A DNA stretch of 42,138 nucleotides, from positions 1 through 42,138 of the IMG/VR virus record IMGVR_UViG_3300009537_000051; one strand, written 5' to 3'. The translations under genes were made by a program, and so were the position numbers. The notes under the pieces are model-generated. The model searched no databases. It was not told the DNA's origin and saw only the letters and a program-made list of their open reading frames with translations. Within the stretch, counting starts at the first letter, position 1; each line of letters begins with the position of its first letter. Source of the stretch: a virus. This document shows, piece by piece, positions 1 to 42,138 of this stretch.

Positions 1-79
1 GGGTGTACGGCGCTGCGCAGGTGTACGACGATGCGCGGGTGTACGACAATGCGTGGGTGCGCGGCGCTGCGCGGGTGTA
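1..79. repeat. Terminal direct repeat, left copy
   Basis: Bases 1-79 are identical to bases 42060-42138. This is the usual mark of a circular contig closed by an assembly overlap. The overlap lies inside an 18-bp tandem repeat that codes for hexapeptides, so the number of repeat units at the junction may be wrong. Reading across the junction keeps one open frame, which supports closure. Confidence 0.9.
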
Positions 80-605
80 CGGCAGTGCGTGGGTGTACGA
101 CAATGCGCGGGTGTACGACAATGCGTATGTGTACGGCGCTGCGCAGGTGTACGACGATGCGCGGGTGTACGACAATGCGTATGTGTTCGGCAATGCGCGG
201 CTATACGGCAATGCGCGGCTATACGACAATGCGCAGGTGTACGGCAATGCGCTGGTGTATGGCGATGCGCAGGTGTACGACAATGCGTGGGTGTTCGATA
301 ATGCGCTGGTGTATGGCGATGCGCGGGTGTTTGGCGCTGCGCAGGTGTGCGGCTATGCGCGGGTGTGCGATAACAATTTCGTTACCATTTCGCCCATCGG
401 CTCGCGTAATGCGACGCTGGTTATCGGCTTCGACAAAGACGGCGCGCTCATCGCCATCGCCGGTTGTTTTTATGGAACGATAGAGAAATTTGAGCACGCG
501 GTAGAAGAAAGGCACGGCGATAATCAGCATGGGCGCAATTACCGCGCTGCTGTCGCCTTTGCGCGCGCCGTGTTGCAATCAAAAGAGAGAGAACACAATG
601 GATGA
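3..605 (+). CDS. Hexapeptide-repeat left-handed beta-helix protein, C-terminal part
   Basis: This is the continuation of the gene that starts at 41801; joined over the terminal overlap the protein has about 287 residues. The visible part is a run of six-residue units of the form V/L-Y/F-D/G-N-A-R/W/Q, such as VYDNAR and VYGNAL, ending near base 375. About 26 units are present in the joined protein. Such spacing of V/L every six residues is typical of left-handed parallel beta-helices. The last 75 residues (VTISPIGSRN onward) form a separate globular tail seen in many phage and gut-bacterial repeat proteins of this type. No acetyltransferase active-site features are evident, so an enzymatic role is not claimed; a structural or binding role is more likely. 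Confidence 0.85.
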   Translation: MYGAAQVYDDARVYDNAWVRGAARVYGSAWVYDNARVYDNAYVYGAAQVYDDARVYDNAYVFGNARLYGNARLYDNAQVYGNALVYGDAQVYDNAWVFDNALVYGDARVFGAAQVCGYARVCDNNFVTISPIGSRNATLVIGFDKDGALIAIAGCFYGTIEKFEHAVEERHGDNQHGRNYRAAVAFARAVLQSKEREHNG

Positions 606-668
606 CCAACGAACTCAGGTTATTACCGTGCAGTTTCTACTACGCACCCATGAATGAGGAACTATAAC

Positions 669-881
669 ATGTCTTATATAATCGCCACACGGGACGACCA
701 GGGTAAAATTCTGCAATACGTGCGCATTGAACTGGTCGATGACGTGAAAGAGGCCAGCACAATTGGCCGGTTCGATACCATGACCCATGTGTATATGACC
801 CTGGAATCGGTGTTCCCGGAATTGAACTTGATCGGGTTGGCTTATACCGCGACTGGGGAAGAACCTGGAGAGGATGAATGA
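669..881 (+). CDS. Small hypothetical protein, 70 aa
   Basis: Not recognised. The start ATG at 669 is chosen because GAGGA at 656-660 lies 8 bases upstream; an in-frame ATG at 654 overlaps that site. The protein (MSYIIATRDD...) is acidic at its C-terminus and has no membrane segment or metal motif. It overlaps the next gene by ATG/TGA, so the two are probably co-translated. It sits in the early small-gene block. Confidence 0.65.
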   Translation: MSYIIATRDDQGKILQYVRIELVDDVKEASTIGRFDTMTHVYMTLESVFPELNLIGLAYTATGEEPGEDE

Positions 882-1216
882 TGGCAAAACACGACGAAAT
901 CCGAAGGCAGATAGAGGACATGGAGGGCGAAATCTACACATTAGAATGGCGCATCGACGATCTTCGCGAGGAGCTTTATAAATTGCAGGATCAATTGCCA
1001 GCGCTAACACCAGAAGATATCGCTGACCGCAAGGCGGCAGAGCGCAGGCAAGAACAGCTCGAATACTTTGCCCGATTTAATTTGAGCAATGACACGCTCC
1101 GGGATTTTGAATGGTGGTCGTTCCCGAAACATCCGCGCTTCTACCTGGAACCTCAGAAATTCGACACCGGAACGATCACGTTATGTATCCGTCCCGATGG
1201 AGTGATTGAGGAGTGA
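881..1216 (+). CDS. Hypothetical protein with N-terminal coiled coil, 111 aa
   Basis: Not recognised. Roughly residues 5-40 are rich in E, R and L at heptad spacing (IRRQIEDMEGEIYTLEWRI) and predict a coiled coil; the C-terminal half holds an aromatic patch (FEWWSFPKHPRFYL). The ATG at 881 is preferred over the one at 878 because GGAGAGG at 868-874 is then better spaced. The gene is coupled to the ones before and after it. Confidence 0.65.
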   Translation: MAKHDEIRRQIEDMEGEIYTLEWRIDDLREELYKLQDQLPALTPEDIADRKAAERRQEQLEYFARFNLSNDTLRDFEWWSFPKHPRFYLEPQKFDTGTITLCIRPDGVIEE

Positions 1217-1219
1217 ATG

Positions 1220-1525
1220 ATGTCAGCACAAATGAACATTTACAAAGTGGGGATCATGTCGGATGTCCGTTACGTGCAAGCCCCCTCTGCCAAAGCCGCT
1301 GCGCTTTATTACAGTTTGGGCACGTTCGGCAATGCCAAACTCATTGCAGCGGTTTATGAGGTCAACGGCGAGCCGTGTGACGAAACAGTGCCCTGGGGCG
1401 AATACGCCTTCGGGGATCAGTCCGATGATGAATTGTTTGCCCGGTTCGAGGATGACCTGATGACGATCAAACCAGAAATCGCACAATGCAGTTATGTCGA
1501 TCCCCCTGAAAATGACTACCTATAA
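1220..1525 (+). CDS. Hypothetical protein, 101 aa
   Basis: Not recognised. It begins MSAQMNIYKVGIMSDVRYV, suggesting a small alpha/beta fold, with an acidic second half. The ATG at 1220 is favoured over 1217 because GAGGAG at 1208-1213 is then six bases away. It directly follows the stop of the coiled-coil gene. Confidence 0.65.
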   Translation: MSAQMNIYKVGIMSDVRYVQAPSAKAAALYYSLGTFGNAKLIAAVYEVNGEPCDETVPWGEYAFGDQSDDELFARFEDDLMTIKPEIAQCSYVDPPENDYL

Positions 1526-1557
1526 GGGCAAGCAATTGCAGTGAATGTGGCGGGCTA

Positions 1558-1677
1558 ATGGATGAGTATTCGGTAATCGAATATGAAGATAACGACGATG
1601 AAGGCGGCGGCAGATGGAGTGAGTATTCGTATTCGATCTTTCGCTGTTCAACCTGTGGACATATCGAGCACTACTAA
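1558..1677 (+). CDS. Zinc-ribbon-like microprotein, 39 aa
   Basis: A short open frame coding for an acidic N-terminus followed by FRCSTCGHIEHY. The C-x2-C-G-H pattern is half of a zinc ribbon. No strong ribosome binding site is seen. It resembles other small C-x-C/C-x2-C proteins in this genome (12831, 28381, 39969), which is the main reason to believe it. It fills most of the otherwise empty stretch between 1526 and 1753. Confidence 0.45.
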   Translation: MDEYSVIEYEDNDDEGGGRWSEYSYSIFRCSTCGHIEHY

Positions 1678-1753
1678 TCGCCCAAACTCCCTAGCCAGTA
1701 TCCCGCAGAGCATAGGTGCTTTTATTACCCTGAGATTGGAGAGGATATGAGCA

Positions 1754-2023
1754 ATGAACGATAATCAATATAATACGATAGAAAGCGCGGCTTATCTCCA
1801 ATGGCAAAATTCAGCAGCCCCACACGAAACCACCTACCGACTTGCCGTTCAAAATGCCGATGCTAAATTCTTGCGTTGCCAACTGCCCGATTATGCCGCA
1901 TACAATGATGCGGTACAAACAGCGAGACAAATCTGGAAAGATAATACTTATATGTATTGGGACAAATACGTGCAAATCGAGGAATCGGCATGGACACAAT
2001 TGATCGCGGAAACTCCTACTTGA
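1754..2023 (+). CDS. Hypothetical protein, 89 aa
   Basis: Not recognised. Preceded by GGAGAGGA at 1738-1745, eight bases before the ATG. The protein is rich in Q, N, Y and W and probably all-helical (YAAYNDAVQTARQIW). Its stop codon overlaps the -35 box of the promoter at 2020, so it is the last gene of the early run crossing the contig junction. Confidence 0.6.
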   Translation: MNDNQYNTIESAAYLQWQNSAAPHETTYRLAVQNADAKFLRCQLPDYAAYNDAVQTARQIWKDNTYMYWDKYVQIEESAWTQLIAETPT

Positions 2024-2047
2024 CAAATCGGGCGAACGGCGTATAAT
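2020..2047 (+). promoter_or_regulatory. Sigma-70-type promoter before leader RNA 1
   Basis: TTGACA at 2020-2025 and TATAAT at 2042-2047, both exact consensus, separated by 16 bases. Transcription should start near 2054, about ten bases before the first hairpin of leader RNA 1. It drives the XRE regulator at 2197. Confidence 0.85.
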
Positions 2048-2063
2048 TAAACCATAAATTGAA

Positions 2064-2173
2064 TGGCCTTCGACAGCCAAAACGCACCTACTAGACCGTT
2101 TTTCTCACGGTTCCGGTATTGCCCTATTGTGTGCGGGGAATGTCGAAAGCCGTAGCCGTGAGAATAGCGGTTT
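2064..2173 (+). ncRNA. Structured leader RNA, copy 1 (kissing-loop element)
   Basis: Hairpin H1: TGGC 2064-2067 pairs with GCCA 2076-2079 around an 8-nt loop CTTCGACA. Long stem: arms 2093-2110 and 2156-2173 (18 nt each) pair at 17 positions, including the unbroken 9-bp TTCTCACGG/CCGTGAGAA; a U-rich run follows. Kissing: loop bases 2069-2075 TTCGACA are complementary to 2141-2147 TGTCGAA, inside the long stem's loop. The kissing segment is flanked by GGGGAA and AGCC. The same plan recurs at 2712-2832 with different bases. It lies between a consensus promoter and the XRE gene, so it is either an attenuator/riboswitch-like leader or a small RNA with its own terminator. It matches no class I can name. 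Confidence 0.75.
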
Positions 2174-2196
2174 TGTGTTAGCGAGAGAGGAATGAG

Positions 2197-2526
2197 ATGG
2201 ATGCCATAAAATACCCCATAGCCGGACAGGTGCGAGAGATTATCGACCGACTAGTTCTCGCGCGCAAAAATGCCGGGCTGACCCAGACTGAAGCGGCGCT
2301 CATGGTTGGATTAAGTTGTGCATCATCACTCTCCCAATATGAGTCTGGCTCACGAAAATCCGTCCCCACATTGACACTATTTCTGAAACTTTGCACCGTG
2401 TATGAGATCGATCCTGTGTGGGCATTGACCGGGGTTGACCCGGATACCTCAGTAACATTATTGCAAGACACCGCTGCAAAATTATCCAAAATCCGCAGCA
2501 TAATTACAGGCGAAAATCATGACTGA
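2197..2526 (+). CDS. XRE-family helix-turn-helix regulator, 109 aa
   Basis: Residues about 17-75 form a Cro/CI-type helix-turn-helix: ARKNAGLTQTEAALMVGL, then the recognition-helix region SSLSQYESGSRK, then PTLTLFLKLCTVYEIDP. No peptidase or dimerisation domain follows, so it is a short repressor or Cro-like protein. The ATG at 2197 has GAGAGAGG six bases upstream. It is transcribed from the promoter at 2020 through leader RNA 1 and overlaps the next small gene by 8 bases. It could regulate the early promoters, but its operator is unknown. Confidence 0.85.
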   Translation: MDAIKYPIAGQVREIIDRLVLARKNAGLTQTEAALMVGLSCASSLSQYESGSRKSVPTLTLFLKLCTVYEIDPVWALTGVDPDTSVTLLQDTAAKLSKIRSIITGENHD

Positions 2527-2659
2527 AGACGACCAAGGGGAATGGTTTGCGCTCAACCCTAAAGACGTTGAATATATGGTCAATCGGGAAAATGCCGATC
2601 TCTATGATCTATCCGACAACGAATTTAACGTCTTCTTGCAACGCCAACATGCCTCTTGA
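2519..2659 (+). CDS. Small acidic protein, 46 aa, coupled to the XRE gene
   Basis: A short frame (MTEDDQGEWFALNPKDVEYM...) starting inside the last codons of the XRE gene at ATGACTGA and ending within the -35 box of the next promoter. It is acidic (many D and E) and has no recognisable domain. Placement directly behind a repressor-like gene suggests an accessory or antagonist, but this is inference only. Confidence 0.5.
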   Translation: MTEDDQGEWFALNPKDVEYMVNRENADLYDLSDNEFNVFLQRQHAS

Positions 2660-2684
2660 CAACCGGCGCGGTCTGGCTTACAAT
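2656..2684 (+). promoter_or_regulatory. Sigma-70-type promoter before leader RNA 2
   Basis: TTGACA at 2656-2661 and TACAAT at 2679-2684 with a 17-base spacer. Transcription should start near 2691, upstream of leader RNA 2 and the methyltransferase operon. The pairing of promoter plus leader repeats the arrangement at 2020. Confidence 0.8.
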
Positions 2685-2711
2685 AATGGCAGCGTGAGGA
2701 AAAGAAACGCG

Positions 2712-2832
2712 AGGCTCCGACAAGCCTAATCTCAATCTACAGTAAGCCCATTGTCTACACGGTGGAAGGCTCTTAACCCTTTGGATTGGGGGGGAATTGT
2801 CGGAAGCCGGAAATCGTGTAGAGAGCGGGCTT
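2712..2832 (+). ncRNA. Structured leader RNA, copy 2 (kissing-loop element)
   Basis: Same plan as 2064-2173. H1: AGGC 2712-2715 pairs with GCCT 2724-2727 around loop TCCGACAA. The long stem has arms 2744-2761 and 2815-2832, again 18 nt each, with 16 pairs including TCTACACG/CGTGTAGA and AAGCCC/GGGCTT, followed by TTTGTT. Kissing: loop 2716-2723 is perfectly complementary (8 bp) to TTGTCGGA 2797-2804, flanked by GGGGAA and AGCC as in copy 1. The H1 closing pair is A-T here and T-A in copy 1, and the kissing and long-stem bases change together. The U-rich end of the stem resembles an intrinsic terminator upstream of the GTG at 2860. Confidence 0.75.
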
Positions 2833-2859
2833 TTTGTTACACAGTTGGAAAGGATTTTT

Positions 2860-3990
2860 GTGGACATAATCCGTTACGAAGAAAAGCGGTTGCTCAACAT
2901 CGAAGCGGCGGCGCAACTGTTAGCGGATGCGCGCACTATCCAGGAAGTCGCTGAAGTGCGTAACTATGCTGAAGCGGTGAGACTGGTTGCCCGGCAAGCT
3001 AAGGCCGGATTGGAAGTCCAAAACCAGGCGGCAGAGATTAAACTCAGAGCAGAACGCCGCGCCGGTGAGATGCTGGCAGAGATTGAACGTATAACTCCAG
3101 AGGAAAAAGGCGCATTGCTTAATCACGATGGTGTTACAAGAAACCATCGTGGATACATGGATACCCTCAAAGAAACAGACATCCCACGTACTACTGCCCA
3201 CAACTGGCAGCAAATCGCCGCTATCCCTGAGCCTGAATTTGAGCAACATATCGAAGAAACCAAAGCGGCCAAAAGGGAGCTTACCACCTCTGGCACGGTG
3301 AGAGTCGCCAAACAGTTACGCCGGGAATCCCTGCGCGATGAAATGGCGGCGAATGGGAACGGCGCTCCAGATGAGGGCGATTTATGGCAGGTCTATCAGT
3401 CAGACATTGCTCAGGCGCTCACCTATATCGAGCCGGAAAGCGTTGACGTGATTATTACCGATCCGCCATACTCGCGTGGATATTTGCCACTTTATGAAAC
3501 ATTGGCACGGGTCAGTAGCCAGATATTAAAGCCGGGCGGGTCTTTGCTAGTCATGTGTGGTCAATCCTATCTGCCTGATATATTTAACCTGATGTGCCCG
3601 TTCATGCGCTACCAGTGGACACTTGCCTATCTAACTCTAGGCGGCCAGGCGGCTCAGTTATGGGATCGCAACATAAACACGTTTTGGAAACCGGTGTTAT
3701 GGTTCGTCAATGGCGAATACAAAGGCAAATGGAACGGGGATGTTCTCAAAAGCGCTGTTAATAATAATGACAAACGCTTCCATAGTTGGGGGCAAAGTGT
3801 ATCCGGGATGCTAGATATTGTTACCCGGTTTTCAAATCCCGGCGACATTATACTTGACCCATTCTGCGGGGCAGGGACTACCGGCGTAGCTGCAATTAGG
3901 GAAGGGCGGTCATTTATTGGGTTCGATATAGACCCTGAACAAATCGCAATTACAAAAGGACGGTTGCATGACACAGCAAGTCAAACCTGA
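2860..3990 (+). CDS. DNA methyltransferase fused to helical ParB-neighbour-type domain, 376 aa
   Basis: Residues 201-205 DPPYS (catalytic motif IV) and 333-341 DPFCGAGTT (S-adenosylmethionine-binding motif I) identify an N6-adenine/N4-cytosine methyltransferase of the DNA-modifying class, with motif IV before motif I (beta-like order). The first 160 residues (RLVARQAKAGLEVQNQAAEI, then RAERRAGEML) form a helical region common in phage and actinobacterial proteins and often attached to DNA-binding modules. The start is GTG 2860, with GGAAAGGA at 2847-2854; the frame is open upstream to a TTG at 2797, but that lies in leader RNA 2. It heads the modification/replication operon and probably protects phage DNA from restriction. 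Confidence 0.85.
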   Translation: MDIIRYEEKRLLNIEAAAQLLADARTIQEVAEVRNYAEAVRLVARQAKAGLEVQNQAAEIKLRAERRAGEMLAEIERITPEEKGALLNHDGVTRNHRGYMDTLKETDIPRTTAHNWQQIAAIPEPEFEQHIEETKAAKRELTTSGTVRVAKQLRRESLRDEMAANGNGAPDEGDLWQVYQSDIAQALTYIEPESVDVIITDPPYSRGYLPLYETLARVSSQILKPGGSLLVMCGQSYLPDIFNLMCPFMRYQWTLAYLTLGGQAAQLWDRNINTFWKPVLWFVNGEYKGKWNGDVLKSAVNNNDKRFHSWGQSVSGMLDIVTRFSNPGDIILDPFCGAGTTGVAAIREGRSFIGFDIDPEQIAITKGRLHDTASQT

Positions 3991-4090
3991 ACGCACCGAG
4001 TGGCGCGATAAACAATTAAGCGCGCGGCATCGCTTGTGCGGTAGCACACTACCGACTACTGTCGCGGAAATCATTGGAAGGCCATTATGA
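3968..4090 (+). CDS. Small protein, 40 aa, possibly a truncated phage nuclease-like N-terminus
   Basis: A 40-residue frame that starts inside the methyltransferase gene and ends in an ATGA overlap with the next gene, so it is positioned for coupled translation. The segment ERTEWRDKQLSARHR resembles the start of a longer phage protein family I recall (RTEWRD...LSxRHRxWG), but the rest of that family is missing. It could be a decayed remnant or a real small protein. Confidence 0.45.
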   Translation: MTQQVKPERTEWRDKQLSARHRLCGSTLPTTVAEIIGRPL

Positions 4091-5484
4091 CTAAAACTAG
4101 CGGCATTGACCATCTGCCTAATCAATCAATGGTAATGATCCGAGAGGATTATGTCGCCCTTTGTGAAGCGGTGACAAAGGAAACCGAAAAATGCCCCGAC
4201 TCAAAATGCGCGGCGGCGCTTATGAACCTATTTGAATACTGGACAAACTGGAAAGTAGCCAATGCGGAACAATCCAGACGCCATAACGATACCCGTCAAG
4301 CTGGCGGTCTGGAACGTAACCAAGACGAATCGCTGTGGATATGGAAGACAACTGATGAGTTCCATTCCGACCTCATGGGCATATGGGGCAAATCCAAAAT
4401 CGAGAAGTGCCGCAAGTGGTTGGTTAAACAAGGATTGGTACAACAGCGCAATAATCCTGACTACGGTTGGGATCGTACCATTCAGTATTTTTACGACATG
4501 CATTTAGTAAATTTAAGGATTCAATCTCTTAAAAATAAGGAAGCAATACCAAAGATTACTTCAAAGGATACTACAACCCCTCTTGTTTCGCCTTCAGGCG
4601 AAACCACCGCGCGCGCCCACGAACCAACAACAACGCCATTAATGCCCGAACCACCAACCCAACCCGCGCCAGCGATACCGGACGCTTTTACGGACAAGAA
4701 CGAACAGCCCACAGCGCCGGTGTACCAGGTGGGCGATGACGGTCAATGGCTGAAGCCGGACGCCAGTTCTCCCGATAACGGGATTAAGGCAGCAGTACCA
4801 ATGACCGCGCCCGACTGGTTCGCCAAAGGCCACGCCGCCATTATCCGCCAGGCGTTGGATAACGATACTGTGCGCGCCCACAGCGCCATAAGCGGCTGGA
4901 ACGAGGCTTGCGCGCAATTGCGGGTAGCCGGATACCTGGCTATCGTGGGTGTTGACCGGTGGCGGATAACCGAGAAGGGTAGGGCGCTTGCCAGCCACCC
5001 GTTAGTGATAGCGTTAAGGGACGCGGCGGCGGAAACGCGCCAGAAGGCCACGCCCGTTCCGGCAGGCAAGAAGGCGACCAAGCCCAAAAAGGACGGCAAG
5101 GGCAAGGGCAAAAAGCCGCCCTTCGAGTTTAGAGCTGAGTTGCAGCAATACGCTGAAGCCCTGGCGCGCTGGCGTTATAACGTGGGTTGGCGGGACGTGA
5201 ACGATGGGAGCGCCTGGGACTTGTACCGCGCTTCTGAACTGTGGTATGAGAGCGACTTCGACGTTGAAGTGTTGGCCGTCACCCTGGACTATATCAGCGC
5301 CCAGGAGTGGACAACGCCCTGCGGGTTTTCCAAGACGTTTAACCACATCATGGCGGCGCGATCCTGGAAGGCAGAGCAGCACCCAACCCTACACAGCGAC
5401 CAGGAAGTATTGCGCTCAGTGGTAGACGATTACGACGCGCCGGAACCGGACGCGAAAATAAAAGAGAAGGCGGACGGGCAATGA
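4087..5484 (+). CDS. Replication initiator / replisome organiser-like protein, 465 aa
   Basis: The first 145 residues look like a winged-helix DNA-binding domain of phage replication initiators: AALMNLFEYWTNWK, then IEKCRKWLVKQGLVQQRNN and DRTIQYFYD. A low-complexity linker rich in P, T and A follows (about 165-215), then a second, possibly winged-helix segment (about 255-305) and a lysine-rich stretch. The end (FDVEVLAVTLDYISAQEW) is helical. It lies between methyltransferases and upstream of the primase-helicase, fitting an origin-binding or helicase-loading role. An origin may lie within the gene, but I see no clear iterons. Confidence 0.6.
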   Translation: MTKTSGIDHLPNQSMVMIREDYVALCEAVTKETEKCPDSKCAAALMNLFEYWTNWKVANAEQSRRHNDTRQAGGLERNQDESLWIWKTTDEFHSDLMGIWGKSKIEKCRKWLVKQGLVQQRNNPDYGWDRTIQYFYDMHLVNLRIQSLKNKEAIPKITSKDTTTPLVSPSGETTARAHEPTTTPLMPEPPTQPAPAIPDAFTDKNEQPTAPVYQVGDDGQWLKPDASSPDNGIKAAVPMTAPDWFAKGHAAIIRQALDNDTVRAHSAISGWNEACAQLRVAGYLAIVGVDRWRITEKGRALASHPLVIALRDAAAETRQKATPVPAGKKATKPKKDGKGKGKKPPFEFRAELQQYAEALARWRYNVGWRDVNDGSAWDLYRASELWYESDFDVEVLAVTLDYISAQEWTTPCGFSKTFNHIMAARSWKAEQHPTLHSDQEVLRSVVDDYDAPEPDAKIKEKADGQ

Positions 5485-6638
5485 ACCTTAACACGATAAC
5501 CCACACCGACGCTTTATCATTTCTGCAATCGTTGCCTGATAACTGCGTTCATTGCATCATCACCAGCCCCCCTTATTGGAATTTACGCGATTATGGCGTC
5601 GATGGGCAACTCGGTCTGGAACCCACCCTCACCGAATACCTGGACAACCTGACCTCCATCTTTACCGAAGCCCGCCGGGTGCTGCGTGAGGACGGCGTAA
5701 TGTGGCTCAACATGGGGGACGGGTATGCAGCGACAACTAAAGGAAATAATAACGGAACCGGTGCCTCAACATTAAACAATGGGGCGGGCGGGGGCGCTGC
5801 GGATAAGGCAGTTAATACACCACCGCGCAAAGTTGAACTAGCTGGCCTCAAACCCAAAGACCTCATCGGCCAACCCTGGCGCTTGGCCTTCCGTCTGCAA
5901 GACGACGGCTGGTGGCTGCGCTCAGACATCATCTGGTTCAAGCCTAATCCCCTTCCCGAAAGCGTGACCGACCGCCCGACTAAATCCCACGAGTATGTGT
6001 TCCTGATGACCAAATCGGCGCGCTATTGGTATGATGCGTATGCGATACGGGAGGCAATGGTTAAAGGCGATAGCAATTCAGGCGCTAAAAATTATAGGAT
6101 TACTGAGAACGGCACATCCCGCAAACATGTGGGGCAATCGCGCATTGACAACCCCGCAGGCCGCAACAAGCGCACGGTCTGGCGCGTGGCAACCGCGGCC
6201 ATGAAAGCCGCGCATTTCGCAACATTTCCCCCGGCGTTGATTAGACCGATGGTCCTGGCCGGGTGTCCGCCCAAAGTATGCGTCGAGTGTGGCAAGCCCT
6301 GGGAACGGGTGGTTGAGCCTACCGAAGAATATAAACAACAGTTAGGTAAAGGTTGGAATGACCACGAAAACAGGTTGCGTGTTGGCCACATCAAACGAGG
6401 GAAACAATTGACCGCAGCATATATTTCCACCGGATTCCAACCCACCTGCGGCCATGACGCGCCCACCGAACCCGGCATCGTCCTCGACATGTTCATGGGC
6501 GCAGGCACAACCGCCCTGGTCGCCACCCAACACGGACGGCGCTGGTTAGGCTGCGAGTTGAACGCCGATTATATCGACATTGCCAATGACCGGTTATCGG
6601 TTGTCCAGGTTAACATGTTTACCAGCGAGGGATTATGA
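5481..6638 (+). CDS. Site-specific DNA methyltransferase, SPPYW type, 385 aa
   Basis: Motif IV is SPPYW at residues 29-33 and motif I is FMGAGTT at 338-344, giving the beta-class order. SPPY is most often linked with N4-cytosine transfer but also occurs in adenine enzymes, so the base is left open. A cysteine cluster near residue 260 (CPPKVCVECG, later TCGHD) is a zinc-binding insert seen in related enzymes. It overlaps the genes on both sides by ATGA. No restriction endonuclease is encoded nearby, so it is a solitary methyltransferase, presumably anti-restriction or regulatory. Confidence 0.9.
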   Translation: MNLNTITHTDALSFLQSLPDNCVHCIITSPPYWNLRDYGVDGQLGLEPTLTEYLDNLTSIFTEARRVLREDGVMWLNMGDGYAATTKGNNNGTGASTLNNGAGGGAADKAVNTPPRKVELAGLKPKDLIGQPWRLAFRLQDDGWWLRSDIIWFKPNPLPESVTDRPTKSHEYVFLMTKSARYWYDAYAIREAMVKGDSNSGAKNYRITENGTSRKHVGQSRIDNPAGRNKRTVWRVATAAMKAAHFATFPPALIRPMVLAGCPPKVCVECGKPWERVVEPTEEYKQQLGKGWNDHENRLRVGHIKRGKQLTAAYISTGFQPTCGHDAPTEPGIVLDMFMGAGTTALVATQHGRRWLGCELNADYIDIANDRLSVVQVNMFTSEGL

Positions 6639-7417
6639 CCGCCGACGCGATTAAAGCCAACAGCGTACACCATAGCGACATCTTCGATTTATGCGCCCAG
6701 TTGCCCGATGCCTCGGTGGATATGATTTTATGCGATTTACCCTACGGCGTTACCGCGTGTGAGTGGGATGTGCGCATACCGGTGGAACCGATGTGGCAGG
6801 CGTTTAAGCGGGTGATTAAACCACGCGGGGCGATTGTCTTGACCGCAACCAACCCGTTCGCCGCCGAACTAATTATGAGTAATTTGGAGTGGTTTAAGTA
6901 TGAGTGGGTTTGGGATAAAAAACATGCAGGCAACTTTCTTACTGTGCATATCAAGCCATTAATGGTAACAGAATATGCCCTAGTGTTCTCATCTCAAAGC
7001 GTCTCATATTATCCGCAATTAAGGCGAGGGAGAATGCGGACAAAAGGCGGCGGTGGGTTATGCCGGGTTAACGGTCTTTTTCCTCAAAAGACCGTTAATA
7101 ATCTATATCATCCCACCAATATTCTTGTATTTAGTAACGCAGCAAAGAGCGGCCTTCACCCAACCCAAAAGCCCGTCGCCCTATTTGAGTACCTCATACG
7201 CACCTACACCCAACCGGGCGAAGTGGTATTTGACCCGTGCGTTGGTTCTGGCACAACCGCTATAGCGGCACGTAAATGCGGACGCCAGTTCATTGTAGGC
7301 GATATGCTTGAGGAGTACGTAGAGATAACTCGCGAGCGGCTGGCGGAACCGTACACAATAGATATGTTCGACCAACCGGAACCGGAAGCCGCGCCCACAC
7401 AACAGGAGCTACTATGA
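6635..7417 (+). CDS. DNA adenine methyltransferase-like, DLPYG type, 260 aa
   Basis: Motif IV is DLPYG at residues 34-38, motif I is DPCVGSGTT at 200-208, and HPTQKPV just before motif I matches the family of small phage beta-class adenine methyltransferases. It is the third methyltransferase in 4.6 kb. Its first 31 coding bases are almost identical to those of the next, unrelated gene (both proteins carry MTADAIKA). The C-terminal 20 residues are acidic and proline-rich. Confidence 0.9.
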   Translation: MTADAIKANSVHHSDIFDLCAQLPDASVDMILCDLPYGVTACEWDVRIPVEPMWQAFKRVIKPRGAIVLTATNPFAAELIMSNLEWFKYEWVWDKKHAGNFLTVHIKPLMVTEYALVFSSQSVSYYPQLRRGRMRTKGGGGLCRVNGLFPQKTVNNLYHPTNILVFSNAAKSGLHPTQKPVALFEYLIRTYTQPGEVVFDPCVGSGTTAIAARKCGRQFIVGDMLEEYVEITRERLAEPYTIDMFDQPEPEAAPTQQELL

Positions 7418-9342
7418 CCATGACCGCCGACGCGATTAAAGCCAGCAGCGACATCCTCACCTACATTAGCGCCTACGTAGACCTTAAAAAGCAAGGCAAC
7501 GTGTGGCAGGGACTATGCCCGTTCCATGCCGAAAACACGCCATCCTTTACCGTCTACGTTGACACCCAGACCTGGAAATGCTTTGGTTGCAGCGCTGGCG
7601 GCGACGTTATCGCCTTCGCCATGAAGCAACACAGCGTCACCTTCCCAGAGGCGCTCAAATTGTTGGGCGGAGGCGCGAGCGCCAGCGACAACGGCGTGAC
7701 CGGTAAAGCGCGTTTAAGCGCCGTTCCAGAGACACCACGCCCGCCACCGCCTAAACCGGCGCAAAAAGCCGCTACGCTCAAACGTGAGCCATATAAGGAC
7801 ATGGCTGATTACTGTGAGTGTCACTTAAAAGTGTATCCGGCGCTGTTGGAACGGGCGGGCGCTACAGATACCACGTTCAAAGGCCACCCGGCGATCCGCT
7901 TTCCGCATGAGGACGGTATTGATAGAGTGCGGGTGTTGTCAGGGACGGGCGCGAAGTGGCAGCCGGTAAGCGCGACAAAGGGCGTTCGCTGTTTTTACGG
8001 GTTGGAACAGGCGTTGGCGATCCGGGCGGAGACGAACAACCCGCTCACGCTCTGTAATGGCCAAACCTCGGTCATCGTCGCCCAGGCGCAATTGATACCG
8101 GCGCTCTGTCAGACCGACGGCGAAACCAGCACCGGCCTGCAAGCGCCGTTACTGGCGCGTCTTAAGGCGGCGTTAGCGGATGATAAGCGGATTATTTTAG
8201 CGTATGACAATGACGACGCCGGGCGGGAGATGAGCGACGCGGTTAAGGCGCAGTTATCCGGGTATGAAGTGGCGATTGTCCGGTTCGGGCTGGCGAAGGG
8301 CTTTGACCTGGCCGACTTTTGCGCGTTGCATAAAGGGCGTAGTTATCGCCTGTTGCAGTCATTGGCCGCCACCGTAGACGCCGACGCCCGCCCGGTGGTG
8401 TCCTCGGTGGATATGTGCAAAGATTTCGACCAGTTCCTGATAGGCAACGCCCGGCCTATCGCTGGCGAGATGGTGGAAATGCCTTTTAAGCGCCTGCACC
8501 AGTTTGGCGGTTTTGCCGCCTTGACCTCGCCAGGCAAGCTGGGCGCGGTATTTGGCGAGAGCGGCGGCGGCAAAACCACGCTTTTAGAGACGTTCACCGA
8601 CGCGCTGCTTAAAGAGGGTTATGACGCGCTGTGGTACTCGCCAGAGTGGGGCGAGTACGAGAACCACTGGCGGCGGATCCAACGTTGGGGCGGGGCAACC
8701 TACACCCAATTACGCCAACACCAGCGTTGGAAGTCTCAGTTCCAGCGCCGGGAAACCAGCGCCAAACGCTCGCCACTCGATGACGATATATTGGATAAGT
8801 CGCTCTCGATAAATGCCGACATTGGCAAGTGGGGCGGGCGGGTTCATTGTTTCCAGAACGCCCGTTGGACGCAAGATATATTAGAACGCATGTCCACGCG
8901 CTTGCTTGACCTGCGCACAGAAGGGCGCAAAATAGGTTGGGCGGTGTTTGACTACGTTCAGCTATTGCGTTCCCAAAATGATGAGAAGTCCCGGACAATG
9001 TATGAGACGATACTAGGCGAGATAAAAGACTGGGCGATAACCCATAACATTTTCGTGTGGGTTGGAACGCAAGTGCTCAAAGACGTTGGGCGTACCAGGG
9101 ATAGCAAGTCCTTGATTGGCAAATACGACGCGCAATGGGTGACGCCCGCGCCCTTTAACCTGATACTGAGCGTCAACCGGCAACGCCTGCCCAACACCGA
9201 CCAGCTAAATGACCAGTACAGCCCTAAAGCCTGGCTCAACGTGGCAAAAAATAGCGACGGCGAGGAGGGCGCGCTGCAGGTCATGACCGATTTTAAGCGC
9301 TTACGCTGGATCGACGAACCCTGGGCTCTGCGCTTGACGTAA
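7414..9342 (+). CDS. Primase-helicase fusion, T7 gp4-like, 642 aa
   Basis: The N-terminus carries a CHC2-type zinc finger (CPFH 35-38, CFGC 56-59). A Toprim domain follows with DNDDAG at 265-270. The C-terminal half is a DnaB/RecA-type helicase with Walker A GESGGGKTT at 381-389 and Walker B VFDYVQLL at 511-518. This single protein should unwind DNA and lay primers at the fork. Where Toprim primases normally carry an acidic EG-x2-D motif, this protein reads CNGQTS (214-219), so the usual glutamate is absent. ATG codons at 7414 and 7420 are both possible starts. No separate DNA polymerase is found, so the host enzyme is probably used. Confidence 0.9.
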   Translation: MTMTADAIKASSDILTYISAYVDLKKQGNVWQGLCPFHAENTPSFTVYVDTQTWKCFGCSAGGDVIAFAMKQHSVTFPEALKLLGGGASASDNGVTGKARLSAVPETPRPPPPKPAQKAATLKREPYKDMADYCECHLKVYPALLERAGATDTTFKGHPAIRFPHEDGIDRVRVLSGTGAKWQPVSATKGVRCFYGLEQALAIRAETNNPLTLCNGQTSVIVAQAQLIPALCQTDGETSTGLQAPLLARLKAALADDKRIILAYDNDDAGREMSDAVKAQLSGYEVAIVRFGLAKGFDLADFCALHKGRSYRLLQSLAATVDADARPVVSSVDMCKDFDQFLIGNARPIAGEMVEMPFKRLHQFGGFAALTSPGKLGAVFGESGGGKTTLLETFTDALLKEGYDALWYSPEWGEYENHWRRIQRWGGATYTQLRQHQRWKSQFQRRETSAKRSPLDDDILDKSLSINADIGKWGGRVHCFQNARWTQDILERMSTRLLDLRTEGRKIGWAVFDYVQLLRSQNDEKSRTMYETILGEIKDWAITHNIFVWVGTQVLKDVGRTRDSKSLIGKYDAQWVTPAPFNLILSVNRQRLPNTDQLNDQYSPKAWLNVAKNSDGEEGALQVMTDFKRLRWIDEPWALRLT

Positions 9343-9354
9343 CAAGATTGATAC

Positions 9355-9384
9355 TTTACAGAATGGCTGTATACGTTGTATAAT
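9355..9384 (+). promoter_or_regulatory. Sigma-70-type promoter
   Basis: TTTACA at 9355-9360 and TATAAT at 9379-9384 with an 18-base spacer, in the gap between the primase-helicase and the gene at 9419. The predicted leader is short, with AAGGAG at 9406-9411. No large RNA structure is seen here. Confidence 0.7.
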
Positions 9385-9418
9385 TTAAGGAACAGATAGC
9401 TAGATAAGGAGATTGGTT

Positions 9419-9895
9419 ATGGAACTACTCACTCAAGAGGAAATACAAGAGTGGTTAGTTGATATTGCCCAGGCGGAAAGCCCAAAAGCGCAGCAGGCGC
9501 TAGATAAATTGCGCAAAACCAGAGATTTTATCTATGCGACTTGGCTTGCCACGCTTGATGAGCAAATCAGCAGACTGGAAGCGCTGCCTAAACAAATGCG
9601 CGGTGACCTAAAGGAACTAGTTCTTGGGCACGTTGAGGCGGGCGGGGCGTCCGACATTCACCCTCTGGTAGAGTTCCGGCGCACGGACTCATTTCAATAC
9701 GACAAAAAGGATGCGCTCAGTTTCGTGCTTGAAAATGAACTACCCTATACCCGCACGAAAGTGGAGCTAGACGCTAATGCGTTCAAAAAAGCCTGCCAAT
9801 CAGGAGACATTGATTATCCGGCAGGAGAGACGGTCAACACGCCCACTGTCGCTATTGGCAAGTTAGGGCATCTGCTCATTATCACGAAGGACTAA
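9419..9895 (+). CDS. Gp157-like / Gam-like phage early protein, 158 aa
   Basis: A helical N-terminal half (TQEEIQEWLVDIAQ, then LDEQISRLEALPKQ) is followed by a beta-rich C-terminal half: FRRTDSFQYDKKDALSFVL, ENELPYTRTKVELD, then KKACQSGDIDYPAG. This layout resembles the siphovirus Gp157 and Gam-like host-nuclease-inhibitor families. The assignment rests on pattern only. ATG 9419 is chosen, with AAGGAG seven bases upstream, over the in-frame TTG at 9413. It is the first gene after the promoter at 9355. Confidence 0.5.
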   Translation: MELLTQEEIQEWLVDIAQAESPKAQQALDKLRKTRDFIYATWLATLDEQISRLEALPKQMRGDLKELVLGHVEAGGASDIHPLVEFRRTDSFQYDKKDALSFVLENELPYTRTKVELDANAFKKACQSGDIDYPAGETVNTPTVAIGKLGHLLIITKD

Positions 9896-9896
9896 T

Positions 9897-10097
9897 ATGG
9901 ATAAGACAATGAACCGCGCTACCCAACCGACCCGCCCCCGGCGTTACCCGTGCTTTTTACGAGACGGCGACGTTAAGCACATGGCGCAGGTGGAAGCGGC
10001 TTACTTGCAGATGCCCTTAGAGCAATATTTGACGCTGGCGGTAGACTATTACAACCGCCGCCAGCAAATAGAACGTGAGAGACAAGAGGAGAAATGA
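9897..10097 (+). CDS. Hypothetical protein, 66 aa
   Basis: Not recognised. A basic N-terminus (TQPTRPRRYPCFLRDGDVKHM) is followed by a helical end rich in R, Q and E. AAGGA lies just upstream of the ATG. It overlaps the RBS region of the next gene, suggesting coupling. Confidence 0.6.
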   Translation: MDKTMNRATQPTRPRRYPCFLRDGDVKHMAQVEAAYLQMPLEQYLTLAVDYYNRRQQIERERQEEK

Positions 10098-10098
10098 G

Positions 10099-11301
10099 AT
10101 GAGCACTGATTTAATGGTTGTAGATGCGTTACAGGCAATAGACCGGGTGAAAGCCTACCGGGATATTATCCATACTATGCGTGAACAAGATATACTAATT
10201 CCGGGGGTTGACTTCGGTGTTATTCCTGGCAGCAGCAAACCGTCGCTATTAAAGCCAGGGGCGGAGCGGCTTTGCAGCGCGTTTGGCTTATGTCCGAAAT
10301 TTGTTCGAATCTCAAAAGAGGAAAACTGGGCTGAGGACGCGCCTTTGTTCCATTACGAGCACCAATGCCGGTTAGTACACATTGAAACCGGCAAGTTGGT
10401 TGCCACCGCCAACGGCTCGTGCAACAGCAAAGAATCAAAATACCGGTGGCGCTGGGTTAATGCAAGTGAAATTCCCCCTGGAGTGGACATATCAACGCTC
10501 CAATTCAGGGATACGACCATCAGCGAATTTCAGTTTGCAGTGGATAAACGCGAAACGTCCGGACAATACGGTAAACCGGCGGAATACTGGGATCAGTTTG
10601 AGGAGGCTATCAAAAATACAGAGGCCATACCCGGAACGCGAAAAACTAGCCAGGGGAATGTGTTAGCTACCTGGGAAATCCCCGGTAAAGTTTACCGCAT
10701 CCCCAATGATGATATATTCTCGCAAGTTAACACAATCCTGAAGATGTCCCAAAAACGCGCTTTAATCGCGGCCACGCTGATCGCCACCAACGCCAGCGAC
10801 CATTTTACCCAAGACATTGAAGACATGCCCGGTTTTGGTATCGTTGAGGGTGAATATGCTGAAGACACTCCGCCTGAACAGGCTCCAGCATTGCCTAAAC
10901 AACGCAAGAACCCCAACCCGCCCGCGTCGCCAGACCAAGCGCAAGTCGCCGCCGGAACGCGCAAGCAAGTAACCCTGTTCTCGCTTAAAACCCGGCGCAC
11001 GCGCAACGGCGGCTGGGAGTACACAATATTTACCACCCGCGACGAAAACGGCAGGTTTGAGAAGATTGTCCAGCATGAGCGCGGCGTGTTTAAGACGGGC
11101 GGTTATGTCACCGGCAAGGACTGGCAGGAAGATGGGTATGGCGAGTTCTTCAAACCGCAAATACCCTGCTGGATCGCGGTCAATGATAAGGGCAACTTTG
11201 AGATTGAAGCGGAGACGTTTCCGCCCTTTGACCCCGGTTGGACAGAACTAAACACGGCAACTGAGCAACCGCAACCGGTATCACAGGACATACCGCTATG
11301 A
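10099..11301 (+). CDS. Conserved phage early protein, possible recombination function, 400 aa
   Basis: The N-terminal 240 residues contain patterns that recur in phage and mobile-element proteins of unknown function: DFGVIPGSSKPSLLKPGAE, GSCNSKESKYRWRW, and VNTILKMSQKRALIAATL near the end. These proteins often sit beside recombination and replication genes, and a single-strand-annealing role is a guess only. A proline-rich linker (about 265-290) leads to a second, beta-rich domain (VTLFSLKTRRTRNGGWEYTI) ending in an acidic tail (TEQPQPVSQDIPL). ATG 10099 follows GAGGAG; the frame extends upstream to 10075. Confidence 0.55.
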   Translation: MSTDLMVVDALQAIDRVKAYRDIIHTMREQDILIPGVDFGVIPGSSKPSLLKPGAERLCSAFGLCPKFVRISKEENWAEDAPLFHYEHQCRLVHIETGKLVATANGSCNSKESKYRWRWVNASEIPPGVDISTLQFRDTTISEFQFAVDKRETSGQYGKPAEYWDQFEEAIKNTEAIPGTRKTSQGNVLATWEIPGKVYRIPNDDIFSQVNTILKMSQKRALIAATLIATNASDHFTQDIEDMPGFGIVEGEYAEDTPPEQAPALPKQRKNPNPPASPDQAQVAAGTRKQVTLFSLKTRRTRNGGWEYTIFTTRDENGRFEKIVQHERGVFKTGGYVTGKDWQEDGYGEFFKPQIPCWIAVNDKGNFEIEAETFPPFDPGWTELNTATEQPQPVSQDIPL

Positions 11302-11573
11302 CCAACAACGAGACTACACCGACATTATTTGAAGTACAATGCTACGCGACGGTTGACGACGTGTTCAACCTGGACATCAAGCCGCGTGTAGTTGGGCCGC
11401 CCTGCCTGTTTTTGCAATACGCGCAACGGCAGGCGGAAAACGACCTTTTAGGCTGCAACGGGCGCTGGATAGAGGACAACTGGCGCGTCAACCGGCAGAA
11501 CGGGCGCATTTATTTTCAGCGCAAGGCAGACTTTGGAGACCGGGTCAGCCTGTTTGTTATCCGGATGGTGTGA
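11298..11573 (+). CDS. Hypothetical protein, 91 aa
   Basis: Not recognised. It overlaps the previous stop by ATGA and the following start by one base. The product is a small beta-rich protein ending with IYFQRKADFGDRVSLFVIR. Position next to a nuclease suggests a partner in DNA metabolism, without sequence proof. Confidence 0.6.
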   Translation: MTNNETTPTLFEVQCYATVDDVFNLDIKPRVVGPPCLFLQYAQRQAENDLLGCNGRWIEDNWRVNRQNGRIYFQRKADFGDRVSLFVIRMV

Positions 11574-11911
11574 TGAAGGTCGGGCACAAGCAGGACGCGA
11601 AACGGATATTTGTATTTTACTGGCGGGCGCTGGGCGTTGCTGATTACGCCATTACCGAAGAACACCGCTTTGCCCCGCCCCGCCGGTTCCGGTTCGATAT
11701 TGCGTTTATCCCTCAGCACGTGGCGGTGGAAGTGGAAGGCGGCGTGTGGGTGAAAGGCCGCCACATCCGCCCTTCCGGGTACGAGAAAGACTGCCTTAAA
11801 TACAATCTGGCCGTCGTGCAGGGCTGGCGCGTGTTGCGCTATACGCCGCAAATGCTGAAGCGCGACCCGGCAGCATGTATTGAGCAGGTATTAAACGTTT
11901 TGAGAGGCTGA
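11573..11911 (+). CDS. PD-(D/E)XK-type nuclease, phage resolvase-like, 112 aa
   Basis: The core reads RFRFDIAFIPQHVAVEVEGG, with D and the E-x-E pair spaced as in the PD-(D/E)XK fold, then GRHIRPSGYEKDCLKYNLAV and GWRVLRYTPQML. The same layout is seen in phage VRR/DUF559/Vsr-like nucleases. It probably cuts branched or recombination DNA; the substrate is inferred. The classical lysine is not in the usual E-x-K position. ATG 11573 is preferred over the GTG at 11570. Confidence 0.7.
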   Translation: MKVGHKQDAKRIFVFYWRALGVADYAITEEHRFAPPRRFRFDIAFIPQHVAVEVEGGVWVKGRHIRPSGYEKDCLKYNLAVVQGWRVLRYTPQMLKRDPAACIEQVLNVLRG

Positions 11912-11934
11912 ATCTATCTTTTGGAGGTATCACC

Positions 11935-12159
11935 ATGCTGATTATTGACGAACACGCAGGAACATATGAGGATTTTGTCCGGATAAGTCATGAGGGCGCA
12001 TTGGGCAAGGCCGTGGTTGAAGTGTTTGAAGCAGAGCAATATCTGATAATCAAGGAAAAACCACGCGGGTTGCGGTACATGGTATTTGTAAAGGCCGAAA
12101 CCCTACCCGCCCTGATTGACATGTTGCAAGAAGCAGCAAACAGATTTCAAAAGGGATAG
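11935..12159 (+). CDS. Hypothetical protein, 74 aa
   Basis: Not recognised. It has an excellent GGAGG seven bases before the ATG. The sequence alternates hydrophobic and charged residues (AVVEVFEAEQYLIIKEK) and ends in a helix (LPALIDMLQEAANRF), consistent with a small alpha/beta protein. Confidence 0.65.
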   Translation: MLIIDEHAGTYEDFVRISHEGALGKAVVEVFEAEQYLIIKEKPRGLRYMVFVKAETLPALIDMLQEAANRFQKG

Positions 12160-12165
12160 CTAAAA

Positions 12166-12462
12166 ATGAACCGACATACAGCGTTAGAAATGGCCGAGGA
12201 AATCGCCCGACAGGAAATGTTCAAGGCGCGTGACCGGGCGGCGGAACTGGAACTGGTCAATAGTCACCTGACCGAGCAGTTGAAAGCGGCGCTTGCGGAT
12301 AGGGACGCCATGCAACAGATCATCGTCAACCAGAACGTGGCGCTGTGCGAGATTCGCGCCGACTGCGAGCGGGCGCGTAACGCCCGTGACCGCGATCCCT
12401 GGCAGGCATGGAAGACTATCGACATTATCCGCCGCCGGTGTGGGCGGGTGTTGGAGGGGTGA
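12166..12462 (+). CDS. Coiled-coil protein, 98 aa
   Basis: Not recognised. Nearly the whole protein is helical and heptad-like (LEMAEEIARQEMFKARDRAA, then LTEQLKAALADRDAM). AAGGGA lies upstream. It is followed one base later by the next gene. Confidence 0.6.
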   Translation: MNRHTALEMAEEIARQEMFKARDRAAELELVNSHLTEQLKAALADRDAMQQIIVNQNVALCEIRADCERARNARDRDPWQAWKTIDIIRRRCGRVLEG

Positions 12463-12463
12463 A

Positions 12464-12841
12464 ATGAATTACCGAGAACAATATACTCAATTGTATGATC
12501 GCGCGTCGCAGTTGCGTCGTGAATTGGAAGACATTAACGATGAGATAGCACATATCCGTCCATTGGCGGAGGCAGAGGGATTAGCGGAGTATGGGTTCAC
12601 GCCGGGGTTGGAATTGACGATTACGCCAGAGTTCAGCCACGAGATTGAAGTGGTACGCGGTTGGACCCACAACCATAAATGGGGCATCGGACGTACATTA
12701 TATATTCTCTCTGTAGCCGAAGATGGTACGTTTAGGGTAACTGATGAACTTAAGGTTGGCACCAGTACCGGAGGCGTATCAGTAGCTCAAATTAAGGCAA
12801 TGCGTACTGCCTATCTGGAAGGGACGAATAATGAAGCGTAA
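12464..12841 (+). CDS. Hypothetical protein, 125 aa
   Basis: Not recognised. An N-terminal coiled coil (LYDRASQLRRELEDINDEIA) is followed by a beta-rich part (LELTITPEFSHEIEVV). The frame stays open far upstream to 12293, but ATG 12464 has GGAGGGG at the right distance and does not overlap the preceding coiled-coil gene. Confidence 0.65.
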   Translation: MNYREQYTQLYDRASQLRRELEDINDEIAHIRPLAEAEGLAEYGFTPGLELTITPEFSHEIEVVRGWTHNHKWGIGRTLYILSVAEDGTFRVTDELKVGTSTGGVSVAQIKAMRTAYLEGTNNEA

Positions 12842-12968
12842 AATGTCACCAATAAAAAAAGTGTTCAACATCATCACCGGGCGGCTGCGCTATTGTCACG
12901 CTTGCCGGTGCTGGTATCCGGCGATTTGGAGTAGTCAGGATTGGCGTTACTGTGGGTTGTGCAAGTGA
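12831..12968 (+). CDS. Zinc-ribbon microprotein, 45 aa
   Basis: Encodes a basic N-terminus (MKRKMSPIKKVFN) followed by CHACRCW and, twelve residues later, CGLCK. Two C-x2-C knuckles at this distance form a classical zinc ribbon. The frame overlaps the end of the gene before it by 11 bases. One of several very small metal-binding candidates in this genome. Confidence 0.6.
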   Translation: MKRKMSPIKKVFNIITGRLRYCHACRCWYPAIWSSQDWRYCGLCK

Positions 12969-12980
12969 CTGGGGCTTCCT

Positions 12981-13196
12981 ATGACCGATACCCTCCGCCC
13001 CGGCCAACAAACCACCTTCATCCCTGGCGCGCAGTTCCCAGGGATGTATCCCGGCATATCTTTATCCGACTACGCCCCGGCAACCATCCTGGAAATATCG
13101 CCGGATCGCAAAAGCGCCCTGGTGCGCGTCCGCCACCTCGTCACCGAAACGCGCTGGGTCAGCGTGTGGATGTTGCAACCGTTTGATAATGAATAG
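12981..13196 (+). CDS. Hypothetical protein, 71 aa
   Basis: Not recognised. It is proline- and glycine-rich at the start (PGQQTTFIPGAQFPGMYPG), then beta-rich (ATILEISPDRKSALVRVRHL), suggesting a small beta-barrel. No strong ribosome binding site is visible. A different-frame open stretch overlaps it and is a shadow. Confidence 0.55.
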   Translation: MTDTLRPGQQTTFIPGAQFPGMYPGISLSDYAPATILEISPDRKSALVRVRHLVTETRWVSVWMLQPFDNE

Positions 13197-13208
13197 AAGT
13201 GAGCCGCT

Positions 13209-13415
13209 ATGTTCGATGTACGCAATGAAACTCGGAATTGGTTGATAACGCGACGGGTGCGCCACAAGCACGCGGTAGAGGACGCTCGGCGGTTCTCTTT
13301 GCGCTACCGGAACCATATCGTCACCGTGCGCCAACATGTAAACGGAAGTTATCGAACCCTGGCGCGCTACCAGAACGGGGCGCGGAGACAAGGTGTGACT
13401 GTGAGAGGTGAATGA
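13209..13415 (+). CDS. Basic hypothetical protein, 68 aa
   Basis: Not recognised. Very rich in arginine (WLITRRVRHKHAVEDARRF, later QNGARRQGVTVRGE), which fits a nucleic-acid-binding protein. It overlaps the next frame by eight bases. Confidence 0.5.
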   Translation: MFDVRNETRNWLITRRVRHKHAVEDARRFSLRYRNHIVTVRQHVNGSYRTLARYQNGARRQGVTVRGE

Positions 13416-13626
13416 TAGCGAGATTATCCCAACGCCAGACGGCGGTGAAATCTGGGCCTATTTGGGCGTAGACGGTAACTGGCATTTGAGCGTATCTGAA
13501 AATGATGAAAACCGCGATGGCCTTTGCGCGATTGTGCGCCTGGATGCCAGTGCGGCGACTAAACTGCATGAGTTTTTGGAGGCGCTAATTCGTACATTGG
13601 GGATAGAAATCGAGGATGAATTGTGA
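13408..13626 (+). CDS. Hypothetical acidic protein, 72 aa, GTG start
   Basis: Not recognised. It begins at GTG 13408 inside the end of the preceding gene; no in-frame ATG lies near. The product (MNDSEIIPTPDGGEIWAYLG...) is acidic, ending LGIEIEDEL, in contrast to its very basic neighbour. Confidence 0.55.
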   Translation: MNDSEIIPTPDGGEIWAYLGVDGNWHLSVSENDENRDGLCAIVRLDASAATKLHEFLEALIRTLGIEIEDEL

Positions 13627-13721
13627 GCAGACAGCAGCGAGAACATATAGTCTATGCAATGGGCTGTTGCCCGGTGGACGCGGCAAATGAAAACAGCATA
13701 CATCAACCTGCCGGAAGATGA
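13623..13721 (+). CDS. Possible 32-aa microprotein
   Basis: A short GTG-started frame overlapping the stop before it (GTGA) and the frame after it. It encodes MSRQQREHIVYAMGCCPVDA and a short tail. Support is weak: only the coupling geometry favours it. Confidence 0.25.
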   Translation: MSRQQREHIVYAMGCCPVDAANENSIHQPAGR

Positions 13722-13803
13722 GAAAGATTCAGATCGTATTGAGGCCGACCGCATGATACGTATCATGCAAGCCTATATTAGAATTGCAGGGCAATCTGGG
13801 TAA
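13687..13803 (+). CDS. Small hypothetical protein, 38 aa
   Basis: ATG-started frame coding for MKTAYINLPEDEKDSDRIEA and a helical end (DRMIRIMQAYIRIAG). Amphipathic helix pattern; no known domain. It occupies an otherwise unexplained stretch between 13627 and 13840. Confidence 0.4.
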   Translation: MKTAYINLPEDEKDSDRIEADRMIRIMQAYIRIAGQSG

Positions 13804-13840
13804 CGTACCCGCACTTTCCGCAAGAATTGAGAGGTAATAC

Positions 13841-14056
13841 ATGATAAAAGCACGAGCAAATGACCTGATTATACTCGGTATTAGCAGGGAAAACGTGAGA
13901 CGCCTAAAACGGGGACAACCTATCAGAATCAATCTCACTGAAATGGGGCTAGACGGTGAATTGCTGCTATTCTACGGAGAGGAAACCGGCGATCTCATCA
14001 AAACTCTACAACCGTTTATCAATGAGGATACAAAAATCAATGACCAACTCGACTGA
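13841..14056 (+). CDS. Hypothetical protein, 71 aa
   Basis: Not recognised. GAGAGG precedes the ATG. The product starts MIKARANDLIILGISRENVR, followed by KRGQPIRINLTEMGLDGELL, and resembles a small regulatory or ligand-binding fold, but no family is claimed. Its last 17 bases overlap the HAD gene. Confidence 0.6.
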   Translation: MIKARANDLIILGISRENVRRLKRGQPIRINLTEMGLDGELLLFYGEETGDLIKTLQPFINEDTKINDQLD

Positions 14057-14576
14057 CTATAAACTCATCATTTTTGACCTCGATGGGACACTCGCCCCAT
14101 TCGACAGCAATGAAATGTTTCCGGATGCGCGATCATGGTGGACTGAAAACGCACTTATCTACCGACCTATCATTGCTACAAATCAAGGCGGTATTGGGCT
14201 GCGTTTTTGGATGGAGAGTGAAGGCTTTGGCGATCCATCTAAATACCCGACATTGGAGGATTTTGAGGATCGTCTTTCCAAGCTATTTCCTGGTCACATG
14301 CGTCCGGATATTCTGATGTGCGCTCGTTACCAGAGCAAGAAGTCAGGCAAATGGTGTCCTGTGCCGCCAGGAGGAAGTGCCTATGCAATGTGGCGCGAAG
14401 ATTGGCGTAAGCCTGCGCCCGGAATGTTATTGCATGCCCTCGTGATTACAGGATTTGACGCCACTGACGCGCTTTTCGTTGGAGACGGGAAAGAAGACCA
14501 ACAAGCTGCTGAATCTGCTGGCATCGCATTCATGTGGGCGCATGAATTTTTTAATCGTCCAGTGAGCACTACCTAA
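14040..14576 (+). CDS. HAD-superfamily phosphatase, 178 aa
   Basis: Motif I is FDLDGT (residues 12-17) with the catalytic aspartates, motif II ATNQGG, motif III lysine in WRKPAPGML, and motif IV FVGDGKEDQQAAESAG. The set and order match HAD subfamily III phosphatases such as histidinol-phosphate, heptose-bisphosphate and polynucleotide 3'-phosphatases. Phage members are often thought to repair nucleic-acid ends, but substrate cannot be read from sequence. The frame is open to 13956; ATG 14040 is chosen because the protein fold begins there. Confidence 0.85.
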   Translation: MTNSTDYKLIIFDLDGTLAPFDSNEMFPDARSWWTENALIYRPIIATNQGGIGLRFWMESEGFGDPSKYPTLEDFEDRLSKLFPGHMRPDILMCARYQSKKSGKWCPVPPGGSAYAMWREDWRKPAPGMLLHALVITGFDATDALFVGDGKEDQQAAESAGIAFMWAHEFFNRPVSTT

Positions 14577-14639
14577 TCGGGAAAACCCTGGGTAATGTAA
14601 ATCCCTATTTGCGCGAAACATAGAACACAGGAGCGAATG

Positions 14640-14873
14640 ATGCTGAAGTTTACCATGCGTTATACAAGCGGCCACACCCGCGACGGGAAGCCCGTGCCCG
14701 ACGAAGACATTGTCTTTGCGCAAGTCTGGGCGTCGCGCCGTGAGATTGCCTCATTGATTAATATCCTTGCGCGAGGGTTGGCGCACCATCCCGACAACCA
14801 ACTATTGCGCTTTGATTTGCATGGATACACGCTGCCAGAGGAAGAACAACCAAAAAACAGCCCCGGCGGGTAA
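14640..14873 (+). CDS. Hypothetical protein, 77 aa
   Basis: Not recognised. AGGAG lies six bases before ATG 14640 (an ATG at 14637 also exists). It starts MLKFTMRYTSGHTRDGKPVP and ends with a proline- and glycine-rich tail. The stop codon sits inside the loop of the hairpin at 14860-14880. It is the last gene before the late promoters. Confidence 0.6.
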   Translation: MLKFTMRYTSGHTRDGKPVPDEDIVFAQVWASRREIASLINILARGLAHHPDNQLLRFDLHGYTLPEEEQPKNSPGG

Positions 14874-14880
14874 CCGGGGC
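14860..14880 (-). terminator. GC-rich hairpin, minus-strand terminator-like
   Basis: GCCCCGG at 14860-14866 pairs perfectly with CCGGGGC at 14874-14880. On the plus strand no T-run follows. On the minus strand the stem is followed by TGTTTTTT (complement of 14852-14859), as in an intrinsic terminator. No minus-strand gene is known upstream of it, so it may instead only mark the end of the middle operon. Confidence 0.4.
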
Positions 14881-14900
14881 GTTCCTGGAGGATGTCCAGG

Positions 14901-14929
14901 TTGACGTTCGCCGTTTCCCCCGATATACT
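14901..14929 (+). promoter_or_regulatory. Late-region promoter 1
   Basis: TTGACG at 14901-14906 and TATACT at 14924-14929 with a 17-base spacer. Predicted start near 14936, giving a short leader that contains the 11-bp hairpin at 14968-15004 before the packaging genes. Confidence 0.7.
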
Positions 14930-14967
14930 TAGGGCGTCTTAACATTTGCTTTGAGGTTTAGATGTGG

Positions 14968-15004
14968 CAATAACCCCCTTTCACCGACTGCGAGGGGGTT
15001 ATTG
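14968..15004 (+). terminator. Strong hairpin between the two late promoters
   Basis: CAATAACCCCC at 14968-14978 pairs perfectly over 11 bp with GGGGGTTATTG at 14994-15004, leaving a 15-nt loop. The 3' side is followed by GTTGC, not a true U-tract. It may act as an attenuator, a weak terminator for RNA from promoter 1, or the end of a small leader RNA. Confidence 0.5.
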
Positions 15005-15005
15005 G

Positions 15006-15035
15006 TTGCAATATCGGGGCACTTATGCGTATAAT
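15006..15035 (+). promoter_or_regulatory. Late-region promoter 2
   Basis: TTGCAA at 15006-15011 and an exact TATAAT at 15030-15035, spacer 18 bases. Its predicted start falls a few bases before the AAAGGA and ATG of the small terminase gene. Confidence 0.6.
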
Positions 15036-15057
15036 GGGGGCGAAAGGATGTCCGTTT

Positions 15058-15612
15058 ATGGCACGAGTGAACAAAAAGGAAGGCTTAGCGCGGAAGAACC
15101 AGGTCGAAGCGTGGTTGGCTCAGGGTGCTTCACGCGCTAATATTATAGAATTATGTAAAAAACGATATGGTATTACCTACCATCAGGTAGACCGTTATAT
15201 TGCCCAGGCTAATGAGAGTTTTGTCGCCGAGTCAAAACAAGAGACGGCGGTTAATTACGGGCTGCAAGTGCGGCGGTTGAATAACTTGTTAATCCGGGCG
15301 ATGGGGGACGAAGAAACGGCCATTCAATGGTCGGTTGTGTTGCGTATCCTCGACCAGTTGAATAAAATATTCGGATTATATCAACCTGATTTGTCCCTGG
15401 AGATGGACTGGGAGCAACGCCTGTTAGTGGACATTCGCCTGGGCGTGGTCACCTTTGAGTTAATCGCGGAGGCGCACGATGAATCGCTCGCTGCCGAATT
15501 ATTTAGACGAGCCGGTATTCCGGTTGAAACTGGAAATGGCAACCCCCCAGCTTTGGGCGAAACGGGAGCGGTATCAGACAACGGCAGGACATTACCACCA
15601 AAAACAACATGA
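15058..15612 (+). CDS. terS: Terminase small subunit, 184 aa
   Basis: Located directly before the large terminase. The first 70 residues are basic and helical and read like a helix-turn-helix for packaging-site recognition (VEAWLAQGASRANIIELC, then YHQVDRYIAQANESF). A central helical part (ETAIQWSVVLRILDQLNKIF) fits an oligomerisation core. ATG 15058 has AAAGGA at 15043-15048; the ATG at 15025 lies within the -10 region and is rejected. The last 134 bases overlap the large subunit gene in another frame. Confidence 0.75.
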   Translation: MARVNKKEGLARKNQVEAWLAQGASRANIIELCKKRYGITYHQVDRYIAQANESFVAESKQETAVNYGLQVRRLNNLLIRAMGDEETAIQWSVVLRILDQLNKIFGLYQPDLSLEMDWEQRLLVDIRLGVVTFELIAEAHDESLAAELFRRAGIPVETGNGNPPALGETGAVSDNGRTLPPKTT

Positions 15613-16813
15613 GTTCGTATTGGATAGCCACAATCAGGTGGCTTTTGTTGGCGGTATTGGGAGCGGCAAAACGTATGCGGGGTGTATCCGGGCGGTACGC
15701 GCTGCGTATGGCGCGGTAGGCGATAAACGCATTGCCACGCCCAATTTGGGCGCGATTACCGCCCCTACTTACCCGATGCTCCGGGATGCGACGTTGCGGG
15801 TATTCGAGGAAGTGGCCGGGAGCAGTTTAGCCAGTTATTCACGCGGCGACGGCGTGGCGAAAATGCGTAACCGGAGCGAGATTATCTTCCGTTCGACCGA
15901 GAACCCCGACCGTTTGCGCGGCCCCAGTCTGTCTTGGTGGTATGGCGACGAAGCGGCGTTATACCGGGATAACGTGTATAAAATTATGATTGGCCGTCTC
16001 AGGGAAGGGCGCAAGCTCGGTTACGGTTGGTTGGCGACCACGCCTAGAGGACGTAACTGGTTATGGCAACGGTTTGTCAAACGACCTACTGACCATCATA
16101 GACTGATAAAAGCGGCCAGCGCCGATAACGTGTTTTTAGAGCGGGAGATTATCGGCTTTTGGGAAAATGAGTATGTGGGCGACTTTGCCCGCCAGGAGTT
16201 ACATGGGGAGTTTGTCGCTTTTGAAGGGTTGGTGTATCCTGAATTCGATTATGACATTCACATTGTTAGTAAACCGCCGCCGCCCCAACGCGGGTTACGA
16301 GTTGTCGCCGGTGTGGATTGGGGATTTGCCAACCCCGGCGTTATCGTAGTAGGCGTGTTAGACGGAGATGATAATTTGACGGTTGTCGCTGAGGAGTATC
16401 ACCGGCAAAAACGGATAGACGAATGGGTAGAGATTGCCGAGCAGTTGCGTAGCGTGTGGCAGATTGAACGCTTTTATTGCGACCCTAGCGAGCCGGAATA
16501 TATCCACAAGTTTGTCCAGAAGGGGTTGAAAGCGGTGGGCGCGGACAATGAAGTGATACCGGGCATCCAGGATGTGAAGGCGCGACTGGTGGTATCGCCG
16601 TTTACCAATAAACCGCGCCTGACTTATACCCGCGCTTGTCAGAATACGGCGGCGGAATATGAACAGTATAGTTGGATGGAGAACAGGTTGGGCATACAAG
16701 ACAAACCGGTTAAGGCCAATGATCATGCGATGGACGCTACCCGCTATATGATTCGTAGCTTGCCGGGCTTAATCCATGCGCGGGCGCGAGTGAGGACGCA
16801 AACCACATTATGA
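15479..16813 (+). CDS. terL: Terminase large subunit, 444 aa
   Basis: ATP-driven packaging motor and nuclease. Walker A GGIGSGKT is at residues 58-65, Walker B LSWWYGDEA at 151-159, and the coupling motif ATTPRG near 187. The nuclease half starts with VVAGVDWGFANPG, and its last acidic cluster is NDHAMDATRY at about 414-423, as in RNase H-like terminase nucleases. ATG 15479 has GGAGG six bases upstream, which justifies the long overlap with terS. Confidence 0.95.
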   Translation: MNRSLPNYLDEPVFRLKLEMATPQLWAKRERYQTTAGHYHQKQHEFVLDSHNQVAFVGGIGSGKTYAGCIRAVRAAYGAVGDKRIATPNLGAITAPTYPMLRDATLRVFEEVAGSSLASYSRGDGVAKMRNRSEIIFRSTENPDRLRGPSLSWWYGDEAALYRDNVYKIMIGRLREGRKLGYGWLATTPRGRNWLWQRFVKRPTDHHRLIKAASADNVFLEREIIGFWENEYVGDFARQELHGEFVAFEGLVYPEFDYDIHIVSKPPPPQRGLRVVAGVDWGFANPGVIVVGVLDGDDNLTVVAEEYHRQKRIDEWVEIAEQLRSVWQIERFYCDPSEPEYIHKFVQKGLKAVGADNEVIPGIQDVKARLVVSPFTNKPRLTYTRACQNTAAEYEQYSWMENRLGIQDKPVKANDHAMDATRYMIRSLPGLIHARARVRTQTTL

Positions 16814-18222
16814 GCGTACTCCAATCAATTCAAACATTGTTGATAAACGAGGGCTTAGTCACCGATAACTGGTCGGAAACGATTACCAGTTGGGGCGAGA
16901 AGGTTGCCCTATACCGGGATTACCAGGCGGGCGATCACCGGTTGGAAATGTCCGATAAGATGAAATCCATGTTGCGCACCGACGACCCGTTTACCGATAA
17001 TTACTGCGAGTTGATTGTGTCCTACATCACCAGTCGGTTGCAGGTGGGCGGGTTTGATTCTGGCGACGAGTTGGCGAATAAGTGGCTGGATATGGTGTTG
17101 CTGATTAGCAAGTGGGATGTGTTGCAACAGGAGTTATGGGAAGCGTTAATTCGGGACGGTGACACTTTTTTGTTAATGGAATTTAACGCCGACCTGGGTA
17201 TGGTCGAAATGTTCCACGAACCGGCCTGGGATAACGTTATCGGGATGATTCCCGTTTACACCAGCGGTTATGACCAGTTAGATGCTGCGGTGAAGGTGTG
17301 GTTTGACACGGTGGACGGGGAAGCGGTGACGCGGGTGAATTTGTATTTCCCCAACCGCGTCGTGCGCTACGCGCTCGCTGATGATAAGCTGCGCCTCATA
17401 GACGAGCAATCCTGGACGGATGATAACGGCGTTCCGTTGGGCGTGCCCATATTCCATTTCCGCAATCGGGGGCGCACCAGCGCCGCCTTTGGGCGCAGCA
17501 AGTTACAGAACATTATCCCGTTGCAGGATGCGCTTAATCGTATCGTATTGAGTATGGTCATGGCAGGGGAATTGTCCGCTTTTCAGATTAAGGTGGCCTA
17601 TAACTGCGATGTTCCGGAATATGTCGAGCCGGGGATGTTTATCCTGGTCGATGAAACCAGCGTATCACCCGGTCAGCAGGCGAAGATTGAAGTGCTCCCG
17701 GCGGGCGAGTTAGCGCCCTTCATTGAGGAAGCGCGATTCATCGTTAACCAGATGGGCACGATAGGCAACACCGTGTTCCCTGAATTCATGGGGTCGAGCG
17801 CCGAGTCAGGGGAAGCGTTGAAACAACGTGAAGTGGGGATGCTGGCGGAAATTCAAGATGTGCATACCACCGCCGGAGGGACGTTGAATGATGCGCTGAT
17901 TTACCTGGCTTATATTCATGCGGTGTTCGGCGCGCAGTACCCACCTGATGTAGAGCAGTGGCAACCGCAATGGGCAGACCCTAACCCGCGTAACAATACT
18001 GAAGTTATTCAGAACGCCTTGTCAGTCAGGGAACTGGTGGGCGACCGGGAGGCGTTGCGCATTATCGCGCCTATTTTCGGGTATACTGAAGAGAAGATTG
18101 ACAAAATTTTAATGGAGCGGGCGTCGGATGACGCGGCGGTGTTTAGCCAGTTGGCCGGGTTACCGGCGGTTATCCCCGGCGCGGCGCTCCCGGCAGGAAA
18201 TCAACCAATAGCACAGGAGTAG
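16810..18222 (+). CDS. Portal protein, 470 aa
   Basis: Follows terL with ATGA overlap, has the usual portal length, and carries portal-like features: an N-terminal segment (LYRDYQAGDHRLEMSDKM), PFTDNYCELIVSYITSRLQV, the clip/stem region NIIPLQDALNRIVLSMVMA, and a helical C-terminus. It most resembles SPP1 gp6-type portals. The dodecamer forms the capsid vertex through which DNA enters. Confidence 0.9.
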   Translation: MSVLQSIQTLLINEGLVTDNWSETITSWGEKVALYRDYQAGDHRLEMSDKMKSMLRTDDPFTDNYCELIVSYITSRLQVGGFDSGDELANKWLDMVLLISKWDVLQQELWEALIRDGDTFLLMEFNADLGMVEMFHEPAWDNVIGMIPVYTSGYDQLDAAVKVWFDTVDGEAVTRVNLYFPNRVVRYALADDKLRLIDEQSWTDDNGVPLGVPIFHFRNRGRTSAAFGRSKLQNIIPLQDALNRIVLSMVMAGELSAFQIKVAYNCDVPEYVEPGMFILVDETSVSPGQQAKIEVLPAGELAPFIEEARFIVNQMGTIGNTVFPEFMGSSAESGEALKQREVGMLAEIQDVHTTAGGTLNDALIYLAYIHAVFGAQYPPDVEQWQPQWADPNPRNNTEVIQNALSVRELVGDREALRIIAPIFGYTEEKIDKILMERASDDAAVFSQLAGLPAVIPGAALPAGNQPIAQE

Positions 18223-18226
18223 TATC

Positions 18227-18631
18227 ATGGCAGATTTGGTAATCACAGCGGCAAATGTGGCGGCGGCGGCGGGCGCGAAATTGGAATACGTTACCGCCGG
18301 GGGTACGATTACGGCGGGGATGCCGGTGTATAAGGCGTCGGATGGCGATTATGAAGCGGCGGATGCGTCCGCGTTGGCGACCAGTAAGGTGGCTGGAATT
18401 GCCCTTAACAACGCTTCGGACGGGCAACCGTTGACTATTATCGGGGAAGGGGACTTGAATCCCGGCGCTGTCGTGGCGGTGGGAACGATTTATGTTCTGA
18501 GCGCGACGGCGGGCGGTATCGCCCCGGATGCGGATATTCTCTCTACTGAGTTTATTTCAATTGTGGGCGTGGCGGATACCACCAGTAACATTAAGGTGAA
18601 AATCAGTAACAGCGAGGTGGCTCATGCCTAA
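18227..18631 (+). CDS. Capsid decoration/cement-like protein, 134 aa
   Basis: The composition is rich in A, G, V, T and D, with a beta-barrel pattern: GGTITAGMPVYKASDGDYEA, ATSKVAGIALNNASDGQPLT, and GDLNPGAVVAVGTIYVLSA. This resembles DUF2190-type cement proteins and head-fibre base domains that stick to the capsid surface. Position between portal and MuF-type genes is slightly unusual. A second protein of the same length and type is at 20751. Confidence 0.6.
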   Translation: MADLVITAANVAAAAGAKLEYVTAGGTITAGMPVYKASDGDYEAADASALATSKVAGIALNNASDGQPLTIIGEGDLNPGAVVAVGTIYVLSATAGGIAPDADILSTEFISIVGVADTTSNIKVKISNSEVAHA

Positions 18632-19037
18632 TAAGCAAAACGACCTGTTGCAAAACTTCTGGAACCGCGCTCACGCGCTGGTCGTTGACTGGAACCGGGA
18701 GATGGAAAATTCCGGCGTGAAAGATGTGCCGATGTTTGTCCTCGACCAGGAAGACGCCAGTAAAGGGAAGCTGAAACTGCTCACGGCCAGCGTGGTTAAA
18801 AAAGTCCGAGACGAGGATTTCGAGCGGCGCAAACAGTTGGAAGAGGAAGCGCGGCGCGCTGCCGAAAAAGCCGAGGCGGAGAAAGCCCAGCGTGAAGCGG
18901 ATGAAATGCTGGCGCGCCTGGCCGCCATTGAAGAAAGTCAGGCTGCGAATTTAGAGCAGATTGAAGTCGAAGCGCAGGCGGTTGCCGAGGAACAGAAAAA
19001 AGAGAAAGCCCAAAAGCGCGGTAGCAAGGTATCGTAA
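18624..19037 (+). CDS. Coiled-coil virion-block protein, 137 aa
   Basis: The second half is a highly charged coiled coil rich in A, E, K and R (residues about 70-125). The first half reads FWNRAHALVVDWNREMEN and VPMFVLDQEDASKGKLKLL. It could help head assembly or act with the scaffold. It overlaps genes on both sides, so it is within the late operon. No firm family. Confidence 0.55.
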   Translation: MPNKQNDLLQNFWNRAHALVVDWNREMENSGVKDVPMFVLDQEDASKGKLKLLTASVVKKVRDEDFERRKQLEEEARRAAEKAEAEKAQREADEMLARLAAIEESQAANLEQIEVEAQAVAEEQKKEKAQKRGSKVS

Positions 19038-20038
19038 TGCCCGGCGTGTTGGACGCGCTTAACGCCGCGTTAGATCGCCAGTACGATAAGTCGGCGGGCG
19101 CGGTATTGAGCGCCCTGCGCCAGGAGTTGCGTAGCCCGGCGGTACGGAATGCGATGCGGGCGTTGGACGCTGAAGCGCAACGGCTGGCCGGGTTAGGGCA
19201 ACCGCTCATTCCCAGTAACCCGGTGTATCGCGCTATGCTAGGCGCGGTAGACGCGGCGTTGCGGAAAGCGGTAGCTCATGCGGAAGCGGTGACTTACGCG
19301 CTGCAATTGGACGCGGCGGCGTTGGGCAATGCCACGACGTTGCAACTGGCGCAACTTACCGCAGGGCAGGCGATTACCACCGTCTGGAACAGCCCTGACC
19401 CGGTGGCGTTGGGCAGGATCGCCGATTATGCGAAGTCCAGTGCGTGGCAGGCGCAATTCGGAGGCATCCCGCGTTCGGTGATAGACCAGATTGGGCGCAA
19501 GGCGCTGGCGGGCGTTGCCAGTGGGCGTAACCCGTTGGCGATTGCCGAAGATTTGCGTAAACTGGCGGATAATATCCCGGCGCACTTTTTCAATACCATG
19601 ATGACTACATTGCAGTTGACCAGCTACCGGGAAGCGGCGGCGTTCGCCCAGTTGCAAAATGCCCATATCCTATCTCATCAAGTGCGGGTCGCGGCGCGGG
19701 ATGATCGCACCTGTTTGGCCTGCATCGCGTTATCGGGGGAAATACTGCCGTTAGGCGTCCGGGTAGACGACCATCATAACGGGCGTTGCGTTGGGGTGCC
19801 GGTTGTGCAGGGCAGAGAATTGAGCGTCGTAACCGGCCAGGATTGGTTTAACGGTTTGCCAACGGCGCGACAACGTAGTATCATGGGAGTAGGCAATTAC
19901 AACGCCTACCAGCAAGGGGCGGTGACGTTAAACGATTTCGTGGGAGAATATCACGATAGCGTTTTTGGTAGAATGATAAGGCCGCTTCCTCTGATGCAAA
20001 TTTTAGGCAGTAACGCCCGGCAATATTATGGGCGCTAG
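19037..20038 (+). CDS. MuF-type minor head (head morphogenesis) protein, 333 aa
   Basis: The C-terminal part contains the conserved Mu gpF/SPP1 gp7 pattern: VAARDDRTCLACIALSGE with C226 and C229, then DDHHNGRCVGVPVV with C251 and histidines, which likely bind a metal. The rest is helical and alanine-rich. Such proteins bind the portal and enter the capsid. Length and place, after the portal and before the scaffold, fit. Confidence 0.85.
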   Translation: MPGVLDALNAALDRQYDKSAGAVLSALRQELRSPAVRNAMRALDAEAQRLAGLGQPLIPSNPVYRAMLGAVDAALRKAVAHAEAVTYALQLDAAALGNATTLQLAQLTAGQAITTVWNSPDPVALGRIADYAKSSAWQAQFGGIPRSVIDQIGRKALAGVASGRNPLAIAEDLRKLADNIPAHFFNTMMTTLQLTSYREAAAFAQLQNAHILSHQVRVAARDDRTCLACIALSGEILPLGVRVDDHHNGRCVGVPVVQGRELSVVTGQDWFNGLPTARQRSIMGVGNYNAYQQGAVTLNDFVGEYHDSVFGRMIRPLPLMQILGSNARQYYGR

Positions 20039-20056
20039 TAGGGAGATGTGAATCTT

Positions 20057-20749
20057 ATGCTTGGAGAAGTGGACGATGGGCGTACTGAAGTGACCCCTCC
20101 ACTGTCGCCTGAAGGCGACCCGAAGAAACCTCGGATGCCAGAACCGAAACCAATTGACTTGATGACCTACTCGGAGCAGGCGCAGGAATACATCCGCGAA
20201 TTGCGCCGGGAAAACAAAGAGCGCCGGGAATATGGCGAGCGGTTGCAAGCGCAATTGAACGATCTGTCTACCCGGTTGGAAGCGATAGACAACCAACGGG
20301 TACAGCAGATGGAACAGGACGGGAACTGGCGAGAATTGGCTGTGTCACGGGAGCAGCGCATTACTGAGTTGCAACCGGTGGCGGAACGGGCCAAAGCCCT
20401 GGAACAGTTGATTCGCGCTAACAATGAATCGCGGATTGCCGCGTTGCCCGAACGGGCGCGTAAGGCGATCCCGACTATGTTAGCGCCGGAGGTTTTAGCG
20501 CAATGGCTGGACGAATATTCGGTGCTGTTCACCGCGCCCGCGCCGCCAGAGATGGACGGCGGCAAGGGGACGCGGGTCGGTAGGGGAGATGGCCGCCCAC
20601 ACGGCGTCACCCAGGCGGACATCGATCAAGCTGAATTCGCTCGCAGCCAGGGGTTCAATGTTACGGCGGAACAGATTGCCGCACGACGCGCTAATCCGGT
20701 TGCGCCCACGAAATTGACAACCGAACAGGAGAGTAATTCAGGAGGCTAA
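20057..20749 (+). CDS. Scaffolding protein, 230 aa
   Basis: An acidic, proline-rich start is followed by a long coiled coil (YIRELRRENKERREYGERLQ, then STRLEAIDNQRVQQMEQDG) and a flexible G/R-rich region before a short C-terminal helix, the usual build of phage scaffolds. ATG 20057 follows GGGAGA; a GTG at 20048 in frame is too close to that site. It lies just before the decoration and capsid genes. Confidence 0.75.
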   Translation: MLGEVDDGRTEVTPPLSPEGDPKKPRMPEPKPIDLMTYSEQAQEYIRELRRENKERREYGERLQAQLNDLSTRLEAIDNQRVQQMEQDGNWRELAVSREQRITELQPVAERAKALEQLIRANNESRIAALPERARKAIPTMLAPEVLAQWLDEYSVLFTAPAPPEMDGGKGTRVGRGDGRPHGVTQADIDQAEFARSQGFNVTAEQIAARRANPVAPTKLTTEQESNSGG

Positions 20750-20750
20750 T

Positions 20751-21155
20751 ATGCCTGTAGGATTTGAGTTTGCCTACCGTCTAGGCGGGGGCGCTCCCAC
20801 AATATACGAATTTGTCATTGCCGACGCTGTAGTGTTGAGCAAGGGCGAACTTTGTAATCTGGAAACCGGGGAGTTGACTACCGCCGTAACGGCGGACACG
20901 ACCCTGGTAGGCGCGGCGCAGGAGGCGGTGGATAACACCGACGACGGGTTGACCTGTAAGGTCATTATGAATCCGGACGCGGTGTATCGCGTGACCGACG
21001 CTAACGCCCGCGTTATCGGCGCGACGTTGGATATTGGTACTGGGGCGCTAACACTGGCCGCTTCGTCTAACGCTGACTTAATCGTAGTGCAAGATAGTAC
21101 GGCTACCGAACCGACGCATGTCACGTTCGCTGGCAGTCACTTCCTGCAACTGTAA
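20751..21155 (+). CDS. Capsid decoration-like protein, 134 aa
   Basis: Beta-rich, small and acidic, with repeated hydrophobic strands (YEFVIADAVVLSKGELCNLE, DANARVIGATLDIGTGALTL). It precedes the major capsid gene with GGAGG at its start, the classical place for lambda gpD-like decoration proteins. Same length as the protein at 18227, although the sequences differ. Confidence 0.65.
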   Translation: MPVGFEFAYRLGGGAPTIYEFVIADAVVLSKGELCNLETGELTTAVTADTTLVGAAQEAVDNTDDGLTCKVIMNPDAVYRVTDANARVIGATLDIGTGALTLAASSNADLIVVQDSTATEPTHVTFAGSHFLQL

Positions 21156-21167
21156 AGGGGATAAATC

Positions 21168-22070
21168 ATGCCACAAATATCAGATAATTTCCCCCAATTG
21201 GTAGACCTCGACCCGGTGCTGACGGAGATTTTCTATCAGCAATATAACCAGGTTCCGGCCATGAAAAATGCGGTGTTTGGCGTATCAGGGTCGAGTAAAG
21301 CCAAAGAGACTGACCTGCTGGTGGGTTCGTTCGCTGACCCGAAGGAATTCAAGGGGCAGGTGGAGTTTCAGGACGTAGAAGCGGATTACGAGGTGGAGTA
21401 CACCCACACGGAATTCGTTGACGGGTTCCAGGTAACGCGCAAGATGCGAGATGATATGCAGTATCCTGGAATAATGGCGGCGGCGGGTGAAATGGGCGTG
21501 GCTTTTGCCCGTAAGCAGGAGAAGGACGCCTGGAGCGTTTTCAATAACGCATTTTCCACGTCGTTTGCTGGATATGACGCTTATCCGTTGTGCGAGTTGA
21601 CTACCGGTCACCCGCGCAGCCAGAGCGATACTACCCAGGTAGTAAATGAACTGGCGCTGGCGTTGAACCATGAAAATCTGGAAACGGCTATTCAAACGCT
21701 GATGGGTTTGGGCGATGACCGGGGCGAGGAAATCACTATCGTTCCCAATCTGCTCATCGTACCCAGGGCGCTACGCAAGACGGCGAAGGAACTGGTCGAG
21801 AGCGAGTTGACGCCGGAGAGCGCGAACAACGCGATTAACGTACATCAGGGCTTCGCCTGGATGGAAGTGCCTTACCTGACCGATACTAACGCCTGGTTCG
21901 TGGTCGATACGATGATGGCGAAGCGGTATCTGAAATGGTTTGACCGCGTGGGCGTTGAGTTCGCTGCGGAGAACAGTTTCGACACTTTCATGCGCCGGTA
22001 TCGCGGCTACATGCGTTACAGCTACGGGTGGAGTAACTTCCGGTTCATCGTCGGCTGTAATCCTAGTTAA
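21168..22070 (+). CDS. Major capsid protein, 300 aa
   Basis: HK97-fold-type capsid subunit by size and context. Typical pieces are an N-terminal arm (LVDLDPVLTEIFYQQYNQV), an extended-loop region (DVEADYEVEYTHTEFVDGFQ), the spine helix (AGEMGVAFARKQEKDAWSVF), and the axial domain ending GYMRYSYGWSNFRFIVGCNP. The overall layout recalls Mu gpT-like capsid proteins. No protease domain or obvious cleavage site is visible. Confidence 0.85.
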   Translation: MPQISDNFPQLVDLDPVLTEIFYQQYNQVPAMKNAVFGVSGSSKAKETDLLVGSFADPKEFKGQVEFQDVEADYEVEYTHTEFVDGFQVTRKMRDDMQYPGIMAAAGEMGVAFARKQEKDAWSVFNNAFSTSFAGYDAYPLCELTTGHPRSQSDTTQVVNELALALNHENLETAIQTLMGLGDDRGEEITIVPNLLIVPRALRKTAKELVESELTPESANNAINVHQGFAWMEVPYLTDTNAWFVVDTMMAKRYLKWFDRVGVEFAAENSFDTFMRRYRGYMRYSYGWSNFRFIVGCNPS

Positions 22071-22085
22071 TAAGGGGGGGTTGAA

Positions 22086-23432
22086 ATGAGTGTTGGACCG
22101 ATAACTAACTTCCCGAATGGCATATCCAGTTATGGTATCCCGATGGTCGGTAGCGGGGCGCAAATTCCCGCAACTGGTGGCGGGGTATTCTGGGTCGATA
22201 GCGGTCATACGAGAGCGGCCAGTACCAATCCAGGCTCGTATGATTTCCCGATGGCGACCATTGACCAGGCGGTGGGAAGATGTACGGCCAATAATGGCGA
22301 CGTTATCCTGGTCGCTCCTGGTCATGCTGAGAATCTCAGCGGCGCGACATCGCTGGTGGTGGACATCGCTGGCGTGCAGATCATTGGTTTAGGTCACGGG
22401 CGTAATCGTCCGGTGTTGACCTATACCAACGCGGCAGGCACGATTGAAATGGACGCGGCCAATACCCGGTTATCGAATGTGGTGCTGGTTTCCAGCGTTA
22501 CTGCGGTGTTGACCGGTATCAACGTGGACGCTGCTGATGTGACGTTGGATAATATCGAAGTCGATTATGACGAAACCGGCGACGATTTCGTCCAGATAGT
22601 CGATGCCGATACGGTAGACCGGTTGCGGGTTATCAACTGCAATTTCATCGTCGAGGAAGGCGCGGGTTGCGACCAGGCGATCCGGTTGGATACCGTGAAC
22701 GATGCTCGGATACTCAATAACCATTTTTCAGGCGACTTTACCGACGCGGCAATTGTCGGCGAAGGCGCTTTGGGAACGGGGATTGTGATTAAGGGCAATA
22801 CAATATACAACTCGGATACCACCGCAGGTCGGGGTATCCGGTTAACGGTTGCTTGTACCGGTAGCATTGCTCATAACGACTTGAGCACGGCGGCGGCGGT
22901 TGCGCCGGACACCGTGCTTGATCCGGGGAGTTGCGGCTGTGTGGAAAACTACGCCAGCACCGGTACAGACAGTAACGCGGTGCCAGTCCCGGTGACGGGA
23001 ATTGCTCCCTGGCGCGTGGTGAAGCACGTCAGTACGGCCTTTGACGGCGCAACCGGGGACGCGCATGGTAACGACGGCGGCGCGCTCGACCCGTATTCAG
23101 TTTTTACGGTAACGGGCGATGTCGAAGCGAAAGTCGTGGGCATTGTGAACACAACTTTGGTAGGCGCGGCGACTTTGGAGGTGGGCGTGGCGGGTAATAC
23201 CGCGCAGTTTATCGCCCAGATTGCCGATGCCACCGGGTTGGTTGACGGCGACGTGTGGACGGATGGCGGGGCTGAGGCGGGCGCGGATGTGTGGCCTGAG
23301 GAAGCGCAAATCGTTAATGACGGCGCGAACATCATCGAAACGGTGGGCACGGCCAATGTCACCGCCGGGCAGATTGACTACTATTGCCTGTGGCGGCCAT
23401 TGGAAGCGGGCGCTTTGATAGTTAGCGCATAA
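22086..23432 (+). CDS. Right-handed beta-helix structural protein, 448 aa
   Basis: Residues about 45-300 show pectate-lyase-like right-handed beta-helix coils: GDVILVAPGHAENLSG, VQIIGLGHGRNRPVLT, RLRVINCNFIVEEG, ARILNNHFSGD and GIVIKGNTIYNSD. About 140 C-terminal residues form another beta-rich domain (AKVVGIVNTTLVGAATLEVG), possibly for virion attachment. It directly follows the capsid gene, so it may be a head fibre, decoration or adhesion protein. No catalytic residues could be assigned. Confidence 0.75.
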   Translation: MSVGPITNFPNGISSYGIPMVGSGAQIPATGGGVFWVDSGHTRAASTNPGSYDFPMATIDQAVGRCTANNGDVILVAPGHAENLSGATSLVVDIAGVQIIGLGHGRNRPVLTYTNAAGTIEMDAANTRLSNVVLVSSVTAVLTGINVDAADVTLDNIEVDYDETGDDFVQIVDADTVDRLRVINCNFIVEEGAGCDQAIRLDTVNDARILNNHFSGDFTDAAIVGEGALGTGIVIKGNTIYNSDTTAGRGIRLTVACTGSIAHNDLSTAAAVAPDTVLDPGSCGCVENYASTGTDSNAVPVPVTGIAPWRVVKHVSTAFDGATGDAHGNDGGALDPYSVFTVTGDVEAKVVGIVNTTLVGAATLEVGVAGNTAQFIAQIADATGLVDGDVWTDGGAEAGADVWPEEAQIVNDGANIIETVGTANVTAGQIDYYCLWRPLEAGALIVSA

Positions 23433-23444
23433 TAGGGGTGACCT

Positions 23445-23840
23445 GTGGCGATAGAACGACAGACAGTAACAGTGACCGGCGCGGCGGGCGGCGCGGGCGC
23501 GGCTACGGCCAACGCCAGTTCCGCCCGCCCCGTTATCGGGGTAATTCATGCAGTGTATCTGGCGTACACCAGTAGCCCACCGGGGACCACAGATGTGACG
23601 ATTGCGGAGGCGAACAACAGCCCGGCGATTACCGTGCTGACAGTAACCAACGCGGCGACGGACGGTTGGTTTCACCCGATGGCGCAGGCGCAAAATCAAA
23701 CGGCGGCGGATATTACCAATCAGGGCAATCCGATTGCTGTGAGCGATTATATCCAGGTCACGATTGCCCAGGCCAACGACGATGACGGCGTGACTGCGAC
23801 GATTGTCTATGATACCGGGATACCCGGACGGGTGCGGTAG
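23445..23840 (+). CDS. Small virion structural protein, 131 aa, GTG start
   Basis: Starts at GTG 23445 after GGTGA. The product is beta-rich and low in charge (VTVTGAAGGAGAATANASS, then PVIGVIHAVYLAY), like many minor capsid/head surface proteins. It shares its last base with the sulfotransferase start, so the two are probably coupled. Confidence 0.55.
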   Translation: MAIERQTVTVTGAAGGAGAATANASSARPVIGVIHAVYLAYTSSPPGTTDVTIAEANNSPAITVLTVTNAATDGWFHPMAQAQNQTAADITNQGNPIAVSDYIQVTIAQANDDDGVTATIVYDTGIPGRVR

Positions 23841-24856
23841 TGGCGAGGCCGGTAGGCGCAGGGGCGTTTTTAACTTCAGTGCTGAAAGACCCGCACACAA
23901 TGGAGTGGCGCATGATTCGTTTCCTCATGTGGAAAACGAACGGCCACTCCCCTACCCTGCCCTACCGAGTGGCCGAAATTGGCGACATTGACGCGCCGCC
24001 GCTTACCGACGCCCTACGCCCTGCGCCGCAAGGTCGCCCGCCGCCCTGGGAGCTGGGCGTTACCGGAGCGCGTTTGATTCTCAACGGGTTTCCTAAAGCC
24101 GGGTTGCATCTGGCGGAGCGGTTCGTCTTGCCGCTCATGCGCGCCTTTTTGGTCGAGAACTGGATCGGCGTGGTCGAACAGCATGGATGGTCAACTCGGA
24201 TAAAGCCCGACATTTCCCGAACGCTGGAGTTGGTGCGCTGGTTGGATAGCGGAACTTTTGTCAAAGGACACCTGCCCTATCACTCTGACCTGGCGGCGGA
24301 AATGGAACGCGGGCATATCGGCATGGTGTTGGTTATCCGCGATTTACGCGATGTCGCCTGTAGCATTAAGCGTCACCTGGAAAAGCCGCCCCGCGCGCAT
24401 TGGGTACATCCGGGGCGGGATGAGTTTATGACCCTGCCAGAAGGCGAAGCGCGGTTGCTGGCGGTGATAAACGGTTTTGGCGAGTATCCGGGCATGATGG
24501 AACGCTGGCGCGGTTACGCGCGCTGGCTAGAGCGCCCTTACGTATTGCCCTTACAATACGAATTTATGATGGAATGCCCGCGTTGGGCTTATGAATTAAT
24601 CGCCCGGTTTATCGTTGGGTTAGGTTTTCCGGTCAACGGGTTAACCGTCCAGATGGTGCGAGCTGATGTTGACCGGCACTGGGTATTAGTCGAGCGTTTT
24701 TTGGCTGACCCGTCCCGGAGCGCGACTTACGTGCAAGGGCGCGTGGGCGCGTGGCGCGAAGAGTTCACGCCCTCCGTGCGTCAGGCGTTCGATGATACCG
24801 GCGGGTCAGAATGGTTAGTCAGGTTAGGTTACGAACAAACGGCAGAATGGGAGTGA
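23840..24856 (+). CDS. Sulfotransferase, 338 aa
   Basis: The three landmarks of PAPS-dependent sulfotransferases are visible. GFPKAGLHL at residues 83-91 is a variant of the PKSGTT 5'-phosphosulfate loop. VIRDLRDVACS at 165-175 matches the 3'-phosphate-binding RDPRDVxVS. GRVGAWREEF at 300-309 matches the late G-x2-G-x-W motif. FVKGHLPY at 140-147 fits the strand with the catalytic-region histidine. It would move sulfate from PAPS to a hydroxyl or amine on a sugar, lipid or protein. It begins with GTG, coupled to virion gene 23445 and four bases before virion gene 24860, so it is late-expressed. The acceptor is unknown. Confidence 0.85.
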   Translation: MARPVGAGAFLTSVLKDPHTMEWRMIRFLMWKTNGHSPTLPYRVAEIGDIDAPPLTDALRPAPQGRPPPWELGVTGARLILNGFPKAGLHLAERFVLPLMRAFLVENWIGVVEQHGWSTRIKPDISRTLELVRWLDSGTFVKGHLPYHSDLAAEMERGHIGMVLVIRDLRDVACSIKRHLEKPPRAHWVHPGRDEFMTLPEGEARLLAVINGFGEYPGMMERWRGYARWLERPYVLPLQYEFMMECPRWAYELIARFIVGLGFPVNGLTVQMVRADVDRHWVLVERFLADPSRSATYVQGRVGAWREEFTPSVRQAFDDTGGSEWLVRLGYEQTAEWE

Positions 24857-24859
24857 GAC

Positions 24860-25276
24860 ATGGCAGGTTCCTTCAGTGATTTTCTGGAATTGGAAGTGCT
24901 CGACCACGTGTGGGGCAACGCGGCTTACACCGCGCCCGGTACCCACTGGTTCGGGTTGTGGACGGCGGCGTTGGATGATACCAGCACCGGGTCAACCGCT
25001 AACGAAGTGACCGGCAACGGATACGCCCGGCAGTCGCTAGCCAATAACGCGACCAACTTTCCGGCGGCGGCGGCGGGCGCAAAGGCCAACGGCGTGGCAG
25101 TCACCGGTTGGGCGGCGGCGGGCGGTAACTGGGGCACGGTGACTTATCTGGGTAACGTTGACGCCTCGACTACCGGCAACATGCTCGGTTGGTCAGATTT
25201 GACGGTGAGCAAGGTGATTAACGACGGAGACAGCGCGTCAATTGCCATAGGCGATTATGACGTGACTCTTACGTAA
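24860..25276 (+). CDS. Virion structural protein, tail-fibre-related family, 138 aa
   Basis: The pattern HWFGLWTAALDDTSTGST, NEVTGNGYARQSLANNATNF, and NWGTVTYLGNVDAS followed by NMLGWSDLTVSKVINDGDS closely follows a small phage family often annotated as tail fibre or minor structural protein. It is predicted to be all beta. It lies after the sulfotransferase and before the connector genes. Confidence 0.7.
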   Translation: MAGSFSDFLELEVLDHVWGNAAYTAPGTHWFGLWTAALDDTSTGSTANEVTGNGYARQSLANNATNFPAAAAGAKANGVAVTGWAAAGGNWGTVTYLGNVDASTTGNMLGWSDLTVSKVINDGDSASIAIGDYDVTLT

Positions 25277-25325
25277 CAAAGTGAGGTGCGGCAATAGAAG
25301 GGGTATCACCAGTGGGAGAGGAACT

Positions 25326-25634
25326 ATGATAGACTCGCCTCTGGACATTTTACTGGTCATGTTCCAGGAAGACCGTTACTTCTGGGCGGTTCTGGATGAC
25401 GAACGGCATAAAGTGGATTGTCGGTTTTGCGGTGGCGTTGGAGACCGTCCGGAGAACGTCCAACACCTGACCGGCTGCGTTATCGAGTTGGCGGTAAAGA
25501 TGCTCATGTCCGACCAGGCGTATCTTGAGCGGGTGAACGGGCGCCCGCCCCGGCGCGTTTACCGGGGTACGGCTACGCTTACCGTCTGGCGGCGGGGCGC
25601 GTGGAAGGATACCAAGTGGCTGCGCCCCAAATAA
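25326..25634 (+). CDS. Hypothetical protein with C2HC zinc-like motif, 102 aa
   Basis: ATG 25326 has GAGAGGA upstream; the frame extends to 25281 without a better start. Residues about 30-52 (CRFCGGVGDRPENVQHLTGC) hold C-x2-C...H-x3-C, a possible zinc site. The C-terminus is basic (RRVYRGTATLTVWRRGAW). Not recognised otherwise. Confidence 0.6.
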   Translation: MIDSPLDILLVMFQEDRYFWAVLDDERHKVDCRFCGGVGDRPENVQHLTGCVIELAVKMLMSDQAYLERVNGRPPRRVYRGTATLTVWRRGAWKDTKWLRPK

Positions 25635-25978
25635 AGTGGCGCGTGTATTATGATGGCGGTAGTGTCGTTGATAATACCACTCATGCATTGAACGACCTGC
25701 CTGTTTTCGGCGTGATTGCCATTAATGAGCAAGACGATACCTACAACCGTAACACGCTCCACAATGCCGATTATTATCTGCGTCATGTTGATGGCTATTG
25801 GCTCCCGCTCGATTGGATGGGGTTTGTTGACCATTGCCTGCATAAGCGCGATATGATTGAGGCGCTTTTAGTCGGGCGCTACATTGGCAATGACGCCTAT
25901 AATCAGATCATGACTACTGTGACCAATGACGCTGATTTTCTTCCCCCTACCCGATCACGGGGAAGATTTGAACGGTAG
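25616..25978 (+). CDS. Hypothetical virion-block protein, 120 aa, GTG start
   Basis: GTG 25616 is preceded by GGAAGGA at 25603-25609. It begins MAAPQIKWRVYYDGGSVVDN and has alternating beta-strand pattern with many aromatic residues (YYLRHVDGYWLPLDWMGFVD). It resembles small proteins found between head and tail genes in other phages, but no function is known. Confidence 0.6.
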   Translation: MAAPQIKWRVYYDGGSVVDNTTHALNDLPVFGVIAINEQDDTYNRNTLHNADYYLRHVDGYWLPLDWMGFVDHCLHKRDMIEALLVGRYIGNDAYNQIMTTVTNDADFLPPTRSRGRFER

Positions 25979-25981
25979 ATT

Positions 25982-27760
25982 ATGTCCAATTTAACCAGCA
26001 CTTGTACCGGGTTCCGCTACCGGAATGATGATAACGATGAGGTTAACGCCACCTGGATTTACAATGTAGACACCGATGGCGACCTTAATGTTGATACCAT
26101 CTACCGGATGCGCCAGGAACTGACCGGGTCGGTTACCTCTCGCAATAATATCTCGTTGCAATGGGAATATAACTGGTCAGGCAGTCCCGGTTGGAATAAT
26201 GTAACCACTTCAGCCGCGCCTATTCAGGCGGTGGCTAGCGCAGAAACCAGTTGGACAATCACTGACGGCGATGACTGCACCCAACTCTTAGGCGGCGGCG
26301 GTAGTTTTGAGACTTCCAACGCCGGGTATACTGAGGACGGCACGGCAGGCGGCGCTGCCCTGGACTGGACGGTAAATTATCTGGTCGAAACGGAATTGTG
26401 TTTCCAGATACCCGCCGCCCAGGTATCTGATAACGATACAATCCAGCTTCGCGTTACCGCAGTAGGCCAAGACAATACCTACACTACTACGCCTACCATC
26501 AGCGTCAATGAAGCGGGCACGTTACACGCTATCGCCGGGGTGGTAAACGGCGTAGGCAGCGTTACGGCGGCGCTTACCGCCGATCACCCGTTGGCCGGTG
26601 TGGTTAATGCAGTCTCAACGGTTGCCGCCAACGTCACCAAACTGGCGGTACAAATTGCCGGTGTGGTGAACGGCGTCTCCACTGTTGCGGGCGCGTTAAC
26701 CGCCAGTCATACGATAACCGGTCAAGCCGATGGCGTTGCTGCCGTTGCCGGGGCGTTGACTGCCCAATATGTGTTGGCCGGACAAACGGACGGCGCGGCG
26801 ACAGTCGCCGTTGCGTTAACTACGCAAGGGTTGCAAGAAATCGCTGGCGTCGTTAATGGGGTATCGACTGTCGCCGCCGGTGTGACCGTTGCTCATTCAT
26901 TGGCGGGCGCGGTTAACGCGGTAAGCAGCGCCAGCGCCGCGCTCACCGCTCAACATCCTCTGGCGGCTGTGATTAACGCTGTTTCTACCGTCGCTGCCAA
27001 TGTCACCCGTTCCGTTCAGGCTATCGCCGGGATTGTTAACGGCAGCGCCAGCGTTACCGGCGCGTTGACCGCCCAACATCCTCTGGCGGGGGTTGTAGAC
27101 GGTACGGGTACGGTGACGGTTGCGTTAACGGTAAGCGGCGGCACGTTGCATAACCTGGCTGGCGTGGTTAGCGGCGTTGGGGCGGTCACGGGTGACATCA
27201 CCGTCGCCCATCCGGTAGCGGGCGTTATTAATGGCGTGGGTAATGTCACGGCGGCGTTAACGGCGGCGCATCCTCTGGCCTCTGTGAGCGATGGAACGGC
27301 CAGCGTATCCGGCGCGTTAACCGCGTTACACCCCCTCGCTGGCGCGGTAAACGGCGTGAGCAGCGTCACCGGCGCGGCGGGTGTGAACCGGGGGCTTGCC
27401 GGGGTTGTCGCTGGCGCGGCTACGGTATCGGGCGCGCTCACCGCCCAACACCCGCTCGCTGGACTGGTTAATGGTCAGGCGACGGTGAGCGGTGTATTAT
27501 CCGCCCATCATGCTATCGCCGGGGTTGTGACTGGAACTGGCAGCGCGGCGGGGGCGCTTACAATTACGCTGGCGGGGTTGAATCAGTTGGCGGCGGTGGT
27601 CGCTGGCGTGTCTACGGTATCGGTGACGTTCTCGGAGAATACGCCTGGTACGGTGACGGCTACTGCCGAGTTGGACGGCGTAATAATGACGGGAATTGAA
27701 TTGAATGGTACAATAGAGGCGAGTCTAGCTGTGGAGGTATTGGACGTTGTCCTCGGATGA
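25982..27760 (+). CDS. Virion protein with eighteen 20-residue repeats, 592 aa
   Basis: Residues 1-180 form a beta domain (FRYRNDDNDEVNATW, DTIYRMRQELTG) seen at the front of other phage surface proteins. Residues about 183-555 are about 18 tandem units near 20 residues long, with consensus LAGVVNGVSTVAGALTAQH, followed by a short end domain. The regular G-V-V-N-G and L-T-A-x-H spacing suggests a beta-solenoid or stacked short strands forming a rod. It is probably a head or neck fibre. It uses almost only small residues and no cysteine in the repeats. Confidence 0.7.
   Translation: MSNLTSTCTGFRYRNDDNDEVNATWIYNVDTDGDLNVDTIYRMRQELTGSVTSRNNISLQWEYNWSGSPGWNNVTTSAAPIQAVASAETSWTITDGDDCTQLLGGGGSFETSNAGYTEDGTAGGAALDWTVNYLVETELCFQIPAAQVSDNDTIQLRVTAVGQDNTYTTTPTISVNEAGTLHAIAGVVNGVGSVTAALTADHPLAGVVNAVSTVAANVTKLAVQIAGVVNGVSTVAGALTASHTITGQADGVAAVAGALTAQYVLAGQTDGAATVAVALTTQGLQEIAGVVNGVSTVAAGVTVAHSLAGAVNAVSSASAALTAQHPLAAVINAVSTVAANVTRSVQAIAGIVNGSASVTGALTAQHPLAGVVDGTGTVTVALTVSGGTLHNLAGVVSGVGAVTGDITVAHPVAGVINGVGNVTAALTAAHPLASVSDGTASVSGALTALHPLAGAVNGVSSVTGAAGVNRGLAGVVAGAATVSGALTAQHPLAGLVNGQATVSGVLSAHHAIAGVVTGTGSAAGALTITLAGLNQLAAVVAGVSTVSVTFSENTPGTVTATAELDGVIMTGIELNGTIEASLAVEVLDVVLG
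26528..27640 (+). repeat. About 18 tandem 60-bp coding repeats
   Basis: Diverged 60-bp units coding for 20-residue repeats such as PLAGVVNAVSTVAANVTK and PLAGAVNGVSSVTGAAGVNR. Unit length is mostly exactly 20 codons, with a few units of 21-25. Divergence at DNA level suggests old duplications kept by selection on the protein. Confidence 0.8.
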
Positions 27761-28049
27761 TAACGGGAATGCAATTATTGTCGGCGCGACCCTGTATTTG
27801 GGGTTCAAGTTCTATACCCGCGCTGGCGCGTTGTCTGACCCGACCACGATAACATTCAAGCTGGAAGACCCGTCCGAGAATGTGACCACTTACGCGCTGG
27901 TCGATTTTACCAAAAACAGTACCGGGGACTATGAGATTGGCGTGAATGTTGACGAAAGCGGAGAGTGGCAGTGGTATCTCACCACCACAGGGGCGCCGAA
28001 AGTTGCCGCCAATGGCCGGTTTAGCGCAGAAGGGACGAGTGTGGTATGA
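27747..28049 (+). CDS. Small Ig-like/BppU-like virion protein, 100 aa, TTG start
   Basis: TTG 27747 is supported by GGAGG at 27733-27737 and overlaps the end of the repeat protein. The product reads like an immunoglobulin-like fold: GATLYLGFKFYTRAGALSDP, then TITFKLEDPSE and GVNVDESGEWQWYL. Similar small domains occur in baseplate/tail upper proteins. Confidence 0.6.
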   Translation: MSSDDNGNAIIVGATLYLGFKFYTRAGALSDPTTITFKLEDPSENVTTYALVDFTKNSTGDYEIGVNVDESGEWQWYLTTTGAPKVAANGRFSAEGTSVV

Positions 28050-28384
28050 CTTTCACTTACGACCCCAGCAACCCGGATAACATCACCCGCGTCCGTTTTT
28101 GGTTGCAAGATACCGACGAAGATATAATGATTTATGATGATGAAACTATTTTATTCGCCATCAGTGAGGAAACTAGTTGGCAGGCGGCGACGATTGCCCT
28201 GGTCGAGGGGATTATCCAGAAGCTAAACAGGGAACCGGATTTCCAGGCGGATTGGTTGCGCGTTGACCAGAAGCGGGCGCTAAAAGGATACGAGACGATG
28301 CTGGCGCGGTTGCGTACTAAATTCAGCATTCCGACCAGCAGCCGGGGGACTTACCAATATGTGGATAGATGGGATAGCCAATGA
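28046..28384 (+). CDS. Head-tail connector (adaptor) protein, 112 aa
   Basis: FTYDPSNPDNITRVRFWLQD followed by YDDETILFAISEE is characteristic of the small helical adaptors that bind below the portal (SPP1 gp15/HK97 gp6-like). The rest is helical (AATIALVEGIIQKLN, LKGYETMLARLRTKF). It is linked by ATGA to the next small gene. Confidence 0.75.
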   Translation: MTFTYDPSNPDNITRVRFWLQDTDEDIMIYDDETILFAISEETSWQAATIALVEGIIQKLNREPDFQADWLRVDQKRALKGYETMLARLRTKFSIPTSSRGTYQYVDRWDSQ

Positions 28385-28515
28385 CAACGACAGATGATTA
28401 TGAACTAGCCGAAGATGAGAATGATGTTTTGTGGGCGGTGTGGGAGTGGCGTTGCCGGTGTGGTCACTTTGATATTGAAGTGGGTGAAGGCAAGAGTAGA
28501 GAAATCACACAATGA
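28381..28515 (+). CDS. Zinc-binding microprotein, 44 aa
   Basis: A short acidic frame with ATGA overlap at both ends, fully embedded in the neck operon, so translation is likely. It holds WEWRCRCGHFDIEVGEGK, a C-x-C-G-H half-site, and could bind zinc as a dimer or be a remnant of a longer protein. Confidence 0.55.
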   Translation: MTTTDDYELAEDENDVLWAVWEWRCRCGHFDIEVGEGKSREITQ

Positions 28516-28901
28516 CCATACCGTATCTGCCCAACTCAATGCACGAAATGATGAAGCGCCGGGTGACCAAGTTCCTGCGAGATCGGGCAACAATCGAGCG
28601 CCAGCGTGATTTGTACGACCAGTACGGACAGGCGATGGATAGTTGGGAAATAATGGAGACGGCTGTGCCTTGCCGGGTGTTGCCTTACGAAACCACACGA
28701 GAAGGGGCGCAGATTATTGGCGAGGGTGAGCGGTTGCTGGATATTGTGGAAATCACTTTGCCGGTAGGTACAGTTATTCAGGGCGATTACCGGGTGACGC
28801 TGGCGACGGGTGAGCAGTATCATGTAAGGGAACTGCGCAGCGCGGCAACGGATAAATTGTTTATCTCTGTGCTGGCTTTTCGAGAGGTGGAGCGTGAGTA
28901 A
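28512..28901 (+). CDS. Head closure (stopper)-like protein, 129 aa
   Basis: The order and length fit the SPP1 gp16/HK97 gp7-type stopper: KFLRDRATIERQRDLYDQYG, then VPCRVLPYETTREG and DYRVTLATGEQYHVRELRS. A beta-barrel of about 120 residues is expected. It follows the adaptor and precedes the gp10-like gene. Confidence 0.75.
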   Translation: MTIPYLPNSMHEMMKRRVTKFLRDRATIERQRDLYDQYGQAMDSWEIMETAVPCRVLPYETTREGAQIIGEGERLLDIVEITLPVGTVIQGDYRVTLATGEQYHVRELRSAATDKLFISVLAFREVERE

Positions 28902-29265
28902 CGCCGATTACGAGTTGGATACTACCGGGTTAGATAACTTGATCCGCAACGCGCCTCAGGGCGTGGATGATGTGGTTAACCGGTTGGCTTATATCGCGTT
29001 GGGGATAATCCAGACCAGTTGGTCGGAACCACCTTCGGCGCCGGGCAACCCCCCGGCGATAGATACCGGCGCGCTTAACGCTTCCATGCGGGTCGCCAAA
29101 CAGGGGCACGCTCATTACATTATCGCCGACGGCGTGGAGTATGGATTTGATTTGGAGATGGGGCGCACGAACATTGCCCCGCGCCCGTTTATGAACCCGG
29201 CCATTGAGCAAGTGCGCCCGATGGTGCCGGATGAAATCAGGCGGGCGATTGCGCGATGGCTATGA
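28894..29265 (+). CDS. HK97 gp10-like neck/tail-completion protein, 123 aa
   Basis: The pattern IDTGALNASMRVAKQG followed by DGVEYGFDLEMGRTNIAPRP and FMNPAIEQVRPMVPDEI is the signature of HK97 gp10-like proteins at the head-tail joint. It starts at GTG 28894 overlapping the stopper gene by eight bases. Confidence 0.85.
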   Translation: MSNADYELDTTGLDNLIRNAPQGVDDVVNRLAYIALGIIQTSWSEPPSAPGNPPAIDTGALNASMRVAKQGHAHYIIADGVEYGFDLEMGRTNIAPRPFMNPAIEQVRPMVPDEIRRAIARWL

Positions 29266-29681
29266 TTCCGTGGGACGATGCGTCGAAGGCGATCCGCGCT
29301 CATTTAAGCAACCAGGGGGTTTGGGGTAACCGGGTACACGTCACCCAAGCGCCGGTATCCAGCAAGCGCCCTTACGTGCAGATATTTTTAGCGGGCGGCG
29401 GCGCGGCCAATATCGTCAAACAAAAAGATGCCAGTTTATTAATTGCAGTCAAAGTTATTGCGGATAGTTTATCTGAATCGCTGGTGGGAGCGGGGCAGAT
29501 TTCCGATTTACTTGACGATAACGGGGAACAGGAAGGGGGCGCTAATCCGGTGACTGGTGTGGATTTTGAAATTTCCAATATCAGTGAGGGATTAACGATT
29601 TCCTATGCCGAACCCGTTGAAAACGCCCGGTCAGTCTATCATGGCGGGGCGCAATATCGACTACGATTGGAGGTACGCTAA
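29256..29681 (+). CDS. Tail terminator-like protein, 141 aa
   Basis: Placed between gp10-like and tail-tube genes, as in siphophages, with the right length and a typical build: an N-terminal helix (DDASKAIRAHLSNQGVWGN), RPYVQIFLAGGG, and a final strand region (GAQYRLRLEVR). Comparable to SPP1 gp17/DUF3168 tail terminators. Confidence 0.7.
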   Translation: MAMIPWDDASKAIRAHLSNQGVWGNRVHVTQAPVSSKRPYVQIFLAGGGAANIVKQKDASLLIAVKVIADSLSESLVGAGQISDLLDDNGEQEGGANPVTGVDFEISNISEGLTISYAEPVENARSVYHGGAQYRLRLEVR

Positions 29682-30103
29682 TGGCTACATTGGCAGCTAA
29701 TGATGCCTATCTGGCGCTCGGCGGAACGGACGTGTCCGGTTACGCCACCGAGGGCAATCTGGAAGGCAGCGCCGACAGTAATGAGATCACCGCCGGGTTT
29801 GGGCAGGACTGGAAACAGCGCGCCGCCGGGTTACGCGATGCGTCGTTTAGCGCGACAATTGCTTATGACGTTGCTGACCACGCCACCTATATCGGCTCGT
29901 TAACGCCGGGGCAGGTAGTTTCGGTGTTATGGTGTCCGGAAGGCAATACGGGCGGCAAGCCGCGTCACTTGCAGAATATGGTGATTACCGGTTTGTCGGG
30001 GCCTAAGGTGGACGTGGAAAAGAGCGGCGTGTTCTATGAATTCTCCGCTGAAGGCGCGGACACACCGACTGCTGACCTGCAAGGTGGCGACACAGTCCCG
30101 TAA
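29681..30103 (+). CDS. Major tail (tube) protein, 140 aa
   Basis: A small beta-rich protein before the chaperone pair: LGGTDVSGYATEGNLEGSAD, LRDASFSATIAYDVADH, HLQNMVITGLSGPKVDVEK and FSAEGADTPTA match the tail-tube fold and a widespread short family of phage tail tube proteins. It shares its first base with the terminator's stop. Confidence 0.8.
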   Translation: MATLAANDAYLALGGTDVSGYATEGNLEGSADSNEITAGFGQDWKQRAAGLRDASFSATIAYDVADHATYIGSLTPGQVVSVLWCPEGNTGGKPRHLQNMVITGLSGPKVDVEKSGVFYEFSAEGADTPTADLQGGDTVP

Positions 30104-30124
30104 GGTTAAATTGAGAGGGTACTC

Positions 30125-30487
30125 ATGAATGAGAACGAAACGGCCAGCGGCGTGAACGCCAATGGCGTTAATATACCTGAAGAACAACCGGAATTCGACT
30201 GGACGAATGTTTCCTGGGGGATGGTTAAGCGGTCAATGAAAACCCAAGCGGCGTTGGAAGTGGCGATTGAACAGCGCGACGCAAAGGGCATTGACCTGGC
30301 TATGGCGGAATTCTCAGAATTCCTGGCGATGGTGACTGTATCCATTCCCCAGTCCTGGTTGGTAAGTTCCGCCCCGTCTGATTTGGATTGGGATGACGCT
30401 GAGAGCTTTGATTGGCTTAAAGGCAATCTGTTCCCGGCGTTCACTGCGGCGGTAGGACGTAGCCGTGAGGTGGCGGAAAAAAACTAG
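30125..30487 (+). CDS. Tail assembly chaperone, G-like, 120 aa
   Basis: A helical, acidic protein between the tube and tape-measure genes. The frame ends EKN-stop directly after the slippery sequence A AAA AAC, exactly where lambda-type phages shift frame to make the longer GT protein. The central helix AALEVAIEQRDAKGIDLAMA fits the family. Confidence 0.85.
   Translation: MNENETASGVNANGVNIPEEQPEFDWTNVSWGMVKRSMKTQAALEVAIEQRDAKGIDLAMAEFSEFLAMVTVSIPQSWLVSSAPSDLDWDDAESFDWLKGNLFPAFTAAVGRSREVAEKN
30478..30484 (+). promoter_or_regulatory. -1 programmed frameshift site (A AAA AAC)
   Basis: Seven A's followed by C. In frame 0 the codons are GAA AAA AAC TAG. Slipping back one base avoids the stop and enters the open frame that runs to 30738. 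This matches the X XXY YYZ rule for -1 frameshifting in siphophage tail chaperones. A G-rich secondary structure downstream is not obvious. Confidence 0.85.
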
Positions 30488-30738
30488 AGGACGCTGTTTA
30501 TAAACTGCGCAAGTTTCCCAAGCTGGTGCGGTTGGAACCGGATGAACCTTACCGGATAAACCGGGCGCGGTTGGCGGTGATCTTGCATGTCACCCCTGCT
30601 GAATTGGACGCGCAACCGGCGCAGGATATATGGGATGTGTTGGGGGTATATGCTGAGGATAACGCCGCCCAAGCGGAGCAGTTAAAACAGCGTCAGAAAC
30701 GGAACTCCCGTCCCCGCTTCCGAGGACGGCGACGATAA
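30484..30738 (+). CDS. T extension of the tail assembly chaperone (GT fusion)
   Basis: Read by a -1 shift from 30125, giving a fusion of about 204 residues. The extension starts LEDAVYKLRKFPKLVRLEPD and ends in an arginine-rich tail (RQKRNSRPRFRGRRR), which could bind the tape measure protein. The frame has only a distant GTG of its own at 30526, so independent translation is unlikely. Confidence 0.8.
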   Translation, partial: LEDAVYKLRKFPKLVRLEPDEPYRINRARLAVILHVTPAELDAQPAQDIWDVLGVYAEDNAAQAEQLKQRQKRNSRPRFRGRRR

Positions 30739-30741
30739 GGC

Positions 30742-33700
30742 ATGGCAGTACAGTTAGGTAACGCTCGCGAGGTTGCTTCGCTTTATAGTACCTTGCGCCT
30801 CGATGACCAGATGACCTCTGGCCTGGAACGGGCTAGGGGTAGTTTGCGTGATTTGGGCGCGGGCATTACCCGGATGGGCGTGCAACTGGGTACGGCGGTT
30901 GCTCCGTTGGCGCTGGCCTTTGGCGGCGCTACCCGGAGCGCCATTAACTTTGAGGAAGCGATGACCAACGCCCAGTCGATTACCGGCGCGACGGCGGAAG
31001 AAATGGCGATGCTCAATGAGCAGGTCATCGACTTAGGCCGGGCTACCGGGATCGGGCCTCAGGCGGCGGCGGAAGCGTATTACCAGATCGTGTCCGGTGT
31101 GCAGGATGTGTCATCGCACATGGACATCCTGCGCGAATCGTTGCAACTGGCGGAAGCGGGCGCGGCGGATATGTCCACCACCACCGCCGGGTTAGTGGCG
31201 GCGATGAACGCCTACGGGTTTGAAGCGGAACAGGCCTCATTCGCCGCCGATGTATACGCCCGGACGGTACAGATGGGCGTAGGTTCAATGGATGAATTCG
31301 TGTCCTCGATTTCCCCGATGGCCGGGTTGGCGAATACGGCGGGCGTGAGCTTTGAGGATTTGGGCGGGTCGATGGCTTACCTGACTGCTCAGGGCGTCCC
31401 CGCTCATCAGGCGGCTACGCAGTTACGCGGCGTCCTTTCCGAATTCATCACGCCGAGCGACGAATTGAATGCCGTGTTCCAGGAGTTGGGATACTCGACG
31501 GCGGGGGCGGCCTTAGAGCAAGAGGGGTTGGCCGCCACGATGCAAATTCTGGCGGATGCTACCGGGGGAAGCGCCGAGGAATTGGGCGCGATGTTTGGCA
31601 ACGTTCGGGCGTTACAGGCGGTGTTGGCGCTCACTGACGAGGAATTGCTTGAGACGGGCGGGTTTTTAGATACGTTTACTGAGAGCTTAGAAGGCGCGAG
31701 CGCGGCGGCGGCGGCGATTCAGGGTGAAGCGACGGCAAATAAAATCGCCTTAATGCGCTCCGAGTTTAGCGCGTTGGCGATTGAAGTGGGCGGAGCATTA
31801 CTCCCGGCGCTGACCGGCGTGTTGGATATGATTACGCCGATTATTGGCAGCGCGGTAGAATGGGCGCGGGCGAACCAACCGTTGATTGCATCCGTCGGGC
31901 GGGTCGTGTTCATGTTGGCGGGATTGGCGGCGGGGTTGACGGCGACGGGGGGGATAATCTCGGCAGTGGCTATAGGGTTAGGGGTTTTGTTTAGTCCGCT
32001 CGGATTAATAGTGGGAGCTACTATAGCGATTGGGGTGGCGTTGCGTCCCCTTATACAGCGCATGGGGGGAATGAATCGTATTATTAAAACGGTTGGGCAA
32101 ACATTGCGAACTTTGGTTATCCCTCCGTTTAACTTAATTAATGAAGCGTTGCAATCGTTTAGTGCAGGGTCGGGAACTGTTACTGACAATATTGATAATA
32201 TAGGGAATGTTTTTGAATCCTTTGCACGCGGTACCCTTGACCTGGTGGTAGCCGCCCTGAATACGGTGCTGAATTTAATGTCCAGCGTATTGCCCATCAT
32301 CGGGGAATATCTGGGGCAACTCCTGCCGGTCATTGGCGCTTATATCGGGCAATTTGCCTCGACATTAATCCCGATGCTGATGAATGCGCTAATTCAAATT
32401 TTCCCCCACTTGCTCAACTTCTTCCTGACATTGGGTGACGTGCTGATAACCGATGTTATCCCCGGTTTAATCACCGGCATATTCAACGCCTTACGCGGTA
32501 TCGCGTCGGGGATATTCCGGGCGTTGTCTATGCTGGCGGCGGAGGTCGAAGCGTGGATAAGTTCCGGCCAGGCGCGGGCGGATTTGATGGCGGCAGGGTC
32601 AGCGATTATGGGGCTGTTGGCGGACGGGATCGCACTGGCGACGGTGGGCGCGACCTGGTTGACGGACGCGATAGCCGATTTAATCGTCGCTGCCGGGGTG
32701 TATATCGCCTCCGGTCAGGCACTCACTGATTTGCGAGCTTTGGGCGCGGCAATGCTTAATGCGATGGCGGACGGCGTGCGGTTAGCGGAAGATTTTGGGA
32801 ACTGGATTAATGCCAAGATTATCCAGCCATTAGTTACCCAGGCACGAGATTTTGTCACCAGTGGTCAATTACAGAACCAAATGCGAAACATGGGGAATAG
32901 CCTTGTTGGTGCTATTGGAATCGGCATTCGACTATACGACGGATTTTTTAGGTTTATCTTAGATCGGATTATCACGCCCCTGGTTAATCAAGCGATTAAC
33001 TATGTGACTGGCGGCGGGTTATGGGATACGCTTAAGGGTTTGGGGACAGGGTTATTTGACGCGATTGTAGCCGGGATTGAACTATACGCCGAGCTTGCGA
33101 ATTTCATACTCAATAATATTATTGTCCCACTGGCGGGGCAAGTGGGGGGTTTTGTTGAATCTGGCGAGCTATTTAACGCCCTGCTCAACTTAGGTTTAAA
33201 TATCTTTGAGATTATCTCCCAGGGCATTGTCGATGTCGCTATTTGGGTTGGCGCAAACATTGTAGAACCTATCCGGGCTGCGCTTGAGGGCACGGTCTGG
33301 GAAGATGTTTTTAAAGCATTGGTTAGGGGGTTCCGGGTCGCGTTTAATACGATTACCACCATAATAGATGGGGTGATGACGGGCATTAACGCTTTGGCGA
33401 CGGCCATTTCTGCCGTTACAACCGAACTGGATAATTTAGTTCAAAGTGTGACCGGCGGCGGGTTGGCGGATGTATTGTTTGCATCGGTGGGGGTTGTTAA
33501 CCCATTCGGAGACGGCAATCAGGAGGGCACGCCCTGGACTGGGTCGGGCGCGGTTGGCGATGTGGCCGGATTCCATCATGCGCAAGAGGCGGTTGTGCCA
33601 GCACACGGCATGCGGGTGATTCCGTCGCCGTCCGGGTTAATGCTTGAGGGCGGTATCGGGGGTCGGGCGATACATATCAGCACGGTGAACGTGCATGGCG

Positions 33701-33762
33701 TGCAAGACGCGGAAAGCCTCTTAGATGAATTGGAAGCGGTAGCGGCACGGAGGGCTTATTGA
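30742..33762 (+). CDS. Tail tape measure protein, 1006 aa
   Basis: The longest gene. The first 350 residues follow the TP901 tape-measure core: INFEEAMTNAQSITGATAEE, LGRATGIGPQAAAEAYYQIV, AADMSTTTAGLVAAMNAYGF and YLTAQGVPAHQAATQLRGVL. Long hydrophobic helices cover about 380-450 and 500-600. Residues about 600-830 hold several repeats of roughly 60 residues with the pattern SGQ-x-x-x-L-x-x-x-G-x-x, which likely set length. By the usual 0.15 nm per residue, a tail near 150 nm is expected. No peptidase or lysozyme domain was recognised. Confidence 0.95.
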   Translation: MAVQLGNAREVASLYSTLRLDDQMTSGLERARGSLRDLGAGITRMGVQLGTAVAPLALAFGGATRSAINFEEAMTNAQSITGATAEEMAMLNEQVIDLGRATGIGPQAAAEAYYQIVSGVQDVSSHMDILRESLQLAEAGAADMSTTTAGLVAAMNAYGFEAEQASFAADVYARTVQMGVGSMDEFVSSISPMAGLANTAGVSFEDLGGSMAYLTAQGVPAHQAATQLRGVLSEFITPSDELNAVFQELGYSTAGAALEQEGLAATMQILADATGGSAEELGAMFGNVRALQAVLALTDEELLETGGFLDTFTESLEGASAAAAAIQGEATANKIALMRSEFSALAIEVGGALLPALTGVLDMITPIIGSAVEWARANQPLIASVGRVVFMLAGLAAGLTATGGIISAVAIGLGVLFSPLGLIVGATIAIGVALRPLIQRMGGMNRIIKTVGQTLRTLVIPPFNLINEALQSFSAGSGTVTDNIDNIGNVFESFARGTLDLVVAALNTVLNLMSSVLPIIGEYLGQLLPVIGAYIGQFASTLIPMLMNALIQIFPHLLNFFLTLGDVLITDVIPGLITGIFNALRGIASGIFRALSMLAAEVEAWISSGQARADLMAAGSAIMGLLADGIALATVGATWLTDAIADLIVAAGVYIASGQALTDLRALGAAMLNAMADGVRLAEDFGNWINAKIIQPLVTQARDFVTSGQLQNQMRNMGNSLVGAIGIGIRLYDGFFRFILDRIITPLVNQAINYVTGGGLWDTLKGLGTGLFDAIVAGIELYAELANFILNNIIVPLAGQVGGFVESGELFNALLNLGLNIFEIISQGIVDVAIWVGANIVEPIRAALEGTVWEDVFKALVRGFRVAFNTITTIIDGVMTGINALATAISAVTTELDNLVQSVTGGGLADVLFASVGVVNPFGDGNQEGTPWTGSGAVGDVAGFHHAQEAVVPAHGMRVIPSPSGLMLEGGIGGRAIHISTVNVHGVQDAESLLDELEAVAARRAY

Positions 33763-35381
33763 TGGGGTTACAGGTGAAAGTGGATTGGACAGACGTGAAC
33801 GATTTTGACGCGCTGGCGATTAATGATCTTACCCCCTATTTGCAATCGGCGGCCTGGCAAATTGGCATGCGCCGCCCGTATCAACTGGTCGCCGACGGCA
33901 CGAAACTGACCGCGCAATTACGCAATGATGCCGGGCGGTTTACGCCGGAGAATATCTACGCGCTGGAACGTAACCCGTACCTATCTGGAAAACGGGGATG
34001 GCGCTTAAATGACGCGGTGTATTCTGTGTTGGGCGATACCACTTGGTCAACGGGCTATGACGCGCCCCGGCTGGAACCGCATCGCCGCATCCAGGTGTCC
34101 TGGGATGACGGCGCGACGGAAACGGTGTTATGGACAGGGTGGATCGAAAAAATTGACGTGCCCTGGGGCGTGGCATCGGGGAATACTCAAAACGTGCCTA
34201 TTACCATCACCGCCGTTGACGCTAAAAAGCTGCTCGACCAGACTGTGGTTAATCTCGATCCTTATACCAACGTGACCGCCGATGAAGTGATCGGCGACGT
34301 GATTACTCAGGCGAAAGCCAATCCGGGCGGCGCGGGCGATTGGCTGTTAGGACATTACAAATATTCAATTCTAGGAACGACAACGTACTTGGGCAACGTG
34401 GGCGATTTGGAAACCGGAGTGGTCGTGTTCCCCTCTTATGGCGATTTGGAAACCGGCAAAGCGATGGCGGTCATCAAGGAACTGCTAAACGGCGAGCGGG
34501 GAAAATTCTATATCGCCCGTGACGGGACGCCCACTTTCTGGAACCGCCACCACTTGGTCACGGACAAAACCGATGACGCCAATATTGTCACCTATTCGGG
34601 GTTAATCGCGCCTACTGAATTAGATTACCAATTTGGCGCGAACCACGTCAATGTGGCGCGGGTGAAAGTGAAACCGCGAAAAACGGAAGCGGCTAGCGAA
34701 CAGTTATGGGAACTGCCTTCAGAGTTGGTCGTGCCGCCTGATAGCACGGTAGCGTTTGATGCGATACTCAAAACGCTGGACGGGGTAGCGGTGGGCGCGG
34801 ACGCGACGTTGGCGGCGACTACCGGGTTTAGCGGCGGGGAAAGTAATGCTACCGTGAGCGTTGATCGGCGCGCCGGACGGGGGGCGATAGAAGTCTCTAA
34901 TTCCAGCGCCATTGATCCGGTAATTATCGATACGTTGACCTTAGACGCGGCGGCGATTGTCGACCAGAATGAGAGCGAGCATGAGGAGCGCGATGAGGTG
35001 GCGGTGAATCTTTACGGGTTATCGCCCATTAATATCAACGCCGGGGCGGTAGGGCTGCGCGAGGAAGGGCGCTATATCGCCGAGAGCGTGATATTTGAGC
35101 GCGGTATGCGCGGCGAAGTTTTATCGGCACTGTGGAATAGTGCGATTAATGGAGATATTTTGCCGGATATGATAAACTATGGCATGGGGACAAGATTGGC
35201 AATTGACTGTTCGGAGTATTTTCATACTGGTGACTATTTTGTGATCGGCGAGCAGCATAACTGGCGCGCTGGGCAACCACTGCAAACGACGCTTTATTTT
35301 GAGCAGGGCGACACCGATGTCTGGCAATTGGGTACAACCGGGTTCGGTGAATTGGAAGATAGCACAGTGTTAGGATTATAA
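33762..35381 (+). CDS. Tail tip/baseplate hub-like protein, 539 aa
   Basis: Directly after the tape measure, where distal-tail and tail-associated proteins are found. It opens MGLQVKVDWTDVNDFDALAI, with domain-like parts: FTPENIYALERNPYLSGKRG, DDGATETVLWTGWIEKID, TITAVDAKKLLDQ and NGERGKFYIARDGTPTFWN, as in gp27-type hub proteins. The end (FVIGEQHNWRAGQPLQTTLY) fits hub beta-strands. ATG 33762 follows GGAGGG; TTG 33759 is the alternative. Confidence 0.75.
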   Translation: MGLQVKVDWTDVNDFDALAINDLTPYLQSAAWQIGMRRPYQLVADGTKLTAQLRNDAGRFTPENIYALERNPYLSGKRGWRLNDAVYSVLGDTTWSTGYDAPRLEPHRRIQVSWDDGATETVLWTGWIEKIDVPWGVASGNTQNVPITITAVDAKKLLDQTVVNLDPYTNVTADEVIGDVITQAKANPGGAGDWLLGHYKYSILGTTTYLGNVGDLETGVVVFPSYGDLETGKAMAVIKELLNGERGKFYIARDGTPTFWNRHHLVTDKTDDANIVTYSGLIAPTELDYQFGANHVNVARVKVKPRKTEAASEQLWELPSELVVPPDSTVAFDAILKTLDGVAVGADATLAATTGFSGGESNATVSVDRRAGRGAIEVSNSSAIDPVIIDTLTLDAAAIVDQNESEHEERDEVAVNLYGLSPININAGAVGLREEGRYIAESVIFERGMRGEVLSALWNSAINGDILPDMINYGMGTRLAIDCSEYFHTGDYFVIGEQHNWRAGQPLQTTLYFEQGDTDVWQLGTTGFGELEDSTVLGL

Positions 35382-35382
35382 A

Positions 35383-35901
35383 ATGGCTTGGACTTCACCT
35401 AAAACATGGTCGAGCGGTGAATTGATAACCGCCGCCATGCTCAACACCTATGTGCGGGATAATCAAACCGCGTTAAAAGCGCCGCCTACCGATACCTATG
35501 AGGTGAATGAAGGCGCGGATTATACTGAGGCGTCAACGTCATTTAACGCAATTGATAGCACTAATTTACGCCTCACTATTGCCACAACCGGGGGCGACGT
35601 GCTGTTTGGATGGGTAGGGAGCATCTCGAATTCCGGCGCGGGGAACTTCACGTTTTTCGACATTTACGATGTCGATAATACCGTGTATCTGGGATTGGAT
35701 GACGGGATTTGCGTGCAAGAAACCAGCGCGGCGAATGATCGGGATGTGGTATCGTTCACCTATCTGCTCACCGGCGTGGCGGCGGATACGCACAATTATG
35801 AAATCCACTGGAAGGTGAGCGCGGGGACGACCACGTTATACGCCGGGGCGGGGACGGCCAACGGCGACGTGCATGGACAGTTCTGGGCGCGGGAGATTTA
35901 A
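35383..35901 (+). CDS. Tail-fibre-like virion protein, 172 aa
   Basis: Begins MAWTSPKTWSSGELITAAML and NTYVRDNQTALKAPP, a common N-terminal attachment segment of phage tail proteins, followed by a beta-sandwich-like domain (GNFTFFDIYDVDNTVYLGLD). It is the first of four tail-fibre-type genes. The end shares a base with the next start. Confidence 0.65.
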   Translation: MAWTSPKTWSSGELITAAMLNTYVRDNQTALKAPPTDTYEVNEGADYTEASTSFNAIDSTNLRLTIATTGGDVLFGWVGSISNSGAGNFTFFDIYDVDNTVYLGLDDGICVQETSAANDRDVVSFTYLLTGVAADTHNYEIHWKVSAGTTTLYAGAGTANGDVHGQFWAREI

Positions 35902-36626
35902 TGACCAAGATTCTGGGCGCGCCCCATAAAAAAGTGGGCGAAAAAACCACGACTGACGACTGGAATAATCTGGTATACGCCAACTGGGTAACGGTGGGCG
36001 CGATTCCCTACGGGCATCCATCCTCTACCACGTTATCGGACTTGGACGATTCCAACGTCACCAAAAAACTAGGCGCACAGGTGTTGGTATCCAGCAGTAA
36101 AATTGAAGCGGATGTCGGTAGTATTGATGTGACTGTGTCCACCATTCAGCATGCCCGCTCAGTGATAATTGAGGCGCTAGGTCTGCTATCTGACCGGGCG
36201 GCATCAGTAACAGATAATCTCACAATTCAGTTTAATGACGACACCGATACTGCTAATTACCAGGCGTTGCGCGTTTTTGAAAATAGCAGTGGGTTAACCG
36301 CTCAGGCGGCGACCAGTTTGGGTTATTTCCGCGCTTTAATCCCGGCGGCTAATGCCGACACTCATTGTTACGGTTGGGCGCGAGCCACCATATATAATTA
36401 CGCCAGCGCGGTTGATTACAAACAGTGTATTATTGAGAGCAGCATCGTCGGGCGCAGCGCCGGGGAACTGTACACTCAACACAGCGTCGGGCGCTGGGTC
36501 AGTACGGACGCGATTATTAAGATTAACCTGGGCTTGGAAAACGGCACGAATTTTCTAGCCGGGGGAACCGACGAACCGCAATTAATCATTAACCTGTACG
36601 CATTATTGGGGCAGGATTATGGCTAA
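35901..36626 (+). CDS. Tail fibre-like protein, paralogue 1, 241 aa
   Basis: An attachment-like start (TTTDDWNNLVYANWVTVGAI) and a domain repeated in the next two genes: LLSDRAASVTDNLTIQFNDD near residue 95 and HSVGRWVSTDAIIKINLGLE near 200, ending with LIINLYALLG. Probably a receptor-binding or virion-surface domain. Confidence 0.6.
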   Translation: MTKILGAPHKKVGEKTTTDDWNNLVYANWVTVGAIPYGHPSSTTLSDLDDSNVTKKLGAQVLVSSSKIEADVGSIDVTVSTIQHARSVIIEALGLLSDRAASVTDNLTIQFNDDTDTANYQALRVFENSSGLTAQAATSLGYFRALIPAANADTHCYGWARATIYNYASAVDYKQCIIESSIVGRSAGELYTQHSVGRWVSTDAIIKINLGLENGTNFLAGGTDEPQLIINLYALLGQDYG

Positions 36627-37329
36627 TTATCTTGCGCCTACCCAGCGCAGTAAATCAGATTTGTTGTCCAGCACCCATTGGCTCGACCATGCCCAAAACT
36701 GGGACTGGTTAAGCAACCTAGAACTGGGCGGACATGCGCTTGCTGATTATCTGTATGGCGCGCCGTTAGGCTGCTGGTTGCCCTGGCAGATTCAGCGCGG
36801 ATTTAGCGCCATTCCGGTATCGGCGATTAACTTCAAGCTGGATAACTTGCCGCTGCGCACGCGACAATTCATGTTTCGCGGTTATGGATTGCTCACAGAC
36901 CGCGCTGGCGCGGCTAATGACTCGATTAACGTAGAATTCAATGACACGACGGGCGGGTATAATAGCTTTTACCGCACCGTCACAGTAGGTGCGAATAACA
37001 CGACTGATAACCTGGGAGCCACATATGGCTATATACCCTGGGCGGCGGCGGCGTCTAATAGCGACAATGACTGTTTCGGACAGTTTGATTTGCGGGTGTT
37101 TAATCCCTGTCGGGGCGGACTGTATGATTATCCCTACGCCTATTACCGCTCGCATATTACTGGCACGACTACCGCAGAATTATTTTTCGCCTGGGGTAAC
37201 ATTCACTGGAATACTGCCGGGCGGGTATGGCAGGTAGAATTTTCCCCGGTGAACGGCACGCGATTTGAGTGCGCGAATGATTACGAGTGGGTCGTTACCG
37301 CCTGGGTTATGTTGGGGGCGGAAGAATGA
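36619..37329 (+). CDS. Tail fibre-like protein, paralogue 2, 236 aa
   Basis: Same plan as the gene before: LDHAQNWDWLSNLELGG at the start, LLTDRAGAANDSINVEFND in the middle, and GRVWQVEFSPVNGTRFE with WVVTAWVMLGAEE at the end. It overlaps its neighbours by eight and four bases. Aromatic residues are abundant. Confidence 0.6.
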   Translation: MANYLAPTQRSKSDLLSSTHWLDHAQNWDWLSNLELGGHALADYLYGAPLGCWLPWQIQRGFSAIPVSAINFKLDNLPLRTRQFMFRGYGLLTDRAGAANDSINVEFNDTTGGYNSFYRTVTVGANNTTDNLGATYGYIPWAAAASNSDNDCFGQFDLRVFNPCRGGLYDYPYAYYRSHITGTTTAELFFAWGNIHWNTAGRVWQVEFSPVNGTRFECANDYEWVVTAWVMLGAEE

Positions 37330-38081
37330 GCGGTCAGTATACGGAGGTTGAATATCTAAGTACCGGCGATGTGGTCACCGCCAAAATCTGGAACGAACAG
37401 TTTGTGGATAACTGGCAATGGTTGCGCGGGTTGCGGGTAGGAGACCGTGCGTTAGGCGAAGTGAGCGCGATTACCAGTCCGCAAAACGGTATCGGCAGTC
37501 TGGACATTTGGGTTGGCGGCGCGAAGCGTGTGAGCGATTTTCAAACCCTTAGTGTATCCTTCCCGTTACCTAATTATGTGTCTCATATCCGGGTCATGGG
37601 CTACGGTTTCCGTTCCGACTACGCGGCGGTGGTCGATCAGGGTATGATACAATGGGGGGGGGATAACGACACGGGAAGTTATAACCAGCTGGTGAATACC
37701 GCCACGTCTACCGGCGGCGGCACGCCCGCCGAATTTCTGAGCGGGGAAGCGGGCGCGCGTTTGGTTTGCGCGGGGGGTAATGCGGGGGCGCAGGACGCGG
37801 GGATATTTGAAATTGAGTTTAATAACCCGCAATTTGCCACGGGCGGCGCCGGTTATATCCCGTTTATGGCAATCTCCGGGGTAGCCAGTGCGACGGCGAC
37901 CACGATGCGCTTGCGCCACACGATGGGGCGCTGGGACGCGCCTCACCCGCCGCCGGACGTAGCTAATATCCTGATTGTTCCCCGCGACGGCACGACCTTT
38001 ACCGTAGGCGGGGCGAATGATCCGGTGGAATGCGGCGTAGATGTTTGGGCGTCGGTGTTCGCGGGCATTGGGGGATTTTAG
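37326..38081 (+). CDS. Tail fibre-like protein, paralogue 3, 251 aa
   Basis: Again an attachment-like start (AKIWNEQFVDNWQWLRGL), FRSDYAAVVDQGMIQWGGDN in the middle, HTMGRWDAPHPPPDVANILI and VWASVFAGIGGF at the end. ATG 37326 overlaps the previous stop by ATGA; the frame is open to 37287. The glycine-rich loop region (about 130-170) is the most diverged part among the three paralogues. Confidence 0.6.
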   Translation: MSGQYTEVEYLSTGDVVTAKIWNEQFVDNWQWLRGLRVGDRALGEVSAITSPQNGIGSLDIWVGGAKRVSDFQTLSVSFPLPNYVSHIRVMGYGFRSDYAAVVDQGMIQWGGDNDTGSYNQLVNTATSTGGGTPAEFLSGEAGARLVCAGGNAGAQDAGIFEIEFNNPQFATGGAGYIPFMAISGVASATATTMRLRHTMGRWDAPHPPPDVANILIVPRDGTTFTVGGANDPVECGVDVWASVFAGIGGF

Positions 38082-38090
38082 GAGGCGCTT

Positions 38091-38900
38091 ATGATCGAGG
38101 AAATTCTCATCAGTTGGGGGCCAGTGGGCGTGGTTATGGTAATCATGCTCTACGCCATGCAAACCCAAAAAAGCTACGCGATAGCCGAGCAGACGCAGGC
38201 GGCCAATACCGGTAAGCTGGCGACTTCGATTGATTCGCTGACTACCGCCAACAACAAACACGCCAGCGCCGCGTCCGCGCAAGCGGACGCGATGCACGAC
38301 TTGAAGGAAGAAATTAAGCGAGACCGGGATAACCGGATTATGCAACACCAGCAGTTAATGGACGCTTTTAATTCCACGACTATTGGCATTCAAACCGTGA
38401 TGGGCGAGCTTGTCACCCAGGTGCGCGGGTTTGGCGTGGCCGCCGATTCGATGGCGAAAAATTCCCGGCTTACTGAAACGGCGCTAAAAGAGTTAACAGA
38501 AAGCGTGCGCATTCACACCAAAGCGTCTCACACAGACGCCACCCTCCTGTCCGCGCAAACGGCGGCGGTGACTAAAATGACTAAAACGAACCAGCAGTTA
38601 ATTGACCAGTTGGGGCCTATCATCGAAGAAATTCAACAGATGCGCCGGGACATTCAAGCGTTTAGAAACGGCACGGTAGAGAAAGCCAACCAGCTTGATA
38701 ATAGGGTTACGTTGATTGAAAATCAGTTGACCGGTATTGCGGCGCGGTCACGACCTAAACCTAAAACCGCCGCGCAAAAAAAGGAGAAATCAGATGCAAC
38801 TGCTACAAAGTCGGACGTTTCAAAGCCAGGTAGTGATGATGCTGATCGGGGTAGTGATGGCGGGGTTGTTCGAGACAATCCCGGAACTGGCAGCTTATGA
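38091..38900 (+). CDS. Membrane-anchored coiled-coil protein, 269 aa
   Basis: One N-terminal transmembrane segment (ILISWGPVGVVMVIMLYAM) is followed by about 190 helical residues with coiled-coil patterns and a charged, disordered end (PKPKTAAQKKEKSDATAT). The place after the fibres and before a small membrane protein is typical of lysis genes. It could be an atypical holin partner or spanin-like factor, but no catalytic or lipobox motif is seen. Confidence 0.55.
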   Translation: MIEEILISWGPVGVVMVIMLYAMQTQKSYAIAEQTQAANTGKLATSIDSLTTANNKHASAASAQADAMHDLKEEIKRDRDNRIMQHQQLMDAFNSTTIGIQTVMGELVTQVRGFGVAADSMAKNSRLTETALKELTESVRIHTKASHTDATLLSAQTAAVTKMTKTNQQLIDQLGPIIEEIQQMRRDIQAFRNGTVEKANQLDNRVTLIENQLTGIAARSRPKPKTAAQKKEKSDATATKSDVSKPGSDDADRGSDGGVVRDNPGTGSL

Positions 38901-39027
38901 AGACGCCCTGTTCGAAATTCTGAAAATCGTCGCTGTGGCTGTGGGTGTGCGCTTCCTGGGCGAGGACTTTATCATCGCCGCCCGGACGGGCACGCGGGAC
39001 GCCAAATACAACGTCGAGAAGAAATAG
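38794..39027 (+). CDS. Small membrane protein, holin-like, 77 aa
   Basis: ATG 38794 has AAGGAG upstream. Two hydrophobic stretches, VVMMLIGVVMAGLF (about 13-26) and ILKIVAVAVGVRFL (about 42-55), and a charged C-terminus (RDAKYNVEKK) give a small holin-type build. It overlaps the end of the gene at 38091 in another frame. It is the last gene of the late block. Confidence 0.6.
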   Translation: MQLLQSRTFQSQVVMMLIGVVMAGLFETIPELAAYEDALFEILKIVAVAVGVRFLGEDFIIAARTGTRDAKYNVEKK

Positions 39028-39047
39028 CTATTACGCGCTGACCGGCG

Positions 39048-39075
39048 AAAGCCCGCCCATATAAGAGCGGGCTTT
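39048..39075. terminator. Bidirectional intrinsic terminator
   Basis: AAAGCCCGC at 39048-39056 pairs perfectly with GCGGGCTTT at 39067-39075, with T-rich sequence after it (GTTGTTT). It lies between the end of the late operon and the convergent minus-strand gene, so it can end both transcripts. Confidence 0.8.
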
Positions 39076-39124
39076 GTTGTTTGCACGTGTTAGGGCATTA
39101 CGGGCGTTAACAGCTAGAGGGGTT

Positions 39125-39394
39125 CTAGCAGCAATTCTCCTCCACCTCATCGAGCATGGTAGACGTGCTGGTGTCCCAGCCTTCTTTCTGGAGCAGGCTT
39201 AAAGCAAAAACCCGGTGGTTGCCGCCGCGCACGATGCCGCGCCAGACGATTTCCGGGTTATGGAAGCCTAAAGTTTTTATGCTGGTAAAAATTGCTCCGA
39301 CATCGCCCTGGTTAGGGTTCCCCTGCCAGGTCTGGAACGCGGACAAGTACGCCCATTGCAACTGAGTTTCAACTGACATATCCCCTGCGCTCAA
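39125..39394 (-). CDS. ParB-like nuclease-domain protein, 89 aa, TTG start
   Basis: NPNQGDVGAIFTSIKTLGFH, then VRGGNHRVFALSLLQKEGW matches the N-terminal ParB/Srx-like domain, whose hallmark is G-x-x-R with a neighbouring histidine (GGNHRVFAL). It is far shorter than partition ParB and lacks a DNA-binding domain. TTG 39394 has GGGAGG about seven bases upstream on the minus strand; ATG 39379 lacks such spacing. It is the only confident minus-strand gene. It could modulate the early promoter next to it or act as an anti-host factor. Confidence 0.7.
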   Translation of the reverse strand: MSAGDMSVETQLQWAYLSAFQTWQGNPNQGDVGAIFTSIKTLGFHNPEIVWRGIVRGGNHRVFALSLLQKEGWDTSTSTMLDEVEENCC

Positions 39395-39422
39395 ATGCTG
39401 CCCTCCCTACTTACCCACGTCG

Positions 39423-39451
39423 CTTATAGCATCTCCTTAAGGATACAACAA
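39423..39451 (-). promoter_or_regulatory. Possible promoter of the ParB-like gene
   Basis: On the minus strand TTGTTG (39451-39446) and TATAAG (39428-39423) are 17 bases apart, placing a start near 39416, shortly before the TTG gene. The match is moderate. Confidence 0.4.
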
Positions 39452-39481
39452 AGCGCGGCGGCGCGCAACCGGGCGGGACCC

Positions 39482-39543
39482 TGTACATTAATACTCTATG
39501 AGAGTGTACATAGTTGCCCTGTAAATGCTTGACATTATGTACA
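39482..39543 (+). promoter_or_regulatory. Operator-like repeats of TGTACA
   Basis: TGTACA occurs at 39482-39487, 39505-39510 and 39538-39543. Between the first two lies the dyad ACTCT-ATG-AGAGT (39493-39505). The nine-base ACATTATGT is repeated in tandem at 39532-39540 and 39541-39549, within the promoter spacer. Such a cluster around a promoter is what repressor binding sites look like. Confidence 0.55.
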
Positions 39544-39557
39544 TTATGTTGTATGAT
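39529..39557 (+). promoter_or_regulatory. Strong early promoter
   Basis: TTGACA at 39529-39534 and TATGAT at 39552-39557, spacer 17 bases. It drives the early small-gene block with the hammerhead ribozymes. One TGTACA and both ACATTATGT units overlap it, so it is probably controlled by a repressor. Confidence 0.8.
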
Positions 39558-39591
39558 ATAGATAGTTAAATAACACATAGGAGATACAGAG

Positions 39592-39810
39592 ATGAACCAG
39601 ATAAACGGAATGACCATAAGCCAGGGAACCAAATGGATTAGCCGGAACCCCAAAACCGGCAAAAACGAAGAAATCCATGAAGAAGACGAGTTGATAATCG
39701 GTAGTTACGCCCTCCGGTTAGACTGGTCAAATGAATGCAAACGCTACGTTACCACCGCAGGCAGTCTGCACAAACTGACCAGCAATGGTTGGGAAATGGA
39801 AATCGACTAA
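39592..39810 (+). CDS. Small early protein, 72 aa
   Basis: Not recognised. First gene after the early promoter, with TAGGAG upstream. The product MNQINGMTISQGTKWISRNP is followed by a beta-rich, acidic middle. Its stop lies one base before the first hammerhead. Confidence 0.65.
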   Translation: MNQINGMTISQGTKWISRNPKTGKNEEIHEEDELIIGSYALRLDWSNECKRYVTTAGSLHKLTSNGWEMEID

Positions 39811-39811
39811 C

Positions 39812-39865
39812 AAGTCGAAACCGGGGCAACCCGGTCAACCGGTCACGCCGGTTCTGATGAGGCTA
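39812..39865 (+). ncRNA. Hammerhead ribozyme 1 (type II topology)
   Basis: All core parts are present in order. Stem II strand AGUC 39813-39816, then GAAA 39817-39820. Stem III ACCGGG 39820-39825 pairs with CCCGGU 39830-39835, closed by a GCAA tetraloop. The cleavage triplet GUC ends at 39836. Stem I AACCGG 39837-39842 pairs with CCGGUU 39848-39853. Core CUGAUGA is at 39854-39860, and stem II partner GGCU at 39861-39864 pairs with AGUC (one G-U). Expected cut: between 39836 and 39837. It separates the gene at 39592 from the downstream genes. Confidence 0.92.
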
Positions 39866-39968
39866 AAGACAGGAGGATGTTGCGCTATACGAACCACGAC
39901 ACGTTGGTGATGCAACTGAACGAAGTCCCATTTTGATCGAGGTAGCAAACACAAATAGGAGAATGACC

Positions 39969-40184
39969 ATGGCAACCATTAGTTTACCTACACCCGATAA
40001 TCTCATGGCCGACGGCGGAATCTGCGCCAATGAACAATGCGGTCATGAAGATTGCCAGGAAGCCCGCGCCTTAGCCGCACGGGTCTGCATTCTATGTAAG
40101 CATAGTCTCGGTTATGAGACGTTACTCTATTGGCATCCAGACGAGGAAGCGTGGACGCACCTACGCTGCCCCCTGGAGAAGTGA
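39969..40184 (+). CDS. Zinc-finger-like early protein, 71 aa
   Basis: Contains CANEQCGHEDC near residues 18-28 and CILCKH near 40, with later H and C residues (YWHPDEEAWTHLRC): two metal-binding clusters. ATG 39969 is best spaced from TAGGAG at 39955-39960. It lies between the two hammerheads, so its message would be released at both ends by self-cleavage. Confidence 0.65.
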   Translation: MATISLPTPDNLMADGGICANEQCGHEDCQEARALAARVCILCKHSLGYETLLYWHPDEEAWTHLRCPLEK

Positions 40185-40195
40185 AGATGATCGTT

Positions 40196-40248
40196 AAGTC
40201 GAAACCGGGTTCGCCCGGTCAACCGGTCACGCCGGTTCTGATGAGACT
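40196..40248 (+). ncRNA. Hammerhead ribozyme 2 (type II topology)
   Basis: Same design as 39812. AGUC 40197-40200, GAAA 40201-40204. Stem III ACCGGG 40204-40209 pairs with CCCGGU 40214-40219 over a UUCG tetraloop. Cleavage after GUC at 40220. Stem I AACCGG 40221-40226 pairs with CCGGUU 40232-40237. CUGAUGA is at 40238-40244 and GACU 40245-40248 pairs perfectly with AGUC. Differences from copy 1 are limited to the tetraloop (UUCG for GCAA) and a wobble-to-pair change in stem II, so both folds are preserved. Confidence 0.93.
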
Positions 40249-40270
40249 AAACTAGACAGGAGATGCAGAG

Positions 40271-40522
40271 ATGGAAATTAACGAAAAAGACTTGGTCAAA
40301 TTGTTAGACGGTGAAATTTACAAAGCCCATGTAATCTGGCGGAAAGCTCATTATGACGGCGACCCTACTGATGATGCCGCCTTTTTAGAATGGGGCACAT
40401 TTGAAAACGTCACCCTGGAATGGATTGGCGGCCAAGACTTTTTTATCCTCGGCAGCGATAGTGATGAAATGGTCGCAGGGTTCACAATTTCCGTTGATGA
40501 AATTCTGGACATTGTACTCTAA
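40271..40522 (+). CDS. Small early protein, 83 aa
   Basis: Not recognised. Acidic; starts MEINEKDLVKLLDGEIYKAH and ends ISVDEILDIVL. Its leader AGGAGATGCAGAG is nearly the same as that of the gene at 39592. It is the first gene downstream of hammerhead 2. Confidence 0.65.
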   Translation: MEINEKDLVKLLDGEIYKAHVIWRKAHYDGDPTDDAAFLEWGTFENVTLEWIGGQDFFILGSDSDEMVAGFTISVDEILDIVL

Positions 40523-40546
40523 GTCAAAACCGATAGGAGATACCAC

Positions 40547-41080
40547 ATGAAACAACTAACCCACATTGAATATCACTGTATCCGGGACGGCGCGTATGCC
40601 CCGGTGGACGTGCTAGGGCGCGGCTCCTGGCCGCACGATGGGCTGTACTACGTCACCGATAAAGACGGCGCTTGGAGCGATTACGTAACTGAGATTTACA
40701 CTGACCGGGAAATTGCCGTTGAGGAAATCGCAAACCAGGACGGCATTACCAGTTACCGGCTACCGCGCTTCGTGTTCCTGGCCTGCACATGGCCGGAATG
40801 CTCCGCCGCAATGACCGAGATACTACGCGACGACCCGGACCGGCTTTCCAACCAATGGCTGGCAGAACTGGCCGCCAACGCCTACGGCCCGGTCACACGG
40901 GAAAAAGCGCAGGCGGAACTGGATAAGCGCGCCGATGCTCAATACGACTTCACTTGCTATCTATGCGATGGCGACCTGCGCGTCGGTAACCATGGCATCC
41001 GGGTAGGCAGCGCTTATTATAACGAACCGCCCGATTATCGCTGTGAAGGCGACCGGGACGATTACGAACTGGAATTTTAG
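40547..41080 (+). CDS. Hypothetical early protein, 177 aa
   Basis: Not recognised. An acidic, mixed alpha/beta protein with a C-terminal cysteine pair (FTCYLCDGDLRVGNHGIRVG) that could bind zinc. TAGGAG precedes the ATG. A 12-base relic of the hammerhead 5' side (AAGTCAAAACCG) lies in its leader. Confidence 0.6.
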   Translation: MKQLTHIEYHCIRDGAYAPVDVLGRGSWPHDGLYYVTDKDGAWSDYVTEIYTDREIAVEEIANQDGITSYRLPRFVFLACTWPECSAAMTEILRDDPDRLSNQWLAELAANAYGPVTREKAQAELDKRADAQYDFTCYLCDGDLRVGNHGIRVGSAYYNEPPDYRCEGDRDDYELEF

Positions 41081-41088
41081 GAGACTGT

Positions 41089-41304
41089 ATGAGCAAGCGC
41101 ATTGTATTGCAACTGCACGACCAACACCGCCAGGCGATCAAGCAAGCCTCCCGGCGTCTGGGCTACGCCAGCGAGTCGGCCATGATGCGCGACTTAACCC
41201 GCCGGGCGGTAGAGCGCGCCGGGTTGATATGGGAACCACTCGACTACGATTACGGCTGGCAGACTGGCAAGTGGGCTAAGGAGCAGCCCGATGACCGAGA
41301 TTAA
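41089..41304 (+). CDS. Ribbon-helix-helix-like DNA-binding protein, 71 aa
   Basis: The N-terminal 45 residues fit a ribbon-helix-helix: a short strand (KRIVLQL), helix A (DQHRQAIKQASRRLGY), a turn, then helix B (SESAMMRDLTRRAVERAG). Such proteins often bind operators as dimers. It overlaps the next gene by 14 bases and may regulate early genes, possibly via the TGTACA sites, which is unproven. Confidence 0.6.
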   Translation: MSKRIVLQLHDQHRQAIKQASRRLGYASESAMMRDLTRRAVERAGLIWEPLDYDYGWQTGKWAKEQPDDRD

Positions 41305-41770
41305 CTTAGCCGTATTGTCCGGGCGCGGTATCACCTTTACAGCAACCGGAATCACCTTACCGAACGGGTTATCGTTCGACCAATGGGCGGAAATTGGTGA
41401 CACGTTGCAACGCATGGAAATGGCAGTACAGTTTGCCATTGGCGACTGGATTAACTATGGCGAGTGGGCTTATGGCGAGCAATACACGCAAGCGATAAGG
41501 GAAACCGGACGCGCTTACCAGACCCTGCTTAACTATGCCTACGTCGCCCGTTCCGTGAAGCTAGCGCAACGTCGGGATACTTTAACCTTCTCTCACCATG
41601 CCGAGATTGCCAAACTGGAGCCAGACTTCCAAACCCGGTTTTTAGACCATGCCGACAAATACCGGTTATCGGTTAGCGAACTGCGCCAGGACATTAAGGA
41701 CACGCTGACCGACAAGCAGCCTAAAGCGCCCGCCCATACCTGCCCGCAATGTGGGTTCCAGTTCGATTGA
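41291..41770 (+). CDS. Conserved phage/actinobacterial-type protein with zinc-ribbon end, 159 aa
   Basis: The middle region (IGDWINYGEWAYGEQYTQAI, TLLNYAYVARSVKLAQRRDT, FSHHAEIAKLEPDFQTRF, LSVSELRQDI) follows a family common in phages and actinobacteria that looks like a helical, possibly ParB-neighbour DNA-binding domain. The C-terminus ends CPQCGFQFD, a half zinc knuckle. Function unknown; the family often sits beside replication or regulatory genes. Confidence 0.6.
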   Translation: MTEINLAVLSGRGITFTATGITLPNGLSFDQWAEIGDTLQRMEMAVQFAIGDWINYGEWAYGEQYTQAIRETGRAYQTLLNYAYVARSVKLAQRRDTLTFSHHAEIAKLEPDFQTRFLDHADKYRLSVSELRQDIKDTLTDKQPKAPAHTCPQCGFQFD

Positions 41771-41800
41771 ATAGTATACTAGCGATATAGGAAGTGTGAT

Positions 41801-42138
41801 ATGCAACCTACCAATCAGAAATATGAACTGACCAACGAAACCAGGACGCTCGATGGCGGTGGTGTGCTCCACCGTATTCGGGCGTTGCGCGATTTTGGCA
41901 AAGTGAAAGCGGGCGACCTGGGCGGCTGGATCGAGAGCGAAAAGAACCTATCGCACAAAGGCGACTGTTGGGTGTATGACCATGCGCTGGTGTACGACCA
42001 TGCGCGGGTGTACGACAATGCGCGGGTGTTCGGCAATGCGTGGGTGTACGGCAGTGCGTGGGTGTACGGCGCTGCGCAGGTGTACGACGATGCGCGGGTG
42101 TACGACAATGCGTGGGTGCGCGGCGCTGCGCGGGTGTA
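41801..42138 (+). CDS. Hexapeptide-repeat left-handed beta-helix protein, N-terminal part
   Basis: Starts at ATG 41801 and runs off the contig, joining the frame at base 3. The first 60 residues (KYELTNETRTLDGGGVLHRI, then FGKVKAGDLGGWIESEKNLS) form the conserved cap found before such repeats in phage proteins; hexapeptide units (VYDHAL, VYDNAR, VFGNAW) begin at GDCWVYDH. The DNA is an 18-bp tandem repeat, so unit number can change easily. Confidence 0.85.
   Translation, partial: MQPTNQKYELTNETRTLDGGGVLHRIRALRDFGKVKAGDLGGWIESEKNLSHKGDCWVYDHALVYDHARVYDNARVFGNAWVYGSAWVYGAAQVYDDARVYDNAWVRGAARV
41960..42138 (+). repeat. 18-bp tandem repeats coding for hexapeptides
   Basis: Units related to GTGTACGACAATGCGCGG continue across the junction to about base 375, around 26 in all. 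Larger blocks are also duplicated: the order VYGAAQ, VYDDAR, VYDNA is found near base 3 and again near base 135. The 79-bp contig overlap lies inside this array, so copy number is uncertain. Confidence 0.85.
42060..42138. repeat. Terminal direct repeat, right copy
   Basis: Identical to bases 1-79; see the left copy. The exact 79-base length is typical of an assembler overlap and should not be read as a packaging repeat. Confidence 0.9.

Follow-up and report, generated by a model that had tools for sequence, protein, structure and literature searches.

Two compact type II hammerhead ribozymes bracket a small gene near the start of a probable early operon in a phage genome

Analysis of a 42,138-base phage sequence (IMG/VR record IMGVR_UViG_3300009537_000051, positions 1 to 42,138; the whole stretch is hereafter called the window) revealed two genuine type II hammerhead ribozymes on the plus strand, at positions 39813-39864 (hammerhead 1) and 40197-40248 (hammerhead 2). 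Both were identified by motif reading, by folding and with a covariance model, and both belong to a compact sub-type that Rfam's model under-scores, which is what is new here. They are located in the first two junctions of a probable early operon. The explanation that we consider quite probable is that both hammerheads are active and split the polycistronic mRNA into hairpin-ended pieces. From the sequence, the fold, the covariation among relatives and the position at gene junctions, we infer cleavage, processing and protection of the RNA ends.

Both copies read AGUC-GAA-ACCGGG, followed by the tetraloop (GCAA in hammerhead 1, UUCG in hammerhead 2), then by CCCGGU-C^AACCGG-UCACG-CCGGUU-CUGAUGA-G, by G in the first copy or A in the second, and by CU, as established by direct reading and a motif scan (the caret marks the predicted cut, after C39836 in hammerhead 1 and after C40220 in hammerhead 2). 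Each copy is 52 nt long and the offset between them is exactly 384 nt. The hammerhead core is complete in both (CUGANGA, GAAA and a UH cleavage triplet) and every core nucleotide is consensus. Stem I contains six pairs plus one U-G, stem II four pairs and stem III six pairs, with stem II open as in the type II permutation. In both copies, the minimum free energy fold obtained without constraints is the hammerhead secondary structure; three helices surround the core and this fold is favoured. Comparison of positions 39812-39867 with 40196-40251 showed 51 identities out of 56 and unrelated flanks, the differences being confined to the tetraloop (all four bases) and a single base of stem II (G-U versus A-U). 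The first-pass annotation of this DNA had proposed two complete type II hammerheads 384 bases apart, differing only at the tetraloop and in one stem II pair and cut after 39836 and 40220. Direct reading and the scan of both strands confirm the copies, the alignment confirms their differences, and the cut positions are correct as predicted from the motif. Its statement that both tetraloops are very stable was overstated. The UUCG tetraloop is specially stable with a C-G closing pair; in copy 2 it is closed by G-C, and the hairpin of this copy computes 1.4 kcal/mol weaker than that of copy 1. Among the matches listed, no other loop III sequence is as common as UUCG or GCAA, and the tetraloops of the window are thus ordinary.

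A scan for the core and three stems on both strands found no further hammerhead copy in the window. When the window was shuffled 100 times (first-order shuffles), loose matches appeared at 0.02 per shuffled window and strong matches in 0/100. The Rfam search suggested in the first-pass annotation found nothing at the gathering threshold; below it, RF02276 (Hammerhead_II, gathering cut-off 37 bits) matched copies 1 and 2 with 31.5 and 30.2 bits (E 3e-4 and 7e-4). Taken by itself, a score under this threshold would suit inactive relics or chance matches. On ten loci, Rfam placed 18/18 motifs of a long group, described below, above gathering, versus 1/22 of the compact motifs other than the window pair. 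The window pair is missed at gathering because the compact sub-type is under-scored, as the failure of 21 of these 22 other compact motifs also indicates. A covariance model of the sub-type, made from 27 compact motifs of other contigs with the window left out, gave 69.1 and 72.9 bits for the two copies (E about 1e-17), the next best match reaching 10.1. In the compact alignment, compensatory change was found in 13 of 16 stem pairs (108 cells, 0/500 shuffles); its members were picked for pairing, which makes this covariation partly circular and the figure of 100% paired partly built in. Two intact copies, the absence of strong matches from all 100 shuffled windows and the high score with the sub-type model argue against relics or chance, which we consider most improbable.

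The compact sub-type was recognized in a sample of 248 type II motifs (241 distinct, among the matches listed) from viral contigs, species genomes and Streptomyces phages. The recruiting pattern contained CCGG in stem III, and frequencies among the matches listed are not population values. Hairpin I length divides this sample into two groups among the matches listed. In the compact group, hairpin I is 17 nt long and stem II has at least 4 pairs in 63/65 motifs; in the long group, hairpin I has at least 20 nt and stem II mostly 2-3 pairs (both among the matches listed). The long group carries the known pseudoknot between loop I and the tail, the longest complement between them being 4.3 versus 3.1 in shuffled sequences and at least 4 in 80% of cases among the matches listed. 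For the compact group, again among the matches listed, the mean longest complement is 2.39 versus 2.33 shuffled. A loop I/tail pseudoknot of at least 4 bp was also sought in the window copies and rejected, the longest complement being 3 in both.

Compact motifs share a near-invariant U at loop I position 1 and an A just 5' of stem II, both found in 58/63 among the matches listed. The window copies have every feature of the group, namely a 17-nt hairpin I, a 4-bp stem II, a loop of the form GU...A and an A just 5' of stem II. By analogy, the loop I U and the 5' A may form a contact resembling the reverse Hoogsteen contact of type I and III hammerheads (PMC6155905). In one contig of the sample, with compact motifs at 235 and 654, loop I has A for U together with U for A before stem II, an exchange that hints at pairing between the two positions. 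Two more motifs with A in the loop, on other contigs, are without the reciprocal exchange. Since the window pair lacks the pseudoknot, its cleavage speed at cellular Mg2+ would hinge on this putative tertiary contact.

The two ribozymes are located between small genes of the plus strand. Gene 1 (39592-39810, 72 aa, no family match) has a stop codon that ends 2 nt before hammerhead 1. Gene 2 (39969-40184, 71 aa, cysteine-rich) is bracketed by the two ribozymes, starting 104 nt after hammerhead 1 and ending with a stop codon 12 nt before hammerhead 2. Gene 3 (40271-40522, 83 aa, no family match) starts 22 nt past hammerhead 2, preceded by an AGGAG ribosome-binding site (40258-40262, plus strand) that lies 9 nt past this ribozyme. 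The gaps holding the ribozymes, which had been described as short, are 158 nt (first) and 86 nt long; a mini-ORF of 19 codons (39877-39936, MLRYTNHDTLVMQLNEVPF) shares the first gap with hammerhead 1. This mini-ORF begins 12 nt past hammerhead 1 with AGGAGG immediately before its ATG, and is perhaps a gene remnant or a leader peptide. Ribozymes are present only in the first two junctions of the operon, the following junctions being at most 24 nt long. The gene 2 protein contains the motifs CANEQCGHEDC and CILC; judged by its sequence, it is likely a zinc-binding mini-protein. No relatives of genes 2, 3 and 4 were found in the viral contigs searched.

Self-cleavage of the window hammerheads, as we infer it from their sequence, would occur once each hammerhead has folded, after the ribosome has cleared the abutting stop codon, with the cut falling between stem III and stem I. 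Hammerhead cleavage at C17 leaves a 5'-OH and a 2',3'-cyclic phosphate, and among the permutations only in type II does the cut fall between two hairpins that are both complete. Stem III would therefore remain whole at every new 3' end, and stem I at every new 5' end, which would carry a 5'-OH. For hammerhead 1, the stem III hairpin (39819-39836, plus strand) would terminate the upstream product, with a 2',3'-cyclic phosphate expected at C39836 from the established mechanism, and the stem I hairpin (39837-39853, plus strand) would open the downstream product with an expected 5'-OH. Three products would result: the gene 1 RNA, a 384-nt RNA (39837-40220) on which gene 2 would stand alone, and an RNA beginning with gene 3. 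The first-pass annotation had also proposed a hairpin at each new end, and the predicted fold of the excised 384-nt RNA supports this with a hairpin at both termini; as a counterpoint, one calculation has the folded downstream leader (39837-39975) in competition with the stem I hairpin. Pieces with such hairpins and 5'-OH ends should resist 3'-5' exonucleases as well as RNase E, which depends on a 5'-monophosphate, and this protection may make the stability and dosage of each gene independent of its neighbours. The likely outcome of this model would be short, end-protected mRNAs.

The 384-nt gene 2 RNA could also, once released, be joined into a circular mRNA by an RtcB-type ligase, as in retrozymes. 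The two hammerheads bracket one unit, the expected 2',3'-cyclic phosphate and 5'-OH would be an RtcB substrate, and eukaryotic retrozymes do make circles from hammerhead-bracketed RNA (PMC7761336). However, a scan of roughly 40 window proteins showed no RNA ligase, both RNA ends would be sequestered in hairpins, and in other arrays the intervals differ freely in length and content, without a preferred frame (mod 3 counts of 43/41/41 among the matches listed). Perreault 2011 detected no circular or spliced products of phage arrays (PMC3088659), and we find a circular product very unlikely.

Analysis of the gene environment of the 248 motifs, among the matches listed, revealed a near-constant spacing. 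The distance from the upstream stop codon to the motif has a median of 2 nt (IQR -1 to 9) versus 166 at random positions of the same loci, and the distance from the motif to the next start with a ribosome-binding site is 24 nt (IQR 19 to 31) versus 128 at random, both among the matches listed. An active cutter would need a placement of this kind, which never truncates a gene. Neither this spacing rule nor the compact sub-type was found stated in the papers compared, and we make no claim of a first report. Proximity to stop codons could reflect a regulated cut, in which a terminating ribosome would cover stem II and GAAA, so that cleavage reports upstream translation, or in which a ligand or condition would tune cleavage. 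The window motifs start 2 and 12 nt past stops, within the footprint of a terminating ribosome, and the median stop-to-motif distance is 2 nt in 222 other cases among the matches listed. Genome compaction explains such tight spacing equally, the loops are minimal and an aptamer-like insert is absent; regulation of the cut seems unlikely to us.

Arrays of up to 16 hammerheads per record were found among the matches listed, in viral contigs, prophages and isolated Streptomyces phages, and the window pair, with copies on one strand at gene junctions, is itself such an array. The record IMGVR_UViG_3300017605_000570 contains sixteen hammerhead model matches in about 6 kb, many of which are separated by a few hundred nt. 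When a single ribozyme was compared with phages by Blast, half matches only were returned, and these pointed to Streptomyces phages. Salutena (MT708548.1) and Thestral (NC_054670.1) carry 10 and 9 model matches, the hammerheads being unannotated. In Salutena, an annotated gene stops 0-21 nt before the ribozyme at 7/8 sites and the next annotated start lies 19-42 nt after it at six sites. Two start codons in the Salutena annotation overlap with ribozymes; their positions are probably wrong. An apparent link of Streptomyces phages with aminoglycosides was merely a passing citation and was set aside, as was a match to a Christensenellales phage, which is without a hammerhead by the model. In species genomes, a strict pattern search gave no match; a looser pattern matched 46 stretches, and among them were paired compact hammerheads in Promineifilum and Clostridia records. 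The exact stem I pattern of the window is absent from the viral contigs searched.

Copies from one contig resemble each other more closely than copies from different contigs (hairpin I, 58% versus 47%; stem II, 93% versus 72%), a likeness that for hairpin I was reached in 0/500 label shuffles, and the homology of the window copies ends at the motif edge. These features would fit seams for recombination at the DNA level, used for swapping small genes, with ribozyme activity incidental. However, a function at the DNA level would preserve primary sequence, whereas the stems change by compensatory pairs around a fixed core and copies of an array often differ. Recombination seams are accordingly, in our judgement, highly improbable.

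Processing of an operon by a tandem pair had been put forward as distinctive, a view that does not hold, as the layout was described in 2011 (PMC3088659) and is widespread in our scans; the window pair is a clear addition to the known phage tandem hammerheads. Perreault 2011 reported natural type II hammerheads, including prophage clusters flanking single genes; three arrays were cleaved in vitro and one also within E. coli; 4/18 consensus hammerheads were inactive in vitro (PMC3088659). The window copies resemble RF02276 (PMC3088659) in the CUGAUGA/GAAA/UC core, the open stem II, the closed stems I and III and the location at phage gene junctions, but have a 5-nt loop I and a 4-bp stem II and are without the loop I/tail pseudoknot. 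As in the clustered prophage hammerheads (the Agrobacterium ardA triple, Clostridium scindens and Azorhizobium; PMC3088659), close copies bracket single small genes; in those clusters cleavage was demonstrated and the flanking genes are others, whereas for the window pair it is predicted. The HHphage of haloviruses HF1/HF2 also lies just upstream of an early gene start, at 13 nt versus 22 nt for hammerhead 2, and the RNA 5' end in vivo maps within 3 nt of the cut (PMC3088659). Unlike the window pair, it has a variant core, belongs to a virus of an archaeal host and is described as a single hammerhead before a helicase gene. The Salutena and Thestral arrays are likewise mainly between small non-structural genes, but mostly of the longer-loop sub-type with a 2-3-bp stem II. 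The theta (HDV-like) ribozymes of gut phages (PMC10879173) are also self-cleaving RNAs of phage genomes, of another ribozyme class and tied to suppressor tRNAs.

A review noted that hammerheads flank ORFs for small non-conserved proteins and are phage-linked, and called their role an open question (PMC6155905). Taken together, the data allow a broader reading, to which we give slightly less than even weight: type II hammerheads would be a general punctuation of phage non-structural operons, set about 2 nt after a stop and about 24 nt before a start, each cut giving mRNA that both begins and ends in a hairpin. The window pair and about one quarter of the sampled motifs would be compact, with the loop I U/5' A contact replacing the pseudoknot in the manner of the type I/III reverse Hoogsteen pair, and would be systematically under-reported by Rfam. 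Databases thus seem to undercount phage hammerheads. Their role becomes testable with the spacing rule, the compact sub-type and the arrays carried by cultivated Streptomyces phages.

The early setting claimed in the first-pass annotation is supported as probable. A sigma-70-like promoter (TTGACA-17-TATGAT, 39529-39557, plus strand) agreeing with 11 of 12 consensus positions is located upstream of the ribozyme operon; promoter-like sites overall in the window are at chance expectation. The operon probably continues across the contig ends into replication genes, with a regulator, methyltransferases and a DnaG-type primase, and the ribozymes are thus probably at the head of an early operon with a strong promoter. 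Terminase, portal, capsid and tail genes are found at 15-34 kb. The record probably represents a phage genome that is circular or permuted and was opened within one repeat-rich gene, because the genes cut at its ends (left, 3-602; right, 41801-42138) match the same PHROGs (phrog_5070 and phrog_7964) and the right end falls inside an 18-nt repeat array. Hammerheads are absent from 10 contigs with terminase relatives, fragments of 4-33 kb (about 50% identical) that do not assess conservation at the ribozyme locus. Around the early promoter, TGTACA repeats at 39482 and 39505 and an ATGTAC at 39537 could be repressor operators, and a ParB-like gene lies nearby on the minus strand (39125-39394). 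The DNA methyltransferase PHROG phrog_67 is matched by three ORFs (2797-3990, 5481-6638 and 6635-7417).
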